Positions 1-43,556 of a DNA stretch of 43,556 bases are shown piece by piece. This DNA comes from Sphingomonas bacterium (lineage in GTDB: Bacteria > Pseudomonadota > Alphaproteobacteria > Sphingomonadales > Sphingomonadaceae), in contig NZ_CAHJXD010000178.1 of the NCBI RefSeq assembly GCF_903644055.1, forward strand, positions 1 through 43,556. The letters run 5' to 3'. The first letter of the stretch is position 1. The number at the start of each line of letters is the position of its first letter. The notes beneath the pieces were generated by a model, which saw nothing but the letters and a program-made list of their open reading frames with translations, had not been told where the DNA came from and ran no database searches. The position numbers were made by a program, and so were the translations under genes.

Positions 1-18
1 ACGTCACCAGGAAAGACT

Positions 19-1215
19 CTAAATCACGAGCTCGGCGGCGTGGATCAGCATGCCGACCAGACCGCCGACCAGCGTGCCGTTGACGCGGATATATTGGAGA
101 TCGCGGCCCACCGCATTTTCCAGCCGCGCGGTGATCGTTCCGGCATCCCACCCGCGCACCGTATCCGATACCAGCGAGACGATCGCGTCGCCGTAATTGG
201 CGGCGATCGAGGCGGTCGCGCGGCGGGCGAAACGGTTGATCGAGCGGCGAAGGCCGTCGTCACGCTGGAGGGTTTCGCCGAAGTTGCGCACCGCCTCGCC
301 AAGGCGCCCCGCCATCGCCTCCTGCGGATCGCGGACCGAACGCAGAAGCGCGTTGCGCGCGCGCTCCCAGAGGCCGTCGAGCCAATCGCCGAGCGCCGGA
401 TTTTCGAGCGCGGCATCGCGGAAGCGGGTGACGCGCGCCTGCAATTCCGGATCGTGCCGGAGGCGCCAGGCGAGGTTGGCGAGCCCTTCCTCGGCCTTGG
501 CGCGCAACGGATGCGCGGGATCGTCGGCGACGTCGGCCAACAGCCGGAACAGCCCTTCGAGCACCTTGGTCGCGAGCGTCTCATCGAGCCCCGTCCAGCG
601 CAGGATCGATCCCGCACGCTGCGCGATCATCTTGCGGAACAGCGGCTCGTTGGCTTCCAGCGTGCGCCCGATCCAATCGATGACGCCATCGATCAGCGGG
701 CGGTGGCGCCCTTCGGCGATCGCCGCATCCAGCAACTGGCCGAGCACCGGCGCAAGCTCGATCGTGCCGATCTGGCGCACCGCCGCCGCGCGGACCATGC
801 CCGCGAGCCGTTCATCGGCCATGCCTTCGAGCAGTGCGACCGCCAGCTTGCCGCTGCGCAACCGTCCCTCCCGGGGTGGCCGCGCGAGGAGCCGACCCAA
901 GCCGCCGGCGAGATCCAGCCGCGCCATGCGCCGCGCGACGATCGCGGGAACGAGGAAGTTCGAGCGCAGGAAGGCCGCAAGCGAATCGCCGATCCGATCC
1001 TTGTTGCGCGGGATGATCGCGGTATGCGGGATCGGCAGCCCCAGGGGATGCCGGAACAGCGCGGTCACCGCGAACCAATCGGCAAGCCCGCCGACCATCG
1101 CCGCTTCGGCGAAGGCGCGCACGAAGCCCCAGCCGGGATGCCGCGCTTCCAGGGCGCGCGCGGCCAGAAACAATGCCGCCATCGCCAGCAGCAGTCCGGT
1201 GGCGATGATCCGCAT
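19..1215 (-). CDS. DUF445 (YjiN-type) inner-membrane protein
   Basis: This is a DUF445-family membrane protein whose function is not established. The N-terminus is a hydrophobic helix (MRIIATGLLLAMAALFLAAR). It is followed by the family hallmark GLADWFAVTALFRHPLGLP and by IIPRNKDRIG, then a long charged helical region, and the protein ends in another hydrophobic helix (GTLVGGLVGMLIHAAELVI). About 398 residues is normal for the family. I chose the ATG at 1215 because the membrane helix starts there and GGGAG lies just upstream, although only two bases separate them. An ATG at 1275 and a TTG at 1290 are in-frame alternatives that would add a basic extension. It reads in the same direction as the efflux genes upstream, with 126 bases between this start and the permease stop. 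Confidence 0.85.
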   Translation of the reverse strand: MRIIATGLLLAMAALFLAARALEARHPGWGFVRAFAEAAMVGGLADWFAVTALFRHPLGLPIPHTAIIPRNKDRIGDSLAAFLRSNFLVPAIVARRMARLDLAGGLGRLLARPPREGRLRSGKLAVALLEGMADERLAGMVRAAAVRQIGTIELAPVLGQLLDAAIAEGRHRPLIDGVIDWIGRTLEANEPLFRKMIAQRAGSILRWTGLDETLATKVLEGLFRLLADVADDPAHPLRAKAEEGLANLAWRLRHDPELQARVTRFRDAALENPALGDWLDGLWERARNALLRSVRDPQEAMAGRLGEAVRNFGETLQRDDGLRRSINRFARRATASIAANYGDAIVSLVSDTVRGWDAGTITARLENAVGRDLQYIRVNGTLVGGLVGMLIHAAELVI

Positions 1216-1341
1216 TTCTCCCACCGTGCCCCGGCGACCCTGAAAGCGGGCGGGAAGAGAGGGGGGGAATCGCATCCGCGTACCAATCAACGCGGCGCCG
1301 AATGGTTCAAGCCCCGTATCGCCGACGGGCGATCCTTCGCG

Positions 1342-4300
1342 TCATTCGGCGGGAAGCGCGTGCGGATTCCGATCGTGGCCGCTGGTCGTGACGAAGCGGC
1401 CGAGTTTGCCGACGAGCCATTTCTCCAGGCCATCGGCAAGGCTGAAGCCGGCGGGCACGATCAGCAACGTCAGCACGGTGGAGAGGATCAGGCCGCCGAT
1501 CACGGTGATCGACATCGGCTTGTTGAACGAGCCGTCACCGCCGATCGACAGCGCGCTCGGCAGCATGCCCGCGACCATCGCTACCGTGGTCATCACGATC
1601 GGCTGCGCGCGCTTGTGCCCCGCCTCCAGAATCGCATCCCGCGCAGAGACGCCCCGGCGCATTTCCTCGATCGCGAAATCGATGAGCAGGATCGAATTCT
1701 TGGCAACGATGCCGAACAGCATCAGGATGCCGATCAGCACGGGCATCGACAGCGGCATGTTGAGGATCCAAAGCACCAGCACGCCGCCGAGTGGCGCCAA
1801 CAGCAGCGAACTCATGTTGACGAACGGCGGCATCACGCGGCGGTAGAGCAGCAGCAGCACTGCGAAGACCAACAATACGCCCGCGACGAGCGCGACCATG
1901 AAATTGACGACCATCTCGGCCTGCCACTTGGCGTTGCCCGCCGCCGCATAATGGACGCCCGCAGGAAGATTCTTCATCTCGGGCAGCTTCATGATCTTCG
2001 CGCGTTCCGCACCGGATACGCCGCCCGGCCCGAGATCGGCGCTGATCACGACACGCCTCTCCTGATCGTAACGCTGGATCTGCGACGGGCCGGCCCCGAA
2101 GCCGATATCGGCAACGACGGACAGCGGCACGCTGCCGCCGCGCGAGGTCTGCACGGGTAGGTTGGCGATCGTATCGAGGTTGCGGCGGCTGTTCCGGTCC
2201 AGCATCACGCGGATCGGTATCTGGCGATCGCTGAGGCTGAATTTGGCGGCGTTCTGGTCGACATCGCCGAGCGTGGCGATGCGGATCGTCTGGCTGAGCG
2301 CGGCGGTGGTGACGCCGAGGTCGGCGGCGAGCGCGAGGCGCGGACGGATGGTAATCTCCGGCCGGGGCAGATCGCCCTCGATCCGCGGAGCGCGCAGGCC
2401 GGGCAGCCGCTTGATGCCCTCGACGACCTTGACCGCCGCGGCGCTGAGCAAGGCCGGATCGTCGCCCGCGAGCATCACCGAAACGTCGCGCGAGCTGGCG
2501 CTGTCGCCGCTCTGGGAGGAGAAGTTGATCCGCGCATCGGGGATTTGGTTGAGCGCGGGTCCCACCGCGCGTTCGAACTCATAGCTCTTGCGCTTGCGAT
2601 CGTCGCGTAGCTGCATGACGATCTGCGCCGAGCCGACATCGATATATTCGACCGCCGTCTGCACCTCGGGCTGCGCGCGCAGCAGATGGGTGGCCCGATC
2701 GGCGACCGCTTCGGTCTGCGCGAGCGTCGTGCCGGGCGCCATCTGGATGTTGACCGAGCTCGTGTCCGAATCCGACGGCGGCTGAAACGTCACGGGCATC
2801 GAGCTTATGATCAGCACCGTGATGACGAAGGCGAACACGCCGACCATCATCACCAGCTTGCGATTGTCGCGGAGGAACAGCCGCCACCAGCGGCGCGGCC
2901 CCCGATCGCGCGACAGTGTCCAGGAAAGGAGCTGCTGATAGCGGTCCTGCGCCCAGCCGCCGCCATGCTCCTGCGCGCCGTGCGCCTGGAGGAAATAGGC
3001 GGCGACCATCGGCGTGATCAACCGCGCCACCAGCAGGCTCATCAGCACCGATACGACGACCGTCATGCCGAAATTGATGAAGAATTGCCCCGCGATACCC
3101 GGCATCAGCGCGACCGGCAGGAACACCGCGACGATCGAGAAGGTGGTGCCGACCACCGCGAGGCCGATCTCGTCGGCCGCATCGATCGAGGCCTGATAGG
3201 CGGTCTTGCCCATGCGCATGTGACGGACGATATTCTCGATCTCCACGATCGCGTCGTCGACGAGCACGCCGGCCACCAGGCTGAGCGCCAGCAAGGTCAT
3301 GAAGTTGAGCGTGAAGCCGAACAGGCTCATGATCCAGAAGGTCGGGATCGCCGAAAGCGGGATCGCCAGCGCCGAAATCACCGTCGCGCGGCGATCGCGC
3401 AGGAAGAGGAACACCACCGCCACAGCGAGCACCGCGCCCTCGATCATCGATCGCATCGCGGCCTTGTAATTCTCCTTCACATATTTGACGCTCGTCGCGC
3501 GCTTGACGAAATGGACCTTGGGATTTTCCTTCTCGAGCTGCGCGATGACCTTGATGGCCTGGTCGTAGATCGCGACGTCCGATGCGCCGCGCGAACGCAC
3601 CAGGCCGAAGCTGACGACCGGCTTGCCTTCCATCTTGGCGAGCGAGCGCTGCTCGCCATAGCCGTCGCTGACCGTGGCGATATCGCCGAGCTTGACCGAG
3701 CGGCCGTCGGCCAACTGAAGCTGCGTCTGGCTGAGCGCGAAGGCGTCGTGCGCGTTACCGAGCACGCGCACCGATTGTTCGGCGCTGGCGATCTCGGCGC
3801 GGCCGCCCGCGGCATTGGTGTTGATCGCGCGAAGCTGGGCATTGACCTGGCTGGCGGTGATCCCCTGCGCCTGCATCTTGGCGGGATCGAGGATGACGCG
3901 GATTTCGCGCGTGACGCCGCCGTGCATGCGCACGCTCTGCATGCCCTCAATGGCGAGCATCCGGCGCGAGACGGTATTCTGCACGTACCAGGAGAGCTGC
4001 TCCATCGTCATGTCGGTCGCCTCGGCCGAGAAATTGGCGAGGCTGCCGCCGTTCATGATCGCGCGCTGGATCTGCGGCTCGATGATCCCGTCCGGAAGCT
4101 GCGCGCGGATCTGCGCGATCGCGTCGCGCACGTCGGTGGTGGCGCGATCGACCGGCGTCTGGATACTGAACTGGACGAAGGTCTGCGAATTGCCCTCGCT
4201 GACCGTGGAATTGATGTCCTCGACACCCTCGAGGTTGCGCACCGCGCTCTCGACCTTCTGCGTGACCTGCGTTTCGAGCTCGGTCGGCGCGGCGCCGGGC

Positions 4301-4455
4301 TGGGCGATGTTGATCACCACGCCGGGGAAGGTGATTTCCGGGCTCTGGTTGACGTTCATCTGCATGAACGAGACCAGGCCGCCGAGCGTCAGCGCCGCGA
4401 ACAGGACGATCGCGAAGATGGGATTGCGGATCGACCAGGCGGAGATGTTGCGCAT
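1342..4455 (-). CDS. RND efflux permease, AcrB/HAE1 family
   Basis: This is the inner-membrane proton/drug antiporter of a tripartite RND pump (1037 residues, normal length). It starts MRNISAWSIRNPIFA, and the periplasmic porter begins with QSPEITFPGVVI. Membrane segment 4 carries the proton-relay pair in GVLVDDAIVEIENIV (near residue 399), and the matching lysine of segment 10 is in GIVAKNSILLIDFAI (near residue 918), so the proton path looks intact. The gene follows the membrane fusion protein gene after a 4-base gap, so the two are one operon. No TolC-like outer-membrane channel gene is in the window. Sequence alone does not reveal the substrates; multidrug or solvent export is the usual role. 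Confidence 0.95.
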   Translation of the reverse strand: MRNISAWSIRNPIFAIVLFAALTLGGLVSFMQMNVNQSPEITFPGVVINIAQPGAAPTELETQVTQKVESAVRNLEGVEDINSTVSEGNSQTFVQFSIQTPVDRATTDVRDAIAQIRAQLPDGIIEPQIQRAIMNGGSLANFSAEATDMTMEQLSWYVQNTVSRRMLAIEGMQSVRMHGGVTREIRVILDPAKMQAQGITASQVNAQLRAINTNAAGGRAEIASAEQSVRVLGNAHDAFALSQTQLQLADGRSVKLGDIATVSDGYGEQRSLAKMEGKPVVSFGLVRSRGASDVAIYDQAIKVIAQLEKENPKVHFVKRATSVKYVKENYKAAMRSMIEGAVLAVAVVFLFLRDRRATVISALAIPLSAIPTFWIMSLFGFTLNFMTLLALSLVAGVLVDDAIVEIENIVRHMRMGKTAYQASIDAADEIGLAVVGTTFSIVAVFLPVALMPGIAGQFFINFGMTVVVSVLMSLLVARLITPMVAAYFLQAHGAQEHGGGWAQDRYQQLLSWTLSRDRGPRRWWRLFLRDNRKLVMMVGVFAFVITVLIISSMPVTFQPPSDSDTSSVNIQMAPGTTLAQTEAVADRATHLLRAQPEVQTAVEYIDVGSAQIVMQLRDDRKRKSYEFERAVGPALNQIPDARINFSSQSGDSASSRDVSVMLAGDDPALLSAAAVKVVEGIKRLPGLRAPRIEGDLPRPEITIRPRLALAADLGVTTAALSQTIRIATLGDVDQNAAKFSLSDRQIPIRVMLDRNSRRNLDTIANLPVQTSRGGSVPLSVVADIGFGAGPSQIQRYDQERRVVISADLGPGGVSGAERAKIMKLPEMKNLPAGVHYAAAGNAKWQAEMVVNFMVALVAGVLLVFAVLLLLYRRVMPPFVNMSSLLLAPLGGVLVLWILNMPLSMPVLIGILMLFGIVAKNSILLIDFAIEEMRRGVSARDAILEAGHKRAQPIVMTTVAMVAGMLPSALSIGGDGSFNKPMSITVIGGLILSTVLTLLIVPAGFSLADGLEKWLVGKLGRFVTTSGHDRNPHALPAE

Positions 4456-4459
4456 CGGC

Positions 4460-5626
4460 TTACTTGACCGCCGCGGCTGAGCTGACTTCGGGGATGATCT
4501 TCTCGCCCGGGGTCAGGAAGGCGCCGGCGCTGACGACTACCTTCTCCTGCCCGGTCAGGCCGTCGATGATGCCGACGCCGTCATCGTTGACGTCGCCGAC
4601 CTTCACGGCGCGGCGCGCCACCGCATTGTCCTTGGCCAAGACGTAGACGAAGTTGCCCTTGTCGTCGCTCAGCACGGCGGACTGCGGCAATTGCGGGACG
4701 TCGGTCTTGCCGCTCGAAATCTGCGCCTCGGCGAAGCCGCCGGGGCGCAGCGCCTTGTCGTAACGAAGCGCGACCCGGGCGAAGCCCTGGCGCGTCGTCG
4801 GATCGATCACCGGCGATAATTGCCACACCCGACCGGGCAGCGAGACGCCGCTGCCGATCGGCGTGACCCTGGCGGGAATGCCGATCCGCATCTGCGCGAG
4901 GCTTTGTTCGGGGACGCGCGCCAGCATCTCCATGTCGCCGTTTTCGGCGATGCGGAACAGCACGCCCTGCCCGCCGACGATCTGGCCTGGTTCCACCGAT
5001 CGCGTGAGCACGAGGCCGGCCTTGGGCGCCCGGATCACGAGGCGGGCATTGCGCGCGGACTGCTCGCCGAGCAAGGCGCGCGCGACCGAGACGCGGGCGA
5101 TCGCCTGATCCCGCGCCGCCGTCTTGGTATCGATATCGGCCTTGGAGACGAAGCCGTTCTTGACTAGCGCCTTGGCGCGATCGAGGTTGGACTGGGCCAG
5201 CGCGGCATCGGCCTGCGCGACCCTGACCGAGGCGGCGAGGCTCGCCGCCTGCTCGGTCTGCACCGATCGCTCGACGATCGCGAGCGGCTGGCCCGCCGAT
5301 ACCCATGTGCCCGGATCGACCAGCACCTGCGTGACCTGGCCGCCTTCGCCGACCACGCCGACCTGCATGTCATGCCGTGCGGCGATCACGCCGTTGGCGA
5401 CGATGGTGGCCGCTATCTGGCGACGGCCGGGCTCCACGACGGTGACATGTTGCAACGGCGATTCCGCGACCGGCCTGGCGGCACGCCGTCCCACCAGCAC
5501 CCAGGCGAGGATCGCCACGACGAGGATCGCCGCGGCCAGCGCGATCAGCCGGCGGCGGCGCATGCGGCGCTGCGCTTCCGGGTCGAGCGCATCCCCATCG
5601 CTCATCAGAACAGATTCCATGTTCAT
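4460..5626 (-). CDS. RND efflux periplasmic adaptor (membrane fusion protein)
   Basis: This is the periplasmic adaptor that couples the RND permease to an outer-membrane channel (388 residues). An N-terminal membrane anchor (LIALAAAILVVAILAWVLVG, about residues 28-47) follows a run of arginines. A biotinyl-lipoyl half-motif comes next (VLVDPGTWVSAGQPLA), then an alpha-helical hairpin rich in Ala/Gln, the second lipoyl half (VIRAPKAGLVLTRSVEPGQIV), and a beta-barrel and proximal domain. It is the first gene of the efflux operon. A perfect TATAAT sits 41 bases upstream. In-frame starts at 5620 and 5605 (MSDGDALD) are possible and would not change the domains. Confidence 0.93.
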   Translation of the reverse strand: MNMESVLMSDGDALDPEAQRRMRRRRLIALAAAILVVAILAWVLVGRRAARPVAESPLQHVTVVEPGRRQIAATIVANGVIAARHDMQVGVVGEGGQVTQVLVDPGTWVSAGQPLAIVERSVQTEQAASLAASVRVAQADAALAQSNLDRAKALVKNGFVSKADIDTKTAARDQAIARVSVARALLGEQSARNARLVIRAPKAGLVLTRSVEPGQIVGGQGVLFRIAENGDMEMLARVPEQSLAQMRIGIPARVTPIGSGVSLPGRVWQLSPVIDPTTRQGFARVALRYDKALRPGGFAEAQISSGKTDVPQLPQSAVLSDDKGNFVYVLAKDNAVARRAVKVGDVNDDGVGIIDGLTGQEKVVVSAGAFLTPGEKIIPEVSSAAAVK

Positions 5627-5666
5627 TCCGCAGCTTTCGTCCAGCCCGAGTCGGGCGTTGCGCTGT

Positions 5667-5693
5667 ATTATATCGATAGATCACCAACGGCAA
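5667..5693 (-). promoter_or_regulatory. Putative sigma-70-type promoter of the RND efflux operon
   Basis: On the minus strand a perfect TATAAT (5672-5667) is preceded by TTGCCG (5693-5688). The spacing is 15 bases, two shorter than ideal. The eight-base palindrome TATCGATA overlaps the -10 box, and a second palindrome, GCCCGA-C-TCGGGC (5656-5644), lies in the presumed leader. Either could be a repressor site. The promoter is an inference from position and sequence. Confidence 0.4.
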
Positions 5694-5707
5694 GCCGCGG
5701 GGTGCTG

Positions 5708-6622
5708 TCAGGCTCTTTTCCGCAGCGCCAGGATCGGCCAGTCGCCATGTTGGAGGCGGCGGAAAATGTCGAGTCGATTTCGCGCGAACGCGGCGAGCAC
5801 GGCCTGCTCCTGCGATACCAGCAGCCCCGCCAGAATCACCGTCGCGCCGGGCGCCGTAACGCCAGACAAGCTCGGTGCGAGCGCGATCAGCGGGCCGGCG
5901 AGGATGTTGGCGACAAGCAGATCGAACGGCGCGCGCGCCCGGATCGCGGGATGATCGACGCCGTCGGCCACGACCAGGGCGATCGCGGTATCGGGGATCG
6001 CGTTGATCGCCATATTCTCCGCCGTCACGTCGAGCGAGACGGGATCGAGATCGGAGGCCAGCACCCGCGCACCCGGCCAGAGCGCGCGGGCGGCGAAAGC
6101 GAGCAGGCCGGTGCCCGTGCCGATATCCGCGATGTCGGCATAGTCCAGGCCGTCGCGGGCGAGCAGATCGAGCAGTTCGAGGCAGCCGGTGGTGGTTTCA
6201 TGATGCCCGGTGCCGAACGCCCGCGCCGCCTCGATGCGAAAGCTCACCGCGTCGGCCGGTATGTTCTCGCCATGCGCGGCGGTGTGGACGTAGAAGCGCC
6301 CGATCCGGATCGGCTCCAGCCATGCCTGGCTGATCGTCACCCAATCGGCATCGACGATGCGCTCGACCAGCGGCGGCGGGCTGTGCGGCAGCATCGCCCG
6401 CAACGCCGCGATCAGCGCTTCGTCCGGCGCTCCATCGACATAGGCCTCCAGCCGCCATGCATCGGGCCGCGCGGGATCGGCCTCGGTCGAGACGAGCAGG
6501 GGCGGGGGATCGAATCCCTCCAATGCCGGAATGTCGCCCGCCAGCGCCTCACCCTCGGCGCGCGAGCAGGCGAAGACGATCTTCCAGCTTTCGCGCTGCT
6601 GCATCGGCCAGTCAGCGGACAT
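5708..6622 (-). CDS. prmA: Ribosomal protein L11 methyltransferase
   Basis: PrmA trimethylates ribosomal protein L11 using S-adenosylmethionine. The N-terminal half is the L11-recognition domain. The C-terminal half is a class I methyltransferase: SAM motif I reads DIADIGTGTGLLAFAARAL, followed by VLASDLDPVSLDVTAENM and the active-site strand LLVANILAGPLIALAP, where NILA replaces the NPPY of N6-adenine enzymes as is typical of PrmA. The 304 residues are close to the usual 290-300. The start overlaps the upstream reductase by 11 bases. A second Met (MQQRESWKIVF, start 6604) would give a non-overlapping gene and is a real alternative, since neither start has a clear ribosome-binding site. Confidence 0.95.
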   Translation of the reverse strand: MSADWPMQQRESWKIVFACSRAEGEALAGDIPALEGFDPPPLLVSTEADPARPDAWRLEAYVDGAPDEALIAALRAMLPHSPPPLVERIVDADWVTISQAWLEPIRIGRFYVHTAAHGENIPADAVSFRIEAARAFGTGHHETTTGCLELLDLLARDGLDYADIADIGTGTGLLAFAARALWPGARVLASDLDPVSLDVTAENMAINAIPDTAIALVVADGVDHPAIRARAPFDLLVANILAGPLIALAPSLSGVTAPGATVILAGLLVSQEQAVLAAFARNRLDIFRRLQHGDWPILALRKRA

Positions 6623-7319
6623 AGCTGGCGCCGTTGATGTCGAGCACCGCGCCGGTCATCGATGGCGGCGCATCGAAGCAGCAGAAACGCACGACCTCCG
6701 CCACCTCGGCGGGATCGGCGACGCGGCCGAGCGGGATATCCTGCAACAGCCGATCGCCGCCCCGGCTGGCGAGATAATCGTCGGCCATGCCGGTCATCGT
6801 GAAGCCGGGGCAGATCGCGAAGGCGAGCACGCCCTCCGCCGCATAGCCGCGCGCGATCGTCTTGGTCATCGCCACCATCCCACCCTTGGCCGCCGCATAA
6901 TGCCAGTGTGCCGGGCTGTCGCCGCGATACGCGGCGCGGCTCGCGATGTTGACGATCCGCCCGCCACCGTGCGCGATGAAATGCCGGACCGCGAGACGCG
7001 AGAGCTCGGCGGCGGCGGTGAGGTTGATCCGCAGCGTGCGTTCCCAGGCGGCGAGCCACTCGGCATCCTCGCCATCGAGCGGCGCGCTCTCGAACACGCC
7101 GGCGTTGTTGACCAATATGTCGATGCGGCCGCCCAGCCGTTCCAGTGCTGCGGCCCACAGTTTCGGCGCCGCTCCCGCCTCGGCGAGATCGGCGGCGAGG
7201 CGATCGGCGGCGGCGCTGGTGCCGTGGCCGATCAGGGCGGCGCGATCGGAGAGACGCGCGACGATCGCGGCACCTATTCCCCGGCTGGATCCGGTGACGA
7301 AGATGTTGGGCCGAGTCAT
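6612..7319 (-). CDS. SDR-family NAD(P)-dependent oxidoreductase
   Basis: This is a classical short-chain dehydrogenase/reductase of 235 residues, similar in layout to FabG. The cofactor motif is TGSSRGIG near the N-terminus, NNAG follows beta-4, and the catalytic set is Ser in NIASRA plus YAAAK. The C-terminus keeps the PG motif (CPGFTMTGMADDYL) and ends in DINGASYVR, as FabG-like enzymes do. The substrate is unknown; 3-oxoacyl reduction is only one possibility. It overlaps the start of prmA and probably shares its transcript. Confidence 0.9.
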   Translation of the reverse strand: MTRPNIFVTGSSRGIGAAIVARLSDRAALIGHGTSAAADRLAADLAEAGAAPKLWAAALERLGGRIDILVNNAGVFESAPLDGEDAEWLAAWERTLRINLTAAAELSRLAVRHFIAHGGGRIVNIASRAAYRGDSPAHWHYAAAKGGMVAMTKTIARGYAAEGVLAFAICPGFTMTGMADDYLASRGGDRLLQDIPLGRVADPAEVAEVVRFCCFDAPPSMTGAVLDINGASYVR

Positions 7320-7369
7320 GCCGCGCGCTTAGAACGCTTCTGCCTCCATCGGAACCGCGGCCGGCGCGA

Positions 7370-8752
7370 TCAGGCGATTCTTTCGATGAACTCGGTCGCG
7401 CTTCGATCCAGCGTGGTCAGCTTGTCGTCGACCGCGCGGAAGCCAGTGTCGAGCTGATCGATATTGGCCGCGAGCTGCTCGGTGCCGATACGGATCGCGC
7501 CCACCGTGGTCGACATCGCATCGGCGGCCAGCGCGGTTTCGTCGACCGCGGCGGTGATCATCGTCACGGTCTGCGCCTGCGTCTCCATCGCGATCCGGAT
7601 GCGCACGGCGGATGCCTGGACATCGTTGACGGTCGCGCGGATCGAGCCGTTGGCCTCCACCGCCTGGCGCGTCGCGGTCTGGATCGCGTTGATCTTGGTG
7701 GCGATATCGTCGGTCGCGCGCGAGGTCTGGTTCGCCAGGCTCTTCACCTCCTGCGCCACCACGGCGAAGCCACGGCCGGCATCGCCCGCGCGTGCCGCCT
7801 CGATCGTGGCGTTGAGCGCGAGCAGGTTGGTCTGCCCCGCGATGTCGCGGATCAGCCCGAGGATCGATTCGATCGCGTGCGCATGATCCGAAAGCGTCCG
7901 CGCGACGCCGACCGCCGTTTCTGATTCGGTGCCGGCGCGCGTGGCGACGTCGGCGGCCACCTCGACCTCGGTACGGGCCTCCTCGATCGCGCGGATCAGC
8001 CCGGCGGCGGTCTGCGCGGCTTCCCGCATGGCGATCGCGGATTGCTCGGCGGCGGCGGCGACCTCCGATGTCTTGCCCAGCATGCCGCGCGCGGATCCCG
8101 AGGCTTCGGCGCTGCGATCGCGCAAATCGCGCGATTCGGTGAGCGCTTCGCCCAGCAGCGCACCGATCGCGCCGCGAAACTGTTCGCCGTCGGCGATGCG
8201 TTGCTCGGCCGAACGCGCGAGCACATCCTTGTTCGAACGTCGCGCCGCCTTTTCGATCAGGATGCTCTGGACGCGGCTTAGGCAATTGCCGGCGAGAGCG
8301 GCGAATTCCGCATCCTCGGGGAAGGCTTTCGCGATAGCGTCGAGTGCCGCATCGGTCATCAGCGCGGTGATGGCGTTCGAGAGCGGAATGGAAATGTTGG
8401 AGCTTGTCATCTGCTCGCCCCGTTCCGCCGCCAATCTCATCCACGCCTCGTTGAACGGATGAGTGAACAGTTTGAGATGGGGTTCGGCGATCATCAGCGC
8501 GATCTGCTGATCGTTGACTGCGATGCCCTGCTGCAATGCCATTTTTTTGTTTTCCCGATGCATCGGGTCCAGCATCAGAAGATCCAGGGCTTCGCCCGCC
8601 GCCTCCCGGAAAGCCGTGGCCATGACCTCCGACGCGCGTGAGGCAAGAAGAGCCATTCGGGGTGCGAACCGGCCATTGTCGCCGTAGATCTCGAACTCCT
8701 CCGCTGCCGTCGAACCGTAGCGCGCCGGCGCGGGGTGGGAACTCATATCCAT
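7370..8752 (-). CDS. Soluble methyl-accepting chemotaxis protein
   Basis: This is a chemoreceptor of 460 residues with no membrane segment. The C-terminal half is the MCP signalling coiled coil, with its hairpin tip intact ([19 protein letters not shown], then [13 protein letters not shown]). The first 190 residues are all-helical and do not match a PAS or HAMP domain by eye. The stretch around [18 protein letters not shown] is laid out like the heme-pocket helices of globin-coupled sensors, but no histidine is at the expected proximal position. A ribosome-binding site AAAGGG lies six to seven bases before the ATG at 8752. No other chemotaxis gene is nearby, so it is an orphan receptor that would have to join an array encoded elsewhere. 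Confidence 0.88.
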
Positions 8753-8900
8753 GTGCGACCCTTTGATTTTCCTGCGGTCACTTATGCCAGCGATTGGTAA
8801 ACAGGCGGTTATCCGTTATCGCCCGATGGCGGTCGGCGGACGTTGCAAGCCGACGCCATTGCTCTAAAGGCGCTGCCAGCAGCCCAACGAGGGAGAAACT

Positions 8901-9317
8901 ATGGCGCGGAACGCCGCGCGGCCGTTGTCGCCGCATCTGACGATCTGGAAATGGGGGCCGCACATGCTGGTCTCGATCCTCCACCGCGCGACGGGCACCG
9001 CCCTGGCGATCGGCGGGGGTATCCTGTTCGTCTGGTGGCTGAGCGCGCTGGCGGGCGGCGAGGCGAGCTATGCGCGCTTCATCGACCTGGTGACCTCCGA
9101 TCGCACCGGACATCTCAACCTGATCCCGGCGATCGTCCTGATCGGGCTGACCTGGTCCTTCCTCCAGCATATGTGCACCGGTATCCGCCACCTGCTGCTC
9201 GACACGGGTGCGGGTTATGAACTCAAGGCCAACAAGGCCGGGGCTGTGGCGACGCTGGTGGTATCGAGCGCGCTGACGATCATCGTCTGGGCCGGCATCC
9301 TGATGAGGGCGCACTGA
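8901..9317 (+). CDS. sdhC: Succinate dehydrogenase cytochrome b556 subunit
   Basis: SdhC is one of the two membrane anchors of complex II. It passes electrons to quinone and helps bind heme b. The family signature [13 protein letters not shown] is at residues 8-20, and the heme-ligand helix reads [14 protein letters not shown]. Three hydrophobic segments are visible in 138 residues. The ribosome-binding site AGGGAG is five to six bases before the ATG. A weak promoter candidate (TTGGTA, 17 bases, TATCGC, 8794-8822) lies upstream. The stop overlaps the start of sdhD by one base, so the two genes are translationally coupled. Confidence 0.96.
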
Positions 9318-9703
9318 TGGGCACGGGAACGGGGATCGGCCGCGTCCGCGGGCTCGGATCCGCCAAGCATGGCTCGCAGCATTGGTGGCGGCAGCGGCTG
9401 ACCGCGGGGAGCAACCTGCTGCTGCTGACCTGGCTGGTCGTGTCGCTCCTGCGGCTGCCGCTCCACGATTATCGCGCGCTGGTGCTGTGGCTGTCGAGCC
9501 CGTGGGCCAGCGTGCCCCTGATCCTCGCGACGGTTTCGGTCTTCTATCACCTGCGCCTCGGGCTTCAGGTGGTGATCGAGGATTATCAGCACGATTTCAG
9601 CCGCGTCATCGCGCTGGTGGTGCTCAATTTCTACGCGATCGCCGGCGCCGCGCTTGCGATCTTCGCCATTCTCCGCGTTGCTTTTTCGGGAGCCGTCGCC
9701 TGA
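9317..9703 (+). CDS. sdhD: Succinate dehydrogenase hydrophobic anchor subunit
   Basis: SdhD is the second membrane anchor of succinate dehydrogenase (128 residues). The N-terminus [19 protein letters not shown] is typical of alphaproteobacterial SdhD. The heme and quinone helix reads [18 protein letters not shown]. Three hydrophobic helices are present. Its ATG uses the last base of the sdhC stop, and its own TGA shares one base with the sdhA ATG, so sdhC, sdhD and sdhA form one tightly coupled operon. Confidence 0.95.
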
Positions 9704-11490
9704 TGCCCGCCGCCTACCAAATCATCGATCATGTCTATGACGCGGTGGTCGTCGGCGCGGGCGGATCGGGGCTGCGCGCGACGATGGGGTGCGCGGAGAA
9801 AGGCCTCAAGACCGCCTGCATCACCAAGGTCTTCCCGACGCGCAGCCATACCGTCGCGGCGCAGGGCGGTATCGCCGCGAGCCTCGGCAACAACACGCCC
9901 GATCACTGGACGTGGCACATGTACGACACCGTCAAGGGATCGGACTGGCTGGGCGACCAGGACGCGATCGAATATATGGTGCGCGAGGCGCCGGCGGCGG
10001 TGATCGAGCTCGAGCATGCCGGCGTGCCGTTCAGCCGCAACGAGAGCGGGACGATCTATCAGCGTCCGTTCGGCGGCCACATGCAGAATATGGGCGCCGG
10101 CCCCCCCGTGCAGCGCACCTGCGCCGCCGCCGATCGCACCGGCCACGCGATGCTGCACGCGCTCTACCAGCAGAGCCTGAAGTATGACGCCGATTTCTTC
10201 GTCGAATATTTCGCGCTCGACCTGATCATGGAGGACGGCGTCTGCAAGGGCGTAATCGCGCTGTGCATGGAGGATGGATCGCTCCATCGCTTTCGTGCCC
10301 ACGCGGTCGTGCTGGCGACGGGCGGATCGGGGCGCACTTATTATTCGGCGACCTCGGCGCACACCTGCACGGGCGACGGCGGCGGCATGGTGCTGCGCGC
10401 AGGGCTGCCTTTGCAGGACATGGAGTTCGTCCAGTTCCACCCCACCGGCATCTACGGCGCCGGCGTGCTGATCACCGAGGGCGCGCGGGGCGAGGGGGGC
10501 TACCTCACCAACAGCGAGGGCGAGCGCTTCATGGAGCGCTATGCGCCTTCGGCCAAAGATCTGGCTTCGCGCGACGTCGTCTCACGCTCGATGGCGATGG
10601 AGATGCGCGAGGGGCGGGGCGTGGGCGAGCACAAGGACCATATCTTCCTGCACCTCGACCATATCGATCCCAAGGTGCTGGCCGAACGGCTGCCCGGCAT
10701 CACCGAGACGGGCAAGATCTTCGCGGGCGTCGATCTCACGCGCCAGCCGCTGCCGGTGACGCCGACGGTCCATTACAATATGGGCGGCGTGCCGTGCAAC
10801 TTCTACGGCGAGGTCGTGACGCTCAAGGACGGCAATCCCGACAGCGTGGTGCCAGGCCTGTTCGCGGTGGGCGAGGCGGCGTGCGTTTCGGTGCATGGTG
10901 CGAACCGACTGGGCTCCAATTCGCTGATCGATCTGGTGGTGTTCGGCCGCGCGACGGGCTTCCGCATCGCCGAGCTCGTTCAGCCCAACAGCAAGCATGG
11001 CAAGATCAACGTCGAGGCCGACGACAAGGCGATCGGCCGCCTCGATCATTTCCGCAACGCGCGCGGCGCGACGCCGACCGCCAGGATCCGCCTCGATATG
11101 CAGCGCACGATGCAGAAGCATTGCGCGGTGTTCCGCGATACCGAACTGCTGCGCGAGGGGCTCGGCCTGATCGATACCGTCGCCGCCACGCTACAGGATG
11201 TCGGTATCCAAGATCGCTCGCTGATCTGGAACACCGATCTCGTCGAGACGCTCGAGCTCGATAACATGCTCCCGCAGGCGGTCGTCACGATGCATGGCGC
11301 GGCCAATCGCCACGAGAGCCGCGGCGCGCATATGCACGAGGATCATCCCGACCGCGACGACGCCAACTGGATGAAGCACACCATCTCTTGGTATGAGAAG
11401 GGCCGCGTGACGCTCGATTACCGCCCGGTGCACGAATATACGCTCACCGACGAGATCGACTATATCAAGCCCAAGGCGCGCGTTTACTGA
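9703..11490 (+). CDS. sdhA: Succinate dehydrogenase flavoprotein subunit
   Basis: SdhA oxidises succinate to fumarate in the TCA cycle using covalently bound FAD (595 residues, full length). The dinucleotide fold is [15 protein letters not shown]. The flavin-linking His is in [15 protein letters not shown] (His49). [20 protein letters not shown] and [19 protein letters not shown] are present, as is the terminal [20 protein letters not shown]. The ATG at 9703 overlaps the sdhD stop by one base and gives the expected N-terminus; the frame stays open upstream but that part is antisense-like. The iron-sulfur subunit gene sdhB, which usually follows, is not here: the next gene is unrelated and begins 225 bases later. 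Confidence 0.98.
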
Positions 11491-11552
11491 CGATCCGGGA
11501 CTAGGTCGCAGGCGAGATCTCTCCATCGGAAAAAGTATAGCTTGATAGGTTA

Positions 11553-11574
11553 GCGCCATCCGTCTGAATGGCGC
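11553..11574 (+). repeat. Inverted repeat downstream of sdhA
   Basis: GCGCCAT (11553-11559) and ATGGCGC (11568-11574) form a perfect 7-bp stem with an 8-base loop, 62 bases after the sdhA stop. No T-run follows, so it is not a classical intrinsic terminator. It may instead stabilise or process the 3' end of the sdhCDA message. The rest of 11491-11642 shows no gene and no sdhB remnant. Confidence 0.45.
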
Positions 11575-11642
11575 AAAATGACTTGTTTGAGGGAGTTCAT
11601 CTGACTCGCCGCCCCGAAATTGCTGCTTCCAGTAATCGTTAC

Positions 11643-11667
11643 GGAACCGTGCGCTGCGGGAGCGGTT
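11643..11667 (+). promoter_or_regulatory. Putative EcfG-type stress promoter
   Basis: GGAAC (11643-11647), exactly 16 bases, then GGTT (11664-11667). The alphaproteobacterial general-stress sigma factor EcfG recognises GGAAC-N16/17-CGTT, so this differs by one base. Transcription would begin near 11674, leaving a leader of about 42 bases before the ATG at 11716. The same pattern with the same spacing is found upstream of the diiron-type gene at 31522. Confidence 0.5.
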
Positions 11668-11674
11668 GAGAGGC

Positions 11675-11702
11675 CTAACCGTCCGCATCTAACCGCCCGC
11701 AT
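11675..11702 (+). repeat. Tandem 14-base direct repeat in the leader
   Basis: CTAACCGTCCGCAT (11675-11688) is followed directly by CTAACCGCCCGCAT (11689-11702), with one mismatch. The pair ends two bases before the AGGAG ribosome-binding site of the next gene, so it lies in the predicted 5' leader. It could be a chance duplication or a binding site for a regulator; nothing more can be seen. Confidence 0.5.
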
Positions 11703-11715
11703 CAGGAGATATTCG

Positions 11716-12198
11716 ATGGCCGACACCCCGTCCGACGGCGCCCCCGAGAGCGGCACGAGCACGCCCCCCCCACGCCGTCGTCGCGCACGCGGGGATAGCG
11801 GTACGAGCGCCAAGCCGAAGCGTTCGCCCGCCGCCAAGACGACGCGATCCTCACCGACGCGTCGATCGTCGGCGGTTACGGAAGCGGTCGCCGCGCCCAA
11901 GAAGACCGCGCGAAGGGCCGCGACCGCCGCCAAATCTACAGCGACGAAAGTCGTTCGGCAGGCAAGGCCCAAGGTCAAGGCCGCTGCCGACAAGATCGTG
12001 AAGACCGAACAAGCGGTGGTGAAGAGCCGCCTCGGCAAGGGCATGATCATCGGCGGCGCGATCGCCGCGCTGACCGCCGGCATAGCCGCCAAGTTCGGGC
12101 GCAAGAAGATTTCGCAGGCCACCACCAATGCGATGGACAAGGTAATGGGCAAGCCCGAGCCCGCCGAGCCCACCCCGCCTAAGATGTCCGCCGACTGA
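11716..12198 (+). CDS. Basic Ala/Lys/Arg-rich protein, function unknown
   Basis: I do not recognise a named family. The 160-residue product has a low-complexity, very basic first half (TPPPRRRRARGDSGT, KKTARRAATAAKSTATK) that resembles the disordered tails of histone H1-like and other nucleic-acid-binding proteins. The middle holds a glycine/alanine helix (GMIIGGAIAALTAGIAAKFG, about residues 112-131), long enough to span or dip into a membrane. The tail is Pro-rich. It could be a nucleoid-associated protein or a small membrane-anchored basic protein. The start is fixed by AGGAG seven bases upstream of the ATG. An EcfG-like promoter and a tandem repeat precede it. It converges on the transporter gene with a 17-base gap. 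Confidence 0.75.
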   Translation: MADTPSDGAPESGTSTPPPRRRRARGDSGTSAKPKRSPAAKTTRSSPTRRSSAVTEAVAAPKKTARRAATAAKSTATKVVRQARPKVKAAADKIVKTEQAVVKSRLGKGMIIGGAIAALTAGIAAKFGRKKISQATTNAMDKVMGKPEPAEPTPPKMSAD

Positions 12199-12215
12199 AA
12201 TCGATCCGGCGCGGG

Positions 12216-13520
12216 CTAATCCATATCGACGTGGATAAGCTCGCGCTCGTGGTCGCGGCAGGCGCAGTCCAGTTTCCAGGCGAGCGCCGCCGCCAGAAGG
12301 CACAGCACCGAAACGCTCATCAACGTTCCCACGATCGAAAAGCCGATCTGCGTGAGGATGCCCGCGATCGCCGCGCCGAGCACCATCGCGCCCGAATTTA
12401 CGATGTTGTTGGCGGCCACGGTTCGAGCGGTCTGCTCGATCTCGACCGTCGTCGTGAGGAAGGCATAGAGTGGGACGACGAACATGCCGCCGGTGATCGC
12501 GATGCCCAGCAACGACAGGCTGGCGAGGGGCGCACCGGGGTGGGTGAGAAAATCGCTCAGCGTGAAATAGGTGCCTGTGGGTGCGGGCGTCCAGTTTTCG
12601 GCGGAGATGCCCATCAGGATGATGAACAGCGCCATCGCGGCCACCGACCCCGACGCATAACGCGCCGAGACCCGGCCGCCGAGCAGGCGGTTGATCAGGA
12701 TAGACCCGATCGCCACGCCGACCGAGAAGATCGCGAGAAAGACGCTCGCCACTTCCTTGTCGGCGGTGAAGACATTCTTCACCAGCGGGGGGAACTGGAT
12801 GATCAGGATCGCGCCAATCATCCAGAAGAAGCTGATCGAGCAGATCGCCAGGAACAGCCGCGGAATATGCATCGTGGAAGCGATCAGGCGGATCGAGGAG
12901 CGGATGATGTGCCAATCGAGCTTCTTGTGCGCGCCCATGGGTGGTGCGGGGGGAATGCCGCGCGCGGTGAACCAGCCCGCGACCGCCACGACGATCGCGA
13001 GGATCGCGGTGACATGCGCATCGATCTTGCCCGCAAGGATCGTTCCGCTGAGGATGGCGCAATAGGTGCTCGCCTCGACGAGCCCGGTGCCGCCCAGCAC
13101 TTCGTCGGCCTCGAGATGCTGGGGCAGCAGCGCATATTTGATCGGGCCGAAAAAGGTCGAGTGGATGCCCATCGCCAGCACGGCGGCCAGCATCAGCGGC
13201 ACCGATCCCGCGAACAGCGCGCCGGCGCCGAGCAGCATGATCGCGATCTCGGCCGTCTTTACCAGGCGGACGATCCGCGCCTTATCGGTGCTGTCGGCGA
13301 GCTGGCCCGAAAGCGCCGAGAGCAGGAAGAAGGGCAGGATGAACAGGCCCGTGGCGATCGCGGAAAAGGTCGCCTCGGCGCGTGCATTCGAATAAATCTG
13401 ATAGGTGGCGATCAGGATCATCGCCTGCTTGAACAGATTGTCGTTGAAGGCCCCCAGGAACTGGGTGGCGAACAAGGGAAGGAACCGCCGCGTGGTCAGC
13501 AGCCGGAAGGATGCCTTCAT
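12216..13520 (-). CDS. MFS transporter, LplT-like
   Basis: This is a twelve-helix major facilitator protein of 434 residues. The N-terminus FLPLFATQFLGAFNDNLFK is the hallmark of the LplT branch (lysophospholipid flippase in enterobacteria). In many Proteobacteria this domain is fused to an acyltransferase and an acyl-ACP synthetase (Aas). Here it ends without either, and neither is next to it. The start at 13520 (MKASFRLL) places the first helix correctly; an open extension upstream to 13793 lies antisense to the neighbouring acetyltransferase and was rejected. Lysophospholipid transport is likely but unproven for this copy. Confidence 0.87.
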   Translation of the reverse strand: MKASFRLLTTRRFLPLFATQFLGAFNDNLFKQAMILIATYQIYSNARAEATFSAIATGLFILPFFLLSALSGQLADSTDKARIVRLVKTAEIAIMLLGAGALFAGSVPLMLAAVLAMGIHSTFFGPIKYALLPQHLEADEVLGGTGLVEASTYCAILSGTILAGKIDAHVTAILAIVVAVAGWFTARGIPPAPPMGAHKKLDWHIIRSSIRLIASTMHIPRLFLAICSISFFWMIGAILIIQFPPLVKNVFTADKEVASVFLAIFSVGVAIGSILINRLLGGRVSARYASGSVAAMALFIILMGISAENWTPAPTGTYFTLSDFLTHPGAPLASLSLLGIAITGGMFVVPLYAFLTTTVEIEQTARTVAANNIVNSGAMVLGAAIAGILTQIGFSIVGTLMSVSVLCLLAAALAWKLDCACRDHERELIHVDMD

Positions 13521-13610
13521 CGGTTCGGGGCGCGTACGGGAAAGGCCATCGTCGGGCGGCTCCTTAGCGCATCGTTCGCGCAGGTTCCAATCCCGCATGT
13601 CGCCGGAGCG

Positions 13611-14144
13611 ATGATATCGCCCGTCATCGAAACCGGGCGGCTGCGGTTGAGACTGCATCGACCCGACGATCTCGACCGGCGCAGCGCGATCCGGATGCAG
13701 CCCGAAACGATGCGCCACATCGGCGGCGCCGCGGCCAGCCTGCCCCAGGCGCGCGAGGAAAGCTGGGCGCGAATTCAGCGCTATGTCGGCCATTGGGCGC
13801 TGTTCGGATGGGGGCTATTCGCGATCGAGGAGCGCGCAACCGGCCTGTTGATCGGCGAGGCGGGGATCGCCGATTTCCATCGCGGCCTGCGCCCCGATTT
13901 CGACGCGACGCCGGAGGGCGCCTGGCTGTTGGCGGCCGAAGCCGGCGGCAAGGGCTATGCGACCGAGGCGATGCAGGCGGCGATCGACTGGTTCGATCGC
14001 AACAGGGGACGCGAAAGAATCGTTTGCGTGATCGATGGACAGAATCTCGCCTCGATCCGCGTCGCCTACAAGCTCGGCTTCGGGCGCTATGACGAAATCG
14101 ACTATCATGGCCAGCCAAAGCTGTTGTTCGAACGCCCGGCATGA
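13611..14144 (+). CDS. GNAT-family N-acetyltransferase (RimJ/RimL type)
   Basis: This is an acetyl-CoA-dependent N-acetyltransferase of 177 residues. It opens with the ETGRLRLRLHRPDDLD stretch typical of the RimJ/RimL-like group. The acetyl-CoA-binding region reads WLLAAEAGGKGYATEAMQA, and the last motif is NLASIRVAYKLGFGRYDE. The substrate cannot be told. It starts 90 bases from the divergent MFS gene, so the two share a promoter region. pgsA follows after 42 bases. Confidence 0.88.
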   Translation: MISPVIETGRLRLRLHRPDDLDRRSAIRMQPETMRHIGGAAASLPQAREESWARIQRYVGHWALFGWGLFAIEERATGLLIGEAGIADFHRGLRPDFDATPEGAWLLAAEAGGKGYATEAMQAAIDWFDRNRGRERIVCVIDGQNLASIRVAYKLGFGRYDEIDYHGQPKLLFERPA

Positions 14145-14186
14145 CCGTTTGCGCGAGCATGAAGCTGCTTTAGGGGTGGCGCCACG

Positions 14187-14735
14187 ATGCTGACGCTGCC
14201 GAACATCCTCACGCTCTCCCGCATCTTCGCGATGCCGGTGCTGGTGGCGTTGCTCTGGCATCCCAAGCCCGCCGATTTCGCGATCGCCTGCGCGCTCTAC
14301 GCGCTGGTGGCAATCACCGATTATTTCGACGGTTACCTGGCGCGCGCGCAGGGCGCGGTTTCCCGGCTCGGCATCTTCCTCGATCCGATCGCCGACAAGA
14401 TCATGGTCGCGACGGTAATCGTCATGCTGCTGTACACGCGCGTGATCGATGGCCTGCCGGTGATCGCCGCGCTGGTGATCCTGCTGCGCGAGATCGCCGT
14501 TTCGGGGCTGCGCGAGTTTCTCGCCGAACTGCGTGTGTCGATGCCGGTCAGCCAGCTCGCCAAGTGGAAGACGACGTTCCAGCTTCTCGCGCTGGGGCTG
14601 CTGATCGCGGCGGGCGCTCTGCCCGAAACGCCGGTGATCGGCTGGGCCGGATTGTTCTGCCTGTGGATGGCGGCGGGGCTCACGCTGATTACCGGATGGG
14701 ATTATCTGCGCGTCGGCCTCAAGCATATGGATTGA
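14187..14735 (+). CDS. pgsA: CDP-diacylglycerol--glycerol-3-phosphate 3-phosphatidyltransferase
   Basis: PgsA makes phosphatidylglycerol phosphate, the committed step to phosphatidylglycerol and cardiolipin, in the inner membrane. The N-terminus MLTLPNILTLSRIFAMPV is typical. The CDP-alcohol phosphotransferase motif is complete across residues 48-71: DGYLARA, then G, then FLDPIADK with all Asp residues. Several hydrophobic helices follow in 182 residues. AGGGG precedes the ATG. moaD begins four bases after its stop, so pgsA, moaD and moaE look like one transcript. Confidence 0.96.
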   Translation: MLTLPNILTLSRIFAMPVLVALLWHPKPADFAIACALYALVAITDYFDGYLARAQGAVSRLGIFLDPIADKIMVATVIVMLLYTRVIDGLPVIAALVILLREIAVSGLREFLAELRVSMPVSQLAKWKTTFQLLALGLLIAAGALPETPVIGWAGLFCLWMAAGLTLITGWDYLRVGLKHMD

Positions 14736-14739
14736 GGCA

Positions 14740-14997
14740 ATGGCGATCGAGATGCTGTATTTCGCCTGGGTCCGCGAGCGGATCGGCCTCGATCGGGAGA
14801 TGATCGATCCACCCGACGAGGTGGCGACGGTCGCCGATCTCATCGCTTGGCTCGCGATGCGCAGCCCGGGCCATGCCGAGGCCCTGGCGGACCCCGAACG
14901 TCTGCGCGCGGCGATCGATCAGAGCTTTGCCGGGATGGAGGCGAGCATCGGGAAGGCGCGCGAAGTGGCGCTGTTCCCCCCGGTCACCGGCGGATGA
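14740..14997 (+). CDS. moaD: Molybdopterin synthase sulfur-carrier subunit
   Basis: MoaD is the ubiquitin-like sulfur carrier that feeds molybdopterin synthase during molybdenum cofactor synthesis. The 85-residue protein starts IEMLYFAWVRERIG and ends in the Gly-Gly tail needed for adenylation and thiocarboxylation (LFPPVTGG). Its stop overlaps the moaE start in an ATGA, so the two subunits of the enzyme are translationally coupled. Confidence 0.95.
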   Translation: MAIEMLYFAWVRERIGLDREMIDPPDEVATVADLIAWLAMRSPGHAEALADPERLRAAIDQSFAGMEASIGKAREVALFPPVTGG

Positions 14998-15437
14998 TCC
15001 GGGTTTGCGTGCAACGGGAAAGCTTCGCGCCGGGCGCGCTGCTCGAGGAACTCGAGGCTGTCGGCGGTGGCGGCGTGGCGAGCTTCACCGGGATCGTGCG
15101 CGGCGAAGGCGATCTGGTCGAACTGATGCTCGAACATCATCCCGCGATGACCGCCAGTGCGATGCGGGAGATCGCGGATCGCGCCGCGCAGCGCTGGCCG
15201 CTGCTCGGGGTGATCCTCGTCCATCGCTACGGCGCTCTGGTGCCCGGCGACCGAATCGTCTTCGTCGGCGTCGCCGCCCGGCACAGGGCGGCGGCGCTCG
15301 AAAGCTGCGCCTTCCTGATCGACTGGCTCAAGACCCGCGCGCCCTTCTGGAAGCGCGAGCGATTCGCCGACGGCCGGACGCGATGGATCGAGCCGCGCGC
15401 CGAGGACGATCGCGCGGCGGCGCGCTGGGAGGTTTAG
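14994..15437 (+). CDS. moaE: Molybdopterin synthase catalytic subunit
   Basis: MoaE converts precursor Z (cPMP) to molybdopterin with sulfur from MoaD (147 residues). Visible landmarks are GGVASFTGIVRGEG, LMLEHHPAMT, VHRYGALVPGD and the catalytic lysine region LKTRAPFWKRERF. The ATG lies in the four-base overlap with moaD. Its stop codon overlaps the stop of the convergent oxyR gene. No molybdoenzyme gene is present in the window. Confidence 0.95.
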   Translation: MIRVCVQRESFAPGALLEELEAVGGGGVASFTGIVRGEGDLVELMLEHHPAMTASAMREIADRAAQRWPLLGVILVHRYGALVPGDRIVFVGVAARHRAAALESCAFLIDWLKTRAPFWKRERFADGRTRWIEPRAEDDRAAARWEV

Positions 15438-16357
15438 GCTGCCGCCTGCTGGGTGGCTTCCTCGCCCTTGCGCAACGCCTCGGCGAGGAGGCGGAACTCC
15501 TTCTCGCGCGGGCTGCCGGATCGCCAGATCAGCGAGATCTGCCGCGCCGCATGTTCGGCTGCCAGCGGGCGGGCGACGACATTGGTGTGATCGAGCAGGC
15601 CGGCCTTGAGCGCCATTTCGGGCAGCATCGTCACGCCGAGCCCATTTTCGACCATCTGGACGAGCGTGTGCAGCGAAGTCCCCATCATCGATGCCTCGGC
15701 GCGCAGCTCCGGCCGGTTGCAGGCGCCCAGCGCATGCTCCTTGAGACAATGACCATCCTCGAGCAGCAGCAATTCGCTGGGCGCGATGCTCTCCGGCCTG
15801 ATCCGCGCGGGCAGGGCTTTGGCGCGATCCGGGGGGAACGCGACGTAGAGCGGATCGCGGAACAGATCGGCGTAATCGACGTCGCCGCACGCGTAGGGGA
15901 GCGCCAGCAGCACGCAATCGACCTGGCCGCGATGCAGCGATTCGCAGGCCGCCCCCGACGTCTCCTCGCGCAGATAGAGCTTGAGATCGGGCCACTCCTC
16001 GCGCAGCCGGGCGAGGACGCGGGGCAGCAGGAACGGCGCGATCGTCGGGATCACCCCGAGGCGCAACTCGCCCGACAGCGGCTTGCCCGCCGCTTTCGCC
16101 AGAGCGGCCAGTTCCTCGGCCTCGCGCAGGACGCGCTGTGCCTTGTCGGCGAGACGCTCGCCGAGCGGGGTGAAGCGCACCACCCGACGCGTCCGCTCGA
16201 CGAGCATGATGCCGAGCAGCGACTCGAGTTCGCGCAGGCCGGCGGAAAGCGTCGACTGGGTGACGAAGCAGGCACTGGCGGCCCGGCCGAAATGGCCGAA
16301 ATCGCGTAGCGCGACGAGATATTGGAGCTGTTTGAGCGTCGGAAGGTAGGTGGACAC
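15434..16357 (-). CDS. oxyR: Hydrogen-peroxide-responsive LysR regulator OxyR
   Basis: This is a LysR-type activator of 307 residues. An N-terminal winged helix-turn-helix (YLVALRDFGHFGRAASACF, QSTLSAGLRELE) is followed by the peroxide-sensing domain. The OxyR redox pair is present: LLLLEDGHCLKEHALGAC holds Cys204 and Cys213, with the same nine-residue spacing as Cys199/Cys208 of the E. coli protein. The start is GTG, preceded by GAGG. It is divergent from ahpC and ahpD, its expected targets. Its stop overlaps that of moaE by two bases. Confidence 0.94.
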   Translation of the reverse strand: MSTYLPTLKQLQYLVALRDFGHFGRAASACFVTQSTLSAGLRELESLLGIMLVERTRRVVRFTPLGERLADKAQRVLREAEELAALAKAAGKPLSGELRLGVIPTIAPFLLPRVLARLREEWPDLKLYLREETSGAACESLHRGQVDCVLLALPYACGDVDYADLFRDPLYVAFPPDRAKALPARIRPESIAPSELLLLEDGHCLKEHALGACNRPELRAEASMMGTSLHTLVQMVENGLGVTMLPEMALKAGLLDHTNVVARPLAAEHAARQISLIWRSGSPREKEFRLLAEALRKGEEATQQAAA

Positions 16358-16465
16358 GCTAATCGCCTCGATCGATCAATGGTCATCATATAATCAATTT
16401 GTTTGTCTAGCGATAGAGCGTAGAGGAGGGTGCTTCTTCCCCAAAGCACCATGGAGAGTTTCAAA
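16358..16465 (+). promoter_or_regulatory. oxyR-ahpC divergent control region
   Basis: This AT-richer gap of 108 bases between divergent oxyR and ahpC holds a perfect TATAAT (16389-16394) facing ahpC with no good -35 box, as expected for a promoter that needs an activator. ATCAAT occurs at 16375-16380 and 16393-16398, and ATCGATCGAT runs into the first copy. OxyR probably binds between 16350 and 16380, but the E. coli ATAG/CTAT pattern is not clearly present, so the exact site is unknown. Confidence 0.5.
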
Positions 16466-17008
16466 ATGCTGACCGTCGGCGACAAATTTCCCTCGTTCGT
16501 CCTGCCCGTACAGCAGGGCATCGCCGCTCTCCCCGGAGGCGAGACGATCGATACCGGCGAGACCGGCAGCAAGTGGAAGGTCGTGTTCTTCTGGCCGAAG
16601 GATTTCACCTTCATCTGCCCGACCGAGATCATCGGCTATGGCGAGCTGAAGAATGACTTCGAGGATCGCGACGCGGTGCTGATCGGCGCCTCCACCGACA
16701 CCGATTTCGTCCACTTCGCATGGCGCAAATCGGATGAGCGTCTGGCCAATTGCGAGTTTCCGTGGATCGCGGACAATCAGAAGAAGCTCGCCAACGCGCT
16801 GGGCATCGTCGATGCCGACGCGGGCGTCGCCTATCGCGCGACCTTCATCGTCGATCCGCACAATGTGATCCAGCACGTCACGGTCAACGGCCTCAACCAG
16901 GGCCGCAACCCGCAGGAGGCGATCCGCGTCCTCGACGCGTTGCAGACCGACGAGCTCTGCCCGTGCAATTGGACGGCTGGCGACGAGGTACTCAAGCCCG
17001 CCGCCTGA
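16466..17008 (+). CDS. ahpC: Peroxiredoxin AhpC
   Basis: AhpC reduces hydrogen peroxide, organic hydroperoxides and peroxynitrite. The 180-residue protein carries the peroxidatic Cys51 in FTFICPTEIIGYGELK and two C-terminal cysteines (Cys165, Cys167) in DELCPCNW. This is the three-cysteine arrangement of mycobacterial AhpC, which uses AhpD rather than AhpF as reductant. I chose ATG 16466 because GGAGAG lies eight bases upstream; an ATG at 16451 has no such site. It is divergent from oxyR. A strong terminator follows the gene. Confidence 0.95.
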   Translation: MLTVGDKFPSFVLPVQQGIAALPGGETIDTGETGSKWKVVFFWPKDFTFICPTEIIGYGELKNDFEDRDAVLIGASTDTDFVHFAWRKSDERLANCEFPWIADNQKKLANALGIVDADAGVAYRATFIVDPHNVIQHVTVNGLNQGRNPQEAIRVLDALQTDELCPCNWTAGDEVLKPAA

Positions 17009-17023
17009 TCGAACTTTCTCGGG

Positions 17024-17059
17024 GGGCGCGGGTGGCATGCTGCCGCCCGCGCCCTTTTT
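17024..17059 (+). terminator. Intrinsic terminator between ahpC and ahpD
   Basis: GGGCGCGGGTGGCA (17024-17037) and TGCCGCCCGCGCCC (17041-17054) form a 14-bp stem with one G-U pair and a three-base loop. Five T follow directly (17055-17059). This is a textbook rho-independent terminator 16 bases after the ahpC stop. It should end most ahpC transcripts before ahpD. Confidence 0.9.
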
Positions 17060-17086
17060 CTATCTGCAAATCACAAGGAGAGTACG

Positions 17087-17608
17087 ATGTCGCTCCGTGA
17101 CTTTTCGGCCGAGCTGCCCGATTACGCCAAGGATATCCGGCTCAACGTCAATTCGCTCGCGGGCGATGCGACGCTTGCCGATCAGAAGAAATATGGCCTG
17201 CTGCTCGCGACCGCGCACGGCACCGGCTACAAGCCTCTGGTCGATGCCGCCGAGGCCGAATGCGCCCCCAAGCTTTCGCCCGAGGCCGCCGATGCGGCGC
17301 GCGCGGCGGCGGCGATCATGGCGATGAACAACGTCTACTATCGCTTCGTCCATCTCGCGGCGAACAAGGAATATGGCCAGCTTCCCGCCAAGCTGCGGAT
17401 GAACGTGATCGGCGCTCCGGGGATCGACAAGGCCGATTTCGAGCTGTTCAGCCTCGCGGTTTCCGCGCAGAACGGTTGCGGGATGTGCATCGATGCGCAT
17501 GAGAAGGTGCTCAAGGGCCATAACGTGCCCACCGAGACGATCCAGGCGGCGGCGCGCTACGGCGCGGTGATGAGCGCGGCCGCGACGGTGCACGCGACGC
17601 GGGTATAG
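17087..17608 (+). CDS. ahpD: Alkylhydroperoxidase AhpD
   Basis: AhpD is the thiol reductant partner of AhpC and has weak peroxidase activity of its own. The 173-residue protein has the CxxC-x3-H centre in QNGCGMCIDAHEKVL (Cys131, Cys134, His138), which matches the mycobacterial enzyme. AAGGAG lies six bases before the ATG. Although it follows ahpC in the same direction, a strong intrinsic terminator separates them, so read-through or a separate start would be needed. It converges on the antiporter gene with nine bases between the stops. Confidence 0.95.
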   Translation: MSLRDFSAELPDYAKDIRLNVNSLAGDATLADQKKYGLLLATAHGTGYKPLVDAAEAECAPKLSPEAADAARAAAAIMAMNNVYYRFVHLAANKEYGQLPAKLRMNVIGAPGIDKADFELFSLAVSAQNGCGMCIDAHEKVLKGHNVPTETIQAAARYGAVMSAAATVHATRV

Positions 17609-17617
17609 CCCTGCCGT

Positions 17618-19390
17618 TCAGGTCGGTTCGGCTTCGTCCAGCCGCCTCCGATGGAGCGGCGGTTGCCGCTCGGTCGCCGCCATCGCCATGATCTTGTCGC
17701 GGAGCTGCGCGCGCTTGTCGTGGATCGAGGCGATGACCGGCCCCATCGCGACGCCGAGATCGACCAGCACCGCTTCGGATAGCTGGAGCGAGGATTCCAC
17801 CGTTTCGGGCACCGCATCGGTCGCGCCGGCGCGGTAGAGTTCGGCGGCATGGTTGGGATCGCGGGCGCGCGCGACGATCGTGAGATCGGCGAAGCGCGCG
17901 CGCAGGCTGCGGGTGAGGCGGACGCTCTGAACGGGATCGTCCATCGTTAGGATCACCGCGCTCGCCCGATCGACATCCAGCCGCTCGATCGCGCCCGCGC
18001 GCGCGACGTCGCCGAAGCGGACGGTATACCCGCGTTCGCGCGCGGCGGAGACATTCTCGCTGTCCGCATCCAGCGCGAGATAGGCGTGGCCATGCGCGGT
18101 CAGCATCTGCGCGACGAGCTTGCCGACGCGGCCGAAGCCGATGATCAGCGCGCGGGGGCCTTCCTCGACTTCGGCGGGTTCGACCTGCGCCGATTGTTTG
18201 GCGGCTTGCCTGGCCAGGACTTTGCCGATCACCGCGAGCAGCGGCGTGATCGTCATGCCGATCGCGGTGACGACCTGCCAGAAAGCGGCGCTCTCCGCTC
18301 CGATCACGCCCGCCGCCGCCGCCGAGGTCAGCACGATCAGGGTCGTCTCGCCCGGCGCCGCCATCATCAGCGCGACGTGCATTGCGACGCCGTGGCGCGC
18401 GCCGCCGATGCGGAGCAGGATCGCGGTCACCAGCGCCTTGATCGCGACCACCGCCACGACCGCGGCCAGCAGCGCCGACCATCGCGCGGCGATCGCATCG
18501 ATATCCAGCGACATGCCGACCGTGATCAGGAAAACGCCGAGCGCCAGCCCCTGAAACGGCGCGGTCATCGCCTCGACCTCTTCGTGATAATCGGTCTCGG
18601 CGATCAGGATGCCGGCGAGCAGCGCGCCGACGATCGGCGACAGGCCCGCCGCGGTGGTGGCGATGCTCGCCAGGATGACGACGAGCAGGCTGGCGGCAAG
18701 AAACAGCTCCGGGCTCTTGGTGCGCGCGGCCTGCGCGAAGAGGCGGGGAAGCGCGATCCTCCCGATCACCAGAAGCACGCCGACGGTGGCGCCGCCGATC
18801 AGCAGCGTCCGCAGAAGCGCGCTCATTCCGCCGCCGCCGCCGGGCGCGATCGCGCTCAGGCCGAAGAGGATCGGCACCAGCGCCAGATCCTCGAACAGCA
18901 GCATCGCGAAGGCGCGCTGCCCCACCGGCCCCGTGGTGCCGGCGATCGGCAGCACCAACGCCGTCGAGGACAGCGCCAACGCGAAGCCCAGCCCGAGCGA
19001 GGCCGTCGTCGCCTGGCCCGACAGCCACAAGGCGACGCCGAGCAGCAGCCCGCAGGCCGCCAGCTCGGCGGCGCCGAGCCCGAACACCTTGGCGCGCATC
19101 ACCCAGAGCCGCCTGAACGACAGCTCCAGCCCGATCGAGAAGAGCAGCAGCACGATGCCGAGCTCGGCGAACGGCTCTATGGCGTGCGGCTCGCTGATCG
19201 TGACATAATAGAGCCACGGCAATTGCGGCACGAAGCGCCCGAGCCCCGCCGGACCCACCGCCATGCCGACGAGGATGAAGCCGATGACCGGGTTGATTCG
19301 CAGCCGTGCGAATGCGGGGATGACGATGCCCGCCGCGCCGAGGATGACGAGCGCATCGGAAAAGCCGGCGGATTGAAGCGAGAGCGCCAT
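17618..19390 (-). CDS. CPA2-family monovalent cation:proton antiporter (Kef type)
   Basis: This membrane transporter of 590 residues exchanges K+ or Na+ for protons. The N-terminal two thirds form the twelve-helix Na+/H+ exchanger domain (INPVIGFILVGMAVGP, GIVLLLFSIGLELS, ALSSTALVLP, FEDLALVPIL). A C-terminal RCK/TrkA-N domain has a dinucleotide motif (ALIIGFGRVGKLVAQML) and ALDADSENV. The layout matches KefB/KefC, which are gated by glutathione adducts, but I see no KefF or KefG ancillary gene nearby. Its location beside peroxide-defence genes is suggestive only. Confidence 0.92.
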   Translation of the reverse strand: MALSLQSAGFSDALVILGAAGIVIPAFARLRINPVIGFILVGMAVGPAGLGRFVPQLPWLYYVTISEPHAIEPFAELGIVLLLFSIGLELSFRRLWVMRAKVFGLGAAELAACGLLLGVALWLSGQATTASLGLGFALALSSTALVLPIAGTTGPVGQRAFAMLLFEDLALVPILFGLSAIAPGGGGGMSALLRTLLIGGATVGVLLVIGRIALPRLFAQAARTKSPELFLAASLLVVILASIATTAAGLSPIVGALLAGILIAETDYHEEVEAMTAPFQGLALGVFLITVGMSLDIDAIAARWSALLAAVVAVVAIKALVTAILLRIGGARHGVAMHVALMMAAPGETTLIVLTSAAAAGVIGAESAAFWQVVTAIGMTITPLLAVIGKVLARQAAKQSAQVEPAEVEEGPRALIIGFGRVGKLVAQMLTAHGHAYLALDADSENVSAARERGYTVRFGDVARAGAIERLDVDRASAVILTMDDPVQSVRLTRSLRARFADLTIVARARDPNHAAELYRAGATDAVPETVESSLQLSEAVLVDLGVAMGPVIASIHDKRAQLRDKIMAMAATERQPPLHRRRLDEAEPT

Positions 19391-19492
19391 AGGCCCCTCA
19401 TCCTACGCCGCTTCGGGTAAAGCCAGCGCCGAGCTGCGGCGAATCGCCGCGCCCACCTCGCCAGGCGCGGATGCCACTGCTAACCGACGCCG

Positions 19493-21769
19493 ATGCAGGC
19501 TGCCGATCCTCTCGATCAGATCGTCGACGCACCGTTCGACAGCGCGCTTTCCGAACGCTATCTCGTCTATGCACTCTCGACGATCACGGCGCGGTCGCTG
19601 CCCGACGTTCGCGATGGACTGAAGCCCGTCCATCGCCGCTTGCTTTGGGGCATGCGGCTGCTGCGGCTCGATCCGACATCCGCGTACAAGAAATGCGCGC
19701 GCGTCGTCGGCGACGTGATGGGCAAATATCATCCGCATGGCGATGCCTCGATCTACGATGCGATGGTGCGCCTCGCGCAGCCCTTCGCGCTACGCTATCC
19801 GCTGGTCGACGGGCAGGGCAATTTCGGCAACGTCGACGGCGATAATGCCGCGGCGATGCGCTATACCGAGGCACGGCTTACCGCCGCCGCGCTCCAGCTC
19901 ATGGAGGGGCTCGACGAGCAGACGGTCGCCTTCCGCCCGACCTATAACGGCGAGGAGGAAGAACCCGAGGTCTTCCCCGGGCTGTTCCCCAACCTGCTGG
20001 CCAACGGCGCTGCCGGCATCGCCGTCGGCATGGCGACCTCGATCCCGCCGCACAACGCCGCCGAGCTGATCGACGCCGCCATCCACCTGATCGACCAGCC
20101 CGAGGGTTCGCCCGCCGAGCTGATGCAGTTCGTGCACGGGCCGGACCTGCCGACCGGCGGGATCATCGCCGATAGCGCGGCGGCGATCGCCGAGGCCTAT
20201 GCCACGGGGCGGGGGGGCTTCCGCGTCCGCGCGCGCTTTTCGGAGCCGGAGAAGGGCGCGCAGGGGAGCTGGCAGCTCGTCATCACCGAAATTCCCTATG
20301 GCGTGCCCAAGGCTAAGCTGATCGAGCAGATCGCCGCGCTGATCGCCGACAAGAAGCTACCGATCCTCGCCGACGTGCGCGACGAGAGCGACGAGGCGAT
20401 CCGCATCGTCATCGAGCCGCGCAGCCGCACGGTCGATCCGGAGGTGTTGAAGGACAGCCTCTATCGGCTGACCGATCTCGAAATCCGCGTGCCGCTCAAC
20501 CTGAACGTGCTCGACAAGGATCGCACGCCACGCGTGATGAGCCTGAAGCAGGCGCTCGCCGCCTGGCTGGAGCATCAGTTCGAGGTGCTGGTCCGCCGTT
20601 CGCGCCACCGGCTGGAGAAGATCGCCGACCGGATCGAACTGCTCGACGGCTATCTCGTCACCTATCTCAATCTCGATCGGGTGATCGCGATCATCCGCGA
20701 GGAAGATGAGCCGCGCCCCGTGCTGATGGTCGAATTCGATCTCACCGAGCGGCAGGCCGAGGCGATCCTCAACATGCGGCTGCGCTCGCTGCGCAAGCTC
20801 GAGGAGATGGAGCTGCGCCGCGAGCGCGAGAAGCTTTCGGAGGAGGCCAAGGGGCTGGAGGCGCTGGTCGAGAGCCCGGCGCGGCAGCGCACGCGGCTCA
20901 AGCGCGATCTTGCCAAATTGCGCGAGACCTATGCGCCCGAAACCGCGCTCGGGCGCCGCCGCACGACGATCGAGGAGCAGGGGCCGGCGCGCGAAATCCC
21001 GCTGGAGGCGATGATCGAGCGCGAGCCCATCACCGTGATCCTGTCCCAGCGCGGCTGGATCAGGGCGATGTCCGGCCACCGCGATCTCGCGTCGGCCGAT
21101 ACGCTCAAGTTCAAGGAGGGCGACGGGCCGGCCTTCGCCTTTCACGCCCAGACCACCGACAAATTGCTGCTCTTCGCCGAGACCGGGCGCGTCTATACGC
21201 TGGCGGCTGACCGGCTGCCCGGTGGGCGCGGCTTCGGCGAGCCGGTGCGGCTGATGATCGATCTGGAGGGGGAAGCGGCGACCGTCGCGCTGATACCGTT
21301 GCGCGCCGACGAAAGGCTGCTGCTGGCGGCGAGCGACGGCAAGGGCTTCGTAGCGCGCGCCGCCGCGATCAGCGCGGAGACGCGCAAGGGGCGGCAGGTC
21401 GTCAACCTGCGCGATGGCGCGCGCGTAAAGCTGGTCAAGCGGATCAGCGGCGAGGACGATTATGTCGCGGCGATCGGCGACAATCGCAAGCTGGTGATCT
21501 TCCCGCTTTCCGAATTGCCCGAAATGGAGCGCGGGCAGGGTGCGCAAATCCAGCGCTACCGCGATGGCGGCCTTTCCGATGCGATCACCTTCCGGCTCGT
21601 CGATGGCCTGTCCTGGCCGATGGGCGGCGAGAGCAAGCGGACGCGAACCGAGAGCGACCTCGGCCCATGGCGCGTCGCGCGCGGGGCGGCGGGACGGATG
21701 CCGCCGACGGGTTTTCCGAGGGATAATCGCTTTGCCGATGCCCCCGGCGGAAAGAGCACGGAAAATTAA
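19493..21769 (+). CDS. parC: DNA topoisomerase IV subunit A
   Basis: ParC is the DNA-cleaving subunit that unlinks daughter chromosomes. The 758-residue protein starts with the conserved [19 protein letters not shown] and [14 protein letters not shown]. The active-site tyrosine is in [10 protein letters not shown]. The length and sequence fit ParC better than GyrA, which is longer. In the quinolone region the residues read [14 protein letters not shown], so the site equal to E. coli Ser80 is Ala and Glu84 is Asp. The ATG at 19493 has only a poor ribosome-binding site. The next gene begins 26 bases after the stop. Confidence 0.96.
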
Positions 21770-21795
21770 CGGCCTAGCTCTAAAAGCGGTTCGCG

Positions 21796-23523
21796 ATGGA
21801 GATGTCGAGGATCGCCCGCGAGAGTGCCAGGCCGGTGGCGCGCCCCGCCGACGTACGTGCTGCGTTGCTTCCCGGCCACGATTTGCAGCGCTATATCGAT
21901 GCGCTGCCGATCGCGGCGGCCGTGGCCGCGATCGTCGACGGCGATCCGATCGATGTCGCGCATAACGCCGCCTTTTCCAGCCTGGCCGACAATATCGCCG
22001 ACAAGGATCATCTGGAAGAGCTTCGCGAGGCGCTTCGCCGATTCGCGCTTTCGCATGCCACGGCCGATCAGTTCAGCTGGAAGGAGCCCGGAATAGGCGG
22101 GCGGCATTTCCAGGTTCATCTCGCGCCGCTCACCTCGCGCATGCATCCCGATCCGTTGATCATGCTGACGATGATCGATCGCACCACCGCGGTCGAAACC
22201 GAGCGCTCGCTCCGTTCGGAGATGCTGCACGACAGCCTTACGGGCCTGCCCAACCGGGTCGCGTTCGAAGAGGCGATCGATGCGGCGATCGGCGACACCG
22301 CCTTCGCCAACATTGCCGTGCTCAACGTCAATCTCAACCGTTTCAGCCGCGTCAACGAGAGCATCGGATCGCTGGCCGGCGACGAACTGATCATTACCGT
22401 GGCGCGACGGATGGTTTCGATCATGCGCGCGGGAGACATGCTGGCGCGCCTGGGCGGCGACGAATTCGGCGTGCTCGTCCGCCTCGTCGACGGGCCGGGC
22501 GATGCGCTTAACGTCGCGCGCCGGTTGCAGGCCTCGCTGGCGACGCCGATGCGGCTTTCGGAACTCGAGATCCGCATCGATTGCGCGATCGGCTGCGCGT
22601 TGTGGCACGATAAATTGCCGTCTTCCGACGAGATCATCCGCCACAGCCAGGTCGCGTTGAAGCGCGCCAAGCTTTCGGGCCAGATCGAGGTTTACGAGCC
22701 CGGCGAGGTCGGGCACGCGCGGAACCGCTTGAGCATGGAGACCGAGCTCCGGCATGCGCTCGAACGCGACGAGATAAGGCTCGATTTTCAGCCGCTGATC
22801 GAGCTGGACACCGGCCGGGTCGCCGGCTTCGAGGCCCTGGCGCGCTGGTCGCATCCCCAGCGCGGCGAAATCCAGCCCGCCGATTTCATCCCCGTCGCCG
22901 AGGAATCGGGATTGATCCTGCCGCTAGGGCGGTGGGCGATCGATTGCGCGGTGCGGACATTGGCAGGCTGGGATGCCGCCGCCGGATATGAATTGCCGGT
23001 CTATGTCAGCGTCAACGTTTCGCCCGTGCAGCTCGCGCGCGATCATGTAGCGGCACTGGTCGGCGATTCGCTCGACCGCCACGGCATCGGCGGGGGAAGG
23101 CTGACGCTGGAGCTCACCGAAAGCTCGATCATCGCCGATCCCGATCGTGCCGCCCGCCTGCTGGGCGATCTCAAGGCGCTCGCCTGCCGCATCGCGATGG
23201 ACGATTTCGGCACCGGCTATTCCAGCCTCGCCTCGCTTCAGAAGCTGCCGATCGACATTCTGAAGATCGATCGCCAGTTCATCGCCGCCATGCACAACGA
23301 TCGCGATTCAACCGCGATCATCCGCGCGATCCTCAGCCTCGCACGCGCGCTCGGGATGGTGACGATCGCCGAAGGGATCGAGGACCAGGGCGCGGCGCGT
23401 ACGCTGGCCGTCCTAGGTTGCGAGATCGGGCAGGGATTCTGGTTCTCGCGCGCGATCCGTTCCGACGCCGCCTTCGCCTTCCTCATGGATGCGATCCACC
23501 CGCACTCCGCAGCCTGCGGTTAA
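21796..23523 (+). CDS. PAS-GGDEF-EAL protein, probable c-di-GMP phosphodiesterase
   Basis: This is a soluble three-domain c-di-GMP protein of 575 residues. Residues 30-135 look like a degenerate PAS sensor ending in MIDRTTAVETERSLR. The GGDEF domain (142-300) has DSLTGLPNR and an intact GGDEF signature at 220-224, but the metal-binding DLD motif is NLN (179-181). The EAL domain (315-565) keeps EAL (346-348), Asn407 in VSVNVSP, Glu439, Asp469/Asp470 in AMDDFGTGYSS, Lys490, Glu526 and Gln546. I therefore infer an active phosphodiesterase with a catalytically weak or regulatory GGDEF domain. The start could also be the ATG at 21802. Its stop overlaps that of cca. Confidence 0.92.
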   Translation: MEMSRIARESARPVARPADVRAALLPGHDLQRYIDALPIAAAVAAIVDGDPIDVAHNAAFSSLADNIADKDHLEELREALRRFALSHATADQFSWKEPGIGGRHFQVHLAPLTSRMHPDPLIMLTMIDRTTAVETERSLRSEMLHDSLTGLPNRVAFEEAIDAAIGDTAFANIAVLNVNLNRFSRVNESIGSLAGDELIITVARRMVSIMRAGDMLARLGGDEFGVLVRLVDGPGDALNVARRLQASLATPMRLSELEIRIDCAIGCALWHDKLPSSDEIIRHSQVALKRAKLSGQIEVYEPGEVGHARNRLSMETELRHALERDEIRLDFQPLIELDTGRVAGFEALARWSHPQRGEIQPADFIPVAEESGLILPLGRWAIDCAVRTLAGWDAAAGYELPVYVSVNVSPVQLARDHVAALVGDSLDRHGIGGGRLTLELTESSIIADPDRAARLLGDLKALACRIAMDDFGTGYSSLASLQKLPIDILKIDRQFIAAMHNDRDSTAIIRAILSLARALGMVTIAEGIEDQGAARTLAVLGCEIGQGFWFSRAIRSDAAFAFLMDAIHPHSAACG

Positions 23524-24698
23524 GGAGCGGCCGCCTCTTCGGCGGCGATCGCCAGCGCCCGATCGCGATCGGGAAAGCCTTCGCTGGCCCAGCGCCTCTC
23601 CACCCTGGCAAGCGTCGCCGCGATCCGGGGGCCGGCGGGCATGCCCAGCGCGATCAGCGCGCTGCCGGTAATCGGCAGACGCGGGGGCTGCCACCCTTGC
23701 AGCGAAGCAACACCCGCCGCATCGCCGGCCAGCAACAGCCGATCGATCGCGCCTTGAACGCCGATCTCGTGCGCCAGCAGGCTTGGCGACGTGTCGAGCT
23801 CCCCCCGCGACGCGCTGACGAGCCGCCGCCGCTGCGCGTTGGAGAGCTTGAGCCGCGCACCGATGCTATCGACCAGCGCGGCATCGCGGGGCAGCAAGGC
23901 GGACATGCGCCGCAGCGGATCGGCAAGGCCGAGTTCGCGCTCGATCGGGACGAGCCGTTTCAGGCGGTCGAGCCCGTCGCCGCCGATCTCGGGCAGGATC
24001 GCCGTCAGAATGCCCGCCGAGAGCATCTCGGCGAGCGCTGGCGCTGGATTGGGAACGGCGAGAAGCTTGAGCAGCTCCTGCGCGATACGCTCGCGCGACA
24101 GGCTCATGAGATCGTTCGCGCGCCGAGCGCAGGCGGAGAGCCCCTGCGGCTCCGGCGCGCCGATCCCGAAGCGCGCATGGAAGCGGAAGAAACGCAGGAT
24201 GCGCAGGTGATCCTCCGCGATCCGTTGCAGCGGATCGCCGATGAAGCGCACCAGCCTTCGATCGAGATCGGTCAGACCGCCGAAATGATCGTGGATCAGT
24301 CCCGATCCGGCTTCGGCCGACAGCGCGTTGATCGTGAAATCGCGCCGAGCGGCATCCTCGTGCCAATCATCGGTGAAGGCGACACGGGCGTGCCGTCCGT
24401 CGGTTTCGACGTCGCGCCGGAGCGTCGTCACCTCGATCGGGCCGTCGGGCAGCACGGCGGTGATCGTGCCGTGCGCGATGCCGGTCGGAACCGCCTTGAA
24501 ACCGGCGCGCGCGATCCGCTCGGCGCTTTCCGCGGGCGGATGGATCGTGCCCAGATCGACATCGGAAACCGGCAGCGCGAGCAGCGCGTCGCGCACCGCG
24601 CCGCCGACGATCCGCACCTCGTCCCGCTCGGCGCCGAGAGCGTCCATCAGCGCCGGCAGGCCGGCTCGCTTGCGCCAGACCGCGTCTGGCATCCTCAT
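23520..24698 (-). CDS. cca: CCA tRNA nucleotidyltransferase
   Basis: This class II nucleotidyltransferase adds or repairs the CCA end of tRNAs (392 residues). The head domain has VRIVGGAVRDALLALPVSDVD with both catalytic aspartates. RRDFTINALS and the NTP-template helix EDHLRILRFFRFHARFG (the ExxR of the B motif) follow, then a helical tail. It is the third gene of an operon with a Nudix hydrolase and a DUF1285 gene; its start overlaps the Nudix stop by four bases. The tRNA gene at the end of the window encodes its own CCA, so repair may be its role for such tRNAs. Confidence 0.95.
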   Translation of the reverse strand: MRMPDAVWRKRAGLPALMDALGAERDEVRIVGGAVRDALLALPVSDVDLGTIHPPAESAERIARAGFKAVPTGIAHGTITAVLPDGPIEVTTLRRDVETDGRHARVAFTDDWHEDAARRDFTINALSAEAGSGLIHDHFGGLTDLDRRLVRFIGDPLQRIAEDHLRILRFFRFHARFGIGAPEPQGLSACARRANDLMSLSRERIAQELLKLLAVPNPAPALAEMLSAGILTAILPEIGGDGLDRLKRLVPIERELGLADPLRRMSALLPRDAALVDSIGARLKLSNAQRRRLVSASRGELDTSPSLLAHEIGVQGAIDRLLLAGDAAGVASLQGWQPPRLPITGSALIALGMPAGPRIAATLARVERRWASEGFPDRDRALAIAAEEAAAP

Positions 24699-25279
24699 GC
24701 GAAGCGCGCCAGCCGGCTCGCGAGATTGACGACGATGCCCGCCGTCGCCCCCCAGATCCGACGCTCGCCCCAGTTGATCTCGTAATATTGATGCATGCGG
24801 CCGGCCTTTTCGACCGAACGGATGATATGGTTCGCCTGCTCGAGCAGGAAGCCGAACGGCACCTCGAAAACGTCGGCGACCTCGGCTTCATGCGGCGTGA
24901 GCGGCAGGTCGGGTGTGGTCACCCCGATGACGGGCAGGATGTCGAAGCCCGAACTCGTTCGGTAGCGATTGGAGGTGCCGACCACCTCGACGGCGCCGGG
25001 CGGCAATCCGATTTCCTCATCGGCTTCGCGGAGCGCGGCGGCGATCGCATCCTCGTCCTCGGGATCGACCTTGCCGCCCGGAAAAGCGATCTGGCCGGCG
25101 TGGCGGCGGAGATCGGCATGACGCAAGGTCAGGATCACGCCGGGCTCGGGCCGATCGGTGACGGCGATCAGCACCGCTGCGTCGGCATAGATCGTATCGG
25201 CAAGGTCGATGTCATCGCCTTGCGGTCCCAGCCCGCGGCTATCCGCCAGCGCCGACGCGAGACGCTCGGCCAGCGTCAT
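24695..25279 (-). CDS. Nudix hydrolase, CoA pyrophosphatase (NudL-like)
   Basis: This 194-residue Nudix protein belongs to the CoA pyrophosphatase group, which splits CoA into 3',5'-ADP and 4'-phosphopantetheine. The group-specific lead-in LRRHAGQIAFPGGKVDPED precedes the Nudix helix (AALREADEEIGL) with the metal-binding glutamates intact. It overlaps DUF1285 upstream and cca downstream by four bases each, so the three genes are translationally coupled. The substrate is inferred from the family motif. Confidence 0.9.
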   Translation of the reverse strand: MTLAERLASALADSRGLGPQGDDIDLADTIYADAAVLIAVTDRPEPGVILTLRHADLRRHAGQIAFPGGKVDPEDEDAIAAALREADEEIGLPPGAVEVVGTSNRYRTSSGFDILPVIGVTTPDLPLTPHEAEVADVFEVPFGFLLEQANHIIRSVEKAGRMHQYYEINWGERRIWGATAGIVVNLASRLARFA

Positions 25280-25845
25280 GGCGCGGTCAGCGCGAGAAAA
25301 GCGCCGTTGCTCCAGAGCCCCGGCGGTTCGAGCCCTTCGTCCAGCGCGATCTCCGCCATCTCATAATAGACCGGGCGGGCGATCAGCGCTTCGAGCCCGG
25401 CGCGAACGTGCAGATAGGGGTGGGGGCCGTCCTCCCGCTGTTCGAAGCGCAGGCCGTGGCCCTCGTCCGCCTCGACAAGGTCGCCGGTATTCAGGCGAAA
25501 GGCGATTCGGCGCTCGCTCTTCTCGCCTTCGGTGCGCATTTCGACCGCGACGAAGGCGGCATCCTCGACATCGATCGTCAATTTCTCGGCCGGCGTGACG
25601 AGGACGTGGCTGCCGTCGGGCTCACGCCGCAGCACGGTGGAGAAAAGGCGCACCATCGCCGCCCTGCCGATCGGCGACCCTTCATGAAACCAGGTGCCGT
25701 CGCGCGCGATCCGCATCGCGCTGTGCCCGCAATGCTTCGGGTTCCACGTCTCGACCGGAGGAAGGCGCTTCTCCTCCACCAGCCGCGCGATCTCCGCCAA
25801 TGAGAGGCCGGCGAGATCGTCAGGGGGAGGCGCGCGTTCGGGCAT
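25276..25845 (-). CDS. DUF1285 domain protein
   Basis: This is a 189-residue cytoplasmic protein of the DUF1285 family, whose role is unknown. Typical features are PVETWNPKHCGHSAMRIARD followed by GTWFHEGSPIGRAAMVRLFS and VLRREPDGSHVLVTPAEK. No signal peptide or membrane helix is present. It heads the operon with the CoA-pyrophosphatase and cca genes. The coupling suggests a housekeeping role, but nothing in the sequence gives a reaction. Confidence 0.88.
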   Translation of the reverse strand: MPERAPPPDDLAGLSLAEIARLVEEKRLPPVETWNPKHCGHSAMRIARDGTWFHEGSPIGRAAMVRLFSTVLRREPDGSHVLVTPAEKLTIDVEDAAFVAVEMRTEGEKSERRIAFRLNTGDLVEADEGHGLRFEQREDGPHPYLHVRAGLEALIARPVYYEMAEIALDEGLEPPGLWSNGAFLALTAP

Positions 25846-25875
25846 CTTTCCCTGTTAGAGCGCGCCGCCCAGCGA

Positions 25876-26403
25876 TTAAAGACCCGCCCTGACGATGCGG
25901 GGGCCGAGATGACCCGCCACGGGAAGCGACCGGCCCGCCGGCACGCGCGCCAGCAGACGGCGGCGCACCACAGGGCCCGGCACTCCCCACTCCCGCGTCC
26001 AGCGCGCCTCGAAACCGAAGAAGCGGCCATAATATTCGGGGTCGCCGATCAGGACGAGCGGATCGGCCTCCGTCGCTTCCGCCGCCGCGATCATCCGGTT
26101 CATCATCCTCCGGCCGATGCCGCCGCGCTGGAGATCGGGATCGACCGCGACGGGCCCGACGAGAATCAGCGGCGTGCGGAAATCGAGCGCCACCGGCCAG
26201 CATTGCAGCGAGCCGACCAGCGTATGCGCCTCATCGAAAGCCGCGAAGGAAAGCGCCGGGATCGCGGTCATGCCGTCGCGGATGCGATAGGCGGTGCGCT
26301 GCCGGCGATCGCGGCCGAACGCCGTATCGAGCAGGGCATCGACCGCGGCGGGATCGGCTTCGAGCAGCGGTGCGATCGTGACCGGGGGAGAAGGCGCTGG
26401 CAT
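25876..26403 (-). CDS. GNAT-family N-acetyltransferase
   Basis: This predicted acetyltransferase of 175 residues starts MPAPSPPVTIAPLLEADPAA. The acetyl-CoA-binding turn is VAVDPDLQRGGIGRRMMNRM, and the C-terminal part has GDPEYYGRFFGFEARW, a signature of the YhbS-like group. The substrate is unknown. The frame stays open upstream to 26922, but that part is antisense to folB, so I set the start at 26403. It is divergent from the pterin genes. The 90-base gap holds only a short inverted repeat (CGCAA, five bases, TTGCG). Confidence 0.87.
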   Translation of the reverse strand: MPAPSPPVTIAPLLEADPAAVDALLDTAFGRDRRQRTAYRIRDGMTAIPALSFAAFDEAHTLVGSLQCWPVALDFRTPLILVGPVAVDPDLQRGGIGRRMMNRMIAAAEATEADPLVLIGDPEYYGRFFGFEARWTREWGVPGPVVRRRLLARVPAGRSLPVAGHLGPRIVRAGL

Positions 26404-26493
26404 AAGGCGCGCCGCGCATAGCCGAGCCGCCCCGAAACGCAACGCGCTTGCGGGTGTCCGCGCGAAGTGGGAAAGGCGGCCGCACCCGACGAG

Positions 26494-26931
26494 ATGACGA
26501 TGCAAGCAACCTTGGCCGAACCTTTCTCCCCGCCGCAAGCGCTTCAGCCGGATTGCCATCCCGACGACCTGCTGCGCCTGGAAGTCGACGATATCGCGAT
26601 CGATCTGCTGACCGGCATCTATTCGGAGGAGACTCACCTCCCGCAGCCGCTGCGGATTTCGATCGCGGTCGATCTTGTCACGCCCGATCGCTTCGCACCG
26701 GAAACTGCGCTCTCGGCTTCGAAGAATTACCTCGATCTGCGCGAAGCGGTGACGAAGGCGATCCCGCGCGATCGGCACTTCACGCTGATCGAGGCGATCG
26801 CCGATCATGTCGCCGATACGCTCTTCCTGGGCGACCCGCGGGTGCGGCGCGTTTCGGTCAAGATCGTCAAGCTGGCGATTTCCGAGGGCGGCGAGGCGAT
26901 CGGCATGACGCTCGTGCGCCATCGGCGCTGA
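26494..26931 (+). CDS. folB: Dihydroneopterin aldolase-like protein (FolB/FolX)
   Basis: This is a tunnelling-fold pterin enzyme of 145 residues. FolB makes 6-hydroxymethyl-dihydropterin for folate; its paralogue FolX epimerises dihydroneopterin triphosphate to the monapterin form. Visible landmarks are TGIYSEETHLPQPLRISIAV (family glutamate), KNYLDLREAV, the second glutamate in FTLIEAIADHVAD, and the lysine in VKIVKLAI. The first 25 residues are not conserved, so the start may be 26494, 26500 or a GTG at 26467. It overlaps a PTR1/FolM-like reductase by one base, which favours a role in reduced-pterin synthesis. I cannot decide FolB versus FolX. Confidence 0.87.
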   Translation: MTMQATLAEPFSPPQALQPDCHPDDLLRLEVDDIAIDLLTGIYSEETHLPQPLRISIAVDLVTPDRFAPETALSASKNYLDLREAVTKAIPRDRHFTLIEAIADHVADTLFLGDPRVRRVSVKIVKLAISEGGEAIGMTLVRHRR

Positions 26932-27686
26932 TGCTGGCGCTCGTCACCGGGGGAACGCGGCGGCTGGGTGCCGCGATCGCCGCGCGGCTGGCGAAAGCGG
27001 GCTATGACCTCGCGCTCCACAGCCATAGCGCCGCCGAGCCGGAGCCCGCGCTGGCCGAGGCGATCCGCGCGAGCGGCGTGCGCTGGGCGAGCTTTCCCGC
27101 CGATTTGGCGGACGAAGCCGCGGTCGATCGCCTGTTCCCACAGGTCATCGCGCATTTCGGCGCCGCGCCGAGCATATTGATCAACAGCGCCTCGCGATTC
27201 GGCGCCGATGACTGGTCGAACGCCACGATCGCCACGATGGTCGAGCATTATGCGGTGAATGCCGCAGCACCGGCGCGGCTCGCACAGCAACTCGTGGAGA
27301 ATCTTGGCGTGGGGCAGGGGGGGGTGGTCATCAACCTGCTCGATCAGCGGATCGTATCGCCGCCCGTGGATCAGGCGAGCTATACCGCCTCGAAACTCGC
27401 GCTCGCCGGGATCACCCAGGCGCTGGCGCGCGCGCTGGCGCCCCGGGTGCGGGTGTGCGGGATCGCGCCCGGTCTGACGCTGCCGACGCCGGACTATTCC
27501 CCGGCGCAGCTCGAACGGCTCGCCACGGCGATGCCGCTTGGCCGCCTGCCGACGCCGGACGATATCGCCGCTGCCGCGCTGTATCTCGTAGAAGCCCAGG
27601 CAACCACCGGGCAGGTCCTGTTCGTCGACGGGGGTGCTTCGATGGTTTCGTTCGAGCGTGATTTTCTCTTCATGACCCGCGACTAG
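26931..27686 (+). CDS. Pteridine reductase-like SDR (PTR1/FolM type)
   Basis: This short-chain reductase has 251 residues. The cofactor motif is TGGTRRLG, the pteridine-reductase variant in which Arg replaces the usual Gly. The catalytic region reads INLLDQRIVSPP and YTASKLALAGITQAL. An Asp is where ordinary SDRs have Ser, as in Leishmania PTR1 (Asp-Tyr-Lys), and the tail has GIAPGLTL. It likely reduces dihydrobiopterin, dihydromonapterin or dihydrofolate with NADPH. Its ATG shares a base with the folB-like stop, so the two enzymes are co-made. Its own stop lies at the edge of a long palindrome. Confidence 0.88.
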   Translation: MLALVTGGTRRLGAAIAARLAKAGYDLALHSHSAAEPEPALAEAIRASGVRWASFPADLADEAAVDRLFPQVIAHFGAAPSILINSASRFGADDWSNATIATMVEHYAVNAAAPARLAQQLVENLGVGQGGVVINLLDQRIVSPPVDQASYTASKLALAGITQALARALAPRVRVCGIAPGLTLPTPDYSPAQLERLATAMPLGRLPTPDDIAAAALYLVEAQATTGQVLFVDGGASMVSFERDFLFMTRD

Positions 27687-27768
27687 GGTCTGTCGTGTTG
27701 ACGTTGAACTCTCGTCACCCCGGCTCAAGGCCGGGGTGACGTTTCAACATGAACACGGCAGCCTCTAG
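27683..27768. repeat. 86-base imperfect palindrome between convergent genes (REP-like)
   Basis: The core is a perfect 12-bp stem (27713-27724 with 27730-27741, arm CGTCACCCCGGC) and a five-base loop. Outside it, 27683-27708 pairs with 27743-27768 in 21 of 26 positions, with two further G-U pairs; the left arm has three extra bases. The outermost CTAG of each arm contains the TAG stop of the gene reading into it. A core of this kind (GTCACCCCGG...CCGGGGTGAC) resembles the dispersed palindromes of sphingomonad genomes, from memory. It probably ends transcription from both sides. Confidence 0.8.
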
Positions 27769-28595
27769 TCCCGGTTGCGAATGCACGGGCCAAGCCCGTC
27801 GGTCACGACCTTGTAATCGGTCCGCGCCTGCTCGGCGTCCGCATCGGCGATGCCTTCAAGGGCGGCGGGCGGCAGGCTCGGCGGCAAACCGCAGGCCAGA
27901 CGATACCACAGAAAAGTCTCGGGCTGGGGCGGGGCTGCGCTGGCGTCGACCAGCTCGGACAGCGCGACCGCCCAGCGCGGCGCCTCTCCCGGACGCCGGA
28001 TGATCGACAGCGAGATCGGTCGTCCATCCGACGTGCGGACGAAGATCTGCGTCTCGCCCTCGCCGGGGAGCGATCCCGCGACATGGAAGGCATGGCCGAT
28101 GCCGATCACCGAAGGCGGCGCATCGGGCGCGACCGATGCGGTGAGGATCGCGCGCAGCCGTGCCTCGCTGGCCGGGGTGCGGAGCAGTTGCGCGTGCGGG
28201 CCGGCCAGGGTGATCTCGCCTGCCCGGGCGGTCGGCGTTGCCAGCAGCAGCACGCCCGTCCCCTTGAGCTTGGCCTTGGCCTGCGCCTGCGGGAGATCGA
28301 CGAGATAGCGTACTTCAGCGGGTGCGGGGCCGCGCCCGCCGATCAGTGCCAGCACCCTGGCTTCGACGAAGAAGCGCACCTTGCCGGAAGCGACGCCCGC
28401 CGCCTGCTCGCGCTTGAGCAATGTCGCTCGGATGATATCGGCCGATAGGATCTGTTGGGCCGCCAATATCATGTCGGCCATCTCGACATAGCCGATCGCG
28501 GGAGCGGCCGGCGGCGGCGGGGGCGCCGCGCCGACATTTGCTGCACTGCCGAAGGCGGCAAGCATGGCTAGAAAGCGATGGGTGAGGGAGGACAT
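27765..28595 (-). CDS. Secreted protein of unknown function
   Basis: I do not recognise a family. The 276-residue product has a short signal peptide (SSLTHRFLAMLAAFGSAANVGAA), then a Pro/Ala stretch (APPPPPAAPA) and a mixed alpha/beta body. Two cysteines near the C-terminus (RLACGLPPSLPP and GLGPCIRNRD) could form a disulfide. It is probably periplasmic. I chose ATG 28595 because AAGGAG lies six bases upstream; an ATG at 28613 would encode that site. It is divergent from tonB across a 237-base gap that holds a direct repeat (GGTCGCCC, optional A, GGCGAT at 28745 and 28782). A role beside TonB transport is only a guess from location. Confidence 0.75.
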   Translation of the reverse strand: MSSLTHRFLAMLAAFGSAANVGAAPPPPPAAPAIGYVEMADMILAAQQILSADIIRATLLKREQAAGVASGKVRFFVEARVLALIGGRGPAPAEVRYLVDLPQAQAKAKLKGTGVLLLATPTARAGEITLAGPHAQLLRTPASEARLRAILTASVAPDAPPSVIGIGHAFHVAGSLPGEGETQIFVRTSDGRPISLSIIRRPGEAPRWAVALSELVDASAAPPQPETFLWYRLACGLPPSLPPAALEGIADADAEQARTDYKVVTDGLGPCIRNRD

Positions 28596-28814
28596 CTGCG
28601 ACTCCTTGCGCATATATTCGCACTGGCGGGCAAAAAAAGGCCGTTTCAAGCCAATCCGCTGATGAAAAAGACCTTGGCCGGCGCACTGATAAAGGGCTTG
28701 CGCGAAAGGAGAAGGCCGCGATAGGAAAGCCATAGTCGTCAGAAGGTCGCCCAGGCGATTTGGCGGCACTCATAGCCGGAGGGTCGCCCGGCGATCATTC
28801 GGCGAAACCCGTTC

Positions 28815-28831
28815 AAGGAGTGCAGTTCCTT
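28815..28831 (+). promoter_or_regulatory. Ribosome-binding site of tonB in a small hairpin
   Basis: AAGGA (28815-28819) is the only good ribosome-binding sequence for tonB but lies 13 bases from the ATG. It can pair with TCCTT (28827-28831) across a seven-base loop, directly before the start codon. The stem would hide the site and is weak, so it may melt with temperature or on ribosome approach. Pairing is seen; regulation is inference. Confidence 0.4.
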
Positions 28832-28832
28832 A

Positions 28833-29483
28833 ATGGCCTATGCTGATCAAACGATGAGCTCCCGCAGGGTAGTGGCGCTTGCACTTGTTGCCGCGCTTCA
28901 CGCGCTGGTGGGATATGCGTTCATTACCGGGCTCGCCTTCAACGTCATCAAGAAGGTTGCCGTCGATACCAAGATCGTCGACGTGCAGGAGCCGCCGCCG
29001 CCGCCGGAGCAGAAGCCGCCGCCGCCGCCGCCCGAACAGAAGGTGGAGCCGCCGCCGATCGTCGCACCGCCGCCGATCGTGCAGACGCAGCAATTGGCGC
29101 CGCCGATCGTCGCGCCGCCCGCCCCGCCGGTTCCTGCTCCGGTGATCCATGTGGATGCGCCCCCCGCGCCGCCGGCACCGAAGATTTCGCAGGCCGCTGG
29201 CGCCAGGGGCGATCCGGCGCAGTGGATCACCAACGACGATTATCCGCCTGGCGCGATGCGCGAGGGTCGTGAAGGCACTACGCGGATTTCCTGGTCGATC
29301 AACGAGCAGGGCAAGGTTGAAAATTGTCAGGTCACGGGCCCCAGCGGCTCGCCCGATCTCGACGAGACGGCATGTCGTCTGATCACGCGGCGCGGCAAAT
29401 ATTCGCCGGCCAAGGACCAGAACGGCCAGCCGATGCGCTCCACCGCAAGCCGCTCCATTCGCTGGACGATTCCGAAAGATTAA
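28833..29483 (+). CDS. tonB: TonB energy transducer
   Basis: TonB carries proton-motive force from ExbB/ExbD to outer-membrane receptors. The 216-residue protein has an N-terminal membrane helix (VVALALVAALHALVGYAFIT), a periplasmic Pro-rich linker (about residues 51-117, runs of PPPPP and PPIVAPP), and a C-terminal TonB domain with YPPGAMREGREGTTRISWSI and ending in SRSIRWTIPKD. The anchor has the conserved Ser-x3-His pattern region (His at ALHAL). An in-frame ATG at 28854 (MSSRR) is possible. It heads the tonB-exbB-exbD-exbD locus. Confidence 0.94.
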   Translation: MAYADQTMSSRRVVALALVAALHALVGYAFITGLAFNVIKKVAVDTKIVDVQEPPPPPEQKPPPPPPEQKVEPPPIVAPPPIVQTQQLAPPIVAPPAPPVPAPVIHVDAPPAPPAPKISQAAGARGDPAQWITNDDYPPGAMREGREGTTRISWSINEQGKVENCQVTGPSGSPDLDETACRLITRRGKYSPAKDQNGQPMRSTASRSIRWTIPKD

Positions 29484-29554
29484 ACGGCGGGCACCGTCGC
29501 CCTTACAACCGGCCGGTGCCCCGGCCCACGCATTGAAGAAGGAAGTCCTCGACC

Positions 29555-30316
29555 ATGAACGCTACCGTTCCCGCAGCAGCAAATTCCAATCCCTACGGCC
29601 TGATGGCCGCGCTCCATCAGGGCGGCGTCATCGCCTGGACGGTCTTCATCATCCTCGTGATCATGTCGGCCGCCACCTGGTTCATCATGTTCACCAAGCT
29701 GTTCGAGCAGCAGAAGATCATGAACCAGGCCAAGCGCGTGCGCACGACCTTCTGGGGCACGCCGACTCTCCGCGAGGGCGCCAACAAGCTCGAGAAGAAC
29801 TCCGCCTACCGTCAGATCGTCGACGACGGCCTGACCGCGCAGGAGCAGCACACCAAGCTTATCGACCCCGTCGACCAGCATGAGTGGCTCGGCAGCTCGC
29901 TCGGCCGCTCGACCGCCGCGATCAACTCGAAGCTCAGCAACGGCCTCGCGGTGCTCGCCACGGTCGGTTCGACCGCGCCGTTCGTCGGCCTGTTCGGCAC
30001 CGTGATCGGCATCTATCGCGCACTGATCAAGATCGGCGCGGCCGGTCAGGCCTCGATCGACGCCGTTGCCGGCCCGGTCGGCGAGGCGCTTATCATGACC
30101 GCGCTCGGCCTCGTCGTCGCGGTGCCCGCGGTGCTCGGCTACAATTGGCTGGTGCGCCGCAACAAGGTGCTGGCCGAGCAGATCGGCGCCTTCTCGACCG
30201 ATCTCCATGGCTATATGGTGTCGAACGGCGCGGTGAAGCCGGCGCTGATCTCGGTGAAGACCGCGCCGACCCCGCCGCTCAAAACCGGCTCGGCGGCCAT
30301 CAATCCGAAGGCGTAA
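29555..30316 (+). CDS. exbB: ExbB, MotA/TolQ/ExbB proton channel protein
   Basis: ExbB forms the pentameric inner-membrane scaffold of the TonB motor (253 residues). A first membrane helix (GGVIAWTVFIILVIMSAATW) is followed by a long cytoplasmic region. The family core comes next: LATVGSTAPFVGLFGTVIGIY and EALIMTALGLVVAVPAVLGYN, which line the proton path. It follows tonB after 71 bases, with GAAGGAAG before the ATG. Confidence 0.95.
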   Translation: MNATVPAAANSNPYGLMAALHQGGVIAWTVFIILVIMSAATWFIMFTKLFEQQKIMNQAKRVRTTFWGTPTLREGANKLEKNSAYRQIVDDGLTAQEQHTKLIDPVDQHEWLGSSLGRSTAAINSKLSNGLAVLATVGSTAPFVGLFGTVIGIYRALIKIGAAGQASIDAVAGPVGEALIMTALGLVVAVPAVLGYNWLVRRNKVLAEQIGAFSTDLHGYMVSNGAVKPALISVKTAPTPPLKTGSAAINPKA

Positions 30317-30324
30317 CGGCGCGC

Positions 30325-30348
30325 GCGGCGGGGCCGGAGCTCCGCCGC
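30325..30348 (+). other. GC-rich hairpin between exbB and the first exbD
   Basis: GCGGCGG (30325-30331) pairs with CCGCCGC (30342-30348) around a ten-base loop, eight bases after the exbB stop. No T-run follows, so it is not a terminator. It could protect the exbB 3' end and set the ExbB to ExbD ratio, since ExbB is needed in excess over ExbD. Confidence 0.4.
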
Positions 30349-30416
30349 CGCATCTCTACGGGTGATGCATTGTCGCCCGAAGCTCTCCCTCGGCAGCAGA
30401 ATAGGACTTTCCTTCC

Positions 30417-30899
30417 ATGGCAATGAGCGCGGGCCCAGCCGAAGACAATGCCCCGATGTCAGACATCAACACGACGCCCCTCGTGGACGTCATGCTGGTG
30501 CTGTTGATCATCTTCCTGATCACCGTTCCGGTCGTCATTCAGACCGTGCCGGTGTCGCTTCCCAAGGTCGCCTACGAGCCCACGACCAGCAAGCCCGAGA
30601 ATGTCGTGCTCTCGATCCGGGGCAGGAATGGCGGCTGCGAGGTCTATTGGGGCCAGACGAGAATCGCTCCGCAGGAGTTGATCGATCGCTCGGTCGCCAA
30701 GCTCAGGCTCGAGATCGACAAGCAGGGTGGCCCCAATGCGGCCGGGCTGGAGCTGCCCGAGGTGCATATCCGCGCCGACGTCAACACGCCCTGGCGCTGC
30801 GTCGGCGGGGCGATGACCAACGTCGCGCGCGCAGGCTTCGCGCGAGTCGGTTTCATCTCGCAGCCCGATCCGGGCATGTATCATGCGGCGGTCGAGTGA
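30417..30899 (+). CDS. exbD: ExbD-family biopolymer transporter (first copy)
   Basis: ExbD sits in the ExbB pore and carries the proton-binding Asp. This 160-residue copy has the family start SDINTTPLVDVMLVLLIIFL with that Asp in LVDVM, and a periplasmic domain ending in IRADVNTPWRCVGGAMTNVA. The periplasmic part is longer than in the second copy and carries two cysteines (in NGGCEVYWG and PWRCVGG) that could form a disulfide. It follows exbB after 100 bases that include a GC-rich hairpin. Confidence 0.93.
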   Translation: MAMSAGPAEDNAPMSDINTTPLVDVMLVLLIIFLITVPVVIQTVPVSLPKVAYEPTTSKPENVVLSIRGRNGGCEVYWGQTRIAPQELIDRSVAKLRLEIDKQGGPNAAGLELPEVHIRADVNTPWRCVGGAMTNVARAGFARVGFISQPDPGMYHAAVE

Positions 30900-30943
30900 T
30901 GCGGTCCCTCTCCACGCGCTTCAGCTTTTCGGAGTTATAAATC

Positions 30944-31372
30944 ATGGCAATGGCAGCAGCCACCGCTGAAGGCGAGCCGATGATGGACATCAACACGACG
31001 CCGTTGATCGACGTCATGCTGGTGCTCCTGATCATGTTCATCATCACCATCCCCGTGCAGACGCATGCGGTGAAGCTCGACCTTCCGCAAAATACCAACG
31101 CCCCGCCGCCGCCGATCCTGCCCACCAAGAATCGCGTATCGATCGATCCCGCGGGGACGATCGCGTGGAACGGCGCGCCGATCAATCTTACGATCCTGCG
31201 CCAGTATCTCGACCAGACGCAGCAGATGGATCCGATCCCCGAGCTGCACGTCGAGCCCGATCCGCAGGCACGCTACGAGATCGTCGACGAGGTGCTCGCG
31301 GTCACCAAGCGCGCCAACGTTTCGAAGATGGGCTTCGTGGGCAACGAGAAATACGCCGACTACGCCGGTTGA
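30944..31372 (+). CDS. exbD: ExbD-family biopolymer transporter (second copy)
   Basis: This second ExbD has 142 residues. It has the same membrane segment (DINTTPLIDVMLVLLIMFII, proton-binding Asp in LIDVM) but a shorter periplasmic domain without cysteines (LHVEPDPQARYEIVDEVLAV). Tandem exbD genes behind exbB are known in xanthomonads and common in sphingomonads; the second copy can serve particular receptors. GGAG precedes the ATG at ten bases. A strong intrinsic terminator lies 19 bases after its stop and ends the operon. Confidence 0.93.
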   Translation: MAMAAATAEGEPMMDINTTPLIDVMLVLLIMFIITIPVQTHAVKLDLPQNTNAPPPPILPTKNRVSIDPAGTIAWNGAPINLTILRQYLDQTQQMDPIPELHVEPDPQARYEIVDEVLAVTKRANVSKMGFVGNEKYADYAG

Positions 31373-31391
31373 TCCGATAGCGCACGTCATG

Positions 31392-31427
31392 AAGAGGGTG
31401 ACCGGGAGAGCCGGTCGCCCTCTTTTT
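31392..31427 (+). terminator. Intrinsic terminator of the tonB-exbBDD operon
   Basis: GAGGGTGACCGG (31394-31405) and CCGGTCGCCCTC (31411-31422) form a 12-bp stem with one G-U pair and a five-base loop, followed by five T (31423-31427). Two A before the stem can pair with the first T, lengthening it. It separates the TonB operon from the diiron-type gene. Confidence 0.92.
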
Positions 31428-31464
31428 GCGTAACGGTTTCGCGTCCGGCTCCGCTGATCGCAAG

Positions 31465-31489
31465 GGAACGCCATCGTCCGCCGTGGGTT
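31465..31489 (+). promoter_or_regulatory. Putative EcfG-type stress promoter
   Basis: GGAAC (31465-31469), exactly 16 bases, then GGTT (31486-31489). This is the same sequence and spacing as at 11643-11667 and one base from the EcfG consensus. Transcription would start near 31496, giving a leader of about 26 bases to the ATG at 31522. It lies between the upstream terminator and the gene, as an independent promoter should. Confidence 0.55.
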
Positions 31490-31521
31490 TGGACGGTCTA
31501 GTTTCTTTGGAGATCAACCAC

Positions 31522-32421
31522 ATGGCGAGCCAGCCCGCGTACGGCGACCAATCGCCGCGACGCTCGCAATTTCTCACGTCCAGCTTTCAGCGCGGTCTGA
31601 CGCACTGGAATCATGAGCGCCTGGCACCCGGCTTCATATCTCCGGACTGGCAGAAGACGCTGGAGCGCGATACGCGCATGCTCCGTCTGGAAGGTGCCTT
31701 TCTAGAGGAGCTTCGCCAGGCGGTAGCTTTGGAAGCACGTTGCGTACCGAGCGATCCCGAGCGCTTCGTTTCCTGGTTCGAGAATCTCAAGCAGGAAGGG
31801 CCGGGGCAGGGCGATGCACTGTTCCCTTGGCTGGCAACGCAGGCGAGCGCAGCGGAGCTACGCTGGTTCTTTACGCAGGAGGCCGCGGGCGAGGCAGGGT
31901 TCGACGACCTCGTGGCGATGACTCAGGTCAAGCTGCCGCCCCGCGCCAAGCTGGAGCTGGCGCGTAACTATTGGGATGAGATGGGACGCGGCCATGCGGC
32001 TGGCATGCACGGCCCGATGCTCGACAGGCTGATCGAAACGCTTGGCGTCGAACCATCGATCGACTCGACCGTCTGGGAGAGTTTGGCGTTGGCCAATGCC
32101 ATGACGGCGATGGCGACGAGCAGGCGTTACGTGTGGCAGTCGGTCGGCGCATTGGGCGTGATCGAGCTGACCGCTCCGGGGCGTTCCGCCCAGGTAGCGG
32201 CTGGCTTGCGAAGGATCGGGCTCGGCGTCGAGGATAGCCGTTACTTCGATCTGCACGCCGTGATGGACGTCAAGCATAGCGAGGCCTGGAACCGTGAAGC
32301 GCTGATACCGCTGGTCGAGGAAGATCCGCGGCGGGCGGTCGCGATCGCCGAGGGTGCGCTGATCCGCCTGACGTGCGGCGCGCTTTGCTTCCAGCGTTAC
32401 CGCTCCGAGCTGTGGGGCTGA
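31522..32421 (+). CDS. Heme-oxygenase-like diiron protein (HDO superfamily)
   Basis: This all-helical protein of 299 residues belongs to the family often called iron-containing redox enzyme. A full set of likely metal ligands is visible: Glu120 or Glu124 in FFTQEAAGEAGFDDL, Glu153 and His163 in WDEMGRGHAAGMH (E-x9-H), Glu215 in GVIELTAPG, and His245, Asp249 and His252 in LHAVMDVKH (H-x3-D-x2-H). This is the pattern of HDO enzymes such as SznF, which use O2. The substrate is unknown. ATG 31522 is supported by TTGGAG nine bases upstream; the frame stays open into the terminator before it. It has its own EcfG-like promoter, and its 3' end overlaps a convergent MFS gene by 25 bases. Confidence 0.83.
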   Translation: MASQPAYGDQSPRRSQFLTSSFQRGLTHWNHERLAPGFISPDWQKTLERDTRMLRLEGAFLEELRQAVALEARCVPSDPERFVSWFENLKQEGPGQGDALFPWLATQASAAELRWFFTQEAAGEAGFDDLVAMTQVKLPPRAKLELARNYWDEMGRGHAAGMHGPMLDRLIETLGVEPSIDSTVWESLALANAMTAMATSRRYVWQSVGALGVIELTAPGRSAQVAAGLRRIGLGVEDSRYFDLHAVMDVKHSEAWNREALIPLVEEDPRRAVAIAEGALIRLTCGALCFQRYRSELWG

Positions 32422-33761
32422 TCGGCCTTGAGCGCCCGGGCTCCGAGCAGGAAATGCACGGACGCCCAGATATAGAAGAGCGCATCGATGCGCAGCGCGC
32501 GTGTCAGTCCGGCAGCCGAGGCCTGCGAGCATAAATCCTGGGTCGATCGAGCGGTGGCGCACATCGCCGCCTGATCGCCCAACGCCGATGTCGTGAAATG
32601 ATCGCTCAACATCCCGACGAGCGTTGGGCCGATGCCCAGGCCGAGGCCGTTCATGACCATCAAAAGTATCGCGACGGCGGTCGCGCGGGCATGGGGACCG
32701 ACACTGTCCGCCGTGGCCGCATAGACCGGCCCGAAATAGAGATGCGCCCCGCAGAAAGCGGGCAGCGCGAACATGGCGATGGCGACGGGGCTCGATTGGC
32801 CAAGCGCGGCGAGGAAGAAAAGCAGACCGATCATCGTACCGCCAGCGGCGGTGATGGCCCTCGCATCCTTCTGTCGGAGCTTGTCGGCAATCAGCCCACC
32901 CGCAGCGATACCGATGCCGATCCCAAGGCCCGCGACGATCCCGAACCCCGTGGCGGCGGTATGAAGCGGAAGCTGCTGGGTGCGCATCAGCAGCGGCACC
33001 GAAAAGTAGGTGATGCCATAGCCGCCGATCGAGGCCAGAGTCGCGCCCGCCGCCATGTGGCGAAATGCCGGGTTCGACCACAGGGTGCGGACGACCCATC
33101 GGAAATCCGGTGGCGACGACTCCGCGATTGCATCCTGCGCGCCGCGCTCGGGCTCGCGCAGCGCCAATCCGATCAATATCGCCAGCGCCACGCCGGGCAG
33201 GCCGAGCATGACGAAGGCGCTTCGCCAGCCGAGCAGTTCGGCAATCCAACCCCCGGCGACCGCCCCGAACAGGATACCGATCGGCACACCCAGCGAAAAA
33301 ATCGCGAGCGCGGTCGCACGGCGGCGGGAGGGCCAGAGATCGGCGATCAGCGATTGGGCGGCGGGCGCATATCCGGCCTCGCCGATCCCTACGCCCATCC
33401 GCCCGAGCACAAGCTGCGGCACAGTCCTGGCCAGACCGCAGGCAGCGGTGGCGAGCGACCAGAGACCGACGCTCCAGGCTATGATCGCGATGCGCGAGCG
33501 ACGCTCCGCGAGCCGGGCGATCGGCAGGCTCAGCAGCGCGTTGAACAAGGCGAAAGAGAGCCCGCCGAGTAGCCCGAGCTGTTTGTCGCTGAGACCAAGT
33601 TCCGCTTTCATCGGCTGGCCGAGAATGCCGATCAACTGGCGATCGACGAAATTCACGACATAGACCAGGGTGAGCAGAAAGAGGGTGAACCGCGCCCCGG
33701 CGCGTCGCGTGATGCTCATGATGTGCGTGCTTTGGCGCGCGTCGCGCCGATCGGCAAGCAT
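32397..33761 (-). CDS. MFS transporter, Spinster-like
   Basis: This is a twelve-helix major facilitator protein of 454 residues. The N-terminal motif VYVVNFVDRQLIGILGQPM followed by LGLSDKQLGLLGG, and GRMGVGIGEAGYAPAAQSLI in helix 4, mark the Spinster-related group that is abundant in sphingomonads. Substrates are unknown; aromatic or steroid-like compounds and lysolipids are known for relatives. AAGGG nine bases before ATG 33761 supports that start, while ATG 33719 (MSITRRAG) is an alternative. The last 25 bases overlap the end of the diiron-type gene on the other strand. It is divergent from rpiA. Confidence 0.9.
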   Translation of the reverse strand: MLADRRDARQSTHIMSITRRAGARFTLFLLTLVYVVNFVDRQLIGILGQPMKAELGLSDKQLGLLGGLSFALFNALLSLPIARLAERRSRIAIIAWSVGLWSLATAACGLARTVPQLVLGRMGVGIGEAGYAPAAQSLIADLWPSRRRATALAIFSLGVPIGILFGAVAGGWIAELLGWRSAFVMLGLPGVALAILIGLALREPERGAQDAIAESSPPDFRWVVRTLWSNPAFRHMAAGATLASIGGYGITYFSVPLLMRTQQLPLHTAATGFGIVAGLGIGIGIAAGGLIADKLRQKDARAITAAGGTMIGLLFFLAALGQSSPVAIAMFALPAFCGAHLYFGPVYAATADSVGPHARATAVAILLMVMNGLGLGIGPTLVGMLSDHFTTSALGDQAAMCATARSTQDLCSQASAAGLTRALRIDALFYIWASVHFLLGARALKADQPHSSER

Positions 33762-33802
33762 GCCATATTGCCCTTCGCCGCGCTGATGTTCATGGCGGGC
33801 GG

Positions 33803-34507
33803 ATGATCGAAGCGCCTCGCGACGGTGAAAAGCGTGCCGCGGCGGAGGCCGCGGTGGCCGAAATCGAAGCGGGGATGCTGGTCGGGCTCGGGACCGGAAC
33901 CACGGCGGCCTTTGCGATCGCCGCGCTGGGCGAACGGGCGCGCGCCGGCCTGCGAATCAAGTGCGTCGCGACGTCTTTTGCCACGGCGCGCGCCGCCGAA
34001 GCCGTGGGCCTCGCGATCCTCGACATGGCCGATCAGGCGAGCGTCGATCTCTGCATCGATGGCGTCGACGAGATCGATCCCGACCTGCGCGCGATCAAGG
34101 GCGGGGGCGGGGCGATGGTGCGCGAAAAGATCGTCGCCGCCGCCGCCAGCCGGATGATCGCTATCGCCGATTCGTCGAAGGCCGTGACGAGGCTTGGGTC
34201 GCGCGCCGTGCCGATCGAAGTCCTCGAATTCGGGTGGCGCTTCGTCGCGGCGGAGGTCGGCCGGCTCGGAGCGATCGTCACTGCGCGCCAATCCGGAAGC
34301 ACGTTCTATCGAAGCGATCAGGGAAATCCGGTGCTCGATTGCAGCTTCGCAGAGCTTGGCGATCCGGCTGCTCTATCGGCGGTGCTGGACGCCCTACCGG
34401 GGATGGTCGGCCATGGGCTGTTTATCGGGGAGATCGATGCGCTCTACCTCGGCACGGCGGCAGGCGTGCGCAAATCGGGTCGAACGCCTTCCGTCGGCGA
34501 CATTTAG
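33803..34507 (+). CDS. rpiA: Ribose-5-phosphate isomerase A
   Basis: RpiA interconverts ribose 5-phosphate and ribulose 5-phosphate (234 residues). The phosphate loop is LVGLGTGTTAAFAI. The catalytic region includes DLCIDGVDEIDPDL and AIKGGGGAMVREKIV, with the catalytic Glu in REK. SDQGNPVLDCSF and GMVGHGLFIGEIDALYLG complete the family set. It is the first gene of the pentose-phosphate cluster; tkt starts 62 bases later. Only 41 bases separate it from the divergent transporter, so its promoter must overlap that gene's start region. Confidence 0.95.
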   Translation: MIEAPRDGEKRAAAEAAVAEIEAGMLVGLGTGTTAAFAIAALGERARAGLRIKCVATSFATARAAEAVGLAILDMADQASVDLCIDGVDEIDPDLRAIKGGGGAMVREKIVAAAASRMIAIADSSKAVTRLGSRAVPIEVLEFGWRFVAAEVGRLGAIVTARQSGSTFYRSDQGNPVLDCSFAELGDPAALSAVLDALPGMVGHGLFIGEIDALYLGTAAGVRKSGRTPSVGDI

Positions 34508-34569
34508 CTGCCAATTCGCGCATCTTTGGCCGCGATGGGCCGTTGCAACGACAGAGACGAAGGGACGAG

Positions 34570-36651
34570 ATGACCCAGACCGAGGCTATGATCGACGCCG
34601 TCCACGAAGATGGTTCGCCCGAAAGGCTCGCGATCGATACGATTCGCACGCTTTCGATGGATGCGGTGCAGAAAGCCAATTCGGGCCACCCCGGCACGCC
34701 GATGGCGCTGGCGCCGGTAGCTTACACCTTGTGGTCGAAATATCTGCGCTATGATCCGTCGACGCCCGATTGGCCGAACCGCGATCGCTTCGTGCTGTCG
34801 GTCGGCCACGCCTCGATGCTGCTCTATTCGGTGCTGCATCTGGCCGGGGTCCGCGAGATCGATGCCGACGGCAACCCGACTGGAGCGCCCGCAGTCAGCC
34901 TCGACGATATCAAGCAGTTCCGCCAACTGAGTTCCAAGACCCCCGGCCATCCCGAATATCGGATGACGACCGGCGTGGAGACGACGACCGGACCGCTGGG
35001 CCAGGGCTGCGGCAATTCGGTCGGTATGGCGATCGCCGAGCGCGCGCTGGCGGAGCGGTTCAACCGTGACGGCTTCCGGCTGTTCGATTTCGACGTCTAC
35101 GTCTTCTGCGGCGACGGCGACATGATGGAGGGCATTTCCTCCGAAGCCGCCTCGACCGCCGGGCACCTCAAGCTTTCCAACCTGTGCTGGGTGTATGACA
35201 GCAATCATATCTCGATCGAGGGCTCGACCGATCTGGCTTTCGACGAGGATGTCGGCAAGCGCTTCGAAGCCTATGGTTGGAACGTCATCCACGTCGACGA
35301 TGCCAATGATTGCGAAAGCTTCGGCAAAGCGATCGAGAGCTTTAAGGCGACCGACGATCGTCCGACGTTCATCGTCGTCCATTCGATCATCGGCTGGGGA
35401 TCGCCGCGCGCCGGCAGCGAGAAGGCGCATGGCGAGGCACTGGGCGAGGACAACGTCCGCAAGACCAAGCAGGCTTATGGATGGCCCGAGGACGCCCAGT
35501 TCCTCGTGCCCGACGGCGTCGCCGAACATTTCCACAAGGCTATAGCCGATCGCGGCGGCCCGGCACGCGAGCAATGGGAGGCGCTGTTCGCGCGCTACAA
35601 GAGCAGCTTTCCCACGGAAGCGGCCGAGCTCGATCTGCTGCGCCAGGGCAAGCTGCCCGAGGGCTGGCAGCAGGCGCTGCCCAGCTTCCCGGCCGACGAA
35701 AAGGGCCTGGCTTCGCGCGAGAGCAGCGGCAAGGTCCTTAATGCGATCGCTGCCAAGGTGCCGATGCTGATCGGCGGCGCCGCCGATCTTTCGCCCTCGA
35801 CCAAGACCGACATCAAGGATGCGGGATCGTTCGAGGCGGGCAGCTATGGCGGGCGCAACATGCACTTCGGCGTTCGCGAACATGCCATGGGCTCGATCGC
35901 CAACGGCATGGCGCTTTGTTACCTCCGTTCGTATACCGGCACCTTCCTCGTCTTTGCCGATTATATGCGCGCGCCGATCCGGCTGGCGTCGATCATGGAA
36001 TTGCCGGTGATTTTCGTGTTCACGCACGATTCGATCGGCGTCGGCGAGGACGGCCCGACACATCAGCCGATCGAGCATCTAGCAACGCTGCGCGCGATTC
36101 CGGGACTGGACACGATCCGGCCGGGGGATGCCAATGAAGTCGCTGTCGCCTGGAAGGTCGCGCTGGAACATACGAACGAGCCGACCGCGCTGATTCTGTC
36201 GCGCCAGGCGATCACGACGCTCGACCGCAGCAAGTATGCGTCCGCAGAAGGGCTGGAGAAGGGCGGCTATATCGTCGGCGACTGCGACGGCGAGCCCGAA
36301 GTGATCCTGATCGGCACGGGCAGCGAGTTGCAGATGGTCGCGGCGGCGCATGAGAAGCTGACGGCGGACGGCATCAGGTCGCGGCTCGTCTCGCTGCCGA
36401 GCTGGTATCTGTTCGAGAAGCAGGATCAGGCGTATCGCGAAAGCGTGCTGCCGCGATCGGTCCGCTCGCGGCTCGCGGTCGAGCAGGCCGGTTCGCTGGG
36501 CTGGGATCGCTACGTCGGCGCGGACGGCGGGACGATTACGATGTCGACCTTCGGCGCGTCGGCTCCGATCGCCAAGCTCCAGGAAAAGTTCGGCTTCAGT
36601 GTCGACAATATCTGCGCCACCGCGCGTAAGCTGATGGAAAAGAACGCATGA
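34570..36651 (+). CDS. tkt: Transketolase
   Basis: Transketolase moves two-carbon units between sugar phosphates using thiamine diphosphate (693 residues). Landmarks are KANSGHPGTPMALAPVAYTL, GPLGQGCGNSVGMA, the ThDP-binding GDGDMMEGISSEAAS, the central FGVREHAMGSIANGMAL, and THDSIGVGEDGPTHQPIEHL. AAGGG lies five bases before the ATG. The frame continues far upstream inside rpiA, but homology begins only at MTQTEAMIDAV. Its stop overlaps tal by four bases. Confidence 0.97.
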   Translation: MTQTEAMIDAVHEDGSPERLAIDTIRTLSMDAVQKANSGHPGTPMALAPVAYTLWSKYLRYDPSTPDWPNRDRFVLSVGHASMLLYSVLHLAGVREIDADGNPTGAPAVSLDDIKQFRQLSSKTPGHPEYRMTTGVETTTGPLGQGCGNSVGMAIAERALAERFNRDGFRLFDFDVYVFCGDGDMMEGISSEAASTAGHLKLSNLCWVYDSNHISIEGSTDLAFDEDVGKRFEAYGWNVIHVDDANDCESFGKAIESFKATDDRPTFIVVHSIIGWGSPRAGSEKAHGEALGEDNVRKTKQAYGWPEDAQFLVPDGVAEHFHKAIADRGGPAREQWEALFARYKSSFPTEAAELDLLRQGKLPEGWQQALPSFPADEKGLASRESSGKVLNAIAAKVPMLIGGAADLSPSTKTDIKDAGSFEAGSYGGRNMHFGVREHAMGSIANGMALCYLRSYTGTFLVFADYMRAPIRLASIMELPVIFVFTHDSIGVGEDGPTHQPIEHLATLRAIPGLDTIRPGDANEVAVAWKVALEHTNEPTALILSRQAITTLDRSKYASAEGLEKGGYIVGDCDGEPEVILIGTGSELQMVAAAHEKLTADGIRSRLVSLPSWYLFEKQDQAYRESVLPRSVRSRLAVEQAGSLGWDRYVGADGGTITMSTFGASAPIAKLQEKFGFSVDNICATARKLMEKNA

Positions 36652-37790
36652 GCGATACACTCAAGGATCTCGGCAAGGCCGGCCAGGCCGTGTGGCTCGA
36701 TTTCGTCGATCGCAAATTCCTCGACGAGGGCGGGCTCCGGAAGCTGGTTGCCGAGGATGGGCTGACCGGCGTGACTTCGAACCCGTCGATCTTCGAAAAG
36801 GCGATGGGGCATGGCGATGCCTATGACGACGGGTTCAAGCAATTCCTGGCCAAGGGCGAAGCGAGCGTCGAGGACGTCTACGAGAGCCAGGCGATCGCCG
36901 ACATCAAGGCCGCCGCCGCCGATCTGCGGCCCGCTTATGATCGGCTGGAGGGCAAGGATGGCTACGTTAGCCTCGAAGTCTCGCCCTATCTGGCCGAAAA
37001 GACCGACGATACGATTACCGAGGCGCACAAGCTCTGGAAGGCCGTCGACGCGCTCAACCTGATGATCAAGGTGCCCGGCACCAAGGCCGGGGTGCCCGCA
37101 ATCCGGCGGCTGATCGAAGATGGCCTCAATATCAACGTCACTTTGCTGTTCTCGCTCGAATCCTATCAGGCGGTGGCGCTCGCCTATATCGAGGGGCTGG
37201 AGGCGCGGGCCGGCAAGGGCGAGGCAATCGATCGCATCGCTTCGGTTGCCAGCTTCTTCGTCAGCCGGATCGACAGCCTGATCGACAAGAAGATCGACGA
37301 TCGCGTGAAGGCTGGCGATGCCGAGAGCGATGCATTGAAGGCGATCCGCGGCAAGGTGGCGATCGCCAATGCCAAGCTCGCTTATGCCTGGTACGAAGAT
37401 CTGGTCGCGGGCGATCGCTGGCAGGCGTTGGCGGCGAAGGGGGCGATGCCGCAGCGGCTGCTGTGGGCCTCCACCGGCACTAAGGATCCGGCCTATCCGG
37501 ATACGCTCTACGTCGATTCGCTGATCGGCCCGGATACCGTCAACACGATGCCGCCGAAGACGATGGACGCGTACCGCGACCATGGCACGCTGGCGCAGAC
37601 GCTCACCGCCGACGTCGATGCGGCGCGGCATGTGATGGCGGAAGCCGACCGGCTCGGGCTGGATATGCCCGGCGTAACCGCCGAACTCGTCAAGGATGGC
37701 GTCAAGCTGTTCGCCGACGCCGCCGATGCGCTGCTGAAGGCCGTCGGCGAGAAGCGGACGGCAATCCTTTCCGAGCTGGTGAAGGGCTGA
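36648..37790 (+). CDS. tal: Transaldolase (mycobacterial-type subfamily)
   Basis: Transaldolase transfers dihydroxyacetone units between sedoheptulose 7-phosphate and glyceraldehyde 3-phosphate. The 380-residue protein belongs to the longer subfamily that also occurs fused to Pgi. It has VWLDFVDRKFLDEGGL and GVTSNPSIFEKAMGHGDAYD, and the Schiff-base lysine lies in LNLMIKVPGTKAGVPAI. It overlaps tkt by four bases. Its stop is only five bases before the pgi start, and the two frames differ, so the genes are truly separate here. Confidence 0.95.
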   Translation: MSDTLKDLGKAGQAVWLDFVDRKFLDEGGLRKLVAEDGLTGVTSNPSIFEKAMGHGDAYDDGFKQFLAKGEASVEDVYESQAIADIKAAAADLRPAYDRLEGKDGYVSLEVSPYLAEKTDDTITEAHKLWKAVDALNLMIKVPGTKAGVPAIRRLIEDGLNINVTLLFSLESYQAVALAYIEGLEARAGKGEAIDRIASVASFFVSRIDSLIDKKIDDRVKAGDAESDALKAIRGKVAIANAKLAYAWYEDLVAGDRWQALAAKGAMPQRLLWASTGTKDPAYPDTLYVDSLIGPDTVNTMPPKTMDAYRDHGTLAQTLTADVDAARHVMAEADRLGLDMPGVTAELVKDGVKLFADAADALLKAVGEKRTAILSELVKG

Positions 37791-37795
37791 TCGCG

Positions 37796-39466
37796 ATGAA
37801 GATCGAGCTTCCCGAGAGCCTGGCGCGCGCTGTCGATGTACGGCTGGAGCAGGCGGATCGGGAGGCGTGGACGAAGCGGCTCTGGGAGGGTGACCCCACG
37901 CTCTGGACGGGCAAGGACGAGGGCAAGTGGGTTGGCTGGCTCGCCGCCGCCAAGGGCGAACAGGTCGATTTCGCCCAACTCGCCGCGCTGACCGAGAAGG
38001 CAAGGCATTATAAGGATGTGGTGCTGCTCGGGATGGGCGGATCGAGCCTCGGTCCGGAAGTGCTGGCGCTGATCCTCGGCAATGCGGCCGGCAGCCCGAA
38101 GCTGCATGTGCTCGACACGACGGACCCCGATCAGATCGCCGGTGTTGCCGCGGCGATCGATCCTGAGAATACGCTGTTTATCGTTTCGTCGAAGTCGGGT
38201 TCGACGCTCGAACCCGAATTGCTGCGCGCCTTCTTCTGGGAGCTTTCCGGCAAGGATGGCAGCCGTTTCGTGGCGGTGACCGATCCAGGTTCGAAACTCG
38301 AAAAAACCGCGAACGATGATGGCTATGCCTTTGTCTTTCTTGGTGATCCTGCGATCGGTGGGCGCTATTCCGTGCTGTCGGCGTTCGGGATGGTGCCGGG
38401 TGCGGCGATGGGGCTGGACGCGCGCGCTTTCTATGATGCCGCCGCACAGATGGTATCGGCGTGCGGCCCGGGCCAGATCGCGTCCGACAGCCCCGGCGTG
38501 CATCTCGGCGTGATCATGGGCGAGGCCGCGAATGCGGGGCGGGACAAGCTCACCATCCTGCCCTCCCAGGGGCTGGCTCCGATCGGTGCGTGGCTGGAGC
38601 AATTGCTCGCCGAATCCACGGGCAAGCAGGGGAAGGGGATCGTCCCCGTCGATCTGGAGCCGCTGGGTTCGGTGGAAAGCTATGGCGCCGATCGATTGTT
38701 CGCGCATCTCCATCTCGAAGGAGACGACGATCCCGAACTCGAGGCGCGCCTGACCCAGCTCGCCGAGGCGGGGCATCCCGTCGTGCGGATGGCCGTCGCC
38801 ACGCGCGAGGATATCGGCCGGGAATTCTTCCGCTGGGAGATCGCCACCGCCATCGCGGGCGCGGTGATCGGTATCGATCCCTTCGATCAGCCCGATGTCG
38901 AGGATGCCAAGGTCGCGACTCGCAAGCTCGTCGATGACTATGAGGCGAGCGGCAGCCTGGAGCCGGAGACGCCGATCGCCGAAAATGAGGATTTCGCGAT
39001 TTTCGCGCCCGCCAGCACAGGCCTCGCGCCCAGCGATCCAAAGCAGCTTCTCGATCTCCATTTCGCCAGCCTCCGGCCAGGGAATTACGCGGGCTTTCTG
39101 GCCTATATCGAACGCGACGAGGGCAATTCGGCGGCGGTCGCCAGGATGCGCGCGCAGATCCGCGACGCCAAGCAGGTCGCCACCATCGCCGGTTTCGGTC
39201 CGCGTTTTCTCCACTCGACGGGTCAGGCTTACAAAGGCGGCCCCAACAGCGGCGTGTTCCTGACGATCACGCGCGATCCCGATCCCGATCTTGCGATACC
39301 GGGTCGCAAGGCGAGCTTCGGCACCGTGCAGATCGCGCAGGCGCGCGGTGACGCCGATGTGCTGGCGGAACGCGGCCGCCGCGTGTTGCGCGTTCACCTC
39401 AAGAAGGGCGGCGGCGGGATCGAAGCGCTTGCCTCGGCGGTCGAGGCGGCGCTCAAGGCGTTCTGA
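37796..39466 (+). CDS. pgi: Glucose-6-phosphate isomerase (type found in Tal-Pgi fusions)
   Basis: This enzyme interconverts glucose 6-phosphate and fructose 6-phosphate (556 residues). The SIS-domain phosphate motifs are [16 protein letters not shown] and [36 protein letters not shown] holds the catalytic region near the C-terminus. The sequence is the divergent kind seen as the second half of bifunctional transaldolase/isomerase proteins, not the common E. coli type. It starts five bases after tal. It may still work next to Tal as a complex, but nothing in the sequence shows that. Confidence 0.93.
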
Positions 39467-39479
39467 CGGGGAGATCGAT

Positions 39480-40466
39480 ATGCGTTTGGCGATGATCGGG
39501 CTGGGCCGAATGGGCGCGAACATCGCGCGCCGGCTGATGCGCAACGGCCATGAGATCGTCGCTTTCGATCGCAACGTACCCGCAGTGGAGGCGCTGGTCG
39601 CCAATGGCGCGACGGGCGCCGCGTCGCTGGAGGAGGTCAGCGCCAAGCTGGAAGGCCCGAGGATCTATTGGGTGATGCTGCCGGCCGGCGATCCAACCGA
39701 GCAGACGATCGCGACGCTGATGTCGCACGCCGCCCCGGGCGACATCATCATCGATGGCGGCAACACCTTCTACAAGGACGATATCAAGCGCGCGAAGGCC
39801 TGCGCCGAAAAGCAGCTCCATTATATCGATGTCGGCACGTCCGGGGGGGTATGGGGGCTCGAACGGGGCTATTGCATGATGATCGGCGGAGACGCCGATA
39901 CGGTGAAGATGCTCGATCCGATCTTCGACGCACTGGCGCCCGGCCATGGCACGATCCCGCGAACCCCGGATCGCGAGGGCAAGGAAGGCGAGGATCCGCG
40001 CGCGGAGAAGGGCTATATCCATGCCGGTCCGGCGGGCGCTGGCCATTTCGTGAAGATGGTACACAACGGCATCGAATATGGCCTGATGGCGGCGTATGCC
40101 GAGGGCTTCGACGTGTTGCAGGGCAAGTCGTCCGATAAGCTTCCCGAAGACGAGCGCTTCGATCTCAATCTTACCGACATCGCGGAAGTATGGCGGCGGG
40201 GCAGCGTGATCTCGTCCTGGCTGCTCGATCTTTCGGCCGCCGCGCTCGCCAAGGATCAGAAGCTGGATCATTTCTCCGGCCGGGTCGCCGATTCGGGGGA
40301 AGGGCATTGGACCGTACAGGCGGCGATGGAGGAGGCTGTGCCCGCCTACGTGCTCTCAGCCGCACTGTTCGCGCGATATCGCAGCAGGGTCGAGGGAACC
40401 TTCGGGGATAAATTGCTGTCGGCAATGCGCTTCGGCTTCGGCGGCCATGTCGAGATGCCGCAATAG
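39480..40466 (+). CDS. gnd: 6-phosphogluconate dehydrogenase, short NAD-type (GndA-like)
   Basis: This enzyme oxidatively decarboxylates 6-phosphogluconate to ribulose 5-phosphate. At 328 residues it is the short form, not the 470-residue dimeric type. The Rossmann motif is [14 protein letters not shown], and strand beta-2 ends in AFDRN. An acid there, instead of the Asn-Arg-Thr of NADP enzymes, suggests NAD preference. The substrate motif is [20 protein letters not shown], and the catalytic Lys and Glu are in [22 protein letters not shown] lies six bases before the ATG. Its stop shares a base with the zwf start. Confidence 0.94.
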
Positions 40467-41905
40467 TGGAGATGAACCAGGCGCCCGTCGCGCCCGCCGC
40501 GACGCTGGTGATCTTCGGCGCGATGGGCGACCTCGCCAAGCGGCTGCTGATGCCGGCGATCGCCAATCTCGTGCGCTGGAACTTGCTCGATCCCAAGACC
40601 GAGATTTTGGGCGTCAGCTATCACGATGGCGATGACGAGACCCTTCGCGCGACGCTCGACGATTTCATCGAAGGCGACGAGGTCTGGGAAAAGCTGCGCG
40701 CGCATATCCATTATTTCAAGGGTGACTTCACCCAGGACGAAACCTTCCAGCGGCTCGCCGGCGCGATCAAGGGTAATGCGATATTCTATCTCGCGACCGC
40801 GGCGTCCTTCTTTGGCCCGGTGACGCAGAAGCTCGGCGCGGCGGGCCTGCTCAAGGAGGAAGACGGCTTCCGCCGGCTGGTGATCGAGAAGCCCTTCGGC
40901 AGCGATCTCGCCTCGGCGCAGGCGCTCAACAAGACGTTGCTGGAGCAGGCGAGCGAAGCGCAAATCTATCGCATCGATCATTTCCTCGGCAAGGAGACCG
41001 TGCAGAACATCCTGGTGGCACGCTTCGGAAATTCGATCTTCGAGGCGGTGTGGAACAATCGCTACGTCGATCATGTCGAAATCACCGCCGCCGAGCAGGT
41101 GACGGTCGGCACGCGCGGCAAATTCTACGATGCCACGGGCGCGCTGCGCGACATGGTGCCCAATCATCTGCTCCAGTTGCTCGCCTTGACCGCGATGGAG
41201 CCGCCGACCAGCTTCGAGGCCGAACCGATCCGCAGCGAGAAGGCCAAGCTGATCGCCGCGGTCCATCCGGCCGATCCCGCCGATGCGGTGCGCGGGCAAT
41301 ATAAAGGCGGCAAGATCGGCGCCGACAAGGTTGCGGCATATCGCGAAACACCCGATGTTTCCGCCGACAGTCGCACCGAAACCTATGTCGCGCTGAAGCT
41401 GACCGTGGATACGTGGCGCTGGTCCGGCGTGCCTTTCTATCTGCGTACCGGCAAGGCGCTCTCGGCGCGCGACACCGAGATCGTCGTTCACTTCAAGAGC
41501 GCGCCGACCTCGCTGTTCAAGGGCACGGAAGTGACCAAGTTGCCATGCAATCGCTTCGTGCTGCAAATCCAGCCAGACGAGGCGATCAGCCTCGATCTCG
41601 CCGCCAAGATTCCGGGGCCGCTGGTGGACGTGGCGCCCGTGTCGATGACCTTCGCTTATGCCGATCGCTTCGAAATGGGGCATCGCACGGGCTATGAGAC
41701 GTTGCTCTACGATGTGCTGACGGGCGATCAGATCCTGTTCCAGCGCGCCGATCAGATCGAGGGGGGCTGGCGCGCGATCCAGCCTTTGCTCGATGCCTGG
41801 GCCAAGCGCGGCAAACCCGAACCCTATAAGCCGGGCACCGCCGGGCCATCGGGCGCCGATGCGCTGCTGGCGCGGGATGGCCGGCAATGGCACACGCTCG
41901 GATGA
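40466..41905 (+). CDS. zwf: Glucose-6-phosphate 1-dehydrogenase
   Basis: Zwf oxidises glucose 6-phosphate to 6-phosphogluconolactone and is the entry to the oxidative pentose-phosphate and Entner-Doudoroff routes (479 residues). The cofactor motif is VIFGAMGDLAKRLLMPAI. The active-site signature RIDHFLGKETVQNILVARF and IEKPFGSDLASAQALN are intact. The likely start is a GTG that overlaps the gnd stop by one base; an ATG at 40472 is the alternative. Its stop overlaps the next gene in an ATGA. The lactonase gene (pgl) that usually accompanies zwf is not in the cluster. Confidence 0.95.
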   Translation: MEMNQAPVAPAATLVIFGAMGDLAKRLLMPAIANLVRWNLLDPKTEILGVSYHDGDDETLRATLDDFIEGDEVWEKLRAHIHYFKGDFTQDETFQRLAGAIKGNAIFYLATAASFFGPVTQKLGAAGLLKEEDGFRRLVIEKPFGSDLASAQALNKTLLEQASEAQIYRIDHFLGKETVQNILVARFGNSIFEAVWNNRYVDHVEITAAEQVTVGTRGKFYDATGALRDMVPNHLLQLLALTAMEPPTSFEAEPIRSEKAKLIAAVHPADPADAVRGQYKGGKIGADKVAAYRETPDVSADSRTETYVALKLTVDTWRWSGVPFYLRTGKALSARDTEIVVHFKSAPTSLFKGTEVTKLPCNRFVLQIQPDEAISLDLAAKIPGPLVDVAPVSMTFAYADRFEMGHRTGYETLLYDVLTGDQILFQRADQIEGGWRAIQPLLDAWAKRGKPEPYKPGTAGPSGADALLARDGRQWHTLG

Positions 41906-42708
41906 TCAGGCTCGTCGTTTCGGATATCGACGGTACGCTCGTCCGCAAGGACAAGAGCCTTTCGGACGTCAATGTCGCGGCGGTCGGCCGGCTGGTCGAT
42001 GCCGGCATCGCCGTGACATTGATCAGCGCGCGCCCGCCATCGGGGATGATGTGGATCGCGGAAAGCCTCAAGCTGGCGGGGCCGTTCGGCGCGTTCAACG
42101 GGGGCACGCTGTTCATGGCGGACGGCACGGTCACCGAGCATCATATGCTGGATGACGGCGTGGCCGGCGAAGTGCTCGCGCATCTCGAGGGGCAGCCGGT
42201 CATCCGCTGGCTTTTCGCCGATGGAGACTGGCTGGCGAGCGAGGCGGATGGCGAGCATACCCCGCGCGAGATCAAGTCGGCGGGCGTGCAGCCGATCGTC
42301 GGCCCCGATTTCGGCGATCGCGTTCGCCGCGCCGACAAGATCGTGGCGGTGACCGACGACGTGGAACTGCTCGATCGGATCGAGCAGGAGGTAAAGGCTC
42401 TGGTCGGTGATCGCGCCACGGTCGCGCGCTCGCAGACCTATTATCTCGATATCACCGCGCCGGTCGGCAACAAGGGCGATGGCATCACCGCTCTGTGCAA
42501 GGCCTATCATGTCGTGCTGGAAGATACGGTGGCGTTGGGCGATCAGGCCAACGATCTGCCGATGTTCGCGCGCGCCGCTTATTCGGTTGCGATGGGGCAG
42601 GCGCCCGATCCGGTCAAAGCCGCGGCCAAGGATATCGCGGCGTCCAACGATGACGATGGCGTCGCCGATGCGATCGATCGGTTCATCCTTCCGAAGGTGC
42701 AGAAATGA
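41902..42708 (+). CDS. HAD-IIB hydrolase, Cof type
   Basis: This haloacid-dehalogenase-superfamily phosphatase has 268 residues. Motif I is VVSDIDGTLVRKD (both catalytic Asp), motif II is the Ser in LISARPP, the conserved lysine is in NKGDGITALC, and motif IV is VALGDQANDLPMF. A C2-type cap lies between motifs II and III. Such proteins dephosphorylate sugar phosphates, nucleotides or FMN. Coupling to zwf (four-base overlap) points to a sugar phosphate, but this is inference. I set the start at 41902, in the ATGA, over the in-frame ATG at 41887. Confidence 0.88.
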   Translation: MIRLVVSDIDGTLVRKDKSLSDVNVAAVGRLVDAGIAVTLISARPPSGMMWIAESLKLAGPFGAFNGGTLFMADGTVTEHHMLDDGVAGEVLAHLEGQPVIRWLFADGDWLASEADGEHTPREIKSAGVQPIVGPDFGDRVRRADKIVAVTDDVELLDRIEQEVKALVGDRATVARSQTYYLDITAPVGNKGDGITALCKAYHVVLEDTVALGDQANDLPMFARAAYSVAMGQAPDPVKAAAKDIAASNDDDGVADAIDRFILPKVQK

Positions 42709-43454
42709 AGCAACTCGTCGCATTCGACCTCGACGGTACGCTCGCCGAGAGCAAGCAGCCGCTGGGCGACGATATGGCGGCGTGGCTCGGGCGCCTGCTT
42801 GGGGTCGCCAAGGTCTGCGTGATCTCCGGCGGCGACTGGCCGCAGTTCGAAAAGCAGGTCGTCTCGCGCCTGCCCGCCGATGCCCCGCTGGAGGGGCTGT
42901 TCATCATGCCGACCACGGGCACCAAGCTCTACCGCTTTCAGGGCGGTTCCTGGCACGCGATCTATGCCGAACTCTTCTCGAAAGAGGAGCATGACAAGAT
43001 CCTGTCGGCATTCGACAAGGCGCTGTCGGATGCGGGCCTCAAGGAAGAGCGGACCTGGGGCGATCGGATTGAGGATCGGGGCAGCCAGGTGACGTTCTCG
43101 GGCCTCGGGCAGGAGGCGCCGCTCGACGCCAAGAAAGCGTGGGACCCCGGCTTCGCCAAGCGCAGGAAGCTGCAACAGACCTTGCAGTCAGCACTGCCCG
43201 ATCTGGCGATCAACATCGGCGGATCGACGTCGATCGATATCACCCGGAAGGGCATCGACAAGGCCTATGGCATGCGCCGCCTGACCGAGCATTCCGGCGT
43301 CGCGCCGGAAAATATCCTGTTCATGGGCGACGCGATCTTTCCCGGCGGCAACGACGATCCGGTGCGCGCGATGGGGATCGATTCGATCAAGGTCCGCGAT
43401 GTCGCCGATACGATCACCGCGGTCACGGCGGTGATCGCCTGCCTGAAGCCATAG
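42705..43454 (+). CDS. HAD-IIB protein resembling eukaryotic-type phosphomannomutase
   Basis: This second HAD-IIB protein has 249 residues, the length of eukaryotic PMM. Motif I is [15 protein letters not shown], motif II is [15 protein letters not shown], and [12 protein letters not shown] follows. The end has [20 protein letters not shown] and [19 protein letters not shown], which are laid out like the PMM2 stretch ending GDKT-x2-GGND. It may be a hexose-phosphate mutase or a phosphatase; sequence alone cannot choose. It overlaps the upstream HAD gene by four bases and is the last gene of the cluster. No terminator is visible in the 25 bases before the convergent tRNA. Confidence 0.85.
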
Positions 43455-43479
43455 CGCCCGCGCGCTTCTCAAGAAATAT

Positions 43480-43556
43480 TGGTCGGGGAGAGAGGATTCG
43501 AACCTCCGGCCCCTGCCTCCCGAAGACAGTGCTCTACCAGGCTGAGCTACTCCCCG
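43480..43556 (-). tRNA. tRNA-Pro (anticodon CGG)
   Basis: On the minus strand the acceptor stem CGGGGAG pairs with CTCCCCG. The D arm is GCTC...GAGC. The anticodon stem CTGTC/GGCAG closes the loop TTCGGGA with anticodon CGG, and the T arm is GGAGG-TTCGAAT-CCTCT. The discriminator is A, and the 3' CCA is encoded (43482-43480). The molecule is 77 bases with CCA, and its 5' end is the last base of the window. It reads proline codon CCG, frequent in GC-rich genes. Confidence 0.97.

Follow-up and report, generated by a model that had tools for sequence, protein, structure and literature searches.

What reads the short element that stands before two unlinked genes of a Sphingomonas bacterium, and what kind of protein does it bring under control? 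The window, meaning the whole stretch of DNA analysed, spans 43,556 nt (assembly GCF_903644055.1, contig NZ_CAHJXD010000178.1). A preliminary description noted two GGAAC-N16-GGTT sites in it, and proposed that the genes behind them are under general stress (EcfG) control. Their products are a predicted heme-oxygenase-like diiron oxygenase (HDO) and a small basic protein. The features concerned are as follows.

31465 to 31489, plus strand: predicted EcfG-type promoter of the HDO gene, an exact match to GGAAC-N16-GGTT; 64 of 80 homologs (the best 80 of 434) carry the element upstream
31465 to 31469 and 31486 to 31489, plus strand: −35 box GGAAC and −10 box GGTT of the HDO-gene promoter, with a 16-nt spacer
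31522 to 32421, plus strand: HDO gene, encoding a 299-residue heme-oxygenase-like diiron oxygenase (PF14518; Pfam 150 bits)
11643 to 11667, plus strand: predicted EcfG-type promoter of the basic-protein gene, also an exact match; the same element is present in the related loci L119 and L120
11643 to 11647 and 11664 to 11667, plus strand: −35 box GGAAC and −10 box GGTT of the basic-gene promoter, with a 16-nt spacer
11716 to 12198, plus strand: basic-protein gene, 160 residues, pI 11.5; changes relative to L119 are biased to third codon positions
About 31391 to 31430, plus strand: terminator-like hairpin (fold −32.5 kcal/mol, z −7.3)

Both sites match exactly on the coding strand, as first described, and they are the only GGAAC-N16-GGTT sites on either strand of the window; GGAAC-N17-[CG]GTT has no match there. 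Between GTT and ATG lie 32 nt at the HDO gene (ATG 31522) and 48 nt at the basic-protein gene (ATG 11716). A simple scan for sigma-70 promoters gave no match in 31360-31560 or 11480-11740. The strong hairpin closes the TonB-ExbB-ExbD-ExbD genes just upstream of the HDO promoter, and therefore the diiron gene probably needs a promoter of its own. (This hairpin was not among the output of a simple terminator scan.) A relaxed scan of the window gave one extra site, GCAAC-N17-CGTT at 13999-14024, which was set aside as lying inside an unbroken reading frame. That frame reads acetyltransferase-like by eye, and ends shortly before a CDP-alcohol phosphatidyltransferase gene at 14187.

The reading favoured here, with a probability of roughly 90%, is that both elements are alphaproteobacterial general stress promoters read by EcfG, one before the HDO gene and the other before the basic-protein gene. 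From the sequence, we infer EcfG dependence in this organism, the transcript starts, and the biochemical roles of the two proteins. The pathway itself (kinase, PhyR, NepR, and EcfG) is known from the literature (PMC7083833). Under stress, a HisKA_2 kinase would phosphorylate PhyR, which would take NepR away from EcfG; RNA polymerase carrying EcfG would then start a few bases downstream of each GGTT. The HDO, whose structural neighbourhood is that of the N-oxygenases HrmI, RohS, and SznF, would most likely activate O2 at a diiron centre, and may act as a stress-protective enzyme, by analogy with DtpC in the drying tolerance of Acinetobacter. The basic protein, with its membrane-type helix, is probably a short form of a module that carries a hemerythrin domain in other sphingomonads, where the same promoter type would serve it in about half of cases. 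A possible role is the binding of nucleic acid, or of another anion, close to the membrane.

Does the organism possess this pathway? One contig of its genome, C119, encodes candidates for four of its parts: NepR, over the Pfam cut-off; PhyR, with sigma2 and sigma-like domains plus a receiver (NCBIfam 371 bits against a cut-off of 240); an ECF sigma factor that matches the PhyR-type sigma2 domain; and a kinase of the HisKA_2/HWE type. The sigma factor reached no EcfG-specific NCBIfam cut-off among the matches listed, only that of the general ECF model. It is best called EcfG-like, an identity that rests on its locus and on the PhyR_sigma2 match. Upstream of its gene (C119:444-1073, minus strand) lies GGAAC-N16-CGTT at C119:1339-1363(-), with a 51-residue open reading frame between the site and the gene. 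By eye, the end of a frame beside the EcfG-like gene (L011, 3-428, plus strand; AGIAAALRSSYEALPMEDQFARLLARIK) looks like the tail of another NepR; the single NepR found by the genome-wide Pfam search is not this frame.

Chance is the first alternative to weigh, namely that the two sites are fortuitous matches with no function. Per window, 0.10 copies of the exact nine-base pattern are expected, and two or more arose in 1 of 100 shuffles; when any base is allowed at the start of the −10 box, the figures are 0.37 and 4 of 100. By these figures the pair in the window is only mildly improbable, and the case against chance rests instead on placement across the genome and on conservation in homologs. 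Raw genome counts, too, leave room for chance. The organism's own genome (a 2.41-Mb assembly in 297 contigs, 92% complete) has 25 N16 sites against 34 for the reversed pattern, and 11 N17 sites against 20, so that neither count is raised.

The genome-wide test for enrichment suggested in the preliminary description thus fails on totals, which fall below the control, but succeeds on placement. By an automatic rule, 20 of 36 GGAAC-N16/17-[CG]GTT sites lie 0-100 nt before a gene on the same strand. The corresponding figures are 0 of 30 for the reversed pattern (30 of its 34 existing sites) and 1 of 30 for the wrong spacing, GGAAC-N13-[CG]GTT (30 of 31 existing sites), giving Fisher p values of 2e-7 and 3e-6, respectively. 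Genes were called with a simple codon-usage caller, trained on the window and 66 loci of the same genome. Eighteen of the 20 upstream sites are also outside any called gene, the remaining two (L003 and L020) overlapping one. Inspection places two more sites upstream of genes whose start the caller missed, L014 (the basic gene's own site) and L018, which would bring the total to 22; a further candidate, L031, has an ATG 28 nt after the site in a doubtful frame, and was left uncounted. Control matches fall mostly within genes (27 of 30 and 25 of 30 in the two control sets). Raw motif counting alone would have misled; placement carries the signal.

The genes behind these sites include those for Ku, a DUF1328 protein, a cupin, a DUF2171/OmpA protein, a protein of polyketide-cyclase fold, and a receiver domain, along with several small proteins of hydrophilic or membrane type. 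One further GGTT site precedes Ku. Two sites, L004 and L034, precede very hydrophilic low-complexity proteins of 75 and 82 residues, which have no Pfam match and look hydrophilin-like by eye.

Homologs of the diiron gene were chosen by protein similarity alone, as the best 80 of 434 stretches, nearly all of them titled sphingomonads. In 64 of these 80, the coding strand carries GGAAC-N16/17-NGTT no more than 150 nt before the start, whereas shuffles predict 0.3, the reversed pattern gives 0 of 80, and the other strand gives 1 of 80. (Background taken from the rest of the same loci is 0.28 per 80 upstream regions.) The 80 loci include a few near-copies or paralogs and so are not all independent: L054/L071 and L066/L069 have near-identical sites, and S. 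montanisoli contributes two loci, L050 and L052. Among the 64 from this best-80-of-434 set, the distance to the start is 21-39 nt in 61 and 8, 8, and 54 nt in the others; 38 have a 17-nt spacer and 26 a 16-nt one. Of the −10 boxes, 37 read GGTT, 21 CGTT, 3 AGTT, and 3 TGTT. The preliminary description had remarked that both window sites depart from CGTT at the same base. They do both read GGTT, but this is nothing odd, since GGTT is the commonest form at the HDO gene (37 of 64, again among the best 80 of 434).

The strict element was missed in 16 of the 80 homologs (best 80 of 434). One of these, L062, does have it, behind a mis-called start; eight have a GCAAC −35 or [CT]ATT −10 variant, as judged after the fact; and seven have no clear element. 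In a sample of 289 genomes from the class, eight match the HDO alignment at E 1e-30 or better, the window's own included, and at least three other genomes of the same family in that sample have no match, so the gene is not universal. Of four close homologs outside the family, three carry the element, each in a different gene arrangement, either ahead of the HDO gene or ahead of the apparent operon that contains it. In L160 it lies 32 nt before ATG 1432; an in-frame upstream ATG would put it within the coding region. In L158 an apparent methyltransferase-HDO operon has its first ATG 8 nt after the element, and in L159 a SET-domain-HDO operon begins 40 nt after it. The fourth, L157, has an operon that begins at the edge of the sequence compared. 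In three weaker homologs from the class (L161-L163), the gene is preceded by no element. In L159, the SET-domain gene itself (reverse complement, 973-1434) lies between the EcfG-type element and the HDO gene, an arrangement seen in this one genome.

For the HDO gene, then, the 64 of 80 homologs with the element (best 80 of 434) against 0.3 expected refute chance. Together with the placement relative to two controls, and with the retention of the element before the basic gene in two relatives, this makes chance matching extremely unlikely as an account of the two sites.

GGAAC −35 boxes are common to several ECF groups. A second alternative is that a different ECF sigma factor reads them here, such as an envelope-stress sigma of the RpoE type. 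The groups are told apart by the −10 box alone, and the first base of that box is relaxed at the HDO homologs, as the counts above show, which leaves this alternative some room. Published regulons argue the other way. In Sphingomonas melonis Fr1 (PMC6599016) and Sphingopyxis granuli TFA (PMC7083833), EcfG promoters share with the window sites the GGAAC −35 box, the spacing, the GTT core of an [N]GTT −10 box, and a position no more than 100 nt before the start. Both reports know GGTT as a natural variant: for S. melonis it appears among the sites of Table 1 (PMC6599016), and in S. granuli TFA it is among the most frequent non-consensus −10 boxes (PMC7083833). Ku is an EcfG target in both regulons (PMC6599016; PMC7083833), and the same class of element precedes Ku in the present genome and lies upstream of the phyR-linked sigma gene.

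One published transcript may bear on the HDO gene directly. Table 1 for S. melonis Fr1 lists #0787, a 'hypothetical protein', with GGAACGATAGCGGAAACAGGCGGTT 54 nt before its start and a log2 change of −3.2 in the ecfG mutant (PMC6599016). The HDO homolog of S. aquatilis, L098, has the #0787 site with one base changed, at the same 54-nt distance from a called GTG start, and no other genome in its genus sample of 201 has a site with at most one mismatch. Because of this near-identity, shared distance, and singularity, #0787 is presumed to be the ortholog of the window HDO gene, linked to it through promoter sequence. The fall of this presumed ortholog in the ecfG mutant joins the shared −10 core, spacing, and Ku target in making a different ECF sigma very unlikely. 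General stress control of both genes, as first proposed, thus gains support from the machinery, the placement, the conservation, and presumed ortholog #0787.

What, then, is the diiron protein? A profile of 42 sequences (the window HDO and 41 of the 80 homologs), run against the PDB, matched HrmI at E 3.5e-40; the next solved chain stood at 5.9e-6. An AlphaFold2 model (mean pLDDT 88) has the heme-oxygenase-like helical fold, and superposes on HrmI with Z 30 and an rmsd of 2.5 over 285 residues at 28% identity; Z is 25 for RohS and 21 for SznF. Six residues (E120, E153, H163, H245, D249, and H252) are invariant in 42 of 42 sequences and align with the HrmI ligands. Read from that alignment, they are the predicted metal ligands, three histidines and three carboxylates, which is the set of most HDOs (PMC13108848). 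By profile and predicted structure, the window gene encodes an HDO closest to the N-oxygenase HrmI.

HrmI (PDB 9n1a, 9n1x, 9nh9), a diiron L-lysine N-oxygenase, acts in hormaomycin biosynthesis. The likeness covers the fold over its whole length and ligands in matching positions. The chemistry of HrmI is oxidation of the lysine side chain to a nitro group (PMC13108848). Unlike HrmI, which makes nitro-lysine, the window gene has a stress-type promoter and no widely conserved neighbour, and 28% identity does not settle its substrate. Among the 77 loci compared (four of 81 having been dropped when the simple caller missed the centre gene), the largest neighbour cluster comprises 14, and the gene neighbourhood gives no general clue to function. 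PF14518 has one match in the organism's own genome; among 14 control genomes, it occurs in Caulobacter vibrioides and Sulfolobus acidocaldarius. In L158, an MTS-domain methyltransferase (464-1420) lies directly before the HDO; by eye, a methyltransferase-like frame precedes the HDO in L157 and a similar protein is nearby in six sphingomonad loci. Such a methyltransferase is a possible functional partner.

The nearest functional parallel, compared by description, is DtpC of Acinetobacter baumannii, an HDO-fold protein tied to stress. DtpC is a drying-tolerance factor; three among its predicted metal ligands are individually required for survival of drying, and it is co-transcribed with katE, in a gammaproteobacterium (PMC13232832, 2026). 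The window gene, in contrast, apparently stands alone behind its EcfG-type promoter, and it has ExbD and an MFS transporter as neighbours rather than a catalase.

The element is of a known kind, an EcfG-type promoter; less expected is an HDO as a stress-controlled target. HDOs have so far been characterised mainly as enzymes of small-molecule biosynthesis. A tentative proposal, with somewhat less than an even chance of being right, is that this HrmI-like HDO serves in stress, not in natural-product synthesis, and protects dormant or drying cells by O2 chemistry at its diiron centre. If so, it might consume O2 or peroxide, or N-oxygenate a small amine; together with DtpC of A. baumannii, it would mark a stress branch of the HDOs; and its partners in the regulon would include a basic helix-anchor module with or without hemerythrin, the latter a second type of diiron protein. 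The tie between HDO and stress is drawn from the element before 64 of 80 homologs (best 80 of 434), and apparently from a published transcriptome that lists the gene only as 'hypothetical'. HrmI-like HDOs occur in many sphingomonads, with the EcfG-type element kept also in other alphaproteobacterial families, and a role in stress survival is directly testable in culturable Sphingomonas. No publication was found that pairs the general stress response, EcfG, or PhyR with an HDO-type enzyme or with hemerythrin; subscription papers lay mostly outside the search, and absence from print is unproven.

The product of the basic-protein gene comprises a basic, low-complexity amino-terminal part rich in Ala, Lys, Arg, Pro, and Thr; one hydrophobic helix rich in Gly and Ala; and then GRKKI. 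It belongs to no Pfam or NCBIfam family. Compared with L119, whose protein is 62% identical, the gene differs at 45, 25, and 97 first, second, and third codon positions, the bias expected of a real gene. A single-sequence search of 298 genomes of the family gave matches in six, of which three are credible (the window, L119, and L120). GGAAC-N16-GGTT is kept in both credible relatives, with most of the spacer changed. One further feature emerges from the three upstream regions aligned.

11635 to 11649, plus strand: 15-bp block ATCGTTACGGAACCG, which extends into the −35 box; all three aligned upstream regions have it unchanged

The part of this block directly before the −35 box (11635-11642, ATCGTTAC) is identical in the window, L119, and L120, and DNA further upstream is little conserved. 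CGTTAC likewise precedes the GGAAC of L033.

A third alternative accepts the HDO site as an EcfG promoter and puts the basic-protein site outside the regulon. It can appeal to the rarity of the gene, with its three credible full-length members among 298 genomes, and to the extra conserved block at 11635-11642, which could belong to another regulator. Against it, the two boxes, their N16 spacing, and the GGTT form have all been retained in L119 and L120, where the spacer sequence is mostly changed. A wider comparison tells against it as well. A four-sequence profile found matches in 18 of the 298 genomes, the window, L119, and L120 among them. The strict element GGAAC-N16/17-NGTT, within 100 nt of the start, is present in nine of the other 15 genes, at 25-42 nt; the reversed pattern is found in 0 of 15. 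(One of the nine, L195, is the same place as L123, a member of the profile.) In L198, a GCAAC form lies 41 nt upstream of the start. L200, L201, L202, L204, and L208 have no element at the start used; in L208, one lies further up, before an unclear start. Exclusion of the basic-protein gene from the regulon is, on this evidence, very unlikely, and the reading of both sites as EcfG-type promoters is retained.

The wider set also suggests a relationship. Among L195-L209, all 13 long forms have a Pfam hemerythrin domain, and the two short forms, L199 and L206, have no Pfam hemerythrin match when scanned whole; nor do the window protein and L120 (scanned whole) or L119 (scanned from its third residue). 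The 13 hemerythrin-domain proteins share with the window protein a basic or low-complexity amino terminus, the Gly/Ala helix, and a basic motif such as GRK, whereas the window protein, L119, L120, L199, and L206 end after the helix. Profile similarity to the basic protein ranges from E 6e-4 to 6e-8 for 13 of the 15; L195, a sequence of the profile itself, is one of the remaining two. Because the similarity in the helix is weak and of low complexity, homology between the basic protein and the hemerythrin-domain proteins is likely, not proven. The strict element precedes seven of the 13 long forms and both short forms, and L195-L209 may possibly constitute an undescribed EcfG-controlled family.
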